A stretch of 64,000 bases of DNA from Pedobacter sp. BS3 (GTDB taxonomy: Bacteria > Bacteroidota > Bacteroidia > Sphingobacteriales > Sphingobacteriaceae). The position numbers and the translations under genes are program-made. Location: contig NZ_VTRT01000003.1 in NCBI RefSeq assembly GCF_008274585.1, positions 1 through 64,000 of the forward strand, written 5' to 3'. Below, one piece after another: positions 1-64,000 of this stretch (positions are counted from its first letter, which is position 1; every line of letters begins with the position of its first letter). The notes beneath the pieces were generated by a model. The model did not search any database. It was not told where the DNA came from and was given only the letters and a program-made list of their open reading frames with translations.

Positions 1-80
1 TAAAGTTCTGAATTTCTTTAATCACAATAGGAATGACCTACATCTTTTTTTACTTACACAAAATTCAAGACACTACCCCG
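1..80. mobile_element. Possible end of an IS256-family insertion sequence
   Basis: Read on the minus strand, the stretch from about 79 down to 50 starts with GGGGTAGTGTC and continues into TTTTGTGTAAGT. Terminal repeats of IS256-family elements typically contain a TTGTGTAA-type core, so this may be one end of such an element whose transposase lies to the left of the window. No transposase coding can be seen in the 80 bases present and the partner end is not in the window. It could also be unrelated AT-rich DNA. Confidence 0.33.
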
Positions 81-94
81 GCCTTTGTCAGGAT

Positions 95-208
95 TTATTT
101 ACTTTTCCTTTTTCCTGCCATCTCTTTGGCAGCTTTGCTTTTTTCTTCTTTAGAAGTGTTTGAGCTTCTTAATTCGTGAGAGGCTTTGCTCTTCTCATCT
201 TTCTTCAT
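95..208 (-). CDS. Small lysine-rich hypothetical protein (37 aa)
   Basis: Encodes a very basic peptide made of two similar Lys/Ser/Ala segments (KKDEKSKASHELRSS and SKEEKSKAAKEMAGKRKSK), suggesting an internal duplication of a roughly 18-residue unit. No membrane segment or known domain is visible; nucleic-acid binding is only a guess from charge. The frame stays open upstream to 295 through an inverted repeat, but the repeated unit starts at the ATG at 208; an ATG at 217 is the alternative. No clear ribosome site. It sits between an IS-like end and the inverted repeat at 227-299. Could be a non-functional reading frame. Confidence 0.4.
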   Translation of the reverse strand: MKKDEKSKASHELRSSNTSKEEKSKAAKEMAGKRKSK

Positions 209-226
209 GTTACGCATAACGGTTCG

Positions 227-299
227 GGGCTTGGCGTTCGGGCGTGAAAGTTCCTGCGGACTTTCACGTTTGAACGTCAGCCCGCCTGACGCCAAGCCC
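227..299. repeat. Nested inverted repeat, attC-like in shape
   Basis: An outer perfect 11-bp pair (GGGCTTGGCGT at 227-237, ACGCCAAGCCC at 289-299) encloses an inner perfect 9-bp pair (CGTGAAAGT at 243-251, ACTTTCACG at 260-268) with an 8-base loop. A folded, two-level hairpin of about 70 bases between two small same-strand genes is the shape of an integron attC site, but the R-box consensus is not convincingly present. It could instead be a terminator-like or REP-like structure of the aldo/keto reductase transcript. Confidence 0.6.
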
Positions 300-334
300 T
301 TGTTGGTGGCTGCCCTTTTCTGTCTGTCGTGGTT

Positions 335-1282
335 TTACTTACTTGCTTTGTCCAACAATTCCAAATCTTCGCTGTCTAATTTCAATTCGGGTGCTGCAAA
401 CAAAGTTTCTAATTGTGCTTTGCTTGTTGCACTTACAATCGTTGCCCCGATGTGTGGTTGTGCCAACAACCAAGCTAATGCAACTGTTGCCTGTTGTGTG
501 TTGTGTTTGCCTGCAACATTGTCTAATGCGTTCAATACTGCAAAACCTTTTTCGTTAAGATATTTTGAAGCACCGCCACCACGAACGCTTTTACTAAAAT
601 CGGCTTCGCTTCTGTATTTTCCTGTTAAGAAACCTGCTGCCAATGACCAATAAGGAAAAACAGTTAAACCGTATTTTTCTACTAACGGTAAGTATTCCGT
701 TTCATATTTTGTTCGCTCCACTAAATTGTAATGCGGTTGCAAGGCTACATATTTCGGAAAGCCGTTTTTCTCGGAAACCTCAAATGATTGTTGCAAACGT
801 TCGGGTGAAACGTTGGAAGCTGCGATGTAACGCACTTTTCCTGCTTTTACAATTTCATCGTAAGCCGATAATGTTTCTTCAATAGGTGTTACATTGTCGT
901 CAAAATGGGTGTAATACAAATCAATGTAGTCTGTTTGTAAGCGTTGCAGACTTTCGTCCACTGATTTTAAGATGTGTTTTTTGCTGATGTCAAAACCGTG
1001 TTCTTTTGTTTCTGAACCTACTTTTGTAGCAATTACTAAATCCTTGCGGTTTCCTCTTGCTTTGAGCCAATTTCCAATTATGGTTTCCGACTGTCCGCCT
1101 TTTCCGTTTACCCACCACGAATAAGTGTCTGCAGTATCAATAAAGTTGAACCCTGCACCTGCAAAAGCATCTAAAATTTCAAATGATTTTTGCTCGTCTA
1201 ATGTCCAACCAAATACATTTCCGCCAAAATTGATACGACTTACTTCTAAATCTGTATTGCTGATTTTAATTTTTGTTGCCAT
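335..1282 (-). CDS. Aldo/keto reductase
   Basis: A 315-residue cytoplasmic TIM-barrel oxidoreductase of the aldo/keto reductase superfamily, expected to reduce aldehydes or ketones with NADPH. The catalytic tetrad is readable: Asp49 and Tyr54 in FIDTADTY, Lys87 in IATKVG and His126 in LYYTHFDD; the motif PYWSLAAGFLTGKY is typical of the YajO/YghZ-like branch. Length is normal for the family. It is the last gene of the twelve-gene minus-strand cluster, 19 bp after the quinone reductase gene, and is followed by the inverted repeat at 227-299. Substrate unknown. Confidence 0.93.
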   Translation of the reverse strand: MATKIKISNTDLEVSRINFGGNVFGWTLDEQKSFEILDAFAGAGFNFIDTADTYSWWVNGKGGQSETIIGNWLKARGNRKDLVIATKVGSETKEHGFDISKKHILKSVDESLQRLQTDYIDLYYTHFDDNVTPIEETLSAYDEIVKAGKVRYIAASNVSPERLQQSFEVSEKNGFPKYVALQPHYNLVERTKYETEYLPLVEKYGLTVFPYWSLAAGFLTGKYRSEADFSKSVRGGGASKYLNEKGFAVLNALDNVAGKHNTQQATVALAWLLAQPHIGATIVSATSKAQLETLFAAPELKLDSEDLELLDKASK

Positions 1283-1301
1283 ACTTTTTATTTTATAATT
1301 G

Positions 1302-1892
1302 TTAGATTATTTGTTCCAAATGTTGCTGATACGCCTGCCTGTATGCTTCAATTCTTTCGGGTGTTCCACCTTTTGCGACATCATAAAAATGCATACCGTC
1401 CAATTGGGTTAAGCCTACAAATTTCATGGCAATATGAAATCCATATAGAACTCCTTTGTCAGGCGAAAAGCCGTACATAATTTCACCCGGTATGGTAAAT
1501 GCACCTTCCGGAGCATTCCAGCTGCTGGTAACCATGTATTTTCTTCCTTGCAACAAACCACCTGTACCATAGTTGTACTCCGGATTGCTGTGCGTACGGC
1601 CATCACTTTTGTAGATGGTACCGCGTCCCTGTTGGAAAACGTCATCAATAAAGAGTTTCAGTCTATTCGGAACCTGAAACCACCAAATCGGCGTGTGGAA
1701 GATGATAATATCTGCCCAGACAAAATTTTCAATTTCCTTTGCCGTGTCATACTCTTCCCCCGTCTTGGTGATTCGGACCTCAAATCCGTTTTCTGTCAAA
1801 AAACCTGAAGTCCAATCCGTTAAGGTATTGTTGAATTTTCCTCCACTTTCATCATAAACTTGTCCTCCGTTAATAATCAATACTTTTTTCAT
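1302..1892 (-). CDS. mdaB: MdaB-like NAD(P)H:quinone oxidoreductase
   Basis: A 196-residue flavodoxin-fold protein that matches the modulator of drug activity B family: start MKKVLIINGGQ, the loop TPIWWFQVP and the flavin-site stretch TSSWNAPEGAF. Family members carry out two-electron NADPH reduction of quinones, avoiding semiquinone formation. In E. coli MdaB works with the quinol monooxygenase YgiN; a YgiN-like ABM gene is in this same cluster (8957-9244), which supports a quinone redox role here. Soluble, full length. It lies 29 bp downstream of the MBL hydrolase gene and is probably co-transcribed. Confidence 0.9.
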   Translation of the reverse strand: MKKVLIINGGQVYDESGGKFNNTLTDWTSGFLTENGFEVRITKTGEEYDTAKEIENFVWADIIIFHTPIWWFQVPNRLKLFIDDVFQQGRGTIYKSDGRTHSNPEYNYGTGGLLQGRKYMVTSSWNAPEGAFTIPGEIMYGFSPDKGVLYGFHIAMKFVGLTQLDGMHFYDVAKGGTPERIEAYRQAYQQHLEQII

Positions 1893-1921
1893 CTTTTCTT
1901 TATTTATTATTTACGTGATTT

Positions 1922-2860
1922 TTATCTCAAGATAAATCCCTTTTTCATGATTCCTTTTTTGATAAGCTGTGGCTGAATAATATCATCATGGCTTACTATC
2001 AGTTGGACTCCTTTAGACGGAAGTTGATTAAGCCAGTCCAGTTGATATTGGATTCTTACGGCATCTTCACCAATGCGTTTGACTTGCGATGCGGGTTTCT
2101 GTTTGCGTTCTTCTATACCGACATAGCTCCAGCTGACATCTCCCGTAAAGATGTATTCTTTACCGTTTTCAAATTGGGTGTATACCATAATTTCGCCAGG
2201 TGTATGTCCCGGAGCCTTGATTAAAACAATACCGGGAGCTACCGGAAGTACATCGTAAAAATCTACGGTAACAAAGTTTTTCACTTTTTCTATATCTGTT
2301 TTCAGTTGGGGCATCTGCGGTTTGTTGACCAAGGTGTTGAGCATCTGATAGGTAAGGATAGTCTTGGGGGCAATTTCATCAAAGTATTTTGTACGTAAAA
2401 CACCTGCAACATGGTCGCCGTGTTCATGTGTGATGAGAATTTTCACAGCTTGTCTCAGGGCCTGTTGAACGCTGTCATTTGCCGATGGAAAGTACGGTTG
2501 TTTCTTTCCGTTTCCGAAAAATTCATGCACTTCTTCATCCATTCCGGCATCCAACATAATTGTGGAATGCGGAAAGACAATCTGATAAGCGGTTCTTGCC
2601 TGAATATACGGTTCATCGGTGCCGCCTTCTACGGTTTGTGCAAACGTACGGGGGCTTTCGGCAAATTTGATGTAGCGTATTTCGGTGGCTTTTTCGCCTT
2701 GAATGGTATTGGCTTCCAGCCGGATTTTTGCCAGCAAATCGTCATTGTATTGAATTTCCGGAAAGGTTAAATTTAGGGTTTCCTGAGCAGTCAAAGAATT
2801 GTGAAACAAACCCGAAAGCAACACAAAAAGAATACTGATTTTTAAATAGATATTATTCAT
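1922..2860 (-). CDS. Exported MBL-fold metallo-hydrolase
   Basis: 312 residues with an N-terminal signal peptide (hydrophobic ILFVLLSGLF, cleavage near LTAQE). The metallo-beta-lactamase fold is marked by THEHGDH (HxHxDH, two zinc sites), APGHTPGE, the bridging Asp in FTGDVSW and a late VSHDD. Such proteins hydrolyse lactones, thioesters, phosphodiesters or beta-lactams; nothing here separates those. The class B beta-lactamase signature is not obvious, so a general periplasmic hydrolase is the safer call. Neighbours are MdaB and an SDR in the same direction with short gaps, consistent with one operon. Confidence 0.88.
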   Translation of the reverse strand: MNNIYLKISILFVLLSGLFHNSLTAQETLNLTFPEIQYNDDLLAKIRLEANTIQGEKATEIRYIKFAESPRTFAQTVEGGTDEPYIQARTAYQIVFPHSTIMLDAGMDEEVHEFFGNGKKQPYFPSANDSVQQALRQAVKILITHEHGDHVAGVLRTKYFDEIAPKTILTYQMLNTLVNKPQMPQLKTDIEKVKNFVTVDFYDVLPVAPGIVLIKAPGHTPGEIMVYTQFENGKEYIFTGDVSWSYVGIEERKQKPASQVKRIGEDAVRIQYQLDWLNQLPSKGVQLIVSHDDIIQPQLIKKGIMKKGFILR

Positions 2861-2872
2861 AATTTCAATTAA

Positions 2873-3667
2873 TTAAAAAGCACTATTTACCACACCGCCA
2901 TCCACTCTCAGGGCAGCTCCGGTAGTAGCAGATGACAACGGGCTTGATATATATACGATTAAGTTGGCGACCTCTTCGGGTTCGGCGAAACGTTCAATGA
3001 TGGATGAAGGTCTTTTTTCTCTGATAAATTCCAATGAAGCTTCAACCTCTGAAATGCCTCTTTCTTCTGCCAGTTTTTTCATTCCCGCATGATTTCCGGC
3101 AGACCAGGTAGGTCCGGGAAGAACGGCATTTACAGTAACATTTGTTCCACTCAGGTATTTTGCCAAACCACGGCTTAGTGCGAGATAGGCTGTTTTGGTG
3201 ACGCCATACAGAATCATATCATCCGGAATATTGATAGCTGATTCGCTGGAAAGAAAAATGATTCTGCCCCAGTTTTTTGCTTTCATTTTCTGAACATAAA
3301 AACGGGAAAGACGCACACCGCTCATCACGTTTACTTCAAAATCCTGAAACCAGGCTTCATCATCGGTAGATTCAAACGGTTGCGGACTGTAAGTGCCGAC
3401 ATTGTTGATGAGAATGTCCACTTCGGGAAGTTTTTCCAAGAGTGCAACCACTTCTTCCACTTTGCTAAAATCCGCCGCAATTCCATGCACATCGGCATCA
3501 CGAATATCTTTTTTGATTTCGACAATAACTTCTTCTATTTTAGCCAGATGACGGCCATTGATGTATACTTTTGCGCCTTCTTTGAGCAATCCTTTTGCTG
3601 TTGCTAAACCAATTCCATCTGTGGAACCGGTCACCAAAGCTGTTTTATTCTTTAACTGTAAATCCAT
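2873..3667 (-). CDS. Short-chain dehydrogenase/reductase
   Basis: A 264-residue classical SDR: glycine motif TGSTDGIG near residue 14, NNVGTY at the end of strand 4, the catalytic Ser in FLSSES and YGVTK for Tyr and Lys. C-terminus ends with the usual substrate-lid and dimer region (SSATTGAALRVDGG). The Arg in INGRH after the second strand suggests preference for NADP(H). Cytoplasmic, substrate unknown. It lies 12 bp upstream of the MBL hydrolase gene in the minus-strand cluster. Confidence 0.93.
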   Translation of the reverse strand: MDLQLKNKTALVTGSTDGIGLATAKGLLKEGAKVYINGRHLAKIEEVIVEIKKDIRDADVHGIAADFSKVEEVVALLEKLPEVDILINNVGTYSPQPFESTDDEAWFQDFEVNVMSGVRLSRFYVQKMKAKNWGRIIFLSSESAINIPDDMILYGVTKTAYLALSRGLAKYLSGTNVTVNAVLPGPTWSAGNHAGMKKLAEERGISEVEASLEFIREKRPSSIIERFAEPEEVANLIVYISSPLSSATTGAALRVDGGVVNSAF

Positions 3668-3685
3668 TATATGATATTTTATAGG

Positions 3686-4798
3686 TTATGGTAATGCTAT
3701 TTTGTATGCAGTATAGGGATATTCCGTTTTGTCCACACCGTTGTTCCACTGCGGAAGACGCTGTAATTGTGAATCGGAAAAATAAAGAAATCCATCGCTG
3801 CCGATGCCCAAAGAATCCGGCCAGTGGAGACGTTTGTCTTTTACCAATACTTTTAATTCCCCTTTGGGAGTCAGGTAAGAAATCGAATGTGATTCGGAAG
3901 TAGTGAGGTAAATATTTCCTTTTTTATCGGCGATTAAACCGTGCGTAACACCCACTTTGGCAACGGTTTCTACTTTGCTTTCTAGTGCTTCTTCGGAAAG
4001 ATTTTTATCGGCTAGGTATCGGGTTTCAATACGGAAAAGTTCCCGTTTATTGATCGGTTTGAAATAGAAATACTTGAAGTCATCTGTTAAAGCGATTCCA
4101 TTGACATTGGAGGAAAAAGGCTTTCCGTTCTTATCTTTCATTTCCACTCCATCATAATTTAAACTAATGTTGTCAGCCTTCGTAAATTTAGTATTTACTA
4201 AAACAGTTCTCGCTTCATCCGTGTTTAAGTCTAAAATAACGATAGCCGCTTGTGCAGGATCTGAAAGATAAGCAACGTTGTTTTTCAAATCTATACGGAC
4301 GTCATTTAACGCGGATTTAGAAAAGTCCAGGTTTTTAAAAGAATACACTTTTTCTACCTGATTGGTTTGGGTGTTGATTTTTACGAGCTTAAATAGCCCT
4401 TTATCATTGCTGCTGCCATCAGCAAAAATATTTCCGGAAGCCGCAGGTTTGGAGTCTAAAACCCAAAGATTATCTTTTGCATCCACAAAAATATCCTGAA
4501 CCCGTAAAAAGGAGTTTTTGTAGTTACCTTTTGTATTCCATGACAAAGTTGGATATGCAGTTATCTTCCCATTTTTTTCTTCTGCTAAAGCCAGATTGCC
4601 GTTGCCATCATAATTCGGGAAGGAAACAAAGACCCTGTCTTGCGAATTGATACTTAAGCCGATGACCATTTCTTTTTCAAAATGGGCGAAAGGAATCAGT
4701 TCCTGAGCAGAAACCGTATTCATAAGGTTAAGTGCCGAAACAATAAAAATGATGATGGGCAATTTCAAATCAGTATTTCCAAACGTTCTATATTGCAT
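3686..4798 (-). CDS. Yellow/MRJP-like secreted beta-propeller protein
   Basis: 370 residues resembling the major royal jelly protein/Yellow family found in bacteria, a six-bladed propeller related in fold to SMP-30/gluconolactonases. Recognisable pieces are VFVSFPNYDGNG, DNLWVLDSK, NDVRIDLKNNVAYLSD, GVTHGLIADKKGNIY and GIGSDGFLYFSD. A hydrophobic signal segment (IIIFIVSALNLMNTVSA) ends before QELIPF. Oddly, that signal is preceded by MQYRTFGNTDLKLP, which reads like the first residues of an aldo/keto reductase, so the start looks chimeric. The ATG follows the stop of the upstream Gfo/Idh gene after two bases, so translation is probably coupled. Confidence 0.8.
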   Translation of the reverse strand: MQYRTFGNTDLKLPIIIFIVSALNLMNTVSAQELIPFAHFEKEMVIGLSINSQDRVFVSFPNYDGNGNLALAEEKNGKITAYPTLSWNTKGNYKNSFLRVQDIFVDAKDNLWVLDSKPAASGNIFADGSSNDKGLFKLVKINTQTNQVEKVYSFKNLDFSKSALNDVRIDLKNNVAYLSDPAQAAIVILDLNTDEARTVLVNTKFTKADNISLNYDGVEMKDKNGKPFSSNVNGIALTDDFKYFYFKPINKRELFRIETRYLADKNLSEEALESKVETVAKVGVTHGLIADKKGNIYLTTSESHSISYLTPKGELKVLVKDKRLHWPDSLGIGSDGFLYFSDSQLQRLPQWNNGVDKTEYPYTAYKIALP

Positions 4799-4800
4799 GA

Positions 4801-5856
4801 TTATTGATTTTTTAGGTAAATAATCTTTCCTTCTTCTACGCTTTTGCGGACAGCGTCCATCACGAGCATATTTTGGTAGCCTTCAAAACCCGTCATGGGC
4901 GAGGGTTTGCTGTTTCTGAAATTTTGAAAAACAGCTTCAAAATAGTTGTAATAATTTCCGTCTTCGGTCGGAATCGTTTCGGAGATTTTCTGACCGTTTT
5001 CCATATAAGTCAGTGTTCCCTGTTCCGAAGCATCCTCCAAACTCCAAGATGTAGATTTCGGTTTTTCGCCTTTTAATAAACGTTCTTCCTGAATATCGGA
5101 ACGCGATTTCAGAAAACTCCCTTTCGTTCCATGAATGATATATCCGGGCTGATTGCTCAGCGAAATATCCGTACCGCGGATCTTTACCCTTTTATCGGGA
5201 TAATACAAAATCGCTTCAAAATAATCTTCCACCGGAGAATGCGGGCGGAATGCGGCAAAATCCGCAAACACTTTTTCCGGCAGACCGAACAATTTTACGG
5301 CTTGATCGGTAACGTGAGAACCTCTGTTATTAAATTCACCTCCACTTAATTTTTCTTCGGTATGGAAAGCACCACGAATTTCTGGCAGGTATATATCGTA
5401 AGAAAGTGTTGCCTCTTTTATCTCACCCAATTTACCGGATTTGATCACTTTTTCTACCGTTAAAAAATCGCTGTCGAATCTTCTGTTCTGATAAACATAA
5501 AGTTTTAATTTTTTTGCTTTTGCAAGGTCATCCAATTCTTTGGCTTGCGCTGCGGTATTTGTAAAAGCTTTTTCTACAATAGCTGATTTTCCTGCTTCCA
5601 GAACTTGTTTGGCTAATTCGTAATGTGTTCCGATGGGCGTATTGACTACTACCAATTCCACTTCGGAATCGGCGAGAATTTCCTCCAGCGTAGTGTAAGA
5701 CCGGGTATAAGGATAATCGTTCTGAATTTTCTTTTTGCTTCGTTCCAAAGCACCAATTAATTGGAAACCCGGATGCAAATCCAAAAAAGGCGCAAAAAAA
5801 ACAGAACCCGAAAATCCGTAACCGAGAATGACCGTATTTATTTTTTGTTGAGACAT
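4801..5856 (-). CDS. Gfo/Idh/MocA-family oxidoreductase
   Basis: 351 residues with an N-terminal Rossmann domain (VILGYGFSGSVFFAPFL, then NTPIGTHYELAKQVLEAGK) and the EK motif in the form VEKAFT near residue 93, followed by the C-terminal alpha/beta domain. Family members oxidise or reduce sugar, inositol or related substrates with NAD(P). Full length compared with YvaA/YdgJ-type members. It sits between the MFS gene and the propeller-protein gene; the start is ATG at 5856, 10 bp after the MFS stop. Substrate cannot be stated from sequence. Confidence 0.92.
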   Translation of the reverse strand: MSQQKINTVILGYGFSGSVFFAPFLDLHPGFQLIGALERSKKKIQNDYPYTRSYTTLEEILADSEVELVVVNTPIGTHYELAKQVLEAGKSAIVEKAFTNTAAQAKELDDLAKAKKLKLYVYQNRRFDSDFLTVEKVIKSGKLGEIKEATLSYDIYLPEIRGAFHTEEKLSGGEFNNRGSHVTDQAVKLFGLPEKVFADFAAFRPHSPVEDYFEAILYYPDKRVKIRGTDISLSNQPGYIIHGTKGSFLKSRSDIQEERLLKGEKPKSTSWSLEDASEQGTLTYMENGQKISETIPTEDGNYYNYFEAVFQNFRNSKPSPMTGFEGYQNMLVMDAVRKSVEEGKIIYLKNQ

Positions 5857-5866
5857 GAATGTTTTT

Positions 5867-7051
5867 TTATTTAATTTTATTTAAAACAAATTTTGTTCCT
5901 ATAAAATGTACGATTAAAATGACAATACCGAAAAATAATCCCGCTACCGAAACGCCTAACCATTTATAATATTGCCAAAGCAGGCTGCCGATGAATGTTC
6001 CGAAAGCGCCCCCTACGAAATACCAAACCATATAGACCGTATTGATACGGTTTCTTGCGGAAGGATTTCCTTCAAAAATGATGGTCTGATTGGTAATGTG
6101 TACTGATTGTACGCCCAAATCCAAAACAAATGCACCAATGATGATTCCGATTAAGCTCCGGGAAGAAAAACCGAGAACTATCCATGCAAAGATGATCACC
6201 AAAGTTCCAGTATAGATGATGGTGTTTTTATTAAAGCGGTCGCTGAGCCTCCCAACGAAAGAAGCTACTGTAGCGCCTGCGATGCCGACCAGCCCCAATG
6301 AACCCGCCACATCACTTCCCATGTGGAACGGCTCGCCTTCCAATAGAAAAACCACCGTTGTCCAGAAAATCGTAAAAGCTCCAAAGTCAAATGCTCCGCG
6401 AACTGAAGCCAGACGAAGTTTCGGAATGCTCACAAACTGCTTTGTAATAGATTTTAAAAGCTGAGGATAAGTTCCTTTAAAGTCGGGATAGATTTCAGGT
6501 AAAAATTTCAATAGAGCGAAAAATAAAGCGGCCATGATGCCGGCTGCAATAAGAAACATTTCCTGCCAGCCGAGATGTGCTCCCACAAAACCACTTAACG
6601 TTCTTGACCCCAAAATCCCAATGAACATGCCCGTCATTACCGTACCAATGGCTGCACCACGTTTTTCGTCTTCGGCAAGTTGCGCCGCCATGGGTACCAT
6701 GACCTGCGGAACCACCGATGTTAGGCCAATAAAGAAACTTGCCATTTTTAGTTGAAATGGTGTTTGTGAATATGCTGCTGCCAGAAGTGCTGCAATAATG
6801 AAAAAGAAATCTATCAGAATCAATCTTTTCCTCCTCAGCATATCGCCAAGCGGAACTATGAGAAACAGCCCGACAGCGTAGCCCACCTGTGTCAGCATGG
6901 GAACGGAAGAAATTTCCAATTCACTGACGTTGAAGTATTTCGCCATCAGACCGAGAAGCGGCTGGTTGTAATAATTATTGGCAACCACCAATCCGGTAGT
7001 TGCCGCCAGTAGAAACAGAAGCCCTTTGCTGAGTGTTTGATTTACTGTCAT
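5867..7051 (-). CDS. MFS transporter, probable drug or metabolite exporter
   Basis: 394 residues with about twelve hydrophobic segments; the opening ANNYYNQPLLGLMAKYF and the loop GDMLRRKR after TM2-3 match the YnfM/AraJ-like exporter branch of the major facilitator superfamily. Inner membrane. Its ATG overlaps the stop codon of the upstream alpha/beta hydrolase gene (TAATG arrangement at 7049-7053), so the two are translationally coupled. In the cluster it may export a product or the toxic substrate of the oxidoreductases; that is inference. Confidence 0.92.
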   Translation of the reverse strand: MTVNQTLSKGLLFLLAATTGLVVANNYYNQPLLGLMAKYFNVSELEISSVPMLTQVGYAVGLFLIVPLGDMLRRKRLILIDFFFIIAALLAAAYSQTPFQLKMASFFIGLTSVVPQVMVPMAAQLAEDEKRGAAIGTVMTGMFIGILGSRTLSGFVGAHLGWQEMFLIAAGIMAALFFALLKFLPEIYPDFKGTYPQLLKSITKQFVSIPKLRLASVRGAFDFGAFTIFWTTVVFLLEGEPFHMGSDVAGSLGLVGIAGATVASFVGRLSDRFNKNTIIYTGTLVIIFAWIVLGFSSRSLIGIIIGAFVLDLGVQSVHITNQTIIFEGNPSARNRINTVYMVWYFVGGAFGTFIGSLLWQYYKWLGVSVAGLFFGIVILIVHFIGTKFVLNKIK

Positions 7052-8055
7052 TAATTTTTCAAAAATTGTTTCATTGGCTGGATAAAGCGGTCAAATGCTT
7101 CTATGTGCGGCAAGTGCCCTACATTGTCTAATTCCACCAACTGTGAACCTGAAATTTTTTGTTGCGTTTTTTTTCCGAGTGTTTGGTATTGTCCCATTTT
7201 ATCTGCTACTTCCGGATCTTTTACACCAGCTTTGCCAATGGCTGTTCGGTCTCTGGTACCGATAATCAAAAGCGTTGGAACTTTTATATTCTGAAATTCA
7301 TAGACCACCGGTTGCGTGAAAATCATATCGGAAGTTTTCGCATTAACCAATGCAACTTTTGGATAATCCGGATGTTTCACCCAGCCGGTAAGCAGGTACA
7401 CCCATTCGTCGTATTCTGGTTTCCACTTATTGTCGTAATAAAATCCCAGCTGATATTTTTTGGTCGTTTCATAATCAGCCTTCAATTCCTTTCCATAATT
7501 TGCATCAATGGAAGTGTAAGGAGCTACTAATTTCCAATCTTCCAAACCAAGCGGATTTTCCAGAATCAGTTTTTCAACCGTTTCGGGATACATCAATGTA
7601 AAACGCGTGGCAATCATCCCACCCATGGAATGACCTAACAAGTAGATTTTATTGATTTTTAATTCATCCAACACGGCTTTGGTATTTTGTGCAAGCTGTT
7701 GAAATGTAAACTGATAGTCAGTCGGTTTTGATGATTTTCCAAAACCGATTTGATCGGGCACCACCACACGATAACCTTCTTTTGTGAGGGCTTCAATAGT
7801 GGTTTTCCAATAAGCACCGTTGAAGTTTTTACCGTGCAACAAAACAATGGTTTTCCCATTTGGCTTTTCAGGATTTATGTCCATATACGCCATTTTCAAC
7901 GCTTCGTTCTGCGATTTGAAATTCAGGTAATGCACTTCGTAGGGATATTCGTAATTGGTAAGCATAATATCCAGAACGGGACGTTGCTGTGCCATTGCCA
8001 TATTTATAGAAACCAAACACAATAGGAATGTTGTGTATTTCTTTATTGTCATCAT
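7051..8055 (-). CDS. Exported alpha/beta hydrolase
   Basis: About 334 residues from the ATG at 8055, chosen because it puts a signal peptide (KKYTTFLLCLVSINMAMAQ) at the N-terminus; an upstream ATG at 8079 adds eight charged residues. The fold is shown by LLHGKNFNGAYW (oxyanion loop), the nucleophile elbow GHSMGG, IIGTRDRTA for the acid region and the final His in VGHLPHIE. Related proteins include haloalkane dehalogenase-like and epoxide hydrolase-like esterases. Periplasmic. Stop overlaps the MFS start. Substrate unknown. Confidence 0.9.
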   Translation of the reverse strand: MMTIKKYTTFLLCLVSINMAMAQQRPVLDIMLTNYEYPYEVHYLNFKSQNEALKMAYMDINPEKPNGKTIVLLHGKNFNGAYWKTTIEALTKEGYRVVVPDQIGFGKSSKPTDYQFTFQQLAQNTKAVLDELKINKIYLLGHSMGGMIATRFTLMYPETVEKLILENPLGLEDWKLVAPYTSIDANYGKELKADYETTKKYQLGFYYDNKWKPEYDEWVYLLTGWVKHPDYPKVALVNAKTSDMIFTQPVVYEFQNIKVPTLLIIGTRDRTAIGKAGVKDPEVADKMGQYQTLGKKTQQKISGSQLVELDNVGHLPHIEAFDRFIQPMKQFLKN

Positions 8056-8154
8056 TTTTCTGTTTTTACGTATCTTCATTTATCTTCTTTCCCAATATGA
8101 ACGGATAAAATGGCAGCACTATCAATGTCTTAACCCCACCAACCGATAGTATTA

Positions 8155-8931
8155 CTATTTTGAAATATCTTTCGCCAACCAGCGTGTATCTACCGGATTG
8201 GAAACAAAAATGCCTTTGATGGCGGCATCAAATTTCTTGGAATAATCCTGTGCTAAATGTGCTTCGTGGTCGGGTACGCTTTCCCAGCTTTCTACTAAAA
8301 GAAATTTATTGGCATTTTCTACATATTGAAAAACATTGAAACGCGTATTTCCCTTCGCTTGCCGAGCACGGGGTGTTACTGCTGCTATTGCGTCCAAAAA
8401 CACCTGTCTTTTTTCTGGTTTTACGTCAAAAGTTACCAATACGTTGCGTGGACTATATATCTCATCAGCATTTTCAGGTTCTACTGCAGGCACTTCCGCT
8501 AATTCTTTCAGCTCTTTCATTTCCATAGGATCATTAGCCTCTTTAGCTTCTTTCCACACCTGATGAGGCAAATACGGCTTTTTTAAATGGTCTTCAAATA
8601 CCGCTCTGTTTTTGAATCGTTCCAGTAACGCTACTTCGTAACGACCATCTTCAGGCTGAAAGAACGTAAACAAAACGCTGCCCGGTTCCTTACGGGTTTG
8701 GACGACATTATTGTACATTGCCTTCATCAAGGTATCCCATTTTTCAGGTTTCACCTTGACAAACATAATGTGTTGATAACCTACCGTATCCACTATGGAA
8801 GTGGTATCTGAGGCTATGGTTTCTGTAAACTTTTCTTTTTTATTTGTATTGCCTGTACAACTGGTCAAAGCAAAAAGCAATGCTATTGCTCCTGTTTTTA
8901 GGGTTAAAATGTTTCTGTTTGAAGATGTCAT
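8155..8931 (-). CDS. Lipoprotein with two ABM (antibiotic biosynthesis monooxygenase-like) domains
   Basis: 258 residues: a lipoprotein leader (IALLFALTSC, Cys near residue 25) followed by two dimeric ferredoxin-like ABM units, about residues 50-135 (YQHIMFVKVKPEKWDTL, then LLERFKN) and 160-250 (VLVTFDVKPEKRQVF, then VESWESVPDHEAHL). ABM proteins act as cofactor-free monooxygenases or haem/quinone-modifying enzymes and normally dimerise; here the tandem fusion would give an intramolecular dimer fixed to a membrane. The gene lies upstream of the alpha/beta hydrolase and after the single-domain ABM gene. Enzymatic activity is not proven by sequence. Confidence 0.86.
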   Translation of the reverse strand: MTSSNRNILTLKTGAIALLFALTSCTGNTNKKEKFTETIASDTTSIVDTVGYQHIMFVKVKPEKWDTLMKAMYNNVVQTRKEPGSVLFTFFQPEDGRYEVALLERFKNRAVFEDHLKKPYLPHQVWKEAKEANDPMEMKELKELAEVPAVEPENADEIYSPRNVLVTFDVKPEKRQVFLDAIAAVTPRARQAKGNTRFNVFQYVENANKFLLVESWESVPDHEAHLAQDYSKKFDAAIKGIFVSNPVDTRWLAKDISK

Positions 8932-8956
8932 GATTTTTTATTTTTTTGATAATAAT

Positions 8957-9244
8957 TCACTTTAATAATTTAGCCTTTACTATCGACAATTCCTGCACTT
9001 TTTCTTGTATTACTTTTTGAAACTCTACGAAATACGGCTGCTTGTTATGTTCATTTAAGCCCTCTTGGTTTTCCCAATTTTCATAAAAGAAAAAGGTGTT
9101 TTCATCTTCTATACTTTGGTGTAGTTGGTATAAAATGGCAGCTTTTTCTTTTCGTGATTGCTCTAACAAATTCAACAAAAATGCTTTTACTTCGGTAGTA
9201 AATTCGGGTTTGCTTTTGATGATTGCTGTGATGTAAATGTTCAT
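8957..9244 (-). CDS. YgiN-like ABM-domain monooxygenase
   Basis: A 95-residue single-domain protein of the antibiotic biosynthesis monooxygenase family: NIYITAIIKSKPEF as strand 1, a helix with FLLNLLEQSRKE, then FFFYENWENQEGLNEH, the family's most conserved region. It has no signal peptide and should form a cytoplasmic dimer. E. coli YgiN is a quinol monooxygenase that forms a redox cycle with MdaB, and an mdaB-like gene is present at 1302-1892. It is 25 bp upstream of the two-domain ABM lipoprotein gene. Confidence 0.88.
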   Translation of the reverse strand: MNIYITAIIKSKPEFTTEVKAFLLNLLEQSRKEKAAILYQLHQSIEDENTFFFYENWENQEGLNEHNKQPYFVEFQKVIQEKVQELSIVKAKLLK

Positions 9245-9270
9245 TTTCTTATTGTTTTATTGATTGTTCT

Positions 9271-10209
9271 TTACTCTCTGATTGTTGTTTTGTCGTGCAA
9301 AGCGATTTCGGCAATTTCATCTTTACGTTTGAATGAAACGCCTTTGTGCGACTGAATGTATTTTATCAAATCGTAGGCGGTTTTTACCATTTGCGGCGTT
9401 CCACCAATACGGTCGTGAAAACTGATTGAAAGTTGCCGTCTTTTATATTCACTCTCGGCATACAGTTGGTCAAACTCGGCTTTCACTTGGTTAAAAAACT
9501 GGTCGGTAGAAAAGCCTTTGCCCTCAATCAATAAAATATCGTTGCAACGCAAGGTGTAAGGCACTACAACAAAATCTTTATTGTTTACTTGAATGATAAA
9601 AGGTTCATCACGGCTCAAATCGTCAATGTGATATTTGAAACCTAATTCCTGCAAAACGCTTAATGTGTTTTCGCCCCTGCGAAGCCAATTTGCATTATAG
9701 CCGATTGGCGTTGCTCCTGTTGCATTTTTTACGGCATCAACTCCGTCTTTGATAAATTTTGTTTCATCTTCATAAGACATATTGTAAGAGTTGCTCCAAT
9801 TCATTCCGTGTGCTGCTGCTTCGTGTCCTCTGCTTACAATTTCTTTTGCTAATTCGGGGTTTTTCAATACGGCTGCCCCAACCATATGCGAAGTAACTTT
9901 TATGCCTAACTTGTCCCAATTATCTAACATTCTCGGAATGCCCTCTTTGTAGCCGTATTGAAACCAAGTATCAGCGGGCAAATCTTTGAAGCCGTCTTTT
10001 ATTTTAGGAAACGGACTATCGGCATTGTTCGGTTGATTGCCTGCTTCAAACTGCATAGAAACGGAAACAACCAAACGTGAGCCGTCAGCCCATTTTGTTT
10101 TTTCGTTTGTTGTTGCTTGTGGAATGGTTGCCAATGTTTCAAAAGGATTTACTACACTTGCCAAACCAACCAAACTGCTTTGCTTTATGAAATCTCGTCT
10201 TGTTCCCAT
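9271..10209 (-). CDS. Tat-exported polysaccharide deacetylase-fold hydrolase (PuuE-like)
   Basis: 312 residues beginning MGTRRDFIKQS, a twin-arginine signal followed by a hydrophobic SLVGLASVV stretch, so probably exported folded. The body is a NodB/allantoinase-like deacetylase barrel: KVTSHMVG, then RGHEAAAHGMNWSNSY carrying metal His residues, GYNANWLRRGENT, and a C-terminal SISFHDRIGG. This resembles PuuE allantoinase-like enzymes more than chitin deacetylases. The first Asp-rich motif of classical NodB proteins is not obvious, as in the PuuE branch. Substrate unknown; it is between DoxX and the ABM gene. Confidence 0.85.
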   Translation of the reverse strand: MGTRRDFIKQSSLVGLASVVNPFETLATIPQATTNEKTKWADGSRLVVSVSMQFEAGNQPNNADSPFPKIKDGFKDLPADTWFQYGYKEGIPRMLDNWDKLGIKVTSHMVGAAVLKNPELAKEIVSRGHEAAAHGMNWSNSYNMSYEDETKFIKDGVDAVKNATGATPIGYNANWLRRGENTLSVLQELGFKYHIDDLSRDEPFIIQVNNKDFVVVPYTLRCNDILLIEGKGFSTDQFFNQVKAEFDQLYAESEYKRRQLSISFHDRIGGTPQMVKTAYDLIKYIQSHKGVSFKRKDEIAEIALHDKTTIRE

Positions 10210-10214
10210 TGCTT

Positions 10215-10607
10215 TTATTTTTTGAGTAAGTTATCTATCGACAAGGTGTTATACTGAATGAAAAAAAGTATAACGCCTAAATAAATAGAATGAATAAGCT
10301 GGGCAGTAATCGGGTCCCAATTTTCAATGGTAGTGTTTCCGAAAATGAACGCTGCCATTAGTAGTAATGCGGCATAAATTGCTTCCCGTGTGCGGAAGCC
10401 TGTCAAAATCATTACTCCTGTAACGACTTCAATAATAGGGACTGCATAACCAAAACCAAGTATTAAAGGTTTTGGTAAATAAGACTTTTCCATAAATCCG
10501 AGCATCCAATTAGCGAAGTCCTGCAATTTTGGCAAGCGAACTAATCCGTGCCCTAATAGTGATGCCGCTATTGGCAAACGTAGAAGAAAATAAGCTGTAC
10601 TATTCAT
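10215..10607 (-). CDS. DoxX-family membrane protein
   Basis: 130 residues with four predicted membrane helices; LLRLPIAASLLGHGLVRLP, VVTGVMILTGF and the C-terminal IHSIYLGVILFF are typical of DoxX/SURF4-like proteins. Members include thiosulfate:quinone oxidoreductase subunits and partners of redox stress enzymes, so contact with membrane quinones is possible. It is the first gene of the minus-strand cluster, 5 bp upstream of the deacetylase gene, and faces the araC-type gene across a 99-bp divergent promoter region. Confidence 0.9.
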   Translation of the reverse strand: MNSTAYFLLRLPIAASLLGHGLVRLPKLQDFANWMLGFMEKSYLPKPLILGFGYAVPIIEVVTGVMILTGFRTREAIYAALLLMAAFIFGNTTIENWDPITAQLIHSIYLGVILFFIQYNTLSIDNLLKK

Positions 10608-10639
10608 TGTTTTGCGTTGTTTTACTTTAAATTACTCTG

Positions 10640-10666
10640 CAAAGGTGCAATCATTTTTTCGTTCAA
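10640..10666 (-). promoter_or_regulatory. Putative promoter of the DoxX-to-AKR cluster
   Basis: On the minus strand a TTG (rc of 10664-10666) is followed after 16 bp by CACCTTTG (rc of 10640-10647), one mismatch from the Bacteroidota -7 consensus TAnnTTTG. Transcription would start near 10634, giving a leader of about 27 bases before the DoxX ATG at 10607. It overlaps the upstream part of the AraC-gene promoter, so one bound regulator could control both directions. Confidence 0.5.
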
Positions 10667-10669
10667 CTG

Positions 10670-10701
10670 TTGTATAATCATTGGAAGTGTTTGTATCTTT
10701 G
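10670..10701 (+). promoter_or_regulatory. Putative promoter of the AraC-family gene
   Basis: TTG at 10670-10672 and TATCTTTG at 10694-10701 are 21 bp apart and fit the Bacteroidota TTG/TAnnTTTG promoter. The ATG at 10707 begins only five bases after the box, so the mRNA would be leaderless or nearly so. This also argues against the non-ATG start further upstream in the same frame. Confidence 0.62.
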
Positions 10702-10706
10702 CAGGT

Positions 10707-11540
10707 ATGGAAATACGGAATTTATATCAACCTTTTGAGTTGGATTTGGTTGAAGTAACCGAATATGAAGCCCAAAAGCATAAGAATACTTTTTTTGAAA
10801 TGGTGTTTGTGCTTGACGGAAAGGGAACGCAGATAATCAACAATCACAAGCTGCCGTATTGCAGTGATAAATTGTTTCTGATTTTTCCGCAAGACACACA
10901 TACTTTTGAAGTAAGCACACCAAGCAAATTTTTCTTTATTCGTTTCAACGAAACATATTTGAAAACACAAAGCAAAGAATGGGTGCAGAAGTTGGAATTT
11001 ATTTTTCACAACAGCAATCATTCGCCAAGTTGTATTTTGAAGACTATAACTGACAAACCTTTGGTCAGGTCTTTGGTAGAAGCGTTAATAAGGGAACACG
11101 TTAATAATCAGCCACAACAACAGGAAGTAATTAAACAACTTATCAATACGATTATTACGATTGCTGCAAGAAATATCGTTTTAGCACCGTCTGCAACTTT
11201 GAATAACCTAAAATCAGAAAATGCCTTTCTATTGCTTAATTACATTCACCAAAACATTTATGAGCCAAAGAATTTGAAAGCCGAAACAATATCAAAGCAT
11301 TTCAATGTTTCGCCTACTTATATCAGCGAATATTTTAAAACGCAAATAGGGCAAAGTCTACAAGAATATATAACATCTTATAAACTAAAACTGATTGAAA
11401 CCCGATTGCAGTTTACGGATATGCAGATAAATGAAATTGTACACGAATTGGGTTTTAGCGATGCAAGCCATTTGAACAGGTTGTTCAAGAAATACAAAGG
11501 TGTTAGTCCAAGTGAGTTTAAGAAGTCTGTCAGCAAGTAA
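10707..11540 (+). CDS. AraC-family transcriptional regulator
   Basis: 277 residues from the ATG at 10707. The N-terminal half is a cupin-like sensor region (EVTEYEAQKHKNTFFEMVFVLDGKGTQII, a readable split of the AraC ligand-binding barrel); the last 100 residues hold two helix-turn-helix motifs, AETISKHFNVSPTYISEYF and INEIVHELGFSDASHLNRLF, ending in the AraC signature KKYKGVSPSEFK. It is divergent from the twelve-gene cluster and is the obvious candidate to control it, probably as a ligand-responsive activator. A TTG 90 bases upstream is rejected because the promoter lies between. Confidence 0.92.
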   Translation: MEIRNLYQPFELDLVEVTEYEAQKHKNTFFEMVFVLDGKGTQIINNHKLPYCSDKLFLIFPQDTHTFEVSTPSKFFFIRFNETYLKTQSKEWVQKLEFIFHNSNHSPSCILKTITDKPLVRSLVEALIREHVNNQPQQQEVIKQLINTIITIAARNIVLAPSATLNNLKSENAFLLLNYIHQNIYEPKNLKAETISKHFNVSPTYISEYFKTQIGQSLQEYITSYKLKLIETRLQFTDMQINEIVHELGFSDASHLNRLFKKYKGVSPSEFKKSVSK

Positions 11541-11919
11541 TTTGGGTGGTGGGTGGGCTTGGTTTCCCGTTTTTGTCCGTCTGTTGATGTTAGCACGGTG
11601 GTCGGTTAGGGTTGCCACCAACAGTACTTTTTAAATGTTTAACAATAGGTTATTTGTTAGTACAACACAAGCCGTGAACGTTGGTTTGAAAATTTTGATT
11701 TTTTAAATAGGGATGCATATTGGGTTTTACATTGCTGAATTGTTCTATTGTTGAATTGCTAAATTGCTGCGGGTTAAAACCTAAAACGTACCACGTAAAC
11801 CCTCTGCCGCTTCCGGTCTTTTCTGACTTTCCGACTTCCGGACTATCCGCCATGAACTATGAACCATAAGCTAATAGCTATCAGCCACGTAAAACGTATA
11901 ACGTAAAACTTTTCACTCT
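11541..11919. other. Intergenic boundary with low-complexity repeats
   Basis: No gene seen. It contains GCCACCAACA at 11614-11623, found inverted at 302-311 on the far side of the cluster; a word-like repeat (11731-11770) built on ATTGCTGAATTG and CTATTGTTGAATTGCT; and a second repeat of ACGTAAAAC-like words near 11790 and 11893. Base composition and style change here, from the AT-rich cluster to the more GC-rich genes on the right. Confidence 0.6.
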
Positions 11920-12492
11920 CTACAGCCCCGTATTACTCCTGAATAATTTAATGGCGATAGCCAGCAGGATCACCCCAAACGCCTTACGAAGAACCTCTAA
12001 TCCTGTTTTACCGATGAGTTGCTCAATACGTTGGGTGTTTTTTAATACAATATAAACAACGATGGTATTGAGCAGGATACCTACAATGATGTTGGGCATG
12101 GTATATTGTGTTTTAAGCGACAGCAAGGTCGTCATAGTACCCGCCCCGGCAATCAGCGGAAAGGCCAGCGGCACAATAGAAGCCGAGGCTGAAATTTCCT
12201 CTTCCTTAAAGAATTTTATCCCTAAAGTCATTTCCAGGGCAATGAAGAAGATAACCAGTGACCCCGCAATGGCGAAAGACGAGATATCCAAACCAATAAT
12301 ATCCAGCAGTTCATTACCCAAAAAGAGGAAGATGATCATCAGGGCCAGTACAGTAAGCGAGGCCTTTTCAGATTCAATATGGCCCACGCGGCGGCGCACA
12401 TCGATGATAATAGGGATGGAGCCCAGTATATCAATGATGGCAAACAAGATCATGGTCACCGAGACAATCTGTTTCAGGTCAAACGTGGGCAT
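11920..12492 (-). CDS. MarC-family integral membrane protein
   Basis: About 190 residues with six hydrophobic segments and typical MarC sequences: FAIIDILGSIPII, a repeated-half structure, and PLAFPLIAGAGTM. MarC proteins were named from the mar locus but their transport role is unsettled, and drug resistance should not be inferred. The ATG at 12492 (MPTFDLKQ) is preferred over 12510 because a TAGCTTTA box (rc of 12512-12519), one mismatch from the -7 consensus, lies right before the upstream ATG. Downstream of the permease gene terminator. Confidence 0.9.
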   Translation of the reverse strand: MPTFDLKQIVSVTMILFAIIDILGSIPIIIDVRRRVGHIESEKASLTVLALMIIFLFLGNELLDIIGLDISSFAIAGSLVIFFIALEMTLGIKFFKEEEISASASIVPLAFPLIAGAGTMTTLLSLKTQYTMPNIIVGILLNTIVVYIVLKNTQRIEQLIGKTGLEVLRKAFGVILLAIAIKLFRSNTGL

Positions 12493-12530
12493 AATTAAAC
12501 AATTGGTCATGTAAAGCTACAGAAAAACCC

Positions 12531-12568
12531 ATAAAAGCTGTCTCCGGATTTTCAGAAACAGCTTTTAT
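12531..12568 (-). terminator. Hairpin terminator after the CAT-type permease gene
   Basis: ATAAAAGCTGT (12531-12541) and ACAGCTTTTAT (12558-12568) form an 11-bp perfect stem with a 16-base loop, placed directly after the stop of the permease gene at 12586 in its direction of transcription. Confidence 0.7.
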
Positions 12569-12585
12569 AGTGCTTTAATATAAAA

Positions 12586-14061
12586 CTACAGTTCCGGTTC
12601 CGGGGGATCTACCGGGAACTTAACAATACCTTTACGGATGTGTGAGTGCCTCTTGCTGTAGGTAAAATAAATGATCAATCCAATGATCAGCCAGATAATC
12701 AGCCGTTCCCAGGTGTGCCAGGGTAATCCGGCCATCAGGTAAAAGCAGGTTAACATGCCCAGAATAGGAACTACGGGAAAAAACGGAGTTTTAAATGGTC
12801 GTTTTAGTTCAGGGCTGGTATATCGTAAAACTAAAATGCCGCCGCATACAATGGTAAAGGCTAATAATGTACCTATCGATACCAATTCGCCTAATAAATT
12901 AATCGGCCCAAAACCAGCAATAGCCATAGCTATAATACCTGTAATAATGGTAGTAATGTACGGCGTTTTGAATTTAGGATGTATCTTACTGAAAACAGCA
13001 GGTAATAATCCATCATTTGCCATAGAATAAAATATACGGGGTTGCCCCATCAGCATAACCAGAATAACAGAGCTCAAACCGGCAATAGCGCCGATCTTGA
13101 TCGGGAATCGCAGCCAGAATAAGCTACTGCCACCGGCATTTACGGCTACGGCAATCGGATCCGGAACATTAAGCTCTTTGTAATTAACCATACCCGTCAT
13201 TACCCAACCTACCAGGATGTAAATGATTGTACAGATAACCAGCGAGCCTAAGATGCCTCTTGGCATGTCTTTTTGTGGATTTATAGCTTCCTGCGCTGCG
13301 GTAGAAACGGCATCAAACCCAATGTAAGCGAAGAAGATGATACCGGCTCCCCGTACAATGCCATCAAAGCCAAACTCTCCGGGGCCTTTAGCGTCAGGGA
13401 TAAACGGTACCAGGTTATCCTGATTGATATATGAAATGCCGAATCCAACAAACAGCAGGATAACAGCAACTTTTACTACTACAATGATGTTATTAAAACG
13501 TGCCGATTCGCGTATACCGATAACCAGTAAGGTGGTAATAATGGCAATCACAAACATAGCCGGGAAATTGATGATAGCTCCCGTAGGCGTGAAAGTGCCA
13601 GCTGTGGAGTCGTAATTATAGGGGGCCTGAGCAATGTTTGCCGGTATATGAATACCAAAATCCTTTAAAAAGCTCACCACGTATCCCGACCAGCTTACGG
13701 CTACTGTAGATGATGCAAATAAATATTCGATGATCAGATCCCAACCGATGATCCAGGCCAGAAATTCACCCATAGTTGCGTATGCATACGTATACGCACT
13801 TCCTGCAATGGGGATCATAGAAGCAAACTCAGAGTAGCAAAGACCGGCAAAGGCACAGGCTACACCTGCCAGGATGAACGATAATACTACTGCTGGACCG
13901 GTATGCAATGCAGCAGCAGTTCCGGTTAATGTAAAAATACCGGCGCCTATAATGGCTCCAATGCCTAATGAGATAAGATTAGTGGCATTTAATGTGCGTT
14001 TTAGTCCACCTTCGGTTCCGGCCTCTTTAATTAATTGCGATATAGGTTTTTTGTAAAGCAT
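12586..14061 (-). CDS. APC-superfamily amino acid permease (CAT-like)
   Basis: 491 residues with about twelve to thirteen membrane helices. The first helix carries GIGAIIGAGIFTLTG, the substrate-binding glycine motif of the amino acid-polyamine-organocation family, and FAYIGFDAVSTAAQEAINPQ plus the cytosolic GILGS loop match the cationic amino acid transporter (CAT/YfnA) group. Probably proton-coupled amino acid import at the inner membrane; the substrate is not resolved. It is transcribed alone, ended by the hairpin at 12531-12568, and has a TATATTCG element upstream similar to that before the second APC gene at 16734. Confidence 0.93.
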   Translation of the reverse strand: MLYKKPISQLIKEAGTEGGLKRTLNATNLISLGIGAIIGAGIFTLTGTAAALHTGPAVVLSFILAGVACAFAGLCYSEFASMIPIAGSAYTYAYATMGEFLAWIIGWDLIIEYLFASSTVAVSWSGYVVSFLKDFGIHIPANIAQAPYNYDSTAGTFTPTGAIINFPAMFVIAIITTLLVIGIRESARFNNIIVVVKVAVILLFVGFGISYINQDNLVPFIPDAKGPGEFGFDGIVRGAGIIFFAYIGFDAVSTAAQEAINPQKDMPRGILGSLVICTIIYILVGWVMTGMVNYKELNVPDPIAVAVNAGGSSLFWLRFPIKIGAIAGLSSVILVMLMGQPRIFYSMANDGLLPAVFSKIHPKFKTPYITTIITGIIAMAIAGFGPINLLGELVSIGTLLAFTIVCGGILVLRYTSPELKRPFKTPFFPVVPILGMLTCFYLMAGLPWHTWERLIIWLIIGLIIYFTYSKRHSHIRKGIVKFPVDPPEPEL

Positions 14062-14301
14062 AAAGTCGTATTAAGTGAAAAAGCATATTAAATTATAATC
14101 GAATATAAATAAAATTTAATTCCTACCTTTTTATAAGCTATTTTATTGGCATTGGATAATTATTGATAGCTTGAGCGTAAAATTTGTTTATAAACTAATT
14201 TGGTATAAAACTGATTCGTTTAAATTGTTGAATTTTCCTGTTAGATATTTGAAATACTTGCCTTTTGTTTTATTTTAAAATGATATCAATAATTGTTTCA
14301 A

Positions 14302-14337
14302 AACAAAAAAGAGAATGCTTGCATTCTCTTTTTTGTT
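14302..14337 (-). terminator. Strong hairpin terminator after hppA
   Basis: A perfect inverted repeat centred on 14319-14320: AAAAAAGAGAATGC on one arm and GCATTCTCTTTTTT on the other, extended by outer pairs to about 17 bp with a tiny loop. The U-rich end favours termination of the minus-strand hppA transcript 11 bp after its stop. The rest of the 287-bp gap is AT-rich promoter DNA of the permease gene. Confidence 0.88.
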
Positions 14338-14348
14338 AGGGGTGATTT

Positions 14349-16610
14349 TTACCGGATAACCGTATCTTTTTTATTCAGAATGGTATCACTTCCTGCGTTT
14401 TGCAGGCTATCGGTTTGAATAACCCGGATCTCTTTTTTAATTTCCTTTTCCCCTGCGTGTTCGGCAATGCCGTGCGAAAGGTGAGGGGCAATAATTAACG
14501 ATACAATAGACATCAGCTTGATCAGGATATTCATCGATGGGCCGGATGTATCCTTGAATGGATCACCTACAGTATCGCCAGTAACGGAAGCCTTGTGCGG
14601 TTCTGATTTTTTGTAATGCGTTTCGCCGTTGATCTCCACACCCTGCTCAAATGATTTCTTGGCATTATCCCAGGCGCCGCCGGCATTGCTTTGGAACATG
14701 CCCATCAGTACGCCCGAAACGGTTACCCCGGCTAATAAACCGCCCAGGATTTCTGCTGAACTGGTATCGGCGAAAACACCTTTAAATCCAAATCCGACAA
14801 TGATAGGAACCAACAGCGCAATAGCTCCCGGCAGCATCATCTCGCGAATAGATGCTTTGGTAGAAATGGCCACACATTTTTCGTATTCAGGTTTAGCCTT
14901 ATATTCCATAATACCGGGAATTTCCCTGAACTGGCGGCGTACTTCCTGCACCATGTCCATGGCAGCACGTCCAACGGCAGAAATACATAAAGCCGAAAAG
15001 ATGAACGGAATCATAGCGCCAATCAGTAATCCGGCTAAAACCGGTGCTTTATAAATATCGATACGGTCAATGCCCGCGATACCTACAAATGCGGCAAAAA
15101 GTGCCAGTGAGGTTAACGCTGCCGATGCGATGGCAAAGCCTTTTCCGGTAGCGGCGGTAGTGTTTCCAACGGCATCCAGGTTATCGGTACGGTGACGAAC
15201 CTGCTCCGGCAACTGGCTCATTTCAGCGATTCCGCCTGCATTATCGGCAATAGGGCCAAAAGCATCAATAGCCAGTTGCATAGCCGTTGTGGCCATCATT
15301 CCGGCTGCCGCGATGGCTACACCATATAATCCCGCAAAGGAATATGAAAAGACAATTCCGGCAGCTAATACAATAACCGGTAATACGGTTGATTCCATCC
15401 CGATAGCCAAACCACCAATAATATTGGTAGCATGCCCGGTTGACGATTGCTGTACAATAGCCTTTACCGGACGTTTACCCATAGCGGTATAGTATTCGGT
15501 AATGATGCTCATCAGCGTACCTACAATAAGACCCACCACGATAGAAAGGAATACGTCTGTTTTAGTGAATTCGAATCCGCGGATCACCATAGTTTCGGGC
15601 AGCAGCCAGCGCACCGCGAAAAAGGCTGCAATTGCCGTCATAATAATGGATGACCAGTTTCCGGTATTCAGTGCGCTCTGAACACTGTCTGTTTCTTTTT
15701 TAATGCGAACAAAGGCAGTAGCAATGATAGAGAAGATCAATCCCAGGCCGGCAATAAGCATCGGTAATAACACGGGAGCAATGCCGCCGAAGTTATCATT
15801 GGAAATGATCTCACGGCCCAATACCATCGTAGCTAAAATGGTTGCCACGTACGAACCGAACAGATCGGCGCCCATACCGGCAACGTCACCCACGTTATCG
15901 CCTACGTTATCGGCAATAGTAGCAGGATTACGTACGTCATCTTCAGGAATACCGGCTTCCACTTTTCCTACCAGATCGGCGCCTACGTCAGCAGCTTTGG
16001 TATAGATGCCTCCGCCTACACGGGCAAACAACGCAATCGATTCCGCTCCGAGAGAAAAGCCAGCCAGCACTTCCAGGGCCTTCTCCATTTCCTTACCGTT
16101 AACCGAAGCGCCCATTACGTTAACCACGTAGATATGGTAAAATACAATAAATAATGAGCCTAATCCTAAAACCGCTAATCCGGCAACGCCGATACCCATC
16201 ACGCTTCCACCGGTAAACGATACCTTTAACGCTTTTTCAAGGCTGGTACGTGCGGCCTGGGTAGTGCGCACATTAGCTTTAGTGGCGATGTTCATACCGA
16301 TGTATCCCGCTAAGGCGGATGTAAAAGCACCAATAATAAAGGATATGGCAATAACAGGGCTCGAGGTTTCAACGAGCGTACCTGAATAAGCCAGCAGTAT
16401 ACCGGCTATAATAGCAAAATACGAAAGGATTTTCCATTCTGCCCTTAAAAAGGCCATTGCGCCGTTGGCAATGTACCCGGAAAGGGTTTTCATGTTCTCG
16501 TCACCTGCATCCTGTTTGCTTACCCATGCCGATTTTAACAGCATCACCACTATTCCTGCAAGTCCGAGTAGGGGTATTACGTAAATTAAATGATCTTGTA
16601 GATATTCCAT
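14349..16610 (-). CDS. hppA: K+-dependent membrane-bound pyrophosphatase
   Basis: About 753 residues, some 16 membrane helices. It hydrolyses cytosolic pyrophosphate and pumps Na+ and/or H+ outward. The PPi site motif [18 protein letters not shown] and the following [18 protein letters not shown] are clear, as is the later [13 protein letters not shown]. The sequence [11 protein letters not shown] has Ala and Gly at the positions where K+-independent enzymes have Lys and Thr, so this is a K+-dependent type, many of which pump Na+. The internal ATG at 16610 (MEYLQDHL) fits family N-termini better than 16622. A C-terminal tail of about 45 residues extends beyond the last helix. Confidence 0.95.
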
Positions 16611-16733
16611 ATATAATAACAAATTGAAATTGGTTAAACCCCAAAAATAAGAGGGGAAATGAATTAATCAAATTTAATTTTGACGTAATAGAAAAGTAAT
16701 TTTAATATATTCGTTTCTCTAAACCTTATAACA

Positions 16734-18179
16734 ATGGAAAATACTGTACCCGGTACCGCTATGAAGCGGGAAATAAGCCTTCTGGATGCGACCCTGCTGG
16801 TGGCAGGAAGCATGATTGGCTCAGGGATTTTTATTGTAAGCGCAGACATTACCCGTAATGTGGGATCTGCCGGCTGGTTGATTTTAATTTGGCTGATAAC
16901 CGGTTTTATGACCCTGACTGCCGCATTAAGCTATGGCGAACTAAGCGGCATGTATCCCAAAGCCGGCGGACAATATGTTTACCTGAAAGAAGCATATAAC
17001 CCGTTAGTTGCCTTTTTATACGGATGGAGCCTGTTCCTGGTGATACAAACCGGAACGATTGCTGCGGTAGGAGTGGCTTTCTCTAAATTTATGGCTTACC
17101 TGGTTCCGCAGGTAAGCGAAGATAATTTTATTTTATCGATGCAAACCAGCACAGATGCAGCCGGAAACGCTACTTTTTTTCATGTCAGCGCTGCCCAACT
17201 GGTATCTATTTTACTGATCGTATGTCTCACGTATTTTAACACTAAAGGTATTAAAGGTGGAAAAATCGTGCAAACTACCTTTACGCTGACCAAAATTATG
17301 AGCTTGTTCGGCTTAATTGCTTTCGGCCTGATCATGCTGAAGCCGGATATCTGGCAGGCTAACTGGTCGGATATGTGGGATCTTCATAAACTAAACGTAG
17401 ATGGTTCATTCACAGGCTATACCACGGCTGCTGCTATGGGCGCTATCGCCGCGGCTATGGTAGGATCTATCTTCAGCAGCGATGCCTGGAATAACGTAAC
17501 CTTTGTTGCCGGCGAAGTAAGCAATCCTAAACGGAATATTGGCCTGAGCCTTTTCCTCGGGACACTGATTGTTACTATTATCTATGTTTTAATTAATGTG
17601 GTATATACTGCTGTTCTCCCGCTGCATGAAATTGCTACGGCAGAAAAAGATCGCGTGGCAGTTGCCGCGTCACATGCCATATTTGGCAATATCGGGACGG
17701 TAGTTATCGCCTTAATGATCATGATCTCTACATTTGGTTGTAATAACGGCTTAATTCTGTCGGGAGCGAGGGTATATTATACCATGGCTAAAGACGGCTT
17801 GTTTTTCAAAAAAACAGCCAGCTTAAATCAGTATTCTGTTCCCGGGTTTGCTTTATGGGTACAATGTATTGTTGCCTGTATACTGTGCCTGAGCGGGAAA
17901 TATGGCGACCTGCTCGATATGATTTGCTTTGTGGTGGTAATTTTTTATGTGCTGACTATAGCGGGAGTGTATATTCTGCGGAAAAAGCGCCCGGATGCGG
18001 AGCGCCCGTACAAAGCTTTCGGATACCCCGTATTGCCTGCCATTTATATCCTGATGGGACTGGCTTTCTGTATCCTGCTCATTATCTATAAACCTAATTT
18101 TACCTGGCCGGGATTATTTATCGTGCTGATAGGTTTACCGGTGTATTATTTGTGGCGGTTAGGTAATAAGCGTAGTTGA
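16734..18179 (+). CDS. APC-superfamily amino acid permease
   Basis: 481 residues, about twelve helices. First helix LLVAGSMIGSGIFIVSADI carries the APC glycine motif; YGELSGMYPKAGGQYVYLKEAY is the conserved loop after TM2, and the C-terminal half includes GARVYYTMAKDGLFF. This is the LAT/YkbA-like group, exchanging or importing neutral amino acids. A TATATTCG sequence at 16706-16713 may be the -7 box. An alternative ATG is at 16761 (MKREISLLDA), which would match shorter relatives. Divergent from hppA. Confidence 0.92.
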   Translation: MENTVPGTAMKREISLLDATLLVAGSMIGSGIFIVSADITRNVGSAGWLILIWLITGFMTLTAALSYGELSGMYPKAGGQYVYLKEAYNPLVAFLYGWSLFLVIQTGTIAAVGVAFSKFMAYLVPQVSEDNFILSMQTSTDAAGNATFFHVSAAQLVSILLIVCLTYFNTKGIKGGKIVQTTFTLTKIMSLFGLIAFGLIMLKPDIWQANWSDMWDLHKLNVDGSFTGYTTAAAMGAIAAAMVGSIFSSDAWNNVTFVAGEVSNPKRNIGLSLFLGTLIVTIIYVLINVVYTAVLPLHEIATAEKDRVAVAASHAIFGNIGTVVIALMIMISTFGCNNGLILSGARVYYTMAKDGLFFKKTASLNQYSVPGFALWVQCIVACILCLSGKYGDLLDMICFVVVIFYVLTIAGVYILRKKRPDAERPYKAFGYPVLPAIYILMGLAFCILLIIYKPNFTWPGLFIVLIGLPVYYLWRLGNKRS

Positions 18180-18332
18180 ATTGCTGGAAGCTTTTGTTTT
18201 ATTCTTTTTTGCTTTGATGTAACTGGTAATTTGTTTAGAATTGTTCCGGTTTGTAACTGAAGATCATGATGTGTATTCAGTTATGAAGAAATGAACAGCC
18301 TTTATAATCCAGTTATAACTTTAGCATATCAC

Positions 18333-20330
18333 ATGAAACAATCCTTACTCTTTTTAGCGTTAAGTCTGGCTGTAAACACGGCAATGGCCGGGATAGGCTA
18401 TGTCGTAAAATCGCCGGATGGGCAATTGAAAGCCGTAATCAGAACTAATGAAAAGCTTACCTATTTTGTTATGCACAATGCCGACACCTTACTTGCTCCG
18501 TCTGCTATCGCGATGCATTTAAGCGGAGGTGAGGTGTTGGGTCACAATGCCAAAGTGAAAAGCGCTAAAACCAGTACGGTAAACCAGGAAATAGAAGCGC
18601 CGTTTTATAAACGTAGCCGCATAAAAGATAATTACAATGAGTTAGTTATCAGCTTCAATAAAGATTACAGTGTTGTTTTCAGAGCGTATAACGAGGGTAT
18701 TGCCTATCGTTTTGTAACCAGTCGGAAGCAGAATTTTAATGTAGAAAGTGAAGAAGCCACCTTTAGCTTTCCGGCAGATTACCCGGCAATAGTCCCTTAC
18801 GTAAACAGCAAAAAGAAAAACGCCACTTTCGAGGAGCAGTTCTTTAATTCATTTGAGAATACCTATACACATGCACCGCTTTCCAAATTAGATGTAACGC
18901 GTTTAGCCTTTCTGCCCCTGGTTGTTGAGGCCGCTAACGGTAAAAAAGTATGTATTACCGAAGCCGATCTGGAAGAATATCCTGGCATGTACTTAAATCA
19001 TCAGTCAGGAAATACGCTGACCGGCGTTTTTGCGCCTTATCCTAAAAAAATTGAGCAAGGCGGACATAACCAGTTGCAGCAGCTGGTAAAAGAGCGTGAA
19101 AATTACATCGCGAAAAGCAAAGGAACACGCAGTTTCCCCTGGCGGATCATAGCCGTTTCTACGCAGGATAAGCAACTGGCTGATAATGATCTGGTTTATA
19201 AGCTGGCTTCTCCATCCCGCGTAAGCGATGTTTCATGGATAAAGCCCGGTAAGGTTGCCTGGGATTGGTGGAACGACTGGAATATTTCAGGTGTTGATTT
19301 TAAATCGGGAGTAAATAATGCAACTTACAAATACTACATTGATTTCGCTTCAAAAAATAACATTGAATACGTTATCCTTGACGAAGGCTGGGCGGTAAAC
19401 CTGAAAGCCGATCTGTTGCAGGTTGTGCCCGAAATTAATATCAAAGAGCTGGTTGATTATGCCCGGCAGAAAAATGTAGACATTATTCTCTGGGCCGGTT
19501 TTTATGCGGTAGACAGGGATATGGAAAACGTATTTAAGTATTATTCCGGTTTGGGTGTTAAAGGGTTTAAGGTCGATTTTATGGATCGCGACGATCAGCT
19601 GGCGGTAAATTTTTACTATCGCGTAGCTCAGTTGGCGGCAAAATATAAATTGCTGGTAGATTTTCACGGCGCCTATAAACCCACCGGTTTGCAGCGTACC
19701 TATCCCAATGTACTTAACTTTGAAGGAGTACACGGTTTAGAGCAAATGAAATGGGCCTCGCCGAAGGTTGACCAGGTTACTTACGATGTAACCATTCCCT
19801 TTATCAGGATGCTGGCCGGCCCCATGGATTATACGCAGGGAGCGATGCGTAATGCCATAAAGAAAAATTATTATCCCGTTTGGAATGACCCGATGAGTCA
19901 GGGTACACGTTGTCGTCAGCTGGCGGAATATGTGATATTCGAAGCGCCGCTGAATATGCTGTGCGATAATCCCACACATTATTTAAAAGAGCCTGAATGT
20001 GCTAAGTTTATTGCGTCCGTTCCCAAAATATGGGATGAAACCGTAGCCCTGGATGGCGAAATTGCCAAACACATTGCCATCGCCCGGAAAAAAGGTAACG
20101 ATTGGTACGTGGGAGCCTTAACCAATTGGGATAGCCGGGATACCGAGCTCGACCTGAGTTTCCTGGGTAAGGGAAATTATAAAGCTGAAGTATTTCGCGA
20201 CGGTGTCAATGCCGACCGTGAAGCATCGGATTATAAACATGAAGTGATAGATGTTCCCCAAAACCGTAAGCTGAAAATCAGCATGGCGCCGGGCGGGGGA
20301 TATGTTGCCCGGATATTTGATGAAAAGTGA
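18333..20330 (+). CDS. GH97 family glycoside hydrolase (alpha-galactosidase or alpha-glucosidase)
   Basis: About 665 residues from the ATG at 18333, chosen because it gives a clean signal peptide (LLFLALSLAVNTAMA); the ATG at 18291 adds 14 residues before it. N-terminal beta-sandwich (VVKSPDGQLKAVI), then a TIM barrel with KVAWDWWNDWNI, YVILDEGWA, GFKVDFMDRDDQ and LNFEGVHGLEQMKW, all GH97 hallmarks, and a C-terminal sandwich. Asp in the DFMDRDD loop corresponds, as far as I can align by eye, to the nucleophile of retaining GH97 enzymes such as Bacteroides alpha-galactosidase, not the inverting SusB type. Periplasmic. Stands alone, followed by a terminator. Confidence 0.92.
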   Translation: MKQSLLFLALSLAVNTAMAGIGYVVKSPDGQLKAVIRTNEKLTYFVMHNADTLLAPSAIAMHLSGGEVLGHNAKVKSAKTSTVNQEIEAPFYKRSRIKDNYNELVISFNKDYSVVFRAYNEGIAYRFVTSRKQNFNVESEEATFSFPADYPAIVPYVNSKKKNATFEEQFFNSFENTYTHAPLSKLDVTRLAFLPLVVEAANGKKVCITEADLEEYPGMYLNHQSGNTLTGVFAPYPKKIEQGGHNQLQQLVKERENYIAKSKGTRSFPWRIIAVSTQDKQLADNDLVYKLASPSRVSDVSWIKPGKVAWDWWNDWNISGVDFKSGVNNATYKYYIDFASKNNIEYVILDEGWAVNLKADLLQVVPEINIKELVDYARQKNVDIILWAGFYAVDRDMENVFKYYSGLGVKGFKVDFMDRDDQLAVNFYYRVAQLAAKYKLLVDFHGAYKPTGLQRTYPNVLNFEGVHGLEQMKWASPKVDQVTYDVTIPFIRMLAGPMDYTQGAMRNAIKKNYYPVWNDPMSQGTRCRQLAEYVIFEAPLNMLCDNPTHYLKEPECAKFIASVPKIWDETVALDGEIAKHIAIARKKGNDWYVGALTNWDSRDTELDLSFLGKGNYKAEVFRDGVNADREASDYKHEVIDVPQNRKLKISMAPGGGYVARIFDEK

Positions 20331-20379
20331 ACGGATATTGTCCCCCTTCTTAAAGCTCGATGGCTTGTCCTGAAATAAA

Positions 20380-20404
20380 AAAACCGGCTTTAAAGGCCGG
20401 TTTT
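20380..20404 (+). terminator. Terminator between GH97 gene and tRNA-Leu genes
   Basis: AAAACCGGC (20380-20388) pairs with GCCGGTTTT (20396-20404) around a seven-base loop. It follows the GH97 stop by 50 bp and precedes the 3' end of the minus-strand tRNA genes, so it can serve both directions. Confidence 0.82.
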
Positions 20405-20413
20405 GCACTTTCG

Positions 20414-20497
20414 TGCCCAGGGAGAGACTCGAACTCTCAAGGGACAATTCCCAACGGCTTCTGAGACCGCAACGTTTACCAATTTCGCCACCTGGGC
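20414..20497 (-). tRNA. tRNA-Leu (anticodon CAG)
   Basis: Read on the minus strand: 5' acceptor GCCCAGG pairs with 3' CCTGGGC, discriminator A, D arm with GGTAA, anticodon loop CTCAGAA (T33, CAG, A37) on a 5-bp stem with two wobble pairs, long variable arm (class II), and T loop GTTCGAGTC. 84 bases; CCA is not encoded. It is the downstream member of a tandem tRNA-Leu pair. Confidence 0.93.
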
Positions 20498-20517
20498 GGT
20501 GAGCTTTATTTTCGGTG

Positions 20518-20600
20518 TGCCCGGAAGCGGATTCGAACCGCTACGCCCGTAAGGCGCCACCCCCTCAAGATGGTGCGTCTACCAATTTCGCCACCCGGGC
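20518..20600 (-). tRNA. tRNA-Leu (anticodon GAG)
   Basis: Read on the minus strand: acceptor GCCCGGG with 3' TCCGGGC (one G-U pair), D arm GGTAGAC, anticodon stem CCATC/GGTGG around TTGAGGG giving anticodon GAG, a long variable arm and T loop GGTTCGAATCC. 83 bases, CCA not encoded. It lies 20 bp upstream of the CAG isoacceptor and is probably co-transcribed with it. Confidence 0.93.
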
Positions 20601-20658
20601 TCAAGGGACTGCAAATATAAGGGTTAGCACCAAATTGGAAACAGATTTTTTAAAAAAA

Positions 20659-21261
20659 TCATATTTCGGGCAATTGCCAGCTTTTCCGGATAGAAACAAT
20701 GCGGATAGCCACAATGGTTAACACGCAGATAACCAAATTGATATCGTGCGAAATAGGGTAGTGCAGTAACAGCATGTATAAGCCACCGCCAATGGCGCAG
20801 GCGGTAGCGTACAGCTCACCGCGTTTTAGCAGGCTGGGCACAGTGTTGCTGATAATGTCGACTACCAGGCCGCCAAAAGTGGCAGAAATTACGCCCATCA
20901 ATACGGCATACACATCATTGATACCATTGGCCAGACTTCTCTCAATGCCCACCACGGTAAACATACCGATACCTATGGCATCGGTAATAATAATGGTACG
21001 TTGAAACCGGTGAAGACCTCTTTTCAGCAGAAAGGTGATAATAACAGCGCTGATAACCAGGATAAGCGCCAGATAATCGTTGAGCCAGTTAATGGGCCGG
21101 GTTCCTATCAGCAGGTCGCGTATGGTGCCACCGCCATACGCATTCACAAAGGCAATAACGCAGGCGCCGAAAATATCCATACGGTGCGTACGGGCTTTTA
21201 ATGCACCCGTAATAGCGAAAACGAATATCCCGGTATAAACAATAATATCAACTAAATCCAC
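20659..21261 (-). CDS. TRIC/UPF0126-family membrane channel protein
   Basis: 200 residues, six to seven hydrophobic segments, made of two similar halves each holding the family's glycine motif: NAYGGGTIRDLLIG in the first and SATFGGLVVDIIS in the second. This is the trimeric intracellular cation channel (YadS/YicG, formerly UPF0126) family, cation channels in the inner membrane. Full length. It lies upstream of the tRNA pair on the same strand and downstream of the MATE gene with an 82-bp gap. Confidence 0.9.
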   Translation of the reverse strand: MDLVDIIVYTGIFVFAITGALKARTHRMDIFGACVIAFVNAYGGGTIRDLLIGTRPINWLNDYLALILVISAVIITFLLKRGLHRFQRTIIITDAIGIGMFTVVGIERSLANGINDVYAVLMGVISATFGGLVVDIISNTVPSLLKRGELYATACAIGGGLYMLLLHYPISHDINLVICVLTIVAIRIVSIRKSWQLPEI

Positions 21262-21343
21262 AATACGGTTAACTCAAAATATGTGTAATTATAAGCGTTT
21301 TAAACGAATCTAAGTCAGAGACAGGTTTATAATTGACTTTTCA

Positions 21344-22699
21344 CTAATAAATATGCAGTTTTTTGCTGCTTCGCTGGAATCGCAGGAACAGCAATACCGA
21401 CGAGACCAGGAGGCCGAGTGTCAGGCCGTACCATATCCCGGTAGCACCTGCGTGAAGCTGTATTCCCAGGAAATAGGCAACAGGCAGTCCGATTATCCAA
21501 TAGGCCAGTAAGGTGATCCAGGTGGGGATATTTACATCGCCGATGCCGCGTAAAATGCCTAAACCCACAACCTGTGCACCGTCAAACAGTTGAAAGACGC
21601 CAGCAATAACCAATAACCGTGATGCAATAGCGATAACCCGTTCGTCGCTGGTGTACAGCCAGGGCAGGTATTGGTTAAAGGTGATAAATAGCAGGGCGGT
21701 CACGCTCATAAATACCAGCACAATATGATAGCTGGATATGGCCGATAAACGCAACTGGACAAAATCTTTTTTGCCAAAATGGTTACCTGAGCGGATGGCT
21801 GCCGCTGCAGAAATACCGCTGGCCATCATATACGTAGTAGCTGCCAGGCTGATGGCCACCTGATGCGCAGCCTGCTCGGCTATACCGATAATCCCCATTA
21901 AAATGGCTGCACCGCTAAAGGCGCTAACCTCAAACGTGTATTGCAGGGCTACCGGGGCGCCGATCTTCAGGATATTAAACGTACGTTTTTTACTGAAACG
22001 TTTTAAAGCCCGGGCTTGCAGGTAAGGCTTAAAGTGCTTTGAAAAGAAAATGTAAAAGCCCATCGCGAAAGCCATTACAGTACGGTCAATAAGCGTGCTG
22101 TAACCCACGCCGCGTACCCCCATCGGCTCAATGCCGAACAGACCTTTTACAAAAATTATTCCCAGGATAATGTTCAGCACATTTCCCCAGATAGAGATCA
22201 TCATAGCCTGTTTGGTGAAGCCCAGGCCTTCGGCAAATTGTTTGAAGGTATTAAATATCATCAGCGGAATAATAGAAATACCCAAAAGCGCTAAAAAAGA
22301 TTTTGTCTGCTCAACAACCAACGGCGATTGATCTAAATGGTCAATAAAAGCCAGTATGCCCATATATACCGTAAGGAATAAAATAATCCCTGAAATGATA
22401 TTGATGTACAGGCTGTTATATAGCAACCTTCCGCATTCATTAAAATTGTTCCTGCCGCTTTGCTGTGCAATAAGCGGGGTAAGGCCATAAGATATGCCGA
22501 TACCAATAACCAGGATGATGGTAAATATACTATTGCCCAATGACACAGCCGCCAGGGGAATAGTGCCGGCAAAATGACCAACAATAACGCCATCGGCTAC
22601 CTGAACCAGCGTATGGCCCAGTTGTGAAATAACCACCGGGATTGCCAGCTTTAAATTGCTGCTGTAATGCGATTTATAGGTATTATACAATGCTTTCAA
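21344..22699 (-). CDS. MATE-family efflux transporter
   Basis: 451 residues with twelve helices in two six-helix halves. LAIPVVISQLGHTLVQVADGVIVGH is the TM1 region of NorM-type multidrug and toxin extrusion proteins, and GIGDVNIPTWITLLAYWIIGLPVAY is the matching segment in the C-terminal half (shown here in part). Such proteins export cationic drugs or metabolites using Na+ or H+. It is followed by the TRIC-type gene in the same direction. Substrate unknown. Confidence 0.92.
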   Translation of the reverse strand: MKALYNTYKSHYSSNLKLAIPVVISQLGHTLVQVADGVIVGHFAGTIPLAAVSLGNSIFTIILVIGIGISYGLTPLIAQQSGRNNFNECGRLLYNSLYINIISGIILFLTVYMGILAFIDHLDQSPLVVEQTKSFLALLGISIIPLMIFNTFKQFAEGLGFTKQAMMISIWGNVLNIILGIIFVKGLFGIEPMGVRGVGYSTLIDRTVMAFAMGFYIFFSKHFKPYLQARALKRFSKKRTFNILKIGAPVALQYTFEVSAFSGAAILMGIIGIAEQAAHQVAISLAATTYMMASGISAAAAIRSGNHFGKKDFVQLRLSAISSYHIVLVFMSVTALLFITFNQYLPWLYTSDERVIAIASRLLVIAGVFQLFDGAQVVGLGILRGIGDVNIPTWITLLAYWIIGLPVAYFLGIQLHAGATGIWYGLTLGLLVSSVLLFLRFQRSSKKLHIY

Positions 22700-22778
22700 G
22701 GTATCTGAGCATTAAAATGAGGTAAATGTTGTAATGAGATAATCTTTTATTTAAACACAGGTTGGCCTGTGCCTGGCC

Positions 22779-22805
22779 TTTTTGACTTTTGACTTTTGAC
22801 TTTTT
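22779..22805. repeat. TTTTGAC heptamer tandem repeat
   Basis: Three consecutive copies of the unit TTTTGAC follow a T-rich start. The reverse complement (GTCAAAA) belongs to the same family of AAAGT/AAAAGT words seen at 23445-23480 and 38525-38560. It occupies the gap just after the stop of the AlbA_2 gene. Confidence 0.75.
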
Positions 22806-22806
22806 A

Positions 22807-23430
22807 TCAGGATGCCGTATAATATTCCTCTTTCTCGGTAGTATGCAGCCTGATGATGCCAGCCAGCAGCAGGTTCACCAGTATTCGCTGTGCCTTTCGG
22901 CGGGGCAATTTCATCAGCTTGCCATATTCCTCCGAAGTAATACGCTGATGGTTATCCAGGTATTCCAGCAATGTTTTCTCCTTGTCAGAATATTCAATAT
23001 GAGTTCCCGTAGTGTTGTTGCCGCGTTTTAATACATCAACAACTATTTTGCTGGCCAGCAGGCTTTTATCTTTCACGCGGATATATACCCACCATTTTTT
23101 GTCTTCGCCTAAAGCAGCATGAGGTTTGGTATCGCTTTCTTTTATTTCGGCTACCAGCACGACCTTGTCATCTACGTAAATTTCTTCAAAAACCGGTTCG
23201 AGAGCAGGCCGGCAATAAATATGAGCGGCCTTATTGAGCATGTATTTCTCTTCGTCCTCAGATTTAACACCCTTTATGGTGCCGTCATCGGCAACGCCCA
23301 CTAATAGCCTGCCGCCTTTATTATTGGCAAAAGCTACCAGCGTTTTGGCTATTTTTTCACAATTGGTTATGGTCTTCTTAAAATCCAGCGTATCGCTTTC
23401 GCCTTCAAAAATTAGTTTCCTGATATTCAT
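22807..23430 (-). CDS. AlbA_2/Schlafen-type DNA-binding domain protein
   Basis: About 207 residues from the ATG at 23430 (MNIRKLIFEGES). The N-terminal 150 residues are the AlbA_2 (formerly AAA_4) domain: EGESDTLDFKKTI, then VAFANNKGGRLLVGVADDGTIKGV. The C-terminal 60 residues look like a winged helix (RITSEEYGKLMKLPRRKAQRILVNLL). This combination is common in Bacteroidota as a putative transcriptional regulator, with nucleotide or nucleic-acid binding; no function is established. Upstream frame to 23445 is less likely. Isolated between MATE and the repeat cluster. Confidence 0.86.
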   Translation of the reverse strand: MNIRKLIFEGESDTLDFKKTITNCEKIAKTLVAFANNKGGRLLVGVADDGTIKGVKSEDEEKYMLNKAAHIYCRPALEPVFEEIYVDDKVVLVAEIKESDTKPHAALGEDKKWWVYIRVKDKSLLASKIVVDVLKRGNNTTGTHIEYSDKEKTLLEYLDNHQRITSEEYGKLMKLPRRKAQRILVNLLLAGIIRLHTTEKEEYYTAS

Positions 23431-23444
23431 AACACGGGATGGCA

Positions 23445-23569
23445 AGTTAAAAGTAAAAAGTTGAAAGTAAAAAGTTGAACGTAGTGAAATCCCGACTATT
23501 CGGGATTGAGCCCGGTATGTGTGGGGAAAATCCCCCGGTACTTATCCCGAACAATTCGGGCTTCGGGAT
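23445..23569. repeat. Composite intergenic repeat with CCCGA/TCGGG palindromes
   Basis: Starts with AAGTAAAAAGTTGA words repeated twice (23450-23478), then a perfect hairpin AATCCCGA/TCGGGATT (23488-23507), a GGGG/CCCC hairpin near 23523-23535, and a second ATCCCGAA/TTCGGGAT unit (23544-23569). A similar order of AAAGTAAAAAGTTGA words followed by CCCG..CAATTCGGG occurs at 38525-38600, so this is a repeated composite element and not a unique terminator. Confidence 0.75.
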
Positions 23570-23578
23570 CAAAATGCC

Positions 23579-24064
23579 TCAATAAGCAATGGTCCGGTTT
23601 TCGCCGGGATGCAGATTGCGTATATAGACTTCGTTTAAAACAGTTGCGCACAGCTCGCCATGCTTATTTACAATTTCCATAGGGTAGGCTTTAACAAATT
23701 TACCGTTGGTATTTAAAGCCCTACAGGCCTCATCAATATCTTCATCGTGCAAACGTATGGCGAAATACAGATTAGAGCGTCCGGGTTTCAGGTAATTAAT
23801 CTGTGCGCTTTTTAACCATACACGTACTTTATATCCTTTTCGCTGCATAATCTGGTCGAATAAAATGGCGTAAAACGGGTCGGATGCACTGTATATGCTA
23901 CCTCCAAATATAGATTTATTGTAATTGATATTCAGAATGCTTTTGGCAATCTTTACCCTCACACCGGTAAAATCCCGGTCAAATTGTTGTACCCATACCC
24001 GCTGAAAAAACAAAGGAGGGTAGAGGCGGAGCGCCCATTTTAATATACCGGCTGAAACAATCAT
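23579..24064 (-). CDS. DUF4442-like hotdog-fold protein
   Basis: 161 residues resembling the DUF4442/YiiD C-terminal group of hotdog (thioesterase-like) proteins: NINYNKSIFGGSIYSASDPFYAILFDQ forms the central helix region where 4HBT enzymes have the catalytic residue, followed by strands VRVWLKSAQINYLKPG and VLNEVYIRNL. No signal peptide. Acyl-CoA thioesterase or lipid-related function is possible but unproven. It lies alone between repeats and a decayed region. Confidence 0.75.
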   Translation of the reverse strand: MIVSAGILKWALRLYPPLFFQRVWVQQFDRDFTGVRVKIAKSILNINYNKSIFGGSIYSASDPFYAILFDQIMQRKGYKVRVWLKSAQINYLKPGRSNLYFAIRLHDEDIDEACRALNTNGKFVKAYPMEIVNKHGELCATVLNEVYIRNLHPGENRTIAY

Positions 24065-24260
24065 CTGTTGCTAATATCTGAAACTCTATGCAGCTAAAAA
24101 AATTACTTTTTAAAAGCAGGTTAACAGCATTGGTACATGGTGGAACTTTTCAGGATCAGGTTAGAGAAGAAGATATTTGGGCTCCTGCCGGTGTTTAAAA
24201 TTGCCGGAGACCTTTCGTTGGTAAATCTATTTTTTTAATTTTACTAAAACTCTTTTGATT

Positions 24261-24438
24261 ATGGATATCCAGGCAACAAAGTTGGAATTAATCCGCCACT
24301 TATTGAACACCCAAAAAGAATCGTTACTAATATAAGGTAAAAGAACTGGTTTTAAAGGAAATCGGGGAAGTTATCGGCTATGAGGCAAAAGCCGATTTGA
24401 AAGATATTTATACTTTCATCAAAAAGAGCATCCCGTGA
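24261..24438 (+). pseudogene. Remnant of a toxin-antitoxin pair (antitoxin fused to ParE-like fragment)
   Basis: The ATG at 24261 opens MDIQATKLELIRHLLNTQKES, the usual N-terminus of a Bacteroidota addiction-module antitoxin, and stops at 24333. Shifting one frame at 24334 gives KVKELVLKEIGEVIGYEAKA followed by DLKDIYTFIKKSIP and a stop at 24436. The first part continues the antitoxin; the last part looks like the second helix of RelE/ParE toxins. So a frameshift plus an internal deletion appear to have joined the two genes and ended both. Not expected to be functional. Confidence 0.65.
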
Positions 24439-24861
24439 AACTTTCGGAACTATGAAAAACCTAACCAGAATTAGGTTTGAAGGGCTCGATTTTTACAAAT
24501 TAAACATTGTGCATTTTGCTGCTACCAAAGCAACACTGACCTGCGTAAGCTAAACCGGATAGGAGCGGATACCGGCCTCGCGGCTAAAGCCTTGCAGGGA
24601 TTGTGGGTTGGCTGCGCAGTATAAGCGTATAGCCGGACTACCGGAAGTAAAGCAGCACAGGTTTAGCTTTTCACAAGAAACACCTCTCTCACCCCTCCAC
24701 ACTCGCTTACATTTAATTTTTGCTCTTGCAAAAGTCAACTTAAGCATATTCCATGCTAACCCGAAACCCAATCCGGCTTCTAAACTTAACCCGGTCAGAG
24801 CTAAAATATTTGAACCAATATCTATCTTTTTAATTTTTTTTAAAAAGATAGATGCGAGCAT
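24439..24861. other. Non-coding decayed stretch with a long AT hairpin
   Basis: No supported gene. A 30-codon frame at 24453-24545 resembles nothing I recognise. A 14-bp perfect stem (ATCTATCTTTTTAA at 24820-24833 with its complement at 24840-24853, loop of six T) lies about 60 bp before the MFS gene and could act as a terminator or insulator on either strand. Confidence 0.55.
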
Positions 24862-24891
24862 TTTGTTTATTCACTTTGATTTGTAATTTAG
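24862..24891 (+). promoter_or_regulatory. Putative promoter of the MFS gene
   Basis: TTTG at 24862-24865 and TAATTTAG at 24884-24891 (one mismatch to TAnnTTTG) are 18 bp apart. The start codon at 24913 would be about 15 bases from the transcription start. Confidence 0.5.
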
Positions 24892-24912
24892 CCGCGTTAA
24901 AAAGCTAAACCA

Positions 24913-26139
24913 ATGTCGCAAACCAAAATCTCAAACCGGAACGTTATTATCTTAGTTATTGTAGCCGCTTTAGGCTATTTCGTAGATATTTACGATCTGC
25001 TTTTATTTTCCATTGTACGTGTAGAGAGCTTTACGGATATTGGTGTTTCTGCTGCCGATATGCGTACTAAAGGCGAATTTGTGATCAATATGCAGATGCT
25101 CGGACTGCTGTTAGGCGGTATTATCTGGGGTATCATCGGCGACAAGCTGGGACGGGTTAAGGTGCTGTTTGGTTCTATTTTGCTGTATTCTATCGCCAAC
25201 ATCGCCAATGGTTTGGTAACCAGCGTAAATATGTATGCCCTGATACGGTTCATAGCCGGTATTGGTCTGGCCGGAGAGCTTGGCGCCGGTATCACACTGG
25301 TAAGCGAAACCATGGATAAAGAAAAACGCGGCTACGGAACCATGATCGTGGCCGGCGTAGGTTTACTTGGTGCCGCTACGGCAACTACCATAGCACATGA
25401 ATTTACCTGGCAAACGGCATATTTTGTCGGCGGAGGTTTAGGTTTATTGCTGCTGCTATTGCGGGTAGGTACATTTGAATCCGGTATATACAAGGAAGCC
25501 GAGCATAAGAACATTGAGCGGGGAAACTTCCTGATGCTGTTTACCGACAGAAAACGTTTTCTGAAATACCTGTATTGCATATTGATCGGCGTTCCCCTGT
25601 GGTTTGTGGTAGGTATCCTGGTAACCCAATCGCCGGAATTTGGCAAGGCGCTTCATGCAGCGCAACCGCTCAGCGCTGGCGTTGGCGTAATGTACACCTA
25701 TTTTGGTATCGCTATAGGCGATATAGCCGCCGGAGTATTTTCCCAGGTAACAAGGTCACGCCGTTTAACCGTATTGGTTTTCCAGGTACTCACAGTGATC
25801 AGCATCTGCATGTACCTGAACAGCCAGGGCATCACCGAAAGCCGTTTTATCTGGCTGTGCCTGTTCATGGGATTTGCCGTAGGCTATTGGGCCACGTTTG
25901 TAACCATTGCTTCCGAGCAGTTCGGTACCAACATCCGGGCAACCGTAACCACTACAGCGCCGAATTTTGTCAGAGGCTCGCTTATACCCATCACATTTGC
26001 GTTCGAGTTTTTCCTTGAAAAGTATAACATCATTACCGCGGCATATATCATGACGGCCATTCTGACCATCGTGGCCATGTTCGCCCTCAGCCAGCTAAAG
26101 GAAAGCTTTAACAAAGACCTGAACTATATTGAAGAATAA
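24913..26139 (+). CDS. MFS transporter (metabolite:H+ symporter-like)
   Basis: 408 residues with about twelve helices. ALGYFVDIYDLLLFSIVR at the N-terminus and the loop WGIIGDKLGRVKVLFGS after TM2 identify the major facilitator superfamily, sugar/metabolite symporter side; AGIGLAGELGAGITLVSE is TM4 of that group. Residues GIYKEAEHKNIERGNF form the central cytosolic loop. Substrate unknown, possibly an organic acid or sugar. The start is ATG 24913 with a promoter-like pair just upstream; gmhB follows 63 bp later in the same direction. Confidence 0.9.
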   Translation: MSQTKISNRNVIILVIVAALGYFVDIYDLLLFSIVRVESFTDIGVSAADMRTKGEFVINMQMLGLLLGGIIWGIIGDKLGRVKVLFGSILLYSIANIANGLVTSVNMYALIRFIAGIGLAGELGAGITLVSETMDKEKRGYGTMIVAGVGLLGAATATTIAHEFTWQTAYFVGGGLGLLLLLLRVGTFESGIYKEAEHKNIERGNFLMLFTDRKRFLKYLYCILIGVPLWFVVGILVTQSPEFGKALHAAQPLSAGVGVMYTYFGIAIGDIAAGVFSQVTRSRRLTVLVFQVLTVISICMYLNSQGITESRFIWLCLFMGFAVGYWATFVTIASEQFGTNIRATVTTTAPNFVRGSLIPITFAFEFFLEKYNIITAAYIMTAILTIVAMFALSQLKESFNKDLNYIEE

Positions 26140-26202
26140 AGCGGTAACGAAATTACAGGCTGCGTAATTGCCAGCATCAGATTTTTTAATAGTTTTGGCG
26201 CC

Positions 26203-26697
26203 ATGATGCAAAAAACTAAGGCTGTATTTCTCGACCGTGATGGCGTGCTAAACAAAGAAATGGGCGATTACGTATGTCGCCTGGAGGATTTTACCGTGCT
26301 GGAGCATAATTTTAAGTCGCTTAAAGAATTGCAGGACAGGGGATATCTGCTCATTGTCATTACCAACCAGGGCGGTTTGGCCAAAGGCTGGTACAGCGAT
26401 GAGGTATTGCAGCAAATGCATCAGAAGCTGAAAAAGACTTACCAGGATCAGGGAATTACCTTGACCGATATTTATTACTGCAATCATCATCCCGAATACA
26501 ATGGCAAATGCCTTTGCCGTAAACCAGGTTCGCTGATGCTGGAAAAAGCCGCCGCCCGTTATAATGCCGACCCTTCAAGATCTTATTTTATTGGTGACCG
26601 CGAACGTGATGTATTGGCCGGTGAGGCTGCCGGCATGACCGGTATTTTGATCGATTCAGACCAGCCCATAAGCGAGGTGTTACACCTGATAGCGTAG
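26203..26697 (+). CDS. gmhB: D-glycero-D-manno-heptose-1,7-bisphosphate 7-phosphatase
   Basis: 164 residues of the HAD-IIIA family: catalytic FLDRDGVLNKE (nucleophile and acid Asp), VITNQGGLAKG (motif II), the zinc-loop CNHHPEYNGKCLCRKP with Cys/His/Cys/Cys as in GmhB, and motif IV FIGDRERDVLAGEAAG. It removes the 7-phosphate in ADP-heptose synthesis for LPS. The matching kinase gene is at 46258-47235, away from here. A second ATG follows immediately at 26206. Histidinol-phosphatase activity is a less likely alternative. Confidence 0.88.
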   Translation: MMQKTKAVFLDRDGVLNKEMGDYVCRLEDFTVLEHNFKSLKELQDRGYLLIVITNQGGLAKGWYSDEVLQQMHQKLKKTYQDQGITLTDIYYCNHHPEYNGKCLCRKPGSLMLEKAAARYNADPSRSYFIGDRERDVLAGEAAGMTGILIDSDQPISEVLHLIA

Positions 26698-26909
26698 GCG
26701 GACAGGAAATGTTAGATGTTAGACAGTGAATACCTAACGGGCCGGACGGTTTAAGAAGTTGCCAGGATGCTGAAATACAGATAATAAAGCATTAACCTTT
26801 TGTGGCTTTGGAGCATTTCTTATAGATACCAATAAACTTCTACAAAGTTATTTCATAGCTTAGCACCTGTTAACGTTGAATTGCTTATTTTACCTGAAAT
26901 CAGTAGGTT

Positions 26910-27770
26910 ATGAAATTTTTGACTCCTTTGCTTCTGTTCACCTTCTTTATATCAGCTATTGAAGCTAAAGCACAATCCCAATCCCCGTTTCAATTCAATA
27001 AGCCTTTTTATGAGGCTATAGATAAATAGGTGGTATTTCCAAAAGCTGAGAAAGATTCTCTTTATGGCTATGGGTTCATTTATTTAGATGTAGTAGCTGG
27101 CCCCACAGTAAACTACGAAGGGAAAATAAAAGTTAACGGAGCTGAAATTGAAAAAATAATAGATCCCTCCACTCTTAAGGCGGGTTTTAAATACAGATTA
27201 GGCCAAAATACCAGACTGGTGCATATCTTATCCTCACAACAGGTGGAGAAGCTTCAGCTAAAACCTGTACCAGATTGGTTGTCTATATATAAAAGTGCTG
27301 ATAATTCTACTTATCAAACCGCCTTAGGCTCTATGTATAATGCAGTGGGGAGATCTGATATGGCTTTGCCCTTGCTGGAGGCCATCTACCAGAAAGATAC
27401 CAAAAATCAAAAGCTTGTTTTTGAGCTTGCTTTTGCCTACAATGCATTACAAAATTATAAAAAGGCCATTGATGTTCTGGTTGCGGCCCTTAAGCAGGAT
27501 CCGGATAATGCCTTATATTACAAAGAATTGGTTTATAGTTACTGTAAACTCAACAACCCGAAACAGGCAGAAGATACTTATACGGATTTTTTGCAAAAAG
27601 CTCATAATAAAACGTACCAGTACGAAATGGCATACAATATTATGTACCAGTACTTTTTAGATAGAAACAGAGCAGGTTTTGATAAATGGGCATCTGTTGT
27701 TGAAGCATCCCGGCAGGCAGCAATGCTTAAGAATTTAGAAGCCATGCGGCAAGACTGGGATAAAAAATAA
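26910..27770 (+). pseudogene. Exported TPR-repeat protein interrupted by an amber codon
   Basis: The ATG at 26910 begins a signal peptide (FLTPLLLFTFFISAIEAKAQ) and 39 residues later an in-frame TAG (27027-27029) follows the Lys of EAIDK. The frame then continues without further interruption to 27770, encoding about 246 more residues with tetratricopeptide-like helices (TYQTALGSMYNAVGRSDMAL, LVFELAFAYNALQNYKKAID, LYYKELVYSYCKLNNPKQAE; periods near 34). A GTG directly after the TAG could restart translation but would lack the signal peptide. Either a recent nonsense mutation, a sequencing error or readthrough. Confidence 0.75.
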
Positions 27771-27792
27771 AGAGCGTCTTATTGACGGTTAG

Positions 27793-27888
27793 AGATATAC
27801 TCCTATCCGATACGAAGGTTGCCTCCCCGAAGACCGCTCCGTACAAATGGTAAACGGACAGGTCATTACACTGCCGTTTGAACGATAA
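27793..27888 (+). pseudogene. Possible C-terminal coding remnant (31 aa)
   Basis: Between stops at 27790 and 27886 the frame reads YTPIRYEGCLPEDRSVQM and ends ITLPFER, with protein-like composition, but there is no start codon upstream and no family I recognise. It may be the tail of a deleted gene. The rest of the 334-bp gap holds the word repeat below and a promoter. Confidence 0.3.
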
Positions 27889-27972
27889 GCATTTTATTTT
27901 CGATAATAGCTATCGTTTGGATACATCTTTTGTGAGAGCTTTATTTTACTCATAGCTCATAGAAAGCCCCAT

Positions 27973-28020
27973 CAATTGTCCACTGTCCATTATCCACTGT
28001 CACTTGTCCACTGTCAATTG
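27973..28020. repeat. TGTCCACT word repeat
   Basis: The element TGTCCACTGTC occurs in two exact forms and two decayed forms (TCCATTATCCACTGTC) within 48 bases, flanked by CAATTG at both ends. It is one of several word-like low-complexity tracts in gaps of this window. Confidence 0.65.
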
Positions 28021-28043
28021 CTAATATTCTTTTTTAAACAAAA

Positions 28044-28099
28044 TTTGCTATTCCAATAATAATATCTAAATTTGGTAAACCAATTAATTGGATAACCAA
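28044..28099 (+). promoter_or_regulatory. Promoter of the alginate locus with two palindromic operators
   Basis: TTTG at 28044-28047 and TAAATTTG at 28067-28074 are 19 bp apart, an exact match to the Bacteroidota promoter consensus. Two 12-bp palindromes, TTGGTAAACCAA (28072-28083) and TTGGATAACCAA (28088-28099), centre to centre 16 bp, cover the end of the -7 box, the expected start of transcription and the leader. This placement would repress. The FadR-type GntR gene two genes down is the likely binder; short TTGGT-ACCAA palindromes fit the dyad sites of that family. Confidence 0.75.
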
Positions 28100-28104
28100 A
28101 TCAG

Positions 28105-28998
28105 ATGAAGCGAACTTTCTTGTCATTAATATTGTTGTGTCATGTTTTAGCCGGTTTTTCATCCTGTAAAAAAGGAACGGCAACAGCAAACAAAGAAAAA
28201 GAAGACACTAATCCCCCGGTGAGTACTCCTCAGCAGCAGGGCGCTCTATTATCCGCAACCGGCAGTAAAGATACTTACGCGTTGATCAACAGTGTTTTGG
28301 GTGGAAAGGGCGATGTGGTTGAAGCGCCGGATTGTGCGCATCCTGACTTTGGAAAGCATATCCGTGAAGTATATGATAACGATCTTAAAAAATATGTATT
28401 TGCATTTTACCTGCATAAATCACCGGACAATGACCGGTGTAACGGTAAGACAGACCGGCAGCGGAATGAGATCAAAACCTACGATCAATCGCCTGATAGC
28501 TTAATTGCTCATAACGGCGAAAGCTTTACGTATAAATGGAAGTTTAAGCTGGATGCCGGTTTTCAGCCATCGCCGGGCTTTACCCATATTCACCAGATAA
28601 AACCAGGTGACGGTGATGCCGATATGCCTATCATTACGCTAACGGCACGTTATAAAAAAGATGGCGACCAACTGGAACTGATCCATACCGGTGGTTCGGA
28701 TGTAAATACCTCTTTAGGAAAGGTTGCGTCGGTAGATTTGGCGCCCTTTAAAGGAAGCTGGGTGGAAGTGACAGAAAACGTAACATTTGGCGGAACAGGT
28801 AAATATGAAATTACGATTAAGAGTGTAGATAAGCAGAAGGTGTTGCTTTCATACAGCACGTCATCCATAGATTTATGGCGCAGCCAGACCACGTTTTGCC
28901 GGCCGAAATGGGGAATGTACCGCAGCTTATTGTATCCGGATTATATACGTGATGAGGAGATCAGGTTTGATGATTTCCGGATCATAAAGAATAAGTAA
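28105..28998 (+). CDS. Jelly-roll polysaccharide lyase-like lipoprotein
   Basis: 297 residues with a lipoprotein leader ending GFSSCKK. The body looks like a concanavalin-like jelly roll of the type used by alginate and heparin lyases: RNEIKTYDQSP (resembling the RxExR strand of PL7), THIHQIKPG (QIH-like motif) and RPKWGMYRSLLYP (in the place of the PL7 YFKAGxYxQ strand), ending DDFRI. The exact CAZy family is not resolved. As the first gene behind the operator-bearing promoter it probably makes oligomers at the cell surface or in the periplasm for the PL17 enzyme. Confidence 0.68.
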   Translation: MKRTFLSLILLCHVLAGFSSCKKGTATANKEKEDTNPPVSTPQQQGALLSATGSKDTYALINSVLGGKGDVVEAPDCAHPDFGKHIREVYDNDLKKYVFAFYLHKSPDNDRCNGKTDRQRNEIKTYDQSPDSLIAHNGESFTYKWKFKLDAGFQPSPGFTHIHQIKPGDGDADMPIITLTARYKKDGDQLELIHTGGSDVNTSLGKVASVDLAPFKGSWVEVTENVTFGGTGKYEITIKSVDKQKVLLSYSTSSIDLWRSQTTFCRPKWGMYRSLLYPDYIRDEEIRFDDFRIIKNK

Positions 28999-29061
28999 GT
29001 AAATTTTCACATTTTAGACAAAAATAAATGATTGATTAGCTTTTAACCTTCAACTTACATC

Positions 29062-29799
29062 ATGAGTTCCTTTATTGAAAATATTAAAGCCATACAGGTA
29101 GAATCTACAGTTGATAAGATCATCAGCCAGCTAAAACAGCTGATTGTATCGGGCCAATTAAAACCCGGGGACAGGTTGCCGGCAGAACGTGTATTGGCAG
29201 AAAAATTTGGCGTGGGCCGCAGCTACGTCCGAGAAGCCATTTTGCGTCTTGAATTTTATGGCCTGCTCAGAACGTCGCCGCAAAGCGGAACATACGTTTC
29301 GGGATTGAGCATTAAGGTGCTGGATAACCTCATAACCGATATCATTAAGTTTAACAAAGATGATTTTAATGCGCTGATCGAAGCCCGTTATTACCTGGAG
29401 CTCGATTCTGTGAAACTTGCTGCCGAACGCCGTACCGATGAAGATCTGAAAATTATTGAAACTGCTCTTACTGATTACGAGAACAAAATTAACGAAGGTT
29501 TGCCGGCAGTAGAAGAAGACATGTTATTCCACATGCAGATTGCAAAGGCAACCAAAAACACGATCATTGAATCGATGATCTTTATTCTCATCCCTGATCT
29601 GATAAGGAACATTGTTGAAAGTAAAATTTGCGGCGACGGACGGGGACAACGGGCAATCCCGGAACACCGTAACATATTCGAAGCGCTTGTTAATAAAGAT
29701 ATTGATGCTGCTGAAAATGCAATGGCAGGTCACCTGGATGAGATATTCCAGGTTAGCCGTGCCGGCTTTGAAGCCAAGCGCCTGATCGATGAATCATAA
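29062..29799 (+). CDS. GntR-family regulator, FadR (FCD) subfamily
   Basis: 245 residues. N-terminal winged helix with LIVSGQLKPGDRLPAERVLAEKFGVGRSYVREAI-type sequence (residues about 20-70, GntR hallmark), C-terminal all-helical FCD ligand domain with EARYYLELDSVKLAAERR and the metal-binding pattern including FHMQIAKAT. FCD regulators bind organic acids; in alginate-degrading bacteria such a regulator senses a uronate breakdown product such as DEH or KDG. It lies within the locus and likely binds the palindromes at 28072-28099, repressing until inducer appears (inference). Confidence 0.92.
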   Translation: MSSFIENIKAIQVESTVDKIISQLKQLIVSGQLKPGDRLPAERVLAEKFGVGRSYVREAILRLEFYGLLRTSPQSGTYVSGLSIKVLDNLITDIIKFNKDDFNALIEARYYLELDSVKLAAERRTDEDLKIIETALTDYENKINEGLPAVEEDMLFHMQIAKATKNTIIESMIFILIPDLIRNIVESKICGDGRGQRAIPEHRNIFEALVNKDIDAAENAMAGHLDEIFQVSRAGFEAKRLIDES

Positions 29800-29856
29800 A
29801 TCTGATAGCGATTATAGTCTGATAGATAATTAAATAAAATACATAATTAATTGATA

Positions 29857-31986
29857 ATGAATTACTTGAATAAAGTGATAAGGGCTCTTATTTTCCTGTG
29901 TTTTTCCTGTAGCTGCTTTGCCCAGGTACATCCTAACATGATGTTGACTAAAGGCAATGTTGCTGCGGTACGCCAGGGATGCCAGCAATATCCGTTATTG
30001 AAAAGCTCCTTTATAAAGGTAAAAGCGGATGCGGATAAGGCGATAAACAGCCCGATAGAAGTTCCTGTTCCTAAGGATGGCGGCGGTGGACCCACGCATG
30101 AGCAGCATAAAAGGAATTACCAGAACATTCTGAATTGCGGCATTGCCTACCAGATAACCGGAGAGAAAAAATATGCCGATTATGTACGTAACATCCTGTT
30201 AAAATATGCCGATCAGTACGAAAAATGGCCCATGCATCCAAAAGCCAAAGATGAGGAGCCCGGTCGCATATTCTGGCAATCGCTGAATGATTTTGTATGG
30301 CAGGTACACGTAATACAAGGATATGATCTGGTATACGATGCTATTCCGGCCACAGATCGTGCAACCATTGAGCAGCACCTGTTCATGCCCATCCTGAACT
30401 TTTTTACTAAAGACTGCTACAAAACCTTTAATCTCATTCATAATCACGGTACGTGGTGTCTGGCTGCCGTAGGCATGACCGGTTATGTGCTGCATAAGCC
30501 CGAATATGTGGAGATGGCCCTGAAAGGTTCCGCAAAAGATGGTAAAACCGGCTACCTGGCCCAATTGCAGCAATTATTTTCGCCCGTCGGGTATTATACC
30601 GAAGGCCCGTATTACCAGCGTTATGCCATTTTACCGTTCGTGATATTTGCCAAGGCCATTCAGCAATACCAACCGCAAATGCATATCTACAATTATGCAA
30701 ACGGGGTGTTAGCCAAGGCAATCAATACCTCGTTACAGCTAACTTATACCAATGGGCTGTTTTTCCCGCTGAACGATGCTATAAAAGACAAAAGCTTTGA
30801 ATCGGTAGAGCTGGTTTACGGCGTTGATCTGGCATACAGTGACATGGGTGGTTCTGCCGATCTGCTGGATATTGCACAGCAGCAAAACCAGGTTATCGTA
30901 TCGGATGCCGGCCTGAAAGTGGCTAAAGCCGTTGCCGAAGGTAAAACACAGCCTTTCCGCTATAAAAGTATGTGGTTCAGAGATGGAAACAAAGGCGACG
31001 AAGGCGGTTTAGGCGTGCTCCGTTATGGAAAAAATACCGACCAGCAATGCGTGGTGGTGAAAGCCGCCGCTCAGGGTATGGGGCACGGCCATTTTGATCG
31101 CCTGAACCTGTTATATTATGATCACGGTACTGAAGTATTTTCAGATTACGGTTCAGCCCGTTTCCTGAACATTGATACCAAAAGCGGTGGCGGCTACCTG
31201 CCCGAAAATAAAAGCTGGGCGAAGCAAACGGTAGCGCATAATACGGTAGTTGTCGATCAAACGTCGCATTTTAAGGCCAAAGTAGGCGATGCTGAAAAAT
31301 ATTATCCCAAACTGTTGTCCTTCTCAGATAAACCCGGCTTACAGGTAGTAAGTGTAAAAGAAGAGCACGCTTACAAGGATGTTGCCCTGGTTCGTACCAG
31401 CATATTGTTCAAGCCGGAAGGAGCGGACAAGGAATTACTGATCGACGTGTTTAAAACGTTATCAGACCAGCCGCACCAATACGATCTGCCATTCTGGTAT
31501 CAGGGGCACATTACCGATATCTCGTTCAAAACCGTATTTAATAGCAATAATTTGCAGGCTTTAGGCAAAGACTTCGGTTATCAGCACTTATGGTTAAATG
31601 CCGTTTCTGATGTCACAGACCAGGGCTATATCACAGTGCTCAATAACAAGCGCTTTTACACTACCTCGTTTTTGGCAGGCAAAGGCATGAAAGTACAGTT
31701 TGTTACAGTGGGCGCTAATGATCCGCAAAATAATTTAAGGAATGAAAAAGCATTCATCCTGTCGCAGAAAGCTAATAATGGCTGCTCTTTTATTTCACTT
31801 ACCGAAACCCACGGTGCAACTGATCCCATAGCAGAAACGGTGGTGGGTTCAGTGAAGAGATCGGGTAACCTAAGCCTGATCAAAGACGATAAGCAGCAAA
31901 CTTCATTCTCATTTGCTTATAAAAAACATACCTATACCGTCACTATAAACTATACCGATAACACTTCTAATGTGCAGATAAATTAA
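29857..31986 (+). CDS. PL17 oligoalginate lyase
   Basis: 709 residues with a signal peptide (LIFLCFSCSCFAQ; the early Cys could instead allow lipidation). The N-terminal (alpha/alpha) barrel carries the PL17 active-site pieces NHGTW (Asn196, His197) and EGPYYQRY (Tyr near 253); the later GMGHGHFDR belongs to the beta-sandwich heparinase II/III-like domain that supplies the second catalytic His. PL17 enzymes act exolytically on alginate oligomers, releasing unsaturated monomer that becomes DEH. The ATG at 29857 is used, as the frame upstream begins only with TTG. 26 bp before susC. Confidence 0.92.
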   Translation: MNYLNKVIRALIFLCFSCSCFAQVHPNMMLTKGNVAAVRQGCQQYPLLKSSFIKVKADADKAINSPIEVPVPKDGGGGPTHEQHKRNYQNILNCGIAYQITGEKKYADYVRNILLKYADQYEKWPMHPKAKDEEPGRIFWQSLNDFVWQVHVIQGYDLVYDAIPATDRATIEQHLFMPILNFFTKDCYKTFNLIHNHGTWCLAAVGMTGYVLHKPEYVEMALKGSAKDGKTGYLAQLQQLFSPVGYYTEGPYYQRYAILPFVIFAKAIQQYQPQMHIYNYANGVLAKAINTSLQLTYTNGLFFPLNDAIKDKSFESVELVYGVDLAYSDMGGSADLLDIAQQQNQVIVSDAGLKVAKAVAEGKTQPFRYKSMWFRDGNKGDEGGLGVLRYGKNTDQQCVVVKAAAQGMGHGHFDRLNLLYYDHGTEVFSDYGSARFLNIDTKSGGGYLPENKSWAKQTVAHNTVVVDQTSHFKAKVGDAEKYYPKLLSFSDKPGLQVVSVKEEHAYKDVALVRTSILFKPEGADKELLIDVFKTLSDQPHQYDLPFWYQGHITDISFKTVFNSNNLQALGKDFGYQHLWLNAVSDVTDQGYITVLNNKRFYTTSFLAGKGMKVQFVTVGANDPQNNLRNEKAFILSQKANNGCSFISLTETHGATDPIAETVVGSVKRSGNLSLIKDDKQQTSFSFAYKKHTYTVTINYTDNTSNVQIN

Positions 31987-32012
31987 CCAACGCTAAAATA
32001 AAACGAAAGATC

Positions 32013-35000
32013 ATGTATTATAAACCAAAACGATTATTTAATTGCCGTAGCAGCGCCCTGGTTTGCGCCATTGCATTGCTTGGTTACTTTAATCCTGTAG
32101 CTGCCGAAACCACAGTGCCGGATAGCCGTTTGACATATCTTCTGAAGGATATCACCGTAAGCGGTCAAGTTACCGATACCAGGGGCGAGCCGCTGGCAGG
32201 CGTAAGCATCACCATAAAAGGTAAGGCAACCGGTACTACTACCGGTATTGATGGAAAATATGTTCTGAAAGGCGTGCCTGAACAAGGAACACTGCTGTTC
32301 AGGTATATCGGTTTTAAGCCGCTAACTGTTGCTGTAAATAACCGTAAAACCATTAATGTAAAGCTGGAAGAAGAAGTTAAAGACCTGGACGAAGTGGTGG
32401 TAGTAGGTTATGGTACGGTAAAAAAATCGCATTTAACAGGCGCTGTGGCCAAGCTGAAGAATGATAATTTGGATGAAATTCCCACATCGCGGCTGGATAA
32501 TGCCTTGATCGGGAAACTGGCCGGGTTAACCGTTCAGAACAATACCTCTGAGGTTGGTACAGAGCCAACACTGCGCATCCGCGGGGCAAGCTCTATCAGC
32601 GCCAATGCCGATCCGTTGGTAGTAGTAGACGGTCACCCGATAGAAGATGGACTGGCATACGTTAACCCGCAGGATGTAGAATCCATCGAAGTGCTGAAAG
32701 ATGCTGCATCGGCAGCTATCTACGGTTCTCGTGGAGCAAACGGGGTAATTATTGTAACTACTAAAAAGGGTGTGGCCGATAGGCCGAAGTTTACCTTTAA
32801 AACCTATTACGGCATTAAGCAGGCATACAGTACGTTGCCCATAATGAATACTACCGAATATACCAATTTACTGTTCGCTGAAGCCGCCTTGCGGGCCAAT
32901 GATCCATCGGTTGCAACGGCAAACCAGAACCTGATAACCGCAAACGAGCGTGCCGCGTATATCATCGAAAACCAGATTAGCGGTACACCAACCGATTGGC
33001 AGCAGGTAGCTTTACGCGATGCCAGCATTTATAACGTACAATTGGCAGCATCCGGCGGGAAAAAAGATTTGCGTTATTATGTTTCAGGCAATTTGCAGCA
33101 GGATCAGGGGGTGATGAAGTTCAGCGAGAACAATCGTGGAAATTTTAAAGCCCGGATAGACGCAAATCTGAGTCCTAAGTTAAATATTAGTGTAAATATC
33201 AATCCTACTTATACCAAAACCCGGCGGCCTGCGGTAAACTTTACCGATTACTATCGCTTTTATTCCTTCCTGCCGGTATATCATACACCATTTACGGCAG
33301 AGTTTGTAGATCAGAATGCGCAATGGGCTGATATCCGTCCGGGAGATTATGCCCAGGCACGTCATTTTACCAATTTGTATTATGCAGGTACGATGCCTGA
33401 TGGCTCTTTCTGGACAAGCAGCGGAACTATTGAGCCGTTCTCTACCCAGAATAACACGCCATTGTCTATTGCCAATCGCGAAAACCGCTATTCTACCACC
33501 TACCGCTTTCAGGGTAGTACCGATCTGAGCTACAATTTTACCAAAGACCTGGTGTTTAAAACTTCGGTAAGCGCCTACTACAGTAACCGCGAGGACGATA
33601 CCTTTACCAAGAGCAATGCCCGTAAAGATGGAGATGTTAATTCAGGCACTATTCATACCCTTAGAACGATCGACCTGCTTTGGGAAAATACGCTGAATTA
33701 TAATCGCAGCTTTGGCAGCCATAACTTTAGTGGGTTGTTAGGTTATACGGTACAAAAGACCACGCTGGATGAGTCGAATATCGTAGGTTCAGATTCACCT
33801 TCCGATGATTTTACAAGCCTGAGTCAGGCTGCTTATATCGATCAGCTGCAAACCTATACCACCAGGACGCCAATTGGCTTGCTTTCATACCTGGGACGTA
33901 TTAATTACGATTATAAAGGAAAGTATCTTTTTTCAACCAGCCTGCGTACAGATGGCAGCTCTAAGTTCCGGGATGGCCGCCGCTGGGGATGGTTTCCCTC
34001 GGTTTCAGGAGGCTGGGTGATTAGCAGCGAGCCTTTTATGCAGAAATCACAAAGCTGGATGAACAACTTAAAAGTAAGGGCCAGCTACGGGGTGACCGGT
34101 AATAACCGGATCGAGGATTTTTCATACCTCGATCTGTTATACAAAACCACATATTCGTTTGGTGATGGCACCGGTACAGTATCGCAGGGACAGTCGCCCA
34201 ATAATGCAGTAATATTCGGGCCTGATATTACCTGGGAAACCACCAGCTCATTTGATGCCGGCGTTGACTTTGGTTTTCTTAAAAACAGGTTCACGTTAAC
34301 CGTAGATTATTACCGTTCGCAAACCGATAAATTATTGTTACAGCAAGGCACGCAATCCATTACGGGGTCTAACGTTTTCTGGAACAATAACGGTAAGATC
34401 CAGAATCATGGTCTGGAAATAGAGCTAAGCTCGGCCAACATCAATCACAAAAACTTTAAATGGAACACATCGCTTAACTTCTCAGCGAACCGCAATAAGC
34501 TGCTCAAATTAGGCGGCGAACCTTACCAGTACAACTATGGCGAGCGCAACGAAATTTATGCGTCCATTGTCGGACAGCCTTATATCCAGTTTTACGGATA
34601 TAAAACCGACGGGGTATGGCTTTCGCAGGCCGATGCCGATGCAGCCGTAGCCGCCGGGCAGACATCCATCCTGCAAAAGTATTTCCAGGAAGGTGGTCTA
34701 AAGCTAAAAGACCTTAACGGCGATAACAAAATTGACGAACAGGACAGAACCGTAATAGGCTCGCCGTTCCCGGATTTTACCTGGGGAATTAACAACAGCT
34801 TCAGGTACAAGAACTTCGATCTGAATTTTCTTATCCAGGGTTCACAGGGCGGCCAGCTCATTGATGGCGATGTATATTACAACGAAACCAAAAAGCTGAA
34901 CCGCAATTTTACGGATAATCGCTGGGTAAGTCCGGCAAATCCCGGCGACGGAAAAACGCCGTATTACACCAACGGTATAGCCGCCGATGTGCTGCTGACC

Positions 35001-35279
35001 GATTATGCTGTTGAAGATGCATCGTATGCTTTTTTACGTAATGTGAGTTTAGGATATACCTTCCAGAAGCCGTTGCTTAAAAAGCTGTCGGTTAAGTCAC
35101 TACGATTATATGCTGCGGCAGACAATGTATTTTTTGTTACGGCAAAATCATACCGCGGAATCAATCCCGAAGCCCGGGTAACCTCTTCGGCTTATGCTTC
35201 GCCCGTAGTGGCAGGATACCAGCGTGGTGGCTTCCCGGTGAATCGTACATTTACCCTGGGCCTCGATGTTAATTTTTAG
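32013..35279 (+). CDS. SusC-like TonB-dependent outer membrane transporter
   Basis: 1088 residues. Signal peptide, then a CarboxypepD_reg-like domain (SGQVTDTRGEPLAGVSITIKG), a TonB-box-like segment before LDEVVVVGYGT, the plug (LIGKLAGLTVQNN, SSISANADPLVVVDGHPI, LKDAASAAIYGSRGANGVI) and a 22-strand barrel to the C-terminal aromatic residue (TFTLGLDVNF). It imports oligosaccharides with the SusD lid encoded next. Its place after a PL17 gene points to alginate oligomers. Standard length. Confidence 0.96.
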   Translation: MYYKPKRLFNCRSSALVCAIALLGYFNPVAAETTVPDSRLTYLLKDITVSGQVTDTRGEPLAGVSITIKGKATGTTTGIDGKYVLKGVPEQGTLLFRYIGFKPLTVAVNNRKTINVKLEEEVKDLDEVVVVGYGTVKKSHLTGAVAKLKNDNLDEIPTSRLDNALIGKLAGLTVQNNTSEVGTEPTLRIRGASSISANADPLVVVDGHPIEDGLAYVNPQDVESIEVLKDAASAAIYGSRGANGVIIVTTKKGVADRPKFTFKTYYGIKQAYSTLPIMNTTEYTNLLFAEAALRANDPSVATANQNLITANERAAYIIENQISGTPTDWQQVALRDASIYNVQLAASGGKKDLRYYVSGNLQQDQGVMKFSENNRGNFKARIDANLSPKLNISVNINPTYTKTRRPAVNFTDYYRFYSFLPVYHTPFTAEFVDQNAQWADIRPGDYAQARHFTNLYYAGTMPDGSFWTSSGTIEPFSTQNNTPLSIANRENRYSTTYRFQGSTDLSYNFTKDLVFKTSVSAYYSNREDDTFTKSNARKDGDVNSGTIHTLRTIDLLWENTLNYNRSFGSHNFSGLLGYTVQKTTLDESNIVGSDSPSDDFTSLSQAAYIDQLQTYTTRTPIGLLSYLGRINYDYKGKYLFSTSLRTDGSSKFRDGRRWGWFPSVSGGWVISSEPFMQKSQSWMNNLKVRASYGVTGNNRIEDFSYLDLLYKTTYSFGDGTGTVSQGQSPNNAVIFGPDITWETTSSFDAGVDFGFLKNRFTLTVDYYRSQTDKLLLQQGTQSITGSNVFWNNNGKIQNHGLEIELSSANINHKNFKWNTSLNFSANRNKLLKLGGEPYQYNYGERNEIYASIVGQPYIQFYGYKTDGVWLSQADADAAVAAGQTSILQKYFQEGGLKLKDLNGDNKIDEQDRTVIGSPFPDFTWGINNSFRYKNFDLNFLIQGSQGGQLIDGDVYYNETKKLNRNFTDNRWVSPANPGDGKTPYYTNGIAADVLLTDYAVEDASYAFLRNVSLGYTFQKPLLKKLSVKSLRLYAAADNVFFVTAKSYRGINPEARVTSSAYASPVVAGYQRGGFPVNRTFTLGLDVNF

Positions 35280-35318
35280 AATCCGATAGAACAGAATAAA
35301 CCATAAAGGCATAAAGAG

Positions 35319-36914
35319 ATGAAAAAGATCATACAAATACAGGTAATTGTGCTGCTGTTGGCAGGCATAAGCTCCTGTAAAAAAGTAATAGATGTCAGCC
35401 CGGTTTCAAACGAAGTGGCTTCAAACTATTACCGGAATTATACCGAAGTTAATGTAGCCCTTACGGGATGTTATAATGGTTTACAGGAACCGCTTACCAC
35501 CGAGTGGATGATGACCGAGCTTCGCAGCGATATATCCAAGCAGCGTGCAACCAGCAGTACCAGTAACCCGAATATTGAGCTGAACCAGTTGAACCTGTAT
35601 ATGGTAAGTCCGCAGCATCAGCAGGTATATAATTACTGGCTTAGCTCGTATAAAAATATCCGTAACATCAATTATGTGCTCAGAAGCCTGGGCATAACGT
35701 ACCAGAACGGGCAATTGGTTTACGGGCAGCCGACAGCAGTGGTAACCGATGCACAAAAAGCCGAGCTGGCCGGACAGGCTTTGTTCCTGCGGGCATATCA
35801 TTATTTTAACCTCGTGCGTCTGTTCGGCGGCGTCTTCCTGGTCACAGAACCCTTAGATCCCAAAGCCGCCAAGCAGGTTAACCGTTCGTCGGTAGATGAA
35901 TGTTACCAGTTAATTATGGCCGATCTGCTTGCAGCAGCAGAAATGCTTCCTAAAAATACCTATAGCCAGATACCGTCGGCCGATTTAGGCAGGGCCAATG
36001 CCTGGGCTGCCGAGGCGCTGCTGGCAAAAGTATATTTAACGTTGCCAACACCACGTAAAACCGATGCCCTTACACTGCTTAACGATATCATTGATAACAG
36101 CGGTTACGGGCTGGAAAGCAGTTACGACAGGGTATTTTCCATCACCAATGAGATGAATAAAGAAATACTGTTTGCTGTGCGCTATAAAGCAGGATTAGTA
36201 GGCCTGGGCAATCCCATGGCCAACCTGTTTGCACCGGCAAGCAGCGGCGATGCCATTGTAAACGGCGATGGCAGCGGTTATAATTATCCCACAACAGATC
36301 TGTACGCAGCCTATATATCCTCAACAAGCAGTTTTTCTGATGCCCGTAAGCCGGTGAACATTGGTGTTTTTACCAGTTCTACGCCATATTATGTAAATAA
36401 ATTTATATCCAAAGTGGTTATCAAGAACGATGCAGAGAACGATTTTCCGGTTATCCGTTTCCCGGATGTACTGCTGATGAAAGCCGAAGCAACAGGCTTT
36501 GACGGCTCCTCGGGAACATCCGTAAGCATCATTAACCAGATACGCCAGCGGGCAGGGGCCGGCAATTACACTACCGGTTCATTTACCGCGGCATTTTATA
36601 AATATCCGGCAAGCGGAGCCAATGCCATCACTACATCCGATGCTTTCTTAACCGCCTTGTTAACCGAGCGGCGCCTGGAGTTTGCTTTTGAGAACCAGCG
36701 TTTGTTTGACCTGGAACGGAACGGGCAGGCTGTTACAGCGATACGTAATTATTACGCATCCGAATACAAATCACATTACAGTAAATACAAACCGGTAATA
36801 GCTTTGGAGACGTTACAGGCTAACGTTACACAGGAGCATTTGTTGCTGCCCATACCACAGCGTGAAATTGATACCAATAATGAAATTACCATACAGCAAA
36901 ATCCGGGTTATTAA
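35319..36914 (+). CDS. SusD/RagB-like glycan-binding lipoprotein
   Basis: 531 residues, lipoprotein leader ending LLLAGISSCKK. TPR-type helices and the SusD signatures QALFLRAYHYFNLVRLFGG and LLTERRLEFAFENQRLFDLER are readable; the end QREIDTNNEITIQQNPGY is the standard SusD C-terminus. It binds oligosaccharide at the surface and forms the lid of the SusC barrel. 39 bp after susC. The ligand is inferred to be alginate oligomers from neighbours. Confidence 0.95.
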   Translation: MKKIIQIQVIVLLLAGISSCKKVIDVSPVSNEVASNYYRNYTEVNVALTGCYNGLQEPLTTEWMMTELRSDISKQRATSSTSNPNIELNQLNLYMVSPQHQQVYNYWLSSYKNIRNINYVLRSLGITYQNGQLVYGQPTAVVTDAQKAELAGQALFLRAYHYFNLVRLFGGVFLVTEPLDPKAAKQVNRSSVDECYQLIMADLLAAAEMLPKNTYSQIPSADLGRANAWAAEALLAKVYLTLPTPRKTDALTLLNDIIDNSGYGLESSYDRVFSITNEMNKEILFAVRYKAGLVGLGNPMANLFAPASSGDAIVNGDGSGYNYPTTDLYAAYISSTSSFSDARKPVNIGVFTSSTPYYVNKFISKVVIKNDAENDFPVIRFPDVLLMKAEATGFDGSSGTSVSIINQIRQRAGAGNYTTGSFTAAFYKYPASGANAITTSDAFLTALLTERRLEFAFENQRLFDLERNGQAVTAIRNYYASEYKSHYSKYKPVIALETLQANVTQEHLLLPIPQREIDTNNEITIQQNPGY

Positions 36915-36929
36915 TAAAAAGACAGGATA

Positions 36930-38516
36930 ATGAAAACATTTTTAAAATTATCAATGTGCCTGCTGCTTGTGGGCGCATTGTTCAGCATATCATCCTGCAA
37001 AAAGGATGAGCTCAGTTCGGGAGACGGTACTGTAACTGCCGAAGGTTATACCTTCAATAAGGCAAATCAGAAATTTACGCCCGATGATGACGTAAAAGCT
37101 GAAATTACTTCGGGGCAGGGTATACGCTTTGTATATTGTTACCTGGTACGCAGCAACGCTACAGATTCATTGATCTATGTCACCAATAATACTTCCGATC
37201 TGCCGCGTGACTACACCCTGACCATACCGGCAGCATCATTTCCGGTTAATAATATGGCGCATGTAAAAGGCGTAAAAGTAATGGTGAAACAGGCGGATAA
37301 CAGCTCACTTGAAGGTTTTATTACCATTACATTCTTTGATCCCGATCTACCACAGTTAACCGGTTTTCCTCAAAGCCTTACGGCTGATATTAATGGCGGG
37401 AATACCCAGATAAAAGGTACGGTTACATCAGCTTACGGATTGAAGCAGATAGACATATATGATGATTATCAGACAGAAAATACGTATGTGCTGGTAAACA
37501 GTATCACCGGTTTAAATGATGTTAAGCAATATGCCGTAGATTATGCCTATAAATACCGGAAAGCAGCACAGCATATAAAAGTAGCAGCAACCGATATCTA
37601 TGGTCAGGTTAACGAGCTGATTATCGATATGCCGGTAGATGTTTCTATATTCAAGCCGCAGTTTACAGGCTTTGCCGCATCCATAACACCTAATCAGAGC
37701 GGTACAACACCGGTTACCGGTACCATTACTTCTGTAACCGGGTTAAAACGGATCGATATTTACGACGATTACCAGGGCAGCTATGAGCTGGTAGGCAGCA
37801 TCAGTAACCTGAACAATGCGCTGAGCTATAACATGAGCTACGATTATACGTTTCGCAAGCGTGCCGCTCATATCAAAGTGGTGGCCGAAGATGCGGATGG
37901 TTTACAGGCCGAGCTTATTATCCCCTTAGATATTGTTTACTATACAACGCTTTATAAGGATGTGTTCATGACAGGTCAAACTACGGCAACCAACACCATC
38001 TTTTTTGACAGTAATGGCACTACCGGCAGTAATTGCGATATCAGTGCCAATGAGGCAACTATGGCATTTTTGTATTATGGAACAAGTACCGGCCCGGCAT
38101 TTTACAGTCCGACCAATACCACCAATGTAGCTGCTAATTACAAATGTAGCGGTACATCGTGGGTAATAAGTAATCAATCGGTTTTACGGGCAACCCGCTT
38201 CCGCGTATTGGTTCCCGGTACAACCGGAATAGATAATGTGTACGCGTTATATAATGCCGATGCTATTGATAAACTGGATGATGCTTTTTTTGATGCCAAT
38301 TCGATAGCTGCACCTGGAGGAAGTTCGGCTAAGTATGATCCCTCAGCATCAGCCACAACCAGCGTGTTTAATACTGCCAGCGCTTACCTGATCTATGCCC
38401 GCATACCGGATGCCAATGGAGGCACAACACATAAAAATGCACTAATCCGGGTAAAAGAAGCTACTTCTTCTACCGGAACGTCAACCATAAAGTTTGATAT
38501 TATGATAGAGAAATAG
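36930..38516 (+). CDS. SusE-position surface lipoprotein with duplicated beta-sandwich units
   Basis: 528 residues, leader ending SISSCKKDE. The middle holds two related units of about 95 residues, one with GLKQIDIYDDYQTENTYVLV and HIKVAATDIYGQVNELII, the next with GLKRIDIYDDYQGSYELVG and HIKVVAEDADGLQAELII, i.e. a tandem Ig-like duplication. The C-terminal 190 residues are Ser/Thr/Gly-rich. No catalytic motif. Position directly after susD is that of SusE/SusF-type glycan-binding proteins, so alginate capture at the cell surface is likely. I do not recognise a named family. Confidence 0.78.
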   Translation: MKTFLKLSMCLLLVGALFSISSCKKDELSSGDGTVTAEGYTFNKANQKFTPDDDVKAEITSGQGIRFVYCYLVRSNATDSLIYVTNNTSDLPRDYTLTIPAASFPVNNMAHVKGVKVMVKQADNSSLEGFITITFFDPDLPQLTGFPQSLTADINGGNTQIKGTVTSAYGLKQIDIYDDYQTENTYVLVNSITGLNDVKQYAVDYAYKYRKAAQHIKVAATDIYGQVNELIIDMPVDVSIFKPQFTGFAASITPNQSGTTPVTGTITSVTGLKRIDIYDDYQGSYELVGSISNLNNALSYNMSYDYTFRKRAAHIKVVAEDADGLQAELIIPLDIVYYTTLYKDVFMTGQTTATNTIFFDSNGTTGSNCDISANEATMAFLYYGTSTGPAFYSPTNTTNVAANYKCSGTSWVISNQSVLRATRFRVLVPGTTGIDNVYALYNADAIDKLDDAFFDANSIAAPGGSSAKYDPSASATTSVFNTASAYLIYARIPDANGGTTHKNALIRVKEATSSTGTSTIKFDIMIEK

Positions 38517-38524
38517 TAATTGAG

Positions 38525-38699
38525 CTGAAAGTAAAAAGTGAAAAGTAAAAAGTTGAGCGAAGCCGATATTGTCCCGGGCAATTCGGGGTTTGGGATTGAA
38601 AATAAAAAGTAAACTTACCCGGGATAAGCAATTTAACAATACAACAATTAAACATAAACAATAACAGCAATCCAACAATAGAAAAGAAACAATAGCAAG
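38525..38699. repeat. Composite low-complexity repeat in the PUL
   Basis: Contains AAAGTAAAAAGTGAAAAGTAAAAAG-type words (given in part) at 38528-38553, a CCCGGGCAATTCGGGG palindrome-like unit at 38573-38588, another AATAAAAAGTAAAC word, CCCGGG at 38618-38623, and finally a CAATA/AACAA-rich tract whose reverse complement includes CTATTGTTGGATTGCT, 15 of 16 identical to 11745-11760. No -7 box was seen, so the downstream genes probably share the upstream transcript. Confidence 0.7.
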
Positions 38700-39044
38700 A
38701 TGATACAAAGCAGTTTATTTCAGATTGAAGCAGAAACTCAATGGAACGACCTCGGTAACGGCGTGCAACGTAAAATTTATGGTTATGATGACAAGATCAT
38801 GCTGGTAAAGGCCAGGTTTGAAAAAGATGCCGTAGGTGAGTTGCACCAACATCCGCATTCGCAGGTAACCTACGTAGAAAGTGGTGTGTTCAGAATGACT
38901 ATTGGCGAAGAAGTGCGTATTATCCGCACCGGCGATGGTTATTATGTTCCGCCGCATGTTATGCACGGTTGCGTTTGCATAGAGCCCGGCCTGTTGATCG
39001 ATGTATTCAGCCCTCACCGTGAGGATTTTTTAACCAGTAAATAA
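38700..39044 (+). CDS. kdgF: KdgF-like cupin (unsaturated uronate to ketouronate)
   Basis: 114 residues, single cupin barrel. ELHQHPHSQVTYVESG supplies the metal His residues of cupin motif 1 and PPHVMHGCVC those of motif 2, as in KdgF. KdgF speeds linearisation of 4,5-unsaturated monouronate, the product of PL17, to DEH. It lies 7 bp upstream of the esterase gene and within the transport and reductase block, which fits this step. Cytoplasmic; full length. Confidence 0.88.
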   Translation: MIQSSLFQIEAETQWNDLGNGVQRKIYGYDDKIMLVKARFEKDAVGELHQHPHSQVTYVESGVFRMTIGEEVRIIRTGDGYYVPPHVMHGCVCIEPGLLIDVFSPHREDFLTSK

Positions 39045-39051
39045 TCAGAAA

Positions 39052-39945
39052 ATGATAAGGAAAATAAGCACCGCCGTTTTACTTTTTACGGCGTTAAACA
39101 GCAGCTACGCACAGGAGGAGACGGCGCCCGTAAAAAAAGTAGAATTTCCCGAAGGATATACCTCGCAAATTGATGTAGTATACACCAAAGTTGGCGATTG
39201 GGATGGACGGATGGACCTGTACCTTCCGCCAAACAAAGGAAAAGCTACTCCCATAGTGATAAACATCCACGGTGGTGGCTGGAACCACGGAACCAAAGAA
39301 TCACAAACCGGGTTTTCAACCTTTTTTAAGATGGGCTTTGGTGTAGCCAATGTAGAATATCGCCTGACGCCACAGGCAACGGCGCCCGCAGCGGTAGAAG
39401 ACGTACGTTGCGCACTGATCTACCTGATAAAAAACGCCAAAAAACTCAATATCGATCCTAACAGGATCGTGGTAATGGGTGGTAGTGCCGGCGGACACCT
39501 TGCGTTAATGGCCGGAATGCTGGGCAATAATCATATTTATGATACGAATTGTCCCGGCGTAGATAATATTAAAGTAGCCGCAATAGTAGATAAATACGGT
39601 ATTACCGACGTTTGGGATTGGGCTTACGGACCAAACATTACCAGCAAATCGGCTACCAACTGGCTGGGCAGCCGGGCCAAAGACGAAGCCTTTGCACGGT
39701 CGCTATCGCCAGTTACCTATGTCTCAAAAAATACACCACCCACCTTTATTGTACATGGTGATGCCGACCCGACAGTGCCTTACCAGGAATCTGTTACATT
39801 GGCTGAGAAATTAAAGGAAGCCGGCGTTAACGTAAAGTTTATGACCGTCCCCGGAGGTAAGCACGGAAAGTTTGATGCAGATAAAAACCGTGAGGTGAAC
39901 AAGGCAATTGCAGATTTCCTGAAAAGCCTTGGTTTAGACAAGTAG
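39052..39945 (+). CDS. Exported BD-FAE/lipase-like carbohydrate esterase
   Basis: 297 residues with signal peptide (TAVLLFTALNSSYAQ). Alpha/beta hydrolase of the HGGG type: INIHGGGWNHG (oxyanion hole), VVMGGSAGGHLALMAG (Ser nucleophile), VHGDADPTVPY (Asp) and PGGKHGKF (His). It resembles BD-FAE-type acetylxylan/feruloyl esterases. It is embedded between kdgF and the uronate importer, 1 bp from the latter, so it may remove O-acetyl groups from bacterial alginate before uptake. That role is inference; canonical marine alginate operons do not usually carry such a gene. Confidence 0.86.
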   Translation: MIRKISTAVLLFTALNSSYAQEETAPVKKVEFPEGYTSQIDVVYTKVGDWDGRMDLYLPPNKGKATPIVINIHGGGWNHGTKESQTGFSTFFKMGFGVANVEYRLTPQATAPAAVEDVRCALIYLIKNAKKLNIDPNRIVVMGGSAGGHLALMAGMLGNNHIYDTNCPGVDNIKVAAIVDKYGITDVWDWAYGPNITSKSATNWLGSRAKDEAFARSLSPVTYVSKNTPPTFIVHGDADPTVPYQESVTLAEKLKEAGVNVKFMTVPGGKHGKFDADKNREVNKAIADFLKSLGLDK

Positions 39946-39946
39946 T

Positions 39947-41236
39947 ATGAAGATCAGAGGATTAAGATGGTATATCATTAGCCTGATAGCGCTGGCTACG
40001 GTTATCAATTACATTGACCGTAGCGCTATCAACATCATGTGGCCGTATATCTATAAAGATTTTGGCATAGCCGATGTTGATAATAAAAATGCCCTGGCAC
40101 TGATCACCACATTTTTTATGATAGCCTATGCCATCGGGCAGACCCTTACTGGTAAAATGATGGACAGCATCGGCACCCGGCTGGGCATGGCTGTGTCCAT
40201 TGTGGGGTGGAGCATATCTATTGCCCTGCATTCGGTGGCACGGTCGCTGGCATCGTTCAATGTTTTCCGGTTTATGCTGGGTGTGAGCGAGGCTGGTAAC
40301 TGGCCCGGGGCAACTAAAAATAATGCCGAGTGGTTCCCGGCCAGGGAGCGGGCCATAGCACAGGGCATTTTTGGTGCAGGTGCATCGTTGGGATCGGTGG
40401 TTTCGGCGCCGGTAATTGCCTTGTTATACTTAGCGTTTGGCTGGAAAGTGAGCTTTTTACTGATAGCTGTGCTAGGTTTTTTATGGCTTATTCCGTGGCT
40501 GGTGGTTAACAAGGCTACGCCCGATAAACATCCCTGGATAACCGAAGAAGAGCGAAACTATATACTGGATAACCGGGCAAAACCTGCCGAACGTGAGGTT
40601 GCGACCGAAGTGTATACCTGGAAACAATTGCTGCGGTTTAAAGATACCTGGGGCATTATCCTGTCGCGGTTTTTTATCGATCCCGTTTGGTGGTTGTTTG
40701 TAACCTGGCTACCCACATTTTTAAAAGAGCAGTTCCATTTTAATATCAAAGAGATAGGCGCTTTTGCATGGGTTCCGTACCTGTTTGCAGCCATAGGCGG
40801 CTTACTGGGCGGGTATTACTCGGCATACCTGATAAAAAGAGGAATGGCAGCCTCAAAAGCCCGGAAAAAAGCGATAGCAATAGGCAGTGTCATCATGCTT
40901 GTATCGCTGGCTGTAACCGCATTCTTCCTGGAAGATTTTAAAGATCGCCCGGATATTATAATTGGCCTGATCAGCGCCACGCTGTTCGGCTTCCAGTTCG
41001 TAATTGGCAATATACAAACGCTGCCAAGCGATTATTTTCACGGAAAGAACGTAGGCACGGTTGCCGGCTTAGGCGGTACAACGGCGGTGATAGGCACACT
41101 GTTCACCACCTGGGCCGTTCCGGCTATTACCCGGCAGCATTACGAAGGATTTTTTATACTGGGAGCGGTTCTTGTACCCGTTGCCTGGTTGTGCATCCGG
41201 TTTATTTATACAAAAACTAAAACAACAAATACATAA
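39947..41236 (+). CDS. MFS hexuronate transporter (ExuT/ACS family-like)
   Basis: 429 residues, twelve helices. VINYIDRSAINIMWPYIYKDF, GKMMDSIGTRLGM and FMLGVSEAGNWPGATKNNAEWFP are typical of the anion:cation symporter family that includes ExuT and GarP. In the locus it should import unsaturated uronate monomer or DEH across the inner membrane. Starts 1 bp after the esterase stop (TAGTATG), and the SDR follows 3 bp later, so the three are co-translated. Confidence 0.93.
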   Translation: MKIRGLRWYIISLIALATVINYIDRSAINIMWPYIYKDFGIADVDNKNALALITTFFMIAYAIGQTLTGKMMDSIGTRLGMAVSIVGWSISIALHSVARSLASFNVFRFMLGVSEAGNWPGATKNNAEWFPARERAIAQGIFGAGASLGSVVSAPVIALLYLAFGWKVSFLLIAVLGFLWLIPWLVVNKATPDKHPWITEEERNYILDNRAKPAEREVATEVYTWKQLLRFKDTWGIILSRFFIDPVWWLFVTWLPTFLKEQFHFNIKEIGAFAWVPYLFAAIGGLLGGYYSAYLIKRGMAASKARKKAIAIGSVIMLVSLAVTAFFLEDFKDRPDIIIGLISATLFGFQFVIGNIQTLPSDYFHGKNVGTVAGLGGTTAVIGTLFTTWAVPAITRQHYEGFFILGAVLVPVAWLCIRFIYTKTKTTNT

Positions 41237-41239
41237 TTT

Positions 41240-41992
41240 ATGAAGCTTAAGAATAAAGTTGCGGTGATTACCGGAGGAGCCCGTGATATTGGCAGGGCCA
41301 CATCGTTAAAACTGGCACGTGAAGGTGCCAAAGTGGTAATTAATTACTTTCAGCAGGAAGAACTGGCAAAAGAAACATTAGAGCTGATAAAACAACAGGG
41401 AGGTGAAGCCATTATTGTGCATGGCGATATGACCAAAGCCGCTGATGTATCAAACCTGATCAATAAAGCACGTGAAGCATTTGGCGATGAAATACATATT
41501 CTGGTAAATGTTGCCGGAGGTTTGGTAGCCCGGAAAACTATTACAGAAATGGATGAGGAGTTTTGGGACTTCGTGATGGATCTGAACCTGAAATCAGTTT
41601 TCCTGGTGAGTCGTGAAACCGTTCCGTACATGCCGCAGGGTTCGGCCATTATCAATTTCACTTCACTTGCCGGTCGCGACGGCGGCGGCCCCGGAGCCAG
41701 CGTATATGCTACAGCAAAAGGAGCTTTGATGACTTACACACGCTCGCTGGCGAAGGAATTAGGGCCTAAAGGCATCCGGGTAAATGCAGTGGCGCCGGGT
41801 ATGATTGCCACTACATTTCACGATGTGTTTACCAAGCCCGAAGTACGTGCCAATGTAGCCAATGCTACTCCGTTGAAAAGAGAGGGTAGGGCAGAAGAAG
41901 TTGCCGATCTGGTTGCTTACCTTGCCTCAGATGAATCCAGCTTTATCACCGGAACAAATATCGACATTAACGGTGGTGTAGCATTTTCGTAG
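41240..41992 (+). CDS. SDR-family oxidoreductase, probable DEH reductase
   Basis: 250-residue classical SDR: TGGARDIGRA, NVAGGLV, catalytic Ser in NFTSLAGRD, YATAK for Tyr/Lys, and the closing FITGTNIDINGG. In alginate loci an SDR reduces 4-deoxy-L-erythro-5-hexoseulose uronate to KDG, and this gene's position beside kdgF and the importer fits that. KduD-like activity on other ketouronates is possible. KDG kinase and KDPG aldolase genes do not follow and must be elsewhere. The 112-bp inverted-repeat element lies 11 bp after the stop. Confidence 0.9.
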   Translation: MKLKNKVAVITGGARDIGRATSLKLAREGAKVVINYFQQEELAKETLELIKQQGGEAIIVHGDMTKAADVSNLINKAREAFGDEIHILVNVAGGLVARKTITEMDEEFWDFVMDLNLKSVFLVSRETVPYMPQGSAIINFTSLAGRDGGGPGASVYATAKGALMTYTRSLAKELGPKGIRVNAVAPGMIATTFHDVFTKPEVRANVANATPLKREGRAEEVADLVAYLASDESSFITGTNIDINGGVAFS

Positions 41993-42003
41993 AAATATTA
42001 TCC

Positions 42004-42115
42004 AAAAGGCTGTCCGAAAAGCCCGGTTTTCGTTGTCCTGTTCTTCGAAGAAGTCCTTTGTCCGATCGAGTACCTGGAAGCAAAATGACGTTAAGGATTT
42101 TTCGGACAGCCTTTT
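42004..42115. repeat. 112-bp element with 17-bp perfect terminal inverted repeats; likely bidirectional terminator
   Basis: AAAAGGCTGTCCGAAAA (42004-42020) and its exact complement (42099-42115) enclose 78 bp that include a TTCTTCGAAGAA palindrome (42041-42052). The A/T-rich outer ends make it able to terminate transcription from the locus on the left and from the convergent SMUG2-type gene on the right. The shape is that of a small MITE or REP-type element; no coding sequence inside. Confidence 0.75.
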
Positions 42116-42117
42116 TA

Positions 42118-42825
42118 TTATAAATCAGGAAGTTTTGCTTTCTGAAGCGCCAACAGGTAATTACACAAATACTTCTCTTTGTCTTTTGACCTGTATTGCT
42201 CGATGTAGCGGGGATGTTCCAGCACCACGATGTTATCGAAAAGCTTTTCTTTCTGGTTGATGCGGCTAATGAACGAAGCATTCTTCTTACCCAATACATA
42301 AACCTCCGAAGTATCAAGCCCCAAAGCAATGTGCTGTCGCAGCGATTGTACCATAAACGGCTCTACGCATTGCATTAACGCCTTATCATCGTAATAATTG
42401 GCATTCAGCCATTTGCCCATCCCATTATTGCGAATAATGGCCAGCGGGAACGGCGAATTAATGTAAAAATCAGCATAGAACTTGCTGGCTCCGCCATATT
42501 GTGCTATCAGATCGTAAATAAAAACAGATGATACCTCGTGCGAGTAAGCACTGTGCATTTTGATGCCGCAAACCGTATCAAGCCGTTTGGTATCGGTAAA
42601 CGGAACGCCGGTTAAGCCTGCACCGTGCCTGCTGGGGTTGATACCAATAATAAACCGGCGTGCATTGTTGTCGTTGTAAAATTTGTAATAAAATGCTTCC
42701 ATGGTCTGCATGGTCTCCGGGTTATCCTTAAAAGGATTTAACACACCAAAACCGTTTGGTAGTTCGCCGGTATAATGCAGGTTTTTATTGAAAGCGATAA
42801 TGTTATCAGCTAACGTATTTCCCAT
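42118..42825 (-). CDS. SMUG2-like uracil-DNA glycosylase family protein (DUF4918)
   Basis: 235 residues. FIIGINPSRHGAGLTGVPFTD matches the active-site motif A region of the SMUG2/DUF4918 branch of the uracil-DNA glycosylase superfamily, and VLEHPRYIEQYR corresponds to motif B with its His. Expected role: removal of deaminated or oxidised bases from DNA. Its stop overlaps the edge of the inverted-repeat element; it is last in a run with DUF2945 and DUF488 genes, with no gap to DUF2945. Confidence 0.85.
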   Translation of the reverse strand: MGNTLADNIIAFNKNLHYTGELPNGFGVLNPFKDNPETMQTMEAFYYKFYNDNNARRFIIGINPSRHGAGLTGVPFTDTKRLDTVCGIKMHSAYSHEVSSVFIYDLIAQYGGASKFYADFYINSPFPLAIIRNNGMGKWLNANYYDDKALMQCVEPFMVQSLRQHIALGLDTSEVYVLGKKNASFISRINQKEKLFDNIVVLEHPRYIEQYRSKDKEKYLCNYLLALQKAKLPDL

Positions 42826-43038
42826 TTACTTAATTTTGGTTAAGGCTGCACCTTTGTGCACAGCTATATGATCTGTTTTATCACTTTTAATTTCGTATTG
42901 CGGGTTATCTGCATCGGCATGATGCGTATAGCCTTTGTAATCGAAATCCTTGCGATGTACTTTGATGATCTTTCCCGAAACCCTGCCTGCTTCTGAGTTC
43001 CAGCTCACGTGGTCGCCTGTTTTAAATTTTGCTTTCAT
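42826..43038 (-). CDS. DUF2945/HVA1-like small SH3-type protein
   Basis: 70 residues from the ATG at 43038 (MKAKFKTGDHVSWNSEAGRV). The pattern GDHVSWNSEAGRVSGKI, HADADNPQYEIKSDKTDHIAVHK is the DUF2945 (hypervirulence-associated protein TUDOR) domain, small and cytoplasmic with no established activity. The start overlaps the stop of the DUF488 gene by 17 bases and its stop abuts the glycosylase start, so the three are one translational unit. Confidence 0.85.
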   Translation of the reverse strand: MKAKFKTGDHVSWNSEAGRVSGKIIKVHRKDFDYKGYTHHADADNPQYEIKSDKTDHIAVHKGAALTKIK

Positions 43039-43597
43039 CGGTTTTACTATTATTATCAAACAATGTATCCTCGGTATAAAACACCTTATTATTTTTTATC
43101 CTGGCTGCCGCCGTATACGGATGTTCCTGCACTTTATCGGCCGACATAATATGCATCACCCGCCAGCCTTTCGCTTTCAGATAATCAGAGATCAGGGAGC
43201 GATGACAACGCCACCATACGGCCTCAGAGCACATATAAGCTGTTGTTTTCGCTAATGCAAGATGTTCCAGTTCATTCACCGATTTTTTAAAGGCAGACGT
43301 TTCCATATAATCGGCATAACCCCGAAAGGCTTCATTATGCCAGCGGGTATTGGGCGAATTTTTTTCAGCCTTACGCCGGCCACCTAAATCGGCCAGGTGA
43401 ATGTATTGAATATCAACACCGGCTAATGATTTTTGCAGGTTTTGCTCGTTAAATTGAGGAAATTTCCTCGACATGGGAAAACGCCTGACATCCACCAGGA
43501 GCTGTATACCGTATGGCTGAAGCATGGCAATAAATTCTGCTATAGTATGCGTAGAATGTCCAATGGTATAAACGGTATGTACTGTTTGCTCAGGCAT
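43022..43597 (-). CDS. DUF488-family protein
   Basis: 191 residues. YTIGHSTHTIAEFIAMLQ, LVDVRRFPMSRKFPQFN and YMCSEAVWWRCHRSLIS are the three conserved blocks of DUF488, with the Cys and CHR residues that suggest a nucleotide- or nucleic-acid-related enzyme. No function has been established. Overlaps the DUF2945 gene and begins 19 bp after the cobA stop, all on the minus strand. Confidence 0.88.
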   Translation of the reverse strand: MPEQTVHTVYTIGHSTHTIAEFIAMLQPYGIQLLVDVRRFPMSRKFPQFNEQNLQKSLAGVDIQYIHLADLGGRRKAEKNSPNTRWHNEAFRGYADYMETSAFKKSVNELEHLALAKTTAYMCSEAVWWRCHRSLISDYLKAKGWRVMHIMSADKVQEHPYTAAARIKNNKVFYTEDTLFDNNSKTDESKI

Positions 43598-43615
43598 CAG
43601 ATTATCAATACAATG

Positions 43616-44368
43616 TTATTGCAGGCTCTCCACCGCGACAACCCGGCCGATAATAATAATAGCCGGGTGAGTAATATTGTTTTCACGGGCCATAGCAGGC
43701 AAATCCTTCACCAAACCGCGGGCAAACTTTTTATGAGGCAATGAAGCATGCTGTATAATAGCTGCCGGAATATCGCCCTTACCGGAATGAATATAGGTTT
43801 CGGCTATAGCATCCAGTTTTTTCATACCCATATAAATTACCACGGTGGTATTGCTGTGCATCGCCAGTTTCAGGTCATCAGAAAGCGAACCGTCTTTCTT
43901 AGTGCCGGTAACCACCCAGATACCCTCGCTCACCGAACGGTGGGTCAGGGGGATATCCTCTAATCCGGCGGCTTGCATGCTGGTAATGCCCGGAATGTAA
44001 TACGTTTTAATTCCCAGCGAACGGGCGAAAAGCACTTCCTCCAATCCGCGGCCGAAAATAAACGGGTCGCCGCCTTTTAAACGCACCACGCTTCCTTTTT
44101 CAAACGCTTTTTCACGGATAAGCTCATGGATAGTTTCCTGCCGGGTAGCAAGATCGTCATAAGGTAGCTTACCCACGTAGATCAGCTCGCAATCTGCAGG
44201 AGCCAAAGCCAATAGATCTTTATTGGCCAGGTTATCGTACAAAATTACTTTTGCCTGCTGCAGAATACGCTGCCCCTTCACAGTAATTAATTCCGGGTCG
44301 CCGGGACCTGCGCCAATAACATATAACTCGGGGACGGTAGAAGTGGAAGTATCTGGCTGCTTTATCAT
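43616..44368 (-). CDS. cobA: Uroporphyrinogen-III C-methyltransferase
   Basis: 250 residues. LYVIGAGPGDPELITVKG and VVRLKGGDPFIFGRG are the S-adenosylmethionine and substrate motifs of SUMT; GITSMQAAGLEDIPLTHR and VIYMGMKKL follow in order. It makes precorrin-2 for sirohaem or cobalamin. Single-domain, without the CysG oxidase/chelatase part. The gene is divergent from the HMA/AraC gene and may be first in the minus-strand run with DUF488, DUF2945 and the glycosylase. No cobalamin riboswitch was recognised in the short upstream gap. Confidence 0.93.
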   Translation of the reverse strand: MIKQPDTSTSTVPELYVIGAGPGDPELITVKGQRILQQAKVILYDNLANKDLLALAPADCELIYVGKLPYDDLATRQETIHELIREKAFEKGSVVRLKGGDPFIFGRGLEEVLFARSLGIKTYYIPGITSMQAAGLEDIPLTHRSVSEGIWVVTGTKKDGSLSDDLKLAMHSNTTVVIYMGMKKLDAIAETYIHSGKGDIPAAIIQHASLPHKKFARGLVKDLPAMARENNITHPAIIIIGRVVAVESLQ

Positions 44369-44436
44369 TTCATGGTAATTATACTCAATTTCTATGTTTT
44401 TTGTGGCAGGATATTTTGTATTATTACGTAGAAATT

Positions 44437-45000
44437 ATGCAATTGTATATAAAAAATATGGTTTGCGACCGCTGTAAGCTGGTGGTTAAGGCTGAGTTGG
44501 AAAAGCTGGATCTGCATCCGGTTAACTTGGCGCTGGGTGAAGTAGATTTACAGGAAGAAGAGGTACCGGCCAAAACCCTGCAACAACTGGAGCAAGCCTT
44601 GCATAACCTGGGATTTGAGCTGCTTGGCGACAAGAAAGACCGGTTAGTAGAGAATATTAAACATATTGTTATAGAGCTGGTTCATCGTACAGACGATATC
44701 CCTAAAGAAAAATACAGTCATATTATTGCCGATAAGCTGAATTACGATTATTCTCACCTGAGCAAACTGTTCTCGGAAGCTGAGGGCGTTACGCTTGAGC
44801 ATTATATTATTAACCAGAAAACAGAGCGAGTTAAAGAATTGCTGACATATAACGAGCTGTCGCTAAAAGAGATAGCTTATTTAATGGGATATAGTAGCGT
44901 GGCGCATTTATCGGCACAATTTAAAAAAGTTACAGGGCTTACGCCGAGCCAGTTTAAGTCGCAAAAAAATAAAACCCGGAAACCGCTGGATGCCGTTTGA
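44437..45000 (+). CDS. AraC-type regulator with N-terminal HMA-like metal domain
   Basis: 187 residues from the ATG at 44437 (MQLYIKNMVCDRCK); the upstream frame has only a TTG. Residues 1-65 look like a ferredoxin-like heavy-metal-associated domain with a CDRC (CxxC) site; residues 85-180 are an AraC DNA-binding domain (YSHIIADKLNYDYSHLSKLF, SLKEIAYLMGYSSVAHLSAQF, ending KKVTGLTPSQFK). This could sense Cu(I) or a similar thiophilic metal through the two Cys. Convergent with the midA gene, divergent from cobA. Confidence 0.85.
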   Translation: MQLYIKNMVCDRCKLVVKAELEKLDLHPVNLALGEVDLQEEEVPAKTLQQLEQALHNLGFELLGDKKDRLVENIKHIVIELVHRTDDIPKEKYSHIIADKLNYDYSHLSKLFSEAEGVTLEHYIINQKTERVKELLTYNELSLKEIAYLMGYSSVAHLSAQFKKVTGLTPSQFKSQKNKTRKPLDAV

Positions 45001-45008
45001 TCATTTTG

Positions 45009-46107
45009 TTACTGTATGAATTGGGCAAGTCTTAATCCCGAAAGGTGATGCAGGTGCTCATCCTTCTGTTGTACCAATACTTTGAATTTATTGCCCATTT
45101 CCATAAGGAAGGTATGTAACATGAGGGTTTGATTGGCTATATCGGCCGATTGTTCATTATTTTTCTCCATTCGGCGTATATGTTCGGTCAGTCCCAGGTC
45201 GAGCATAAACCGTGTTTGACTGGTTAGCCCGCAACAATCCAGGCCATACGCTGCCCCCCAGTGCTGTAAAGCAGAGAAATTTACATGAGCCGTAATATCC
45301 TGCCTGCCAATATCCTGGTAGGGATGAGTGTTTACCTGGTGCTTGTTATAGCAAAGCAGGGTTCCTGCGCTCCGGTAAGGGCGATAAAATTCATCGGATG
45401 GATAACCGTAATCTATGGTTATAACGAAGCCTTTTTTCAGAGCTTGGGCAATTTCTTGTATCCAATGGTTGGCTTCAAGGTTTATTTCGGTACGGAAGCC
45501 TTTGGGTAAGCTTACCTGCAACTGTTCCAAATAGGTATGAAGCTCCGGCGAAGCGGGTTGTAAAACCTCATGAAAGCCTTCGTTATAATCAACAAATACT
45601 TCCATAAGCTCCTGTTGCATAATTACCGGGTGCACAGCGAAATTATCCAGCACTTCGTTGGATAATACACAGGCCGAGGTATGCGGAATATCCTGTATGG
45701 AGCTGTGCCAGCTAACTTTCTCGCATAAATGAGCCTTCTCTTTTTCACGCATGGCCGGGCTTTTTTCAATGATGCAATAGTTGAGGTTATTATACATAAC
45801 TTTATTGTTTTTTAGGTAGTTAAGAATATCCCGGCATAGAAGACCAGTTCCGGCGCCGTATTCAATAATGGTAAAGTCGGTTTTACCTAATATAGCCCAC
45901 ATTTCCTCGATCTGTGTGGCAATCATTTCACCGAACAGGCGGGGTAAGGCAGGGACTGGTATAATAGTCGCCCTGTTCACCAATAGTTTCTTTTGACGAT
46001 GTGTAGTAACCCAATTCAGGATAATACAGGGCCATTTCCATAAAATCATGAAAACTTATTGGCCCCCGCGACCGTATCTCGCGAATGATAATATCAGTTA
46101 ATGTCAT
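45009..46107 (-). pseudogene. MidA/NDUFAF7-like methyltransferase gene with a +1 frameshift
   Basis: From the ATG at 46107 the frame reads MTLTDIIIREIRSRGP, FHDFMEMALYYPELGYYTSS, GEQGDYYTSPCLTP, the standard N-terminus of MidA (DUF185) SAM-dependent methyltransferases, then hits a stop. One base shift at the GGGG run 45941-45944 (CCCC in the gene) restores LFGEMIATQIEEMW, the SAM motif IEYGAGTGLL and the rest to 45009. So one extra C appears present. It is either a true frameshift or a homopolymer sequencing error. MidA homologues methylate an Arg of a complex I subunit in mitochondria; bacterial role less clear. Confidence 0.85.
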
Positions 46108-46257
46108 AGGTAGTGGCAGATGAAATTACAACAACGGTACGCATTGATGGTTTGGCTGAGTTTTAGGCAGACAGGGCTTTTACCTGAATACAGTTTGCTG
46201 TTGTTCAGGGTAAAGGAAGTAAAGATAGGATGGAAGCTGTAATCGGGAGAAGAAGAC

Positions 46258-47235
46258 CTAAATCTTCTTTTGCGCTTCGTTAAGCAGTTGTTCTTTATCA
46301 ACAGGAACTACGCCTACGTATTCGCAGACTAAACCGCCGGCTAAATTGGCAATGGCTGCGGTGGTAAACTCATCCATACCGGATGCCAGGCATACGGCTG
46401 TGGTTGCAATCACGGTATCACCGGCGCCGGAAACGTCAGCAATATTGCGGATATGGGCCGGAATGCGTTGTTTGCCCTTTGCCGAGCTGATGTACACCCC
46501 ACGCTCAGACAGGGTAACCATAGCCATTTTGCAGTTCAGCTTATCCTGTAAAAGGCTGATGGCATCTTCAACCTCGTTGGGAGACGAAGCGTCAATGGAA
46601 ATTTTCAGCCCTTCGCGTAATTCTTTAAGATTGGGCTTGAAAAGTGTAACATCCTTATAATCCAGGAAATTGCGCTTTTTGGGGTCAACTACGGTGATGA
46701 TCTGCTTTTGGTTGGCCAGTTCTACAATTTCGGTGATCAGATAAGGCGAAAGCACGCCTTTATCATAATCTTCAAATATAATGGCATGTATAGGCCTGCT
46801 TTCAATGATCTTCCGGATGGTATGGAGCAGGCTTTGCGTCATTTCTTCGTCCAGCAGCTCATCATTTTCAGAATCAATGCGAACGATCTGCTGGCTGTGA
46901 CCAATAACGCGGGTTTTTACCGTGGTAGGCCGTGAAGGGTCTTTGATAATCCCTTCGGCGGGTAGGTTCAGCTCGTTTAACAGGTTGTGAAACTCTGCTG
47001 CATCCAGGTCATCGCCGGTAACGGCACATATTATGGGATTTGCGCCTAATGCCCGTACGTTCAGTGCTACGTTTGCAGCACCGCCGAGCCGGTTCTCCCG
47101 TTTGTTAACGGAGACAACCGGCACAGGGGCTTCTGGTGAGATGCGGTCGACCTTACCCCACAGGTAGGCATCGATCATCACATCCCCAACAATAAGTATA
47201 TTCAGGTTATTAAACTGCCGGAACAGGTTTTCCAT
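46258..47235 (-). CDS. rfaE1: D-glycero-beta-D-manno-heptose-7-phosphate kinase
   Basis: 325 residues of the PfkB/ribokinase family matching the kinase half of HldE: ILIVGDVMIDAYLWGKVDRISPEAPVPVV (start), RLGGAANVALNVRALGA, and the ATP/catalytic motif VSGAGDTVIATTAVCLA with the base Asp. It phosphorylates heptose 7-phosphate in ADP-heptose synthesis; the cytidylyl/adenylyl-transferase half is absent, so that activity is encoded elsewhere. gmhB of the same pathway is at 26203. Its start overlaps the aminotransferase gene end by 26 bases. Confidence 0.92.
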   Translation of the reverse strand: MENLFRQFNNLNILIVGDVMIDAYLWGKVDRISPEAPVPVVSVNKRENRLGGAANVALNVRALGANPIICAVTGDDLDAAEFHNLLNELNLPAEGIIKDPSRPTTVKTRVIGHSQQIVRIDSENDELLDEEMTQSLLHTIRKIIESRPIHAIIFEDYDKGVLSPYLITEIVELANQKQIITVVDPKKRNFLDYKDVTLFKPNLKELREGLKISIDASSPNEVEDAISLLQDKLNCKMAMVTLSERGVYISSAKGKQRIPAHIRNIADVSGAGDTVIATTAVCLASGMDEFTTAAIANLAGGLVCEYVGVVPVDKEQLLNEAQKKI

Positions 47236-48430
47236 CCTTTAATTGCGCAAGGGCAGATTTAATGCGTTTAATAGCCTCAACTAATTTATCATCGGCAGCA
47301 GCGTACGATAAGCGTATCGATTTCGGATCACCGAACGCGTCGCCGCTAACGGTAGCAACATGCCCTTTGTTCAGCAGGTAAAGCGCTAAATCGTCGGCAT
47401 CTTTAATAACCTCGCCATCATCGCTTACTTTACCAAAAAATGAGCTTACATCCGGGAAGAAATAGAAGGCGCCTCCGGGCAGGTTAACCTTTAATCCGTC
47501 AATATCTTTTAACAGGCTGTAAACCAGGTCTCTTCTGCGCAGGAAAACTTCCTTCATTTCATGAACGGTATCTAATCCGCCTTCGTAAGCTGCAATAGCG
47601 GCACGCTGGGTAATAGAGCAGGTTCCTGAAGTGATCTGGCTTTGCAGCTTATCGCAGGCAGCGGCAATTTCCTTGTTGCTGGCTGAATAACCCAGGCGCC
47701 AGCCGGTCATGGCATAGGCTTTAGATAAGCCGTTAATAACAATTACGCGGTCTTTTATGCTTTCAAACTCGGCAATAGAGGTGTGTTTGCCGATGAAGTT
47801 GATATGCTCGTAAATCTCGTCGGAAATGATGTAGATCTCCGGGTGCTTTTCGAACACTTTTACCAAAGCGGCCAGCTCATCGCGGGTATAAACGGTACCG
47901 GTAGGGTTGTTTGGCGATGAGAACATGAACAGCTTGCTTTTAGGCGTAATAACCGCCTCAAGCTCTTCAGGGGTGATCTTAAAGTCGCTTTCAATAGATG
48001 TATTGATGAATACCGATTCGCCTTCTGCCAGCTTAACCAGCTCTGAATACGATACCCAGTAAGGTGTAGGGATAATTACTTCGTCGCCGGGGTTGATCAG
48101 GCACATGATCACATTGGCCAATGCTTGTTTGGCGCCTGTTGAAACTACGATCTGGTCGATGCCGTATTCCAGGTTGTTTTCGCGTTTCAGTTTGGCGGCA
48201 ATGGCTTTCCGCAGATCCGGGTAACCGGTAACCGGAGTGTAGTAAGAATAATTCTGGTCGATGGCTTCCTTAGCGGCCGATTTTACAAAATCAGGGGTAT
48301 AAAAATCTGTTTCTCCGAGGCTCAGGCTGATCACATCAACGCCTTTTGCTGCTAATTCCCGGCCCAGTTTAGACATTTTGATGGTTGCCGACTCTGCCAG
48401 GTTGTTAATTCTATCCGATAAAACTGTCAT
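47210..48430 (-). CDS. aspC: Class I PLP-dependent aminotransferase (aspartate aminotransferase-like)
   Basis: About 406 residues from the ATG at 48430 (MTVLSDRINNLAES). PLP lysine is in INGLSKAYAMTGWRLGY; FSSPNNPTGTVYTRDE and VISDEIYEHI are the cofactor motifs, as in the I-gamma/thermophile-type aspartate aminotransferases. Converts aspartate and 2-oxoglutarate to oxaloacetate and glutamate; related enzymes also accept prephenate. A longer frame to 48472 is rejected because it begins with TTG and crosses the promoter. Ends inside the heptose kinase gene, so the two are co-transcribed. Confidence 0.93.
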   Translation of the reverse strand: MTVLSDRINNLAESATIKMSKLGRELAAKGVDVISLSLGETDFYTPDFVKSAAKEAIDQNYSYYTPVTGYPDLRKAIAAKLKRENNLEYGIDQIVVSTGAKQALANVIMCLINPGDEVIIPTPYWVSYSELVKLAEGESVFINTSIESDFKITPEELEAVITPKSKLFMFSSPNNPTGTVYTRDELAALVKVFEKHPEIYIISDEIYEHINFIGKHTSIAEFESIKDRVIVINGLSKAYAMTGWRLGYSASNKEIAAACDKLQSQITSGTCSITQRAAIAAYEGGLDTVHEMKEVFLRRRDLVYSLLKDIDGLKVNLPGGAFYFFPDVSSFFGKVSDDGEVIKDADDLALYLLNKGHVATVSGDAFGDPKSIRLSYAAADDKLVEAIKRIKSALAQLKDGKPVPAV

Positions 48431-48449
48431 GGTTATGATTAAAATATTG

Positions 48450-48457
48450 CAAATATA
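48450..48457 (-). promoter_or_regulatory. -7 box of the aspC promoter
   Basis: On the minus strand TATATTTG, an exact TAnnTTTG match, lies 20 bases before the ATG at 48430. No convincing -33 TTTG at the usual distance. It fixes the start codon of aspC. Confidence 0.6.
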
Positions 48458-49118
48458 GAAAGCTAAAATCAATAGCCATAGAAAAAGTGGTAATAATCAG
48501 GAAAACACAATAATACCGTATCAGCTTATTTGTACTTTGATTCTAATAACGGCCTTGATATTTGCTGTTGAGATAAGGAAATTTGTTAACATTACCCTGC
48601 TAAGATAATTTTGCCTTTTGACTTAGTACCAGTATTGCCTGTTCCAAAACTGTTATCTTCTCTTTTTTCTTTAACATTTTAATCAACTGCTGTACGGTTA
48701 TTTTTTTCTGGTTGCAATCCCTTAAATACTACGCAGCTTAGCGGCTGATTTTATAACTTTTATTCACATAAGCATCAATTTTGATTTATCAAAAATCAAG
48801 GCTAACCAGGCTGTTGGGCCGTATGAGTGTGTTTTTCAGAAAAATGCGCTGCAACATTTTTATATGAAGAATGCATGAAATTTCTACCATCGGGCACACC
48901 CCGGAGACCTACATTTGGCTTTATGTTTCTGATTAGCTGACGGGAAATTACAGCTAAGATTCATAACAATTATAAAACTAAAGTATAGCCTTTTATCTGT
49001 AAAACTCCTGTTTAGAGATGATTTTCAGCAACTGGAAAATTTGTCGTCTGTAAGTTTTGGTTATGAAAAAGGATAAAAGAGCGATACCAGGGACACATTA
49101 AATTATAAACGATACAAC
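48458..49118. other. Long non-coding gap before the GH2 gene
   Basis: About 660 bases, AT-rich, with stops in all frames. No tRNA, terminator or gene recognised. Short palindrome TTGATTTATCAAAAATCAA near 48781-48799. It probably holds the upstream regulatory region of the GH2 gene and degraded sequence. Confidence 0.5.
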
Positions 49119-49147
49119 ATTATTTATATCAGAATTATTTATATCAG
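49119..49147 (+). repeat. Tandem 14-bp repeat abutting the GH2 start codon
   Basis: ATTATTTATATCAG occurs at 49119-49132 and again at 49134-49147, one base apart, ending exactly before the ATG at 49148. It could be a regulatory duplication or a replication-slippage product. Confidence 0.8.
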
Positions 49148-50362
49148 ATGAAGTTTTTGAAACCATTCTTCCTTCTTAATATTTGTTTTCTTTCTGCAAT
49201 AACGGCACAGGAAAGGTTAGTTGCTACGATTAATAGTAACTGGTTGTTTTTTAAAGGCGACACGGCTAAAATATCTTCATCAGATACCTGGAAAAGAATA
49301 TCCATACCTCATACCTGGAATGCCGAAGATGTAATGGATGATGAGCCTGGTTATTATAGGGGAGATGCCTGGTATAAAAAAACTATTTATGTGCCAGCCG
49401 GCTGGAAAGAAAAGGATGTGTATATTTTCTTCGAAGGAGCGGCACAGGTTGCAGAAGTATTTATTAATGGTAAACTGGTAGGAAAACATACAGGAAGCTA
49501 TACTGCCTTCAGTTTTCTTATCAGCAAATACTTAACATATAAAAATGGTGCAAATGCAGCCAATCAGCTTGTAGTAAAATTAAATAATAGCCATAATGAT
49601 GATATTCCGCCCCTTTCCGGAGATTACACGTTCTTCGGTGGTATCTATCGTGATGTTTATTTACAAGCTATCAATAAAGTTCATTTTGCTGCCGAAAATA
49701 ATGCCTCAAGCGGAATTTTTATCACTACCCCATCTGTAACAGATCATACCGCGGTTGTAAACCTGAAAGGGGCCCTTGTAAATAAAAGCGATTCTGACAG
49801 AAACCTGGTGATCAGCCATCAGATTTTTGATGCTGAGGGGAAATTGATTGCAGTTCAAAAAAACAACTTCAGCGCAAAAGCAGGTGAGAAAATAACCTTT
49901 AACCAGGAGATCAGGAACATCCAGGATCCCAATCTATGGTCGATAGAAAACCCGTATTTATACCGTGTGGTGTCCACTATTACCGATGCTGATACTAACC
50001 AAAAAGTAGATGAAATAAGCAATCCATTAGGATTCAGGTGGTATGGTTTTGATGCTGCCAAAGGTTTTTTCCTGAATGGAAAACCGGTAAAGCTGATTGG
50101 CGCAAGCAGGCACCAGGATTTTAAAGGCTTGGGAAATGCCTTACCGGATGCTATGCATGTAAGAGATGTGAAATTGCTGAAAGAAATGGGAGGTAATTTT
50201 TTACGCATAGCGCATTACCCTCAGGATCCGGCCGTTTTACAGGCTTGCGACAGGTTAGGCATTTGGGCTTCTGTAGAAACACCCATAGCCAAGCTTCGTG
50301 TCTTCACGAAGCTTCTTATACCGATTCGTGAAGACACGAACCGGGGCGTATGTTTATCGTGA
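49148..50362 (+). pseudogene. GH2 family beta-glycosidase, truncated by a REP cluster
   Basis: 404 residues. Signal peptide (FFLLNICFLSAITAQ), then the GH2 sugar-binding sandwich (RISIPHTWNAEDVMDDEPGYY, GKLVGKHTGSYTAF, YTFFGGIYRDVYL), an Ig-like domain (GEKITFNQEIRNIQDPNLWS) and the first part of the TIM barrel up to DRLGIWASVETPIA. Then the reading frame enters the repeats at 50288 and ends after 23 unrelated residues. The catalytic acid and nucleophile regions of GH2 are missing, so no activity is expected. Intact relatives are about 800 residues or more. Confidence 0.88.
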
Positions 50363-50495
50363 TTTGTATTTTCGTTAAAAATCATTCTAAGCCAAGCTTT
50401 GTGTGGCCAAGCTTCGTGTCTTCACGAAGCTTCTTATTCCGATTCGTGGAGACACGAATCGGGGCGTTAGATTCGCTAAGACAGGAGCCGGGGCG
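50288..50495. repeat. REP/BIME cluster, two full and two partial copies
   Basis: Full copies 50288-50348 and 50406-50466 share GCCAAGCTTCGTGTCTTCAC, then a second arm with ATTCGTG and CACGAA. Each copy has two hairpins: AAGCTTCGTG-TCTT-CACGAAGCTT and CCGATTCGTG-loop-CACGAAyCGG; the inner 16 bases of one are the exact reverse complement of the other, giving a head-to-head pair. Copy 2 restores full pairing where copy 1 has one mismatch. A partial head (50391-50404) and decayed tail (50470-50495) flank. This is the arrangement of REP sequences mobilised by RAYT proteins. Confidence 0.85.
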
Positions 50496-50498
50496 AAA

Positions 50499-50798
50499 TT
50501 AAAACTCAAATCTTAAATCTTTTAAAAAGGTATATTTATTTTCTCCCAATTCATAAAATGATGCGGAAGAATATTCATAATCACAGGGATGGGTAACAAG
50601 ATTCCAATGTGCAGCCAAAGGATTGTTATGGATATAGTCCAATTTTTGAAAGGCTACCTCTCTGCTATACAATTCAACAGCCAGTGAGTCTTTCTGCCAG
50701 AATTCATATTGCTTATTACTGGCGTTTACCAAATAGGGGCTACAGCGGATGGCGGGACTATCAGCACAAAAATGCTGCCGCAAGTGCTTTTCAAAATC
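50499..50798 (-). pseudogene. RAYT (REP-associated tyrosine transposase) C-terminal fragment
   Basis: About 99 residues in frame: NKQYEFWQKDSLAVELYS, FQKLDYIHNNPLAAHWNLV and CDYEYSSASFYELG are the conserved C-terminal blocks of the TnpA-REP/Y1 transposase family. The N-terminal half with the HUH motif is gone; a stop lies upstream at 50799 and mnmA begins its 3' end at 50836. It lies directly beside the REP cluster on its 3' side, as expected for a RAYT and its target repeats. Not active by itself. Confidence 0.88.
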
Positions 50799-50835
50799 TT
50801 ATTTTATTGATATAAAGGAATTTGAACAGGTATAC

Positions 50836-51927
50836 TTAAATTAAAAATCCACCTCCAAGCAGATCATTCCCTTCGTAAAATACGGCGGATTGCCCGGGAG
50901 CTATGCCTGAAACCGCGTGATGAAAATCAATTTTCATCAGCTCGCCATCCTGCACAATGGTGCTGGTTGTACCGGCATCTTTATACCGTATTTTGGTTAC
51001 GGCTTCAAGAGGTTGGATGATATGTTCGTATTTAACAAGGTTGAGGTTTTTAACAAAGGCTACAGAGCGTTTCAGCTCATCCTGTGTTCCCAAAGTAACC
51101 CGGTTGGTGGCAGGGTCTATATGCGTTACAAACATGGGTTGACCAAGCGCTATTCCCAAGCCTTTACGCTGGCCAATAGTATAAAAAGGGTAACCCTGGT
51201 GTTTTCCGACAACTGTGCCGTCTGTTAGCACAAAATCGCCACCGGCAACACGGGCATCCAGGTCGTCTACTTTATGGCGCAGAAAAGCCCGGTAATCGTT
51301 ATCGGGCACAAAACAGATCTCGTAGCTTTCGCTTTTATGCGCAAGCTCTACCTGGCCCATTTCTAAAGCCATTTGCCTGATTTCAGCCTTGGTGAAGCTG
51401 CCTAAGGGAAATTTGGTGCGGGCAAGGTTTTGCTGAGACACACCCCAAAGCACATACGACTGGTCTTTATGCTCATCGCGACCTTTGGATATCACATAAC
51501 GGTTGTTTTCGGGCTGTAAACGGATGTTGGCGTAATGCCCGGTGGCTATAAATTCGCAGTCCAGCTTATCGGCACGCTTTAAAAGCGCTTCCCATTTAAT
51601 GTGCGTGTTGCACAATACGCAGGGGTTAGGCGTGCGGCCGGCCAGGTACTCATCAACAAAGTTATCGATGACAAAATCGCCAAATTCATTGCGTATATCC
51701 AGGATATAGTGCGGAAACCCATAGGCGACGGCCAGTGCACGGGCATCATTAATGCTGTCCAGGCTGCAACACCCGGTTTCTTTAGACGAACCTCCCGCCG
51801 AAGCATAATCCCAGGTTTTCATGGTAAGGCCGATAACCTCGTAGCCCTGCTCATGCAGCATTACCGCTGCTACAGAACTGTCAACCCCGCCACTCATGGC
51901 TACCAATATTCGGCCGTGCTTACTCAT
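50836..51927 (-). CDS. mnmA: tRNA-specific 2-thiouridylase MnmA
   Basis: 363 residues. ILVAMSGGVDSSVAA is the PP-loop ATP motif; GCCSLDSINDARALA and RTPNPCVLCN carry the catalytic Cys positions, with the second Cys in the region of YEICFVPD. It forms 2-thiouridine at U34 of tRNA Lys, Glu and Gln. Full length, ends with the beta-barrel SGIAPGQSAVFYEGNDLLGGG. Transcribed alone; its 3' end is 20 to 40 bp from the RAYT fragment. Confidence 0.96.
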   Translation of the reverse strand: MSKHGRILVAMSGGVDSSVAAVMLHEQGYEVIGLTMKTWDYASAGGSSKETGCCSLDSINDARALAVAYGFPHYILDIRNEFGDFVIDNFVDEYLAGRTPNPCVLCNTHIKWEALLKRADKLDCEFIATGHYANIRLQPENNRYVISKGRDEHKDQSYVLWGVSQQNLARTKFPLGSFTKAEIRQMALEMGQVELAHKSESYEICFVPDNDYRAFLRHKVDDLDARVAGGDFVLTDGTVVGKHQGYPFYTIGQRKGLGIALGQPMFVTHIDPATNRVTLGTQDELKRSVAFVKNLNLVKYEHIIQPLEAVTKIRYKDAGTTSTIVQDGELMKIDFHHAVSGIAPGQSAVFYEGNDLLGGGFLI

Positions 51928-52085
51928 AATGCCGCAAAGATACGGAATATGCTTTTATCCGGCTTTGATAGTGGTCAGCCAGCGGTAAAATTCGCAGATT
52001 TGGAGAGGAGTGAGGGTTGAATTTGATATTTACTTTAAGTTAATTGATATTAATAATCAGATATTTAAGATGTTTATCTAATTTT

Positions 52086-53456
52086 TTATTTTATATAAAT
52101 GGTTTTGATATTCACAAACTCCTTTATGCCATATATTCCCAATTCACGACCGTATCCGGATTGGTTAATTCCACCAAATGGCAGCCGTGGATCTGACTTA
52201 ACCAATGAGTTGACAAAGCAGCTTCCGGCATTTAGCTGATGTGCGATTTCTTCGCCACGTTGTTTGTCGGAAGTAAATACGGCAGCTCCTAAGCCAAAAG
52301 AAGTGTCGTTTGCTATCGCGATAGCGTCCTTTTCGTTTTTAGCCGTAATTACGGAAGCAACCGGCCCGAACAGTTCTTCATTGTAGGCCGGCATGCCAGG
52401 TTTGACATTAACCAGTAAGGTGGGAGGGTAGAAGGCGTGCTTGCTTTTGAGTTTTGGTATTTCGCCACCCAGCATGCATTTAGCGCCGGCTTTTATGGAT
52501 TTTTGCACCTGTTCGTGTAGATCGTCGCGAAGATCCATTCGTGCCAGCGGGCCGACAGTATTGACCGTATCTAAGGGATCGCCCACGGTATTAGCTGATA
52601 ATTTCTCTTTAAACAGGGCTGTAAATTGCTTTTCGACCGCTTTTACCACGATAAAGCGTTTGGCGGCTATGCAGCTTTGTCCGCTGTTAATTAAGCGGCT
52701 TTCGGCGCAGATAGTGGCTGCCTGCTCCAGGTCGGCATCTTCCAATATGATATATGGATCGCTTCCGCCAAGCTCAAGTACCGTTTTTTTAAGCAGCGAT
52801 GCGGCATGTTGTGCAACGGCCATGCCGGCCTGCGTGCTTCCTGTAAGGGTTACCGCTTTGACTAAGGGATGTTCAATAACCTGGTTAACACCTTCGCCGC
52901 CAATAAGCAGGATTTGGAAAACGTGTTTCGGGAACCGGGCTTCCTGAATAATTTGTTCAATAGCCAGTGCGCATTGCGGTACATTTGAGGCGTGTTTCAA
53001 TACCCCGCAATTGCCGGCCATCAGGGCAGGGGCCAGGAAACGAAAAACCTGCCAAAAGGGGAAATTCCAGGGCATAACAGCCAGTACTACGCCCAACGGC
53101 TGAAACTGGATATAGCTTTTACCGGCATCGGTTTTAACCGGTTCATCGGCAAGAAAGGCCTCGGCATTTTTAGCATAATAATCGCATACCAGGGCACATT
53201 TCTCTATTTCGGAAATACCTTGCTTAAGTGGTTTTCCCATTTCTAAGGCCATCAGGTGTGCAAGCTCATCTTTACGTTTATGCAATACTGCGGCCATGTT
53301 CCGCATTAAAGCAGCACGTTCTGCAAAGGAGGTGTTTTTCCAACCAAGCCAGGCCTGGTGTGTTTGCTCAATTTTCCGGCTAACCGTCTCGGGATTTATC
53401 GGTTTAAAGCTTTTCAGCACCTTTCCGTTTACGGGATTTACAGACTGTATACTCAT
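52086..53456 (-). CDS. NAD(P)-dependent aldehyde dehydrogenase (succinate-semialdehyde dehydrogenase-like)
   Basis: About 456 residues from the ATG at 53456 (MSIQSVNPVNG); a longer frame to 53498 is less likely. VLAVMPWNFPFWQVFRF is the cofactor loop, LELGGSDPYIILEDADLEQA holds the general-base Glu and NSGQSCIAAKRFIV the nucleophile Cys; the end is YGRELGIYGIKEFVNIKT. Such enzymes (GabD/YneI group) oxidise succinate semialdehyde to succinate. Substrate not fixed by sequence. Stands alone after a 157-bp gap from mnmA. Confidence 0.92.
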   Translation of the reverse strand: MSIQSVNPVNGKVLKSFKPINPETVSRKIEQTHQAWLGWKNTSFAERAALMRNMAAVLHKRKDELAHLMALEMGKPLKQGISEIEKCALVCDYYAKNAEAFLADEPVKTDAGKSYIQFQPLGVVLAVMPWNFPFWQVFRFLAPALMAGNCGVLKHASNVPQCALAIEQIIQEARFPKHVFQILLIGGEGVNQVIEHPLVKAVTLTGSTQAGMAVAQHAASLLKKTVLELGGSDPYIILEDADLEQAATICAESRLINSGQSCIAAKRFIVVKAVEKQFTALFKEKLSANTVGDPLDTVNTVGPLARMDLRDDLHEQVQKSIKAGAKCMLGGEIPKLKSKHAFYPPTLLVNVKPGMPAYNEELFGPVASVITAKNEKDAIAIANDTSFGLGAAVFTSDKQRGEEIAHQLNAGSCFVNSLVKSDPRLPFGGINQSGYGRELGIYGIKEFVNIKTIYIK

Positions 53457-53575
53457 AATTAATGAAGGGTTTATGTTTATGAACAAGTGGTTTATCATGT
53501 CGGTTTTTGCAAAAAATATAAAACTTTAATGCCAGACCGGTTGTCATTTATATACCAACCTAATATTTAAACGCC

Positions 53576-53887
53576 ATGATACCTGACAAAGAAAACAAAA
53601 AAGAAGACCTGCTTACTGAGGATAATAATTTTGGAACAGCAGGAACCGAAACCGATGCAGAATATCGCAAACCTCGCAATGATCATGCTGTAAAAACGAA
53701 TGAATATGGCATTGCAGAGAATGAGGAGTGGCACAGTCCGCGTGATGCCGGACATCCTGTTATACACAGTTCCGGTGAAAGTCCAACCACCGGAGACCTG
53801 GAAAGTTACCCGGGCAACCAGCCGGCAAAAGACCAGATAACGCATTCGGATAATGTGGGCGGTACGCCGGCATCAGCAAGTGATTAA
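53576..53887 (+). CDS. Small acidic disordered hypothetical protein
   Basis: 103 residues, rich in Asp/Glu/Asn/Gly/Pro (MIPDKENKKEDLLTEDNNFG at start, GDLESYPGNQPAKDQITH later) with no hydrophobic core, signal peptide or motif; probably intrinsically disordered. A terminator follows at 53895, which supports a real transcript. Function unknown; perhaps stress-related by composition, but that is a guess. Confidence 0.7.
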   Translation: MIPDKENKKEDLLTEDNNFGTAGTETDAEYRKPRNDHAVKTNEYGIAENEEWHSPRDAGHPVIHSSGESPTTGDLESYPGNQPAKDQITHSDNVGGTPASASD

Positions 53888-53894
53888 AAATGGT

Positions 53895-53923
53895 AAACGG
53901 AGCAGTAAGTGCTCCGTTTTTTT
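53895..53923 (+). terminator. Intrinsic terminator after the acidic small protein gene
   Basis: AAACGGAGCA (53895-53904) pairs with TGCTCCGTTT (53910-53919) around five bases, followed by a run of seven T. Eight bp after the stop. Confidence 0.92.
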
Positions 53924-53984
53924 GAAGGGTAGGAGCTTTTCTATTTGAAAAAATATAAATTAGTAGCTGTAAAACAGCTAAAAG

Positions 53985-54572
53985 ATGCACAAAAATCGTT
54001 TAGAGGCCTTTAGTGATGGCGTTATTGCCATTATCATCACCATTATGGTTTTAGAGCTGAAGGTTCCGCATAGCGATAACATCGCAGAGCTTAAGCCATT
54101 AATTCCGGTTTTAATGAGCTATGTTCTCAGCTTTCTTTACGTAGGCATTTACTGGAATAATCATCATCACATGCTGTTTGCGGTTGAAAAAATAAATGGA
54201 ACCGCATTGTGGGCAAACCTGCATTTACTATTCTGGTTATCATTAATTCCGTTTGTAACCGCCTGGATGGGTGAGAATCATTTTACGCAATGGCCGGTAG
54301 TAATGTATGGCGTCGCATTGATTATGAATGCTATTGCATATACTATTCTGGCTACAGTTCTGATGAAACAGGAAGGCAAGGGTTCTAAACTTGCCAAAGC
54401 ATTTGGAAACGACCGTAAAGGAAAATTATCCATACTGATTTATGCCGTAGCTATCGCGATGGCATTTGTGTCAACCACCATAAGCTTAATATTGTATTTT
54501 GTTGTTGCGGTTATCTGGTTTTTTCCTGACCCAAGAATTGAACGTACATTGTTAGGGAGAGAACAGTGTTAA
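53985..54572 (+). CDS. TMEM175-like potassium channel (DUF1211)
   Basis: 195 residues, six hydrophobic segments. RLEAFSDGVIAIIITIMVLE contains the FSDG motif that defines bacterial TMEM175 (DUF1211) channels, and HHHMLFAVEKINGTALWANL belongs to the following helices. Forms a K+-permeable channel in the inner membrane. Single repeat, as in bacterial members that assemble as tetramers. Alone on its strand. Confidence 0.92.
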   Translation: MHKNRLEAFSDGVIAIIITIMVLELKVPHSDNIAELKPLIPVLMSYVLSFLYVGIYWNNHHHMLFAVEKINGTALWANLHLLFWLSLIPFVTAWMGENHFTQWPVVMYGVALIMNAIAYTILATVLMKQEGKGSKLAKAFGNDRKGKLSILIYAVAIAMAFVSTTISLILYFVVAVIWFFPDPRIERTLLGREQC

Positions 54573-54599
54573 AATCTATCTGTTAAAGCGCTTTCTAAA

Positions 54600-54887
54600 T
54601 CATTGCCCATTTTTACACGATCTGTCCGGCCCATGGCTTTCCAGTTTATAGTAGAATTGGTTAACGTCATTAAAATGTGGAAATTTCAAATACACAAATG
54701 ATGATACCAGATTTACGGAAACATAATGATCAATAACTTTTACAATCAGGTTGTGATACGGCTGTGATTTTAGAATTACACAATTCTCACCATTGAGCGT
54801 ATAAGCGATCTTCTTCTTAGGGAAATTTTGCAGCAGGGCCAGGAAATAGGGAGCGTTATTAATATCTGTTATTTTATTACTTAACAT
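54600..54887 (-). CDS. Hypothetical small protein
   Basis: About 95 residues from the ATG at 54887 (MLSNKITDINNAP); the frame is open to 54926. KKIAYTLNGENCVILKSQPYH and VSSFVYLKFPHFNDVNQFYY have alternating hydrophobic pattern of a small globular alpha/beta protein. No homologue recognised. It fills most of the 478-bp gap before speA on the opposite strand. No promoter box with full consensus. Might be a chance frame. Confidence 0.45.
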   Translation of the reverse strand: MLSNKITDINNAPYFLALLQNFPKKKIAYTLNGENCVILKSQPYHNLIVKVIDHYVSVNLVSSFVYLKFPHFNDVNQFYYKLESHGPDRSCKNGQ

Positions 54888-55050
54888 AATATTAATTATA
54901 GGACAAAATATAGAATTATAATTCATCTATGCTTTTTCCATAATTCACAAACTTATTCCGGATAATTTAATTACATATAATATTACATCCATTAACATTA
55001 AAAAATTCACTAAAAAATCACATTTTTGCCAAAATTTTTTTAATTAAAAA

Positions 55051-56439
55051 ATGCAGAGCTACCAGGAGTTTTTAGATTTAAGCGTAGGCTTTCCACAGGA
55101 AGGTTTTGAGATCATCGACGACGAGCTTTATTTTCACGACCTTAACCTCATGGAGATGATCGAGACGTATGGCACGCCTTTACGTTTTACATATCTTCCC
55201 ATCATCTCAAAGAAAATACAGCAGGCAAAGCTGTTGTTTAAAAGGGCTATTGTAAATAACAATTACAGAGGTAGTTATAAATACTGTTATTGTACTAAAA
55301 GCTCGCACTTCAGGCATGTGGTTGAGGAAGCACTGAAGAACAATATTCACCTGGAAACTTCATCTGCATTCGACATGCCGGTTATTGACAACCTGGAGAA
55401 AAAAGGAATTGTAAATAAGGACATCACGGTAATCTGCAACGGCTTTAAAACCTACCAGTATAAACAGTATATTATTGATATGCTGCACGACGGCTTTTCT
55501 AACATTATTCCGGTGCTGGATAATAAGGAAGAGTTTAACCTGTACGATGATGAGCTGGATATTGCCTGTAACCTGGGGATCCGTATAGCAGCCGAAGAAC
55601 AGCCCGATTCACAATTCTATACTTCCCGTTTAGGTATACGTATGGAAGATGTGATTGATTTTTACAACAGTAAAATAGCATCTAACCCCAATTTTAAGGT
55701 TAAGCTGCTGCATTTCTTTATTAATTCCGGCATTTCGGACACGCCGTATTACTGGAACGAGCTGGAGAAATACGTTACGTTGTATTGCAAATTCAAGAAA
55801 ATCAACCCTGAGCTGGATACGCTGGATATTGGCGGCGGTATGCCATTTAAAGATTCGCTGGTATTTGATTTCGATTACGAATACATGGTAAATGAGATCG
55901 TTAAGCGTATCAAGGAAATTTGTTCGGAGCATGATGTGGTTGAGCCCGATATCATTACCGAGTTCGGGAAATATACAGTGGCCGAAGCATCGGGTATTTT
56001 ATATAAGGTGCTTGGTCGTAAACAGCAGAATGACCGTGAGCGCTGGTTAATGCTCGATGGCTCGTTTATTACCAATTTACCTGATGTGTGGGCGCTGAAC
56101 CAAAAATATATTTTGCTGCCGGTTAATAACTGGGATGCCGAATATGAGCGGGTAAACCTGGGTGGCATTACCTGCGACGGACAGGATTACTATAACCAGG
56201 AAGCGCACATGAACAGCGTATTTATGCCTAAAACCCGTAAGGTGCAATACCTGGGATTTTTCCATACAGGCGCTTACCAGGAAGTATTGAGCGGCTATGG
56301 AGGTATTCATCACTGCCTCCTGCCCTCTCCAAAGCATGTTATTATACGGCGCAATCGCGATGAAACGTTCAATTTTGAAGTTTTCGGCGAAGAACAGAAC
56401 AGTAAGCAGGTGTTAAAAATACTGGGATATAGCTCGTGA
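55051..56439 (+). CDS. speA: Biosynthetic arginine decarboxylase, Bacteroidota type
   Basis: 462 residues of the alanine-racemase-fold PLP decarboxylases. YCYCTKSSHF contains the Schiff-base Lys; LDTLDIGGGMPF and GGITCDGQDYYNQE carry the glycine and CD motifs of the dimer active site. It converts arginine to agmatine for polyamines. It is shorter than the about 650-residue E. coli SpeA because the extra insertion domain is absent, a feature of the Bacteroidota form. Ornithine or carboxynorspermidine specificity cannot be excluded. Starts at ATG 55051 behind an AT-rich promoter region. Confidence 0.88.
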   Translation: MQSYQEFLDLSVGFPQEGFEIIDDELYFHDLNLMEMIETYGTPLRFTYLPIISKKIQQAKLLFKRAIVNNNYRGSYKYCYCTKSSHFRHVVEEALKNNIHLETSSAFDMPVIDNLEKKGIVNKDITVICNGFKTYQYKQYIIDMLHDGFSNIIPVLDNKEEFNLYDDELDIACNLGIRIAAEEQPDSQFYTSRLGIRMEDVIDFYNSKIASNPNFKVKLLHFFINSGISDTPYYWNELEKYVTLYCKFKKINPELDTLDIGGGMPFKDSLVFDFDYEYMVNEIVKRIKEICSEHDVVEPDIITEFGKYTVAEASGILYKVLGRKQQNDRERWLMLDGSFITNLPDVWALNQKYILLPVNNWDAEYERVNLGGITCDGQDYYNQEAHMNSVFMPKTRKVQYLGFFHTGAYQEVLSGYGGIHHCLLPSPKHVIIRRNRDETFNFEVFGEEQNSKQVLKILGYSS

Positions 56440-56522
56440 ACAAAACCGGATTAAAAATAATTGATAACTTTACCGGCGGTTATTCGGTCAGGATTAACTA
56501 AAAACAACTAAATAATTTTCAG

Positions 56523-56735
56523 ATGAAAAAAACAAGTATAATTCTCATGGTGTTAGGGGTAATTGCTATCGCTATTTGCCTTTTCTATTTCAGAAGTCAG
56601 AATAATGTGGTTGATTCATTACCCATGACTGCTAATCCGAAAGGCGAATTAACTACAGAATGGCCATTATTTATCGGCATTATTCTGGTGTTTGTAGGCG
56701 GAACATTTTATTCCATCAGCACAGAGAAGCACTAA
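56523..56735 (+). CDS. Two-helix hypothetical membrane protein (70 aa)
   Basis: 70 residues with two membrane helices (IILMVLGVIAIAICLFYF and FIGIILVFVGGTFYSI) joined by a short periplasmic loop and a charged C-terminus TEKH. No family recognised. It follows speA in the same direction after 83 bp and is closed by a hairpin. Confidence 0.75.
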   Translation: MKKTSIILMVLGVIAIAICLFYFRSQNNVVDSLPMTANPKGELTTEWPLFIGIILVFVGGTFYSISTEKH

Positions 56736-56748
56736 AGTTTTTGTTAAG

Positions 56749-56793
56749 GAAGCTGCTCATAACATTCAACCTGATAAAATGTTGAGCAGCTTC
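56749..56793. terminator. Long hairpin between convergent genes
   Basis: GAAGCTGCTCA (56749-56759) pairs with TGAGCAGCTTC (56783-56793), with AACATT/AATGTT continuing inside after a bulged T. It separates the convergent small membrane protein gene and the Cthe_2159-like gene; without a long U-run it is probably a bidirectional terminator of moderate strength. Confidence 0.7.
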
Positions 56794-56799
56794 TTCAGT

Positions 56800-58356
56800 T
56801 TATCCCCTGCTTATGCTTCCCCCTATCTGGGTTACCATACCCGATGTGGTAAACGTAGCCGATTTCGTTCCTTTTGTGTAAGTCCCGGCCGAATAGAGTC
56901 CGGAAAAGTCAGTGCCATTGGCTACACTCCCACCGGTATACACATTATAGGTAGTGCTGCCTTTCAACTTAGCGCTGGCAAATAGTAACGTACTGTATGA
57001 AACGGGCGCCAGAAAAGTTAATGCCTCTGTTCCGTCAGCCGCTTCAATATGAACAATTTTACCGGCAGTTCCGCTGCCCATTACCACAGAATGAATGGTT
57101 GAAACCGATGAACTGGGCCCGCTGGTAGCCCCGGCAATTCCCACTAATGTACCGCCGGTAATTTTGAATGTACGGGCATCGCAATCAAAGCTGGCTTCGG
57201 GCGCTCTGGCTCCTACAGCAACAATAATACCGCCGGTAACAGTCAGCGTTCCGTTAGAATCAATAGCATCATTACCAGTACTGTAAGCATAGATATTACC
57301 ACCGTTAATGTAAATGGCAGTACCCGCGTTCAGGCCGTCATCAGTTGTTTTTGTTGTAATATTACCCGCATTAATAGTGAGTATACTTTTACTTTCGATA
57401 CCCTCGCCGGCAGTTGAATTAACGGTGATTGTGCCTCCGTTAATAGTTATATATGGCGTAATGGTTGTATCCGTTTCATCGTAAGAAGCCGCTATACCAT
57501 CATCCCCGGTGTTAAGGGTAAACGTGCCATTATTAATAATGATATATCCTTCTTCCGTTTCAATACCATCGCTGCTTGCTGTTATTTTCAGTGTACCGCC
57601 ATCGGCAATAAAGGCATCGTTGGTATGAATGCCATCGGTAACAGCTCCGGAAACGGTGATGTTCCCACTAACAATACGAATATAATCATCGCTGACTATA
57701 GCATGTTTATAGTTTCCTTTTACGGTTAAGCTACCATTTCCTGTAAAAATCAATTGTCCTTCGCTAAATATAGTACCTTTCATATCTTCCGTTGAAGTAG
57801 CGTATGCAGAGCCATCTGTCAGCGAATTTGTAGTGCCATCAGCTAAAACAATAAAGGCCCGTTTGGATGATTGTATATTAATGGCAGGGCCATCGTTGTT
57901 GGTAATTGACACGCCGTTCAGGGTGAGTTTGAACTTTTTATCGCTGTATATCTTTACCGAGCCGTTTGTGGTAGTACCGGATAACTGGTACTCCACCCCT
58001 GCAACGGTTGCATTGATAACCACATCTCCCCCGCTTTGCGTAATGGTTACACCGCTTCCGGATAATGGATTGCTAATGTTTAATGTGGTGCCAAAGGCAA
58101 TGCTGACGATGCTTGAAAACGTAGAATTCTCGATATTGTCTTCATCATTAGCGCCGGTTTCTGTTGAACCTTCCACGGTACCCGATGTAACGGTAGTGCT
58201 TTCAATGGTAGTTGTTCCGCCCGATGAGCTTTCATCATCGCTAACTGTATTTTTGCTTTTGGAACATCCTCCCAGCATCCAAACGGAAAAAAATAGTAAG
58301 CCCATCAGGAACATGTTCCTGAAAAGGGCTGTCAACTGTTTTGTGGTGGTAATCAT
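56800..58356 (-). CDS. Cthe_2159-like beta-helix lipoprotein (PF14262-type carbohydrate-binding)
   Basis: 518 residues. Lipoprotein leader (LLFFSVWMLGGCSKS), a Ser/Thr/Glu-rich linker to about residue 85, then repeated turns with T-I-N-G-G-T/N-I-T-V pattern (ITINGGTITVNSTAGEGIES, IYINGGNIYAYSTGNDAID, TLTVTGGIIVAVGARA), a right-handed parallel beta-helix. DGI and DDG motifs at turns may bind Ca2+. Cthe_2159-type proteins bind acidic polysaccharides such as polygalacturonate. Surface-anchored; function here unproven. Confidence 0.82.
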   Translation of the reverse strand: MITTTKQLTALFRNMFLMGLLFFSVWMLGGCSKSKNTVSDDESSSGGTTTIESTTVTSGTVEGSTETGANDEDNIENSTFSSIVSIAFGTTLNISNPLSGSGVTITQSGGDVVINATVAGVEYQLSGTTTNGSVKIYSDKKFKLTLNGVSITNNDGPAINIQSSKRAFIVLADGTTNSLTDGSAYATSTEDMKGTIFSEGQLIFTGNGSLTVKGNYKHAIVSDDYIRIVSGNITVSGAVTDGIHTNDAFIADGGTLKITASSDGIETEEGYIIINNGTFTLNTGDDGIAASYDETDTTITPYITINGGTITVNSTAGEGIESKSILTINAGNITTKTTDDGLNAGTAIYINGGNIYAYSTGNDAIDSNGTLTVTGGIIVAVGARAPEASFDCDARTFKITGGTLVGIAGATSGPSSSVSTIHSVVMGSGTAGKIVHIEAADGTEALTFLAPVSYSTLLFASAKLKGSTTYNVYTGGSVANGTDFSGLYSAGTYTKGTKSATFTTSGMVTQIGGSISRG

Positions 58357-58472
58357 GATCTTATACTATTTGGTTAGTATAAAAATCCGGACTTCGAACC
58401 GAGAGGCATCATGAGTACCGATAAACAGGTGAATTATATCGATAAATTCAATGTAAACTCACATCTCCTAAC

Positions 58473-60716
58473 TTAAAACAGATCGTACCGTATGCCCAAA
58501 AAACTCCGGATACCCTGTAACGACGCATAATTATATTCGGTATCAAACGTATAACCGTTCGGGTTGCTTACTGCATTATTTGCTGTTTTATCAAACGGGT
58601 CAAAAGGACGCATGAGCGGATATTTTGGAACGAAGTTCAGCAGATTCTTCACTCCGCCATAAATCGTAAAGCCTTTATTGAATTTTTTAGTTATCTGTAA
58701 ATTGGCCATACAAAACCAGGGCGAATATTCCGGACGGTAATCATTAGGTTGAATTGGTAAACGCATAGGCCCATCCCACTGCCCGGTTAAATCTAATGTA
58801 AAATTCTTAGGCAACGTATAGCTGATGGTGAATGTTCCCGACCATTCAGGTGCATGTATCTGTTGCTTCTTTATATGATGCTCTACCTGGAAAACATCCA
58901 TCCACGTAATGCCTGCGAGTATTTTTAAAGGGAAATTAAAGGTTAGATCAGAATTGAGCGAGATACCTTTTGATATGGCATGACCTGCCAGGTTACTGTA
59001 AATGATTTTATCAGGGTCTGTATCAAAATCGCCGGTAATTCTGTTGGTGAAATAGGAATAGAACCCGGTAACATCAAAACTGAGGAAAAATTTATCGGCA
59101 GGTATGCGAAGAACGTAGTTCAGGTTGCTGTTGTATGAACGTTCCGGGTTTAGCTTTTCTGCTATAACAACCTGCCTTGCTCCGGTCAGTGCAGCATGAT
59201 CTTCGGTAAACAGGTTAACTACCCTGAAACCCGTTCCAAAACTCGTCCGGATAGTATTATTTTTATTAGGTGATAATTTATAAGCCAGTCTTGGCGAATG
59301 TACGCTGCCATGATATTGATCATAATCATACCTGTAACCCAGCAATAAGGTGTTTTTAGTATCGATAGCCCATTCGTCCTGTATAAACGCTCCTGGAAGC
59401 GGTGTTACAGATGGTTTATTTTTAGTGCCATCGGCAGAAGCCGTTGCCGGTGTATTATCGTCATAAACGGTATACCGCACAGCAGCGCCTAACAAAAAAT
59501 TATGTTCAGTACCAAGCTTACGGTTCCAGTATGTTTGCAAAAATGCCACTTGCTGCGTAGCCATATAAGGCGTATTGCCATACCAGGAATTCTGGTTATG
59601 CCAGTTGTACGAGAACTGAACATAGATTTTTTCTTTTACGGGCAACTGATATAATCCAATTATTTCGGCACGTTTGGTATAAATGCTCTCACCGTACACC
59701 TCATCACTTCCCCGGAATGATTTATTCCAGTTCATTTCTCCACCCCAGCGATCTTCATATACATACCGGGCCGCCAGGCTGCCTGCCCGATTGTTCTTAG
59801 GCCCGAAATCCCATTTATTAAACAGCGAAATACGGTTTTGCAGGGTCATATCCGTAAAATTATCATGGTTATTATCCACCCTGTTTTCAAAATTATAATA
59901 GTTCAGCCCCAGCAATGCCGTTGCTTTACCCATTTTGAGTTTCATGCCGGCATCGGCGCTCAGCTCTCCCCACGAGGTACCAAATACATCGGCACTTAGT
60001 GCCGGTGCTTTAAGTGGATTTTTTGTAATAACGTTAATAATACCGCCCATGGCTTCAGAGCCATATAATGATGAAGCAGGTCCTTTTACTACTTCCAGCC
60101 GCTCAACCATGCTATTAGGAATACCGCTAAGACCATAAACCGTAGAGAGGGCGCTTACAATAGGCATACCATCAATTAAAATCATAGTATACGGCCCTTC
60201 CATACCGTTAATGTGGATGTCGCCGGTATTGCATACGTTACAGTTTAACTGTGGTTTTACGCCATTGATCATACATACAGCGTCAAATAAGCTGGGTGTA
60301 GGATTTTTCTTAAAGAAAGCGGGTGTATATACTTCTACAGGTACAGGGCTTTCCAGGCGGCTTACCTCACGCATAGTGCCTGTAATTACCACTTCGTTAA
60401 GCGCCGATAGATCCTGCATCTTCAGCGAGGTATCCGGTATGCGTGTAGTTTGTTTTTTTATCATGATCTCTTGCTGATAGGTTTTATAACCTGTATAACG
60501 CACCTGTAGCAACCAACTCCCGTAAGGGATTTTTTTCAATTGGTAAACGCCGGTGCTGTCGGTTGCTGTTGCGAGATTTAATTCAGGAATAGCAACAGTT
60601 GCCCCTTCCAGCTTTTTGCCATCAGCATCTGAAACAGTACCACTTATCTGTGCAGTTTGAGCCTGAACTGCCGAGCGGTATAGCATTAACAACAAGATTA
60701 ATGAATATATTTTCAT
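58473..60716 (-). CDS. TonB-dependent outer membrane receptor, metal-regulated
   Basis: About 747 residues from the ATG at 60716 (MKIYSLILLLML). CarboxypepD_reg-like domain (ISGTVSDADGKKLEGATVAI), TonB box region LNEVVITGTMREVSR, plug with NGVKPQLNCNVCNTGDIHIN (a CxxC loop), GPASSLYGSEAMGGIINVITKN and a 22-strand barrel ending GIRSFLGIRYDLF. It is divergent from a DtxR/MntR-type regulator with palindromes between them, so it probably imports an iron or manganese complex when metal is scarce. The CxxC loop may contact metal; that is inference. Confidence 0.9.
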   Translation of the reverse strand: MKIYSLILLLMLYRSAVQAQTAQISGTVSDADGKKLEGATVAIPELNLATATDSTGVYQLKKIPYGSWLLQVRYTGYKTYQQEIMIKKQTTRIPDTSLKMQDLSALNEVVITGTMREVSRLESPVPVEVYTPAFFKKNPTPSLFDAVCMINGVKPQLNCNVCNTGDIHINGMEGPYTMILIDGMPIVSALSTVYGLSGIPNSMVERLEVVKGPASSLYGSEAMGGIINVITKNPLKAPALSADVFGTSWGELSADAGMKLKMGKATALLGLNYYNFENRVDNNHDNFTDMTLQNRISLFNKWDFGPKNNRAGSLAARYVYEDRWGGEMNWNKSFRGSDEVYGESIYTKRAEIIGLYQLPVKEKIYVQFSYNWHNQNSWYGNTPYMATQQVAFLQTYWNRKLGTEHNFLLGAAVRYTVYDDNTPATASADGTKNKPSVTPLPGAFIQDEWAIDTKNTLLLGYRYDYDQYHGSVHSPRLAYKLSPNKNNTIRTSFGTGFRVVNLFTEDHAALTGARQVVIAEKLNPERSYNSNLNYVLRIPADKFFLSFDVTGFYSYFTNRITGDFDTDPDKIIYSNLAGHAISKGISLNSDLTFNFPLKILAGITWMDVFQVEHHIKKQQIHAPEWSGTFTISYTLPKNFTLDLTGQWDGPMRLPIQPNDYRPEYSPWFCMANLQITKKFNKGFTIYGGVKNLLNFVPKYPLMRPFDPFDKTANNAVSNPNGYTFDTEYNYASLQGIRSFLGIRYDLF

Positions 60717-60718
60717 AC

Positions 60719-60768
60719 TTCTAAATACAATATTAGAATACAAAAATATAAAAGTTAGAATAATCTAA
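60719..60768. promoter_or_regulatory. Divergent control region with two palindromes around a -7 box
   Basis: TTCTAA-N8-TTAGAA (60719-60738, perfect arms) lies directly before the receptor ATG, and TTAGAATAATCTAA (60755-60768) is a second dyad. Between them, on the minus strand, TATTTTTG (rc of 60741-60748) matches TAnnTTTG exactly. AT-rich TTAG/CTAA dyads are the typical form of DtxR/MntR operators. A TACCTTTA box at 60793-60800 may serve the regulator gene. Confidence 0.7.
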
Positions 60769-60820
60769 TAATTATATTGGCGAATTATTTTCTACCTTTA
60801 AATCCGTTAGATACTGAAGC

Positions 60821-61480
60821 ATGTATTCGCAAACAGAGGAAAATTACCTGAAAGCGCTTTTTAACTTAGGCAATCACAAAGGTGAGGTCAATGTAAATGA
60901 ACTGAGCAGGGAGCTGGATCTGAAAATGCCGACGGTAAACAGCATGATGAAAAAGCTGGCCGAAAAAGGGCTGATCCATTACGAAAGCTATAAACCGGTG
61001 CGACTATCTGAAAAAGGTAAGAAGGAAGCTGCCTTGATCATCAGGAAACATCGTTTAACGGAGATGTTCCTGGTAGAAAAAATGGGCTTTGGATGGGATG
61101 AAGTACATAATATTGCCGAGCAGGTAGAACATATTCAATCGCCGGAGTTTTTTGCAAAGATGGATGAACTGTTAGGGTTTCCAAAGATCGACCCGCATGG
61201 CTCACCCATCCCCGATCAAAGCGGAAAAATGGCCTGGCCGGAATATATTAAACTGAGCGAATGTAAAGCCGGTGACACTGTACGCTTTCGTGCCGTTACA
61301 CATTCGTCGGATGAATTTTTAAAATTTCTGAACAGCCGCGAGCTGTTGTTGGGCACCATTATCCATATCCAGTCGGTTGAACCCTTTGATAATACGTTCA
61401 CTGTAAGCTACGGTAACCGGGCATCGGCAATGCTAAGCCATATTGCTGCCGAAAAGCTGCTGACCGAAAAGGTTTCGTGA
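60821..61480 (+). CDS. DtxR/MntR-family metal-dependent regulator
   Basis: 219 residues. N-terminal winged helix (NELSRELDLKMPTVNSMMKKL), dimerisation and metal-binding domain with LIIRKHRLTEMFLVEKMGFGWDEVH, AEQVEH and DPHGSPIP, then a FeoA/SH3-like C-terminal domain (KAGDTVRFRAVTHSSDEFLKF). With Mn2+ or Fe2+ bound it would repress the divergent TonB receptor and perhaps itself. Which metal is not settled by reading. Divergent pairing with the receptor is strong context. Confidence 0.92.
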   Translation: MYSQTEENYLKALFNLGNHKGEVNVNELSRELDLKMPTVNSMMKKLAEKGLIHYESYKPVRLSEKGKKEAALIIRKHRLTEMFLVEKMGFGWDEVHNIAEQVEHIQSPEFFAKMDELLGFPKIDPHGSPIPDQSGKMAWPEYIKLSECKAGDTVRFRAVTHSSDEFLKFLNSRELLLGTIIHIQSVEPFDNTFTVSYGNRASAMLSHIAAEKLLTEKVS

Positions 61481-61648
61481 TTTCCAGGCCTGATAAGCGT
61501 TTACGAAGACAAGGTCATCTTACGCCGATTCTGTTTTTGCGACTTTGGTATTAACTAATGGAGATTTTTCAGGCTTATTCTGGTAATACTGTTTAACTTT
61601 TAATACATTGCATCAGGGAGAGCGTGTTTTTTAATAAGGGAGGTGCGT

Positions 61649-61939
61649 ATGAATTTTTACTACATTACCGGGATCATCATGATTGCAGTGGCGATAGTTA
61701 TTAACTATTCAATTAACCGGAGAAGGTTTTACCGGAGAGGGCCGGGCGGATTACAGCACTTTAACAGGTATAGTGAATCGGTAATTGTAACCGTTGCAGA
61801 ACGATTGGGAAAGTTTATTGCGCTTGTGCTGTTCCTGTTAGGTATTGGCGCCCTTATGGCAGGCCGTCATCAGCAAAACCTTCAAAAAAAGATAGGGCCA
61901 ACAAGTGAGCATCTGCAGCGTAACAGTAACCGGCAATAG
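61649..61939 (+). CDS. Small membrane protein (96 aa)
   Basis: 96 residues from the ATG at 61649, preceded by AAGGGAGGT at 61636-61644, a strong Shine-Dalgarno site that is unusual for this phylum and fixes the start. Two membrane helices (ITGIIMIAVAIVINYSI and LGKFIALVLFLLGIGALM) flank an Arg/Gly-rich loop (RRRFYRRGPGG). No domain recognised. It is alone between the DtxR gene and Hsp20. Confidence 0.72.
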   Translation: MNFYYITGIIMIAVAIVINYSINRRRFYRRGPGGLQHFNRYSESVIVTVAERLGKFIALVLFLLGIGALMAGRHQQNLQKKIGPTSEHLQRNSNRQ

Positions 61940-62028
61940 TACGTTTCATTTAATTTGCTAATAGTGATATATGCTGTAAAACTACCGGCAAACTGTACTG
62001 TAAAATAGTAGTTCTATGCTATAAAAAT

Positions 62029-62054
62029 AAAAAAGCGCCCGCATTGGCGGGCAC
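62029..62054 (-). terminator. Terminator of hsp20
   Basis: On the minus strand GTGCCCGC-CAAT-GCGGGCGC forms an 8-bp stem (rc of 62035-62054) followed by TTTTTT. It is 32 bp past the hsp20 stop. Confidence 0.88.
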
Positions 62055-62085
62055 CCTAAACCAAACATCAAACAATCAACAAATC

Positions 62086-62523
62086 TTACTTCACCGCAAT
62101 CTCTCTCGGTTGATATTTGGCTTCTTCCTTCTTAGCGACATTGATTTTCAATACACCATCGGTATATTCTGCATCGATTTTAGCATGATCTGCGCTTTCG
62201 GGCAAGGTGAATGAGCGTACAAACGAGGTGTAGCTGTATTCCCTGCGTGAATATTTTTTGTTTTCATCGGTAGTCTCGTTCTTGCTTTCTACAGATATAC
62301 TCAATACGTCTTTGTCAAGGTTGATCTTAAAATCATCCTTTTTTAAACCCGGAGCTGCCAGTTCAATATGATACTCGTTCTCGGTTTCGGCAATATTAAC
62401 GGCCGGAACACGACTGGTTAAACGGTCTGAAACAAATGAATCGTTAAAAAACGAATCAAATACATCATTAAACCAGGTAGCGGGTGTTGAACTTTTAGGA
62501 TTAGCAAATTTTACCAGTGTCAT
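62086..62523 (-). CDS. Hsp20/alpha-crystallin small heat-shock protein
   Basis: 145 residues. The alpha-crystallin domain runs from about residue 38 (VPAVNIAETENEYHIELAAPGL) to the end, with DHAKIDAEYTDGVLKINVAKK; the C-terminal anchor is short (PREIAVK). It binds unfolded proteins as ATP-independent oligomers. An AAGGAGG ribosome site lies 8 bases before the ATG (rc of 62532-62538), stronger than normal here, fitting high expression on stress. Faces the thioesterase gene across the inverted repeat at 62618-62668; a TCTCTTTG -7 box may lie near 62561. Confidence 0.94.
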   Translation of the reverse strand: MTLVKFANPKSSTPATWFNDVFDSFFNDSFVSDRLTSRVPAVNIAETENEYHIELAAPGLKKDDFKINLDKDVLSISVESKNETTDENKKYSRREYSYTSFVRSFTLPESADHAKIDAEYTDGVLKINVAKKEEAKYQPREIAVK

Positions 62524-62617
62524 TTTTATTTCCTCCTTAAATTAATTTATCGTTGTTCTGCAAAGAGATAATCAAGCACCATACCATAAACAAAAAGCCT
62601 GTAATATTGTTGATATA

Positions 62618-62668
62618 TTAAGACAATTTGACATTAATTCGCGATATGTTAATGACAAATTGTCTTAA
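62618..62668. promoter_or_regulatory. Large inverted repeat, probable operator of hsp20 and thioesterase genes
   Basis: TTAAGACAATTTGACATTAA (62618-62637) is the complement of 62649-62668 with one mismatch, separated by 11 bases. Each arm contains its own small dyad (GACAAATTGTC on the right). It ends 14 bp before the thioesterase ATG and is about 95 bp upstream of hsp20. It is not the CIRCE element. Two dimers on the same DNA face (31 bp between arm centres) could bind. Confidence 0.7.
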
Positions 62669-62682
62669 TTTAAAACTAACTT

Positions 62683-63111
62683 ATGAACCTGAAACAGTTC
62701 AATTTTAAAGCTTATATTCCCGTAAGGTTTGCCGACCTGGATGTTTCAGGTCATGTAAGTAATGCCACCTGTCTTACTTATTTTGAAATTGCCCGCTGCA
62801 ATTATTGGAGAGAAGTGATCAACTGGAACTGGGAAGAAATGGGTATTGTCGTCGCCCGGGCTGAAATTGATTATATAAGCCCGGTAAAATTGTACGATGA
62901 GGTCTTTGTGTATGTACGAACCTCGCGGACAGGCAATACCAGCTTTGACCTGGAATATGTACTCACTGTTAAAAGAGGCAACGAAGATACGGTATGCGCC
63001 ACCGGAAAAACGGTTTGTGTAGCATTTGATTATGATCAAAATAAACCGGCCCCTATTCCCGATCACCAGCTTGTGCGAATGAAAAGCTTTGAATTTTTAT
63101 GTAATACCTGA
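62683..63111 (+). CDS. Hotdog-fold acyl-CoA thioesterase (YbgC/FadM-like)
   Basis: 142 residues of the 4HBT family. RFADLDVSGHVSNATCLTYFE has the catalytic Asp and the HV(S)N motif of the YbgC/FadM group, with strands IVVARAEIDYISPVKLYDEV and NTSFDLEYVLTVKR following. It probably hydrolyses acyl-CoA or acyl-ACP in the cytoplasm. Its start lies 14 bp from a large inverted repeat shared with the divergent hsp20 gene. Chain length preference unknown. Confidence 0.9.
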   Translation: MNLKQFNFKAYIPVRFADLDVSGHVSNATCLTYFEIARCNYWREVINWNWEEMGIVVARAEIDYISPVKLYDEVFVYVRTSRTGNTSFDLEYVLTVKRGNEDTVCATGKTVCVAFDYDQNKPAPIPDHQLVRMKSFEFLCNT

Positions 63112-63291
63112 TCATACTGATCGCATTCAGCATTGTAGTCCCCTGCTGACGACAAGAGATTTTTGTAATCCGGGAGAATAAGATGAATATAAAGTGAAAA
63201 TATTATAGATGCGCCTGCGCTACTACACTAACACAGGCTTTAATACTTGAACCAATATCCGGTCATCTAACCAACAACCGCTTTCTTTATG

Positions 63292-63299
63292 TACTTTTG
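63292..63299 (+). promoter_or_regulatory. -7 box of the YpdA-like gene
   Basis: TACTTTTG matches TAnnTTTG exactly and ends five bases before the ATG at 63305, so the transcript is probably leaderless, as for the AraC gene at 10707. The -33 element is not clear. Confidence 0.55.
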
Positions 63300-63304
63300 C
63301 CTGC

Positions 63305-64000
63305 ATGGCAACAATCTACGATGTTCTGGTTATTGGCGGAGGGCCTATCGGTCTGGCCTGCGGTATTGAGGCGAAAAAGGCCGGGTTGAATTATATTATT
63401 ATCGAAAAAGGAAGCCTGACGAACTCGCTGTACAAATACCCGGCAAACATGACTTTTTTCTCTACATCCGAACGCCTGGAAATTGGCGGTGTGCCGTTTG
63501 TATCCAATAATCCCAAGCCTACCCGTCCCGAAGCGCTGGAATATTACCGCCGGGTTGCCCTGAAATTTGATCTGGATATCCGCCTGTTTGAAAAAGTGGA
63601 ACAGGTAAGCGGCGAAAAGGGCAATTTCAGCATACAAACCTCAAAAACAACTTACCAGGCCCGGAATATCATCATAGCAACGGGCTTTTACGATATTCCT
63701 AACCTGATGCATATTCCGGGTGAAGATCTGCCGAAAGTGCGTCACTACTATGAGGAACCCCATTTTTATGCCATGCAAAACGTTATTGTAGTGGGCGCCA
63801 ATAATTCTTCGGTCGATGCGGCGCTTGAAACCTACCGCAAGGGCGCCCAGGTAACCATGGTTATCCGCGGAAACGAAATTGGCAAACGGGTGAAATATTG
63901 GGTAAGACCTGATATCGAGAACCGCATAGCCGAGGGCAGCATTAAGGCTTACTTTAATTCAAGCCTCGCTGCCATACGACCAACCGAAGCGGATATCCAA
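63305..64000 (+). CDS. YpdA-family FAD/NAD(P)-dependent oxidoreductase, cut by the window end
   Basis: The first 232 residues are present. DVLVIGGGPIGLACGIEAKKAG is the FAD Rossmann motif, YPANMTFFSTSERLEIG follows as in YpdA, and NVIVVGANNSSVDAALET is the NADPH motif with IATGFYD between. YpdA (Bdr) reduces bacillithiol disulfide in Firmicutes; homologues are widespread in Bacteroidota, some of which make bacillithiol. The redox CxxC pair of thioredoxin reductases is absent from this part, consistent with YpdA. The C-terminus lies outside. Confidence 0.9.
   Translation, partial: MATIYDVLVIGGGPIGLACGIEAKKAGLNYIIIEKGSLTNSLYKYPANMTFFSTSERLEIGGVPFVSNNPKPTRPEALEYYRRVALKFDLDIRLFEKVEQVSGEKGNFSIQTSKTTYQARNIIIATGFYDIPNLMHIPGEDLPKVRHYYEEPHFYAMQNVIVVGANNSSVDAALETYRKGAQVTMVIRGNEIGKRVKYWVRPDIENRIAEGSIKAYFNSSLAAIRPTEADIQ

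Follow-up and report, generated by a model that had tools for sequence, protein, structure and literature searches.

The cluster at the start of the window (the whole 64,000-nt stretch analysed, from Pedobacter sp. BS3, starting at the very first base of a contig) combines a three-gene core of an AraC-family regulator, a DoxX membrane protein and a PuuE-like hydrolase with other genes that vary from genome to genome. Judged by genome comparison, this core is widespread in Bacteroidota, but conservation does not extend to the full set. Comparison at the sequence level establishes the core, a conserved repeat, a predicted -7 box at a fixed spacing from it, the modular make-up of the cluster and its deviating base composition. 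We give roughly even chances to the reading that the cluster is an inducible stress/detoxification operon acting in envelope and cytoplasm, composite in origin, with gained cargo added to the conserved core.

The sequence-only reading had described twelve genes on one strand with a divergent AraC gene, and this holds: twelve co-oriented ORFs fill positions 335-10607 of the minus strand with gaps of -1 to 75 bp, a spacing that points to co-transcription of all twelve, and AraC lies at 10707-11540 on the plus strand. The family names given there were also recovered by domain searches, with corrections for MRJP, MdaB/ABM and PuuE; eleven proteins had been named, while the twelfth, left unnamed, is an MRJP/Yellow beta-propeller. 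The genes, AraC first and then the row in its direction of transcription, are as follows.

10707..11540, plus strand: AraC-family regulator with an H105-x-P-x-C109 motif (PF12833/PF02311; ATG at 10707), core module
10215..10607, minus strand: DoxX/MauE-type membrane protein (PF07681, PF07291), first gene of the row, core module
9271..10209, minus strand: Tat-exported PuuE-like hydrolase, annotated as polysaccharide deacetylase (PF01522), core module
8957..9244, minus strand: 95-aa ABM-domain protein (PF03992), the small ABM
8155..8931, minus strand: double-ABM lipoprotein (2xABM), two ABM domains and a lipobox LTSC at the N-terminus
7051..8079, minus strand: exported alpha/beta hydrolase (ABH; PF00561, GHSMG)
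5867..7051, minus strand: MFS transporter, probable exporter (PF07690)
4801..5856, minus strand: Gfo/Idh/MocA oxidoreductase (PF01408, PF02894)
3686..4798, minus strand: exported MRJP/Yellow-type beta-propeller (PF03022, 77.5 bits)
2873..3667, minus strand: SDR oxidoreductase (PF00106/PF13561; TGSTDGIG, YGVTK)
1922..2860, minus strand: exported metallo-beta-lactamase-fold hydrolase (MBL), rare (PF00753; HEHGDH, GHTPG)
1302..1892, minus strand: MdaB-type NADPH:quinone reductase, 43% identical to E. coli MdaB
335..1282, minus strand: aldo/keto reductase (AKR), last gene (PF00248)

The core was delimited in loci found by a contig search with the deacetylase alignment, of which the best 80 of 337 relatives were taken; an earlier contig search with 2xABM as query had returned no loci. 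Among these best 80 of 337, DoxX lay near the deacetylase in 55 and AraC was present in 50, leaving 25 without DoxX and 30 without an AraC match, and all three families were found together in 48. Because the AraCs of two of these 48 (L072 and L081) are just 27-28% identical, we count the core with a close AraC in 46/80. It spans several Bacteroidota genera, including a record of Flavobacterium johnsoniae, a species in which genetics is possible, and the window itself has the core layout in full: a divergent AraC with C109, the operator, DoxX and the PuuE-like gene, in that order. Literature searches found no paper on such an AraC-DoxX-PuuE-like module.

The AraC product has both a two-helix HTH domain (PF12833) and a sensor domain (PF02311), and its structural model matched ToxT, Rns and RhaR in Foldseek, with a full-length TM of about 0.3. 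Its cysteines are at positions 52 and 109 only, and the latter is the conserved one, being present in 49/49 core AraCs (the window and 48 loci) and in 0/13 distant AraC ORFs whose sensor domains could be aligned (one gene is counted twice among the 13), while H105, P107 and C109 are invariant in 26/26 aligned core AraCs. The predicted structure puts C109 in a loop between helices 90-102 and 116-132, a placement to be used as a guide because the model's pTM is 0.55. Three regulatory elements are predicted between AraC and DoxX.

10670..10695, minus strand: predicted operator for AraC, TACAAACACTTCCAATGATTATACAA: 21-bp direct repeat that overlaps the promoter of araC
10640..10647, minus strand: predicted operon promoter -7 box CACCTTTG, with TTTG 26 nt after the operator
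10694..10701, plus strand: predicted araC promoter -7 box TATCTTTG, read from the sequence

The repeat, TACAA-N16-TACAA, stands ahead of araC in 33 of 49 regions (mononucleotide shuffles: mean 0.385, maximum 2) and is absent in its exact form from the other 16; in the 64-kb window the predicted operator is the sole site at up to three mismatches. The Bacteroidota -7 box consensus is TAnnTTTG, and TTTG follows the operator at 25 or 26 nt in 31/33 loci (mononucleotide shuffles: mean 0.8, maximum 5); the operon's own predicted box, CACCTTTG, is weak. Of the repeat-bearing regions, 21 are in records named Flavobacterium and 12, the window included, in others, so that these counts overstate independence, both because the repeat loci come mostly from one genus and because C109 marks one subfamily of shared descent. 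The conserved repeat at a fixed spacing from a -7 box supports the earlier proposal that the cluster has its own AraC switch. In the proposed mechanism, AraC would use Cys109/His105 to detect a reactive electrophile, quinone or oxidant, or else a metal, and would bind TACAA-N16-TACAA, the promoter-proximal half-site of which would take the place of a -33 box, with AraC recruiting RNA polymerase to the operon; bound at the operator, AraC would also overlap the araC promoter.

In at least 95% of 56 DoxX sequences we found G19 H20 G21, V23 R24, P26 K27 L28, E60, E95 N96 W97, Q103 and H106. The neighbouring hydrolase starts with a Tat-like RRDFIK and was previously described as a Tat deacetylase, of which the PF01522 domain stands; its closest relative by both sequence and fold is, however, the PuuE allantoinase, whose structure 3cl6 was matched by profile (E 5e-43) and by fold (Foldseek E 3.5e-20, TM 0.76, 28% identity). 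Unlike PuuE, the cluster hydrolase bears a Tat-like signal and adjoins DoxX, and it scores 147.4 against an NCBIfam equivalog cut-off of 424.6. What such a hydrolase would do in quinone chemistry is not evident, which counts against the stress/detoxification reading.

Outside the core, the set dissolves into smaller units. We sought the twelve families together in other Bacteroidota and did not find the full set; a conserved twelve-gene system is rejected on co-occurrence, with at most 5/13 families within the flanks read in any of the best 80 of 337 loci. In 60 of these 80, those flanks hold no cluster gene outside the core, so that the cargo may serve a function other than that of the core; SDR occurs in 12/80, which may be background. 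What recurs are the pairs AKR-MRJP, MRJP-ABH and 2xABM beside AKR. Thus AKR (77-80% identical) and MRJP (53-57%) lie zero to two genes apart in four genomes; an ABH relative (78%) directly follows an MRJP gene in another, with an OYE-like gene near; and in its four strongest relatives outside Olivibacter, 2xABM sits between TetR-like (by eye) and AKR genes. Relatives of the small ABM are found beside OYE-like (by eye) and SDR-like genes in one locus (51%) and between DoxX and AKR in another, L047 (52%), and an MFS relative (48%) lies some 3 kb away from DoxX and deacetylase genes in L049/L103. Whole-genome searches with ABH, Gfo/Idh, SDR, MdaB, AKR or small ABM singly, like the ABM domain search, were confined to the cluster's own genome. 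At the family level, 2xABM has matches at E 1e-3 in 11/251 genomes, its own included, MFS at E 1e-40 in 161/251, and MBL at E 1e-20 in no other of the 251 family genomes and in one other of 395 phylum genomes.

The largest assembly we found is on one contig of Olivibacter sitiensis, where AraC (52%), deacetylase, MRJP, AKR, 2xABM and DoxX, 6/13 families at 47-83% identity, share about 14 kb, on one strand with a divergent AraC as in the window. The array is nevertheless rearranged, reading AraC-deacetylase-MRJP-RND-AKR-MFS-2xABM-DoxX, with an RND pump and another MFS of its own (pumps by eye), and 30 kb searched at E 1e-6 gave no match to MdaB, SDR, MBL, Gfo/Idh, small ABM, ABH or the window MFS.

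Could the row then be a chance gathering, a low-GC acquired island of unrelated genes added behind a working promoter? The failure to find the set elsewhere (best 80 of 337 loci) speaks for this, as does low GC3: a mean of 0.381 across 12 cluster ORFs of at least 100 aa vs 0.476 (sd 0.049) across 37 ORFs elsewhere in the window, of at least 150 aa. The low GC3 counts equally for the acquisition assumed in the stress/detoxification reading, as does the lack of any match to 2xABM (E 1e-3) or deacetylase (E 1e-20) in the genus's other genome. One edge of the cluster carries an insertion-sequence end and a repeated palindrome, which also speak for a chance-gathered island.

218..304, strand not assigned: palindromic element after the last gene (arms; DNA fold z -3.3)
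1..77, strand not assigned: IS256/Mutator-type insertion sequence end at the contig break

The first 77 bp are identical on contigs C27 and C2 and diverge past base 77, bases 49-77 having a 90% match next to a Transposase_mut gene of another genome. Contigs C1 and C2, from the same genome as the window, bear full copies of the palindrome; an integron reading of it was considered, given its arms and the copies found. The MRJP gene, moreover, begins with 14 codons resembling an AKR gene start (28/42 nt identical to that in L047), which looks like a deletion scar; 0/2000 mononucleotide shuffles did as well, a test that favours the match because the AKR start had been picked beforehand by a pattern fitting 5/2057 ORFs, all AKR-like by eye. 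Against chance stand the pairs recurring in other genomes, the 6/13 together in Olivibacter and the one broad kind of function in the cluster, and we consider a chance gathering unlikely.

As to the route of acquisition, a simple insertion next to marC was considered and set aside: the join differs between genomes, yet none showed a clean empty site. Downstream of marC the sister genome has a 368-aa ORF and then a gene resembling GMP synthase (by eye), both of which have their matches here on contig C26. A plasmid origin was likewise rejected. Positions 1-12000 had no plasmid DNA match and 2xABM no plasmid relative; MBL has one (36%) on an Aureibacter plasmid whose annotation, compared in place of sequence, shows an SDR and an AraC gene at a distance of 6-10 kb and otherwise no cluster families.

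Under the stress/detoxification reading, the gained cargo would comprise reductases for quinones and carbonyls (MdaB, AKR, SDR, Gfo/Idh) together with the ABM proteins, the exported hydrolases ABH and MBL, the Yellow-type propeller and the MFS exporter, and would reduce, hydrolyse or export a toxic compound. The redox/electrophile-detoxification character proposed earlier is supported by family for MdaB, AKR, SDR, ABM, DoxX and MFS, as is the proposed split of products between cytoplasm and envelope, and AKR, SDR, MBL and ABH carry the cofactor-binding or catalytic motifs expected from their family consensus; Gfo/Idh has EKA at the place of the usual EKP. The suggested degradation of an aromatic compound found no such support, NCBIfam searches of 10/13 cluster proteins leaving ABH far under the cut-offs of the PcaD, BphD and HsaD models, and MFS far under that of an aromatic-acid symporter.

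This weak symporter match could also be counted for an operon that catabolises a single compound of plant or sugar origin, with MFS as transporter, Gfo/Idh, AKR and SDR as oxidising enzymes, and MRJP, ABH and MBL as lactone/ester hydrolases. Sugar-catabolic pathways often employ enzymes of the Gfo/Idh, AKR, SDR and hydrolase kinds. The order MFS-Gfo/Idh-MRJP in the window fits as well, and the MRJP domain is reported with GFO_IDH_MocA or MFS_1 in a few bacterial or fungal proteins (PMC6678240). However, five neighbourhoods of MFS relatives contained no other cluster gene; the twelve include no SusCD or glycoside hydrolase, nor any ring-cleavage family scoring over its cut-off; and EKA replaces EKP in Gfo/Idh. 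Catabolism of this kind seems to us improbable, more so than chance.

Taking the stress/detoxification reading further, we tentatively propose, at somewhat less than even chances, that the core is an undescribed stress switch widespread in Bacteroidota, in which a His-Pro-Cys AraC, bound to a 21-bp repeat that replaces the -33 box, drives DoxX and a Tat-exported cyclic-amide/imide hydrolase, and which acts as a landing platform for compound-specific detoxification genes (ten here). New are the H105-P107-C109 motif, the 21-bp repeat with its fixed -7 spacing and the PuuE-allantoinase fold of the "deacetylase". The core offers a concrete predicted sensor residue, operator and regulon, and the cluster may illustrate how detoxification operons arise, by addition of cargo behind a conserved inducible promoter.

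Among known systems, the quinone redox pair MdaB-YgiN of E. coli had been put forward as a parallel, MdaB and a YgiN-like ABM protein being described as lying together. The cluster MdaB is genuinely related to its E. coli namesake (43% over 195 residues, E 1e-56; its best PDB matches are solved MdaB chains), and the ABM genes are in the same row. But where E. coli mdaB and ygiN are adjacent, the cluster mdaB adjoins AKR and MBL genes, with six genes between it (1302-1892) and 2xABM and seven between it and the small ABM, whose match to E. coli YgiN is not significant (E 0.087); by position and by this score an adjacent pair is ruled out. The YgiN-like domain is instead the C-terminal half of the 2xABM lipoprotein (28%, E 9e-8), and the MdaB-YgiN argument is weakened by the separation of the genes and by a small ABM that cannot be recognised as YgiN. 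In Campylobacter jejuni, MdaB contributes to protection from diverse quinones (PMC8765430).

The other comparison is with E. coli rclR-rclABC, and with it comes a last alternative, that the core answers reactive chlorine species or copper in the same arrangement, where an AraC regulator adjoins an operon encoding a membrane protein of DoxX-like or DUF417 type, and that the cargo gives general relief from oxidative damage. RclR is reported to use Cys-21 and Cys-89 and to respond to HOCl and not to diamide, methylglyoxal or NEM (PMC7464077). In both systems the AraC regulator is divergent from a membrane-protein operon and has a sensor-domain cysteine, invariant in core AraCs with a histidine nearby, and the L049/L103 array with DoxX and deacetylase holds a DUF417 protein 50% identical to RclC. 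BLAST at E 0.1, however, finds no match between the window AraC and RclR, whose Cys21/Cys89 differ in position from the conserved cysteine of the window AraC (109, with a second cysteine at 52), and at this threshold neither RclA nor RclC has a match among the cluster proteins. Membership of the RclR type is therefore rejected; we rate this alternative as poorly as the catabolic one. What sets the cluster apart from rclR-rclABC is that its core carries DoxX and the PuuE-like hydrolase.

Our analysis showed that the twelve-gene minus-strand row and the AraC gene reported in the sequence-only reading are correctly described. The further idea that the twelve genes form a complete and conserved quinone/electrophile redox system was not borne out, as the co-occurrence check found the full set nowhere else. 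The features of the window are as follows:

1-77: terminus of an IS256/Mutator-type element where the contig breaks off, also present at the starts of contigs C27 and C2 of the same genome
218-304: palindrome
335-10607, minus strand: twelve genes with intergenic gaps of -1 to 75 bp; in transcription order DoxX, Tat-exported PuuE-like hydrolase (the "deacetylase"), small ABM protein, double-ABM lipoprotein (2xABM), alpha/beta hydrolase (ABH), MFS, Gfo/Idh, MRJP/Yellow propeller, SDR, metallo-beta-lactamase-fold hydrolase (MBL), MdaB, AKR
3686-4798, minus strand: MRJP gene
4801-5856, minus strand: Gfo/Idh gene, EKA at the place of the family EKP
10670-10695: predicted operator repeat, the sole site in the 64 kb at three or fewer mismatches
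10707-11540, plus strand: AraC gene

With N-termini inspected by eye, five of the cluster proteins are apparently exported (PuuE-like, 2xABM, ABH, MRJP and MBL); the other seven are two membrane proteins and five that are apparently cytoplasmic. EKP is the usual consensus of the Gfo/Idh family, and because the window protein has EKA instead, its activity may be altered.

The cluster genes differ widely in how often they are matched among 251 genomes of the family (own genome included in each count): MFS in 161 (E 1e-40), MRJP in 73 (E 1e-30), the PuuE-like gene in 14 (E 1e-20), 2xABM in 11 (E 1e-3; in five other genomes over almost the whole length), and MBL in the own genome only (E 1e-20; two of 395 phylum genomes, again including its own). 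At these thresholds, neither 2xABM nor the PuuE-like gene finds a match in the genus's other genome. We then counted window genes in the loci around the best 80 of 337 PuuE-like genes, several loci being truncated by contig ends; a gene was called present when half or more of its length was matched at E 1e-8. DoxX was found in 55 of these 80 loci and AraC in 50, and the core trio of AraC, DoxX and PuuE-like gene was complete in 48 (46 with an AraC more than 40% identical), while 60 of the 80 held no cluster gene outside this core. AKR was present in five, MRJP in four, and MFS and MdaB in one each; ABM, 2xABM, ABH, Gfo/Idh and MBL were present in none of the 80. SDR occurred in 12 loci, which may be background. 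The richest of the 80, in Chitinophaga terrae, held five of the 13 cluster families, AraC included.

Column 109 is a cysteine in all 49 of the AraC proteins compared, namely that of the window and 48 encoded beside PuuE-like genes (43-74% identity), and H105, P107 and C109 are invariant in 26/26 aligned sequences. Of a further 52 AraC-family ORFs in these loci, a single one shows a cysteine at this column, in a gapped stretch outside the query alignment; 13 of them can be aligned across the sensor domain (one gene being counted twice), and the cysteine is absent from all 13. Identity of the window AraC with RclR was ruled out by sequence comparison. Upstream of araC, the repeat TACAA-N16-TACAA is found in 33 of 49 regions, against a mean of 0.385 and a maximum of 2 in mononucleotide shuffles with N13 to N18 allowed; 21 of the 33 lie in records named Flavobacterium and 12, including the window, do not. 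The exact repeat is missing from the remaining 16, several of which (e.g. Mucilaginibacter, Olivibacter) resemble degenerate forms. TTTG follows the repeat at 25 nt in 29/33 regions and at 26 nt in 2/33, the window being one of the latter (mononucleotide shuffles for 23-27 nt: mean 0.8, maximum 5), and because of this spacing we infer that the proximal half-site would take the place of the -33 box, as in a class II activator layout. The predicted operator also overlaps the araC promoter.

Smaller groups of cluster genes recur. Olivibacter sitiensis has six cluster families within ~14 kb (AraC 52%, PuuE-like 83%, MRJP 52%, AKR 65%, 2xABM 47% and DoxX 57% identical), in an array that also includes an RND pump and an MFS gene other than that of the window, the pumps being recognised by eye. 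In four neighbourhoods (L214, L215, L216, L219) an AKR gene (77-80%) and an MRJP gene (53-57%) are adjacent or at most two genes apart, MRJP is followed directly by ABH (78%) in L217, and 2xABM is flanked by TetR-like and AKR genes in its four strongest relatives outside Olivibacter (L017-L020). A second large single-strand array (L049/L103, the same genome region) runs SDR, DUF417, CMD, DUF302, SnoaL, ABH, Gfo/Idh, ADH, SnoaL, DoxX, PuuE-like; it is preceded by an AraC gene of a different kind, and a relative of the window MFS (48%) lies ~3 kb beyond it. Beside a divergent LysR-like gene, neighbourhood L047 (8511-13520) combines two PuuE-like paralogs, Dabb, an epimerase-like gene, DoxX, ABM and AKR, with relaxase-like and recombinase-like genes (both by eye) nearby, and is possibly a mobile version of the array. 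The five MFS neighbourhoods fetched (L159-L163) contained no further cluster gene. Given these recurring groups, the window cluster reads as a composite of such pieces. Separately, in L023 (8715-12021) two OYE-like genes enclose an SDR-like gene and a relative (51%) of the small ABM, a group resembling an electrophile-detoxification operon.

Composition and edges were also examined. Mean GC3 is 0.381 in 12 cluster ORFs (at least 100 aa, the small ABM excluded) vs 0.476 (sd 0.049) in 37 window ORFs outside the cluster (150 aa or longer). Base 1 of the window is the contig end; bases 1-77 are identical to the C27 and C2 starts, with divergence beyond, and bases 49-77 match at 90% a sequence beside a Transposase_mut gene in another genome (G669). 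The palindrome has full copies on contigs C1 and C2 of the same genome and a partial copy on C2 (L187, 6192-6315 full and 2959 partial; L188, 6413-6536), each full copy, like the one in the window, lying at a minus-strand ORF's 3' end. It belongs to a family found at gene 3' ends in several places of the genome, with conserved outer arms and a variable middle, and its members look like cassette boundaries. Just past it, at 95-295 on the minus strand, is a small lysine-rich ORF with no Pfam match. Within the row, the first 14 codons of the MRJP gene resemble an AKR start and are followed by a signal peptide; 28/42 nt are identical to the AKR of L047 (equalled by 0/2000 mononucleotide shuffles), and none of the other matches listed aligns before residue 8. 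This start is probably the scar of an in-frame deletion.

The cluster is best read as a putative inducible stress operon with a conserved core as its base. Among the papers listed in the literature searched, with most subscription journals outside its coverage, none dealt with the AraC-DoxX-PuuE-like core. As to the MdaB-YgiN pairing proposed for the cluster, MdaB is genuinely related to its E. coli namesake; the small ABM cannot be recognised as YgiN. The "deacetylase" has the fold of PuuE (Foldseek 3cl6, E 3.5e-20, TM 0.76, from a model of pLDDT 76) and a PuuE-like sequence, scoring far under the NCBIfam allantoinase cut-off. The substrate of PuuE is small and cyclic, and the enzyme, unlike HpPgdA, is described as binding no metal (PMC3084791).
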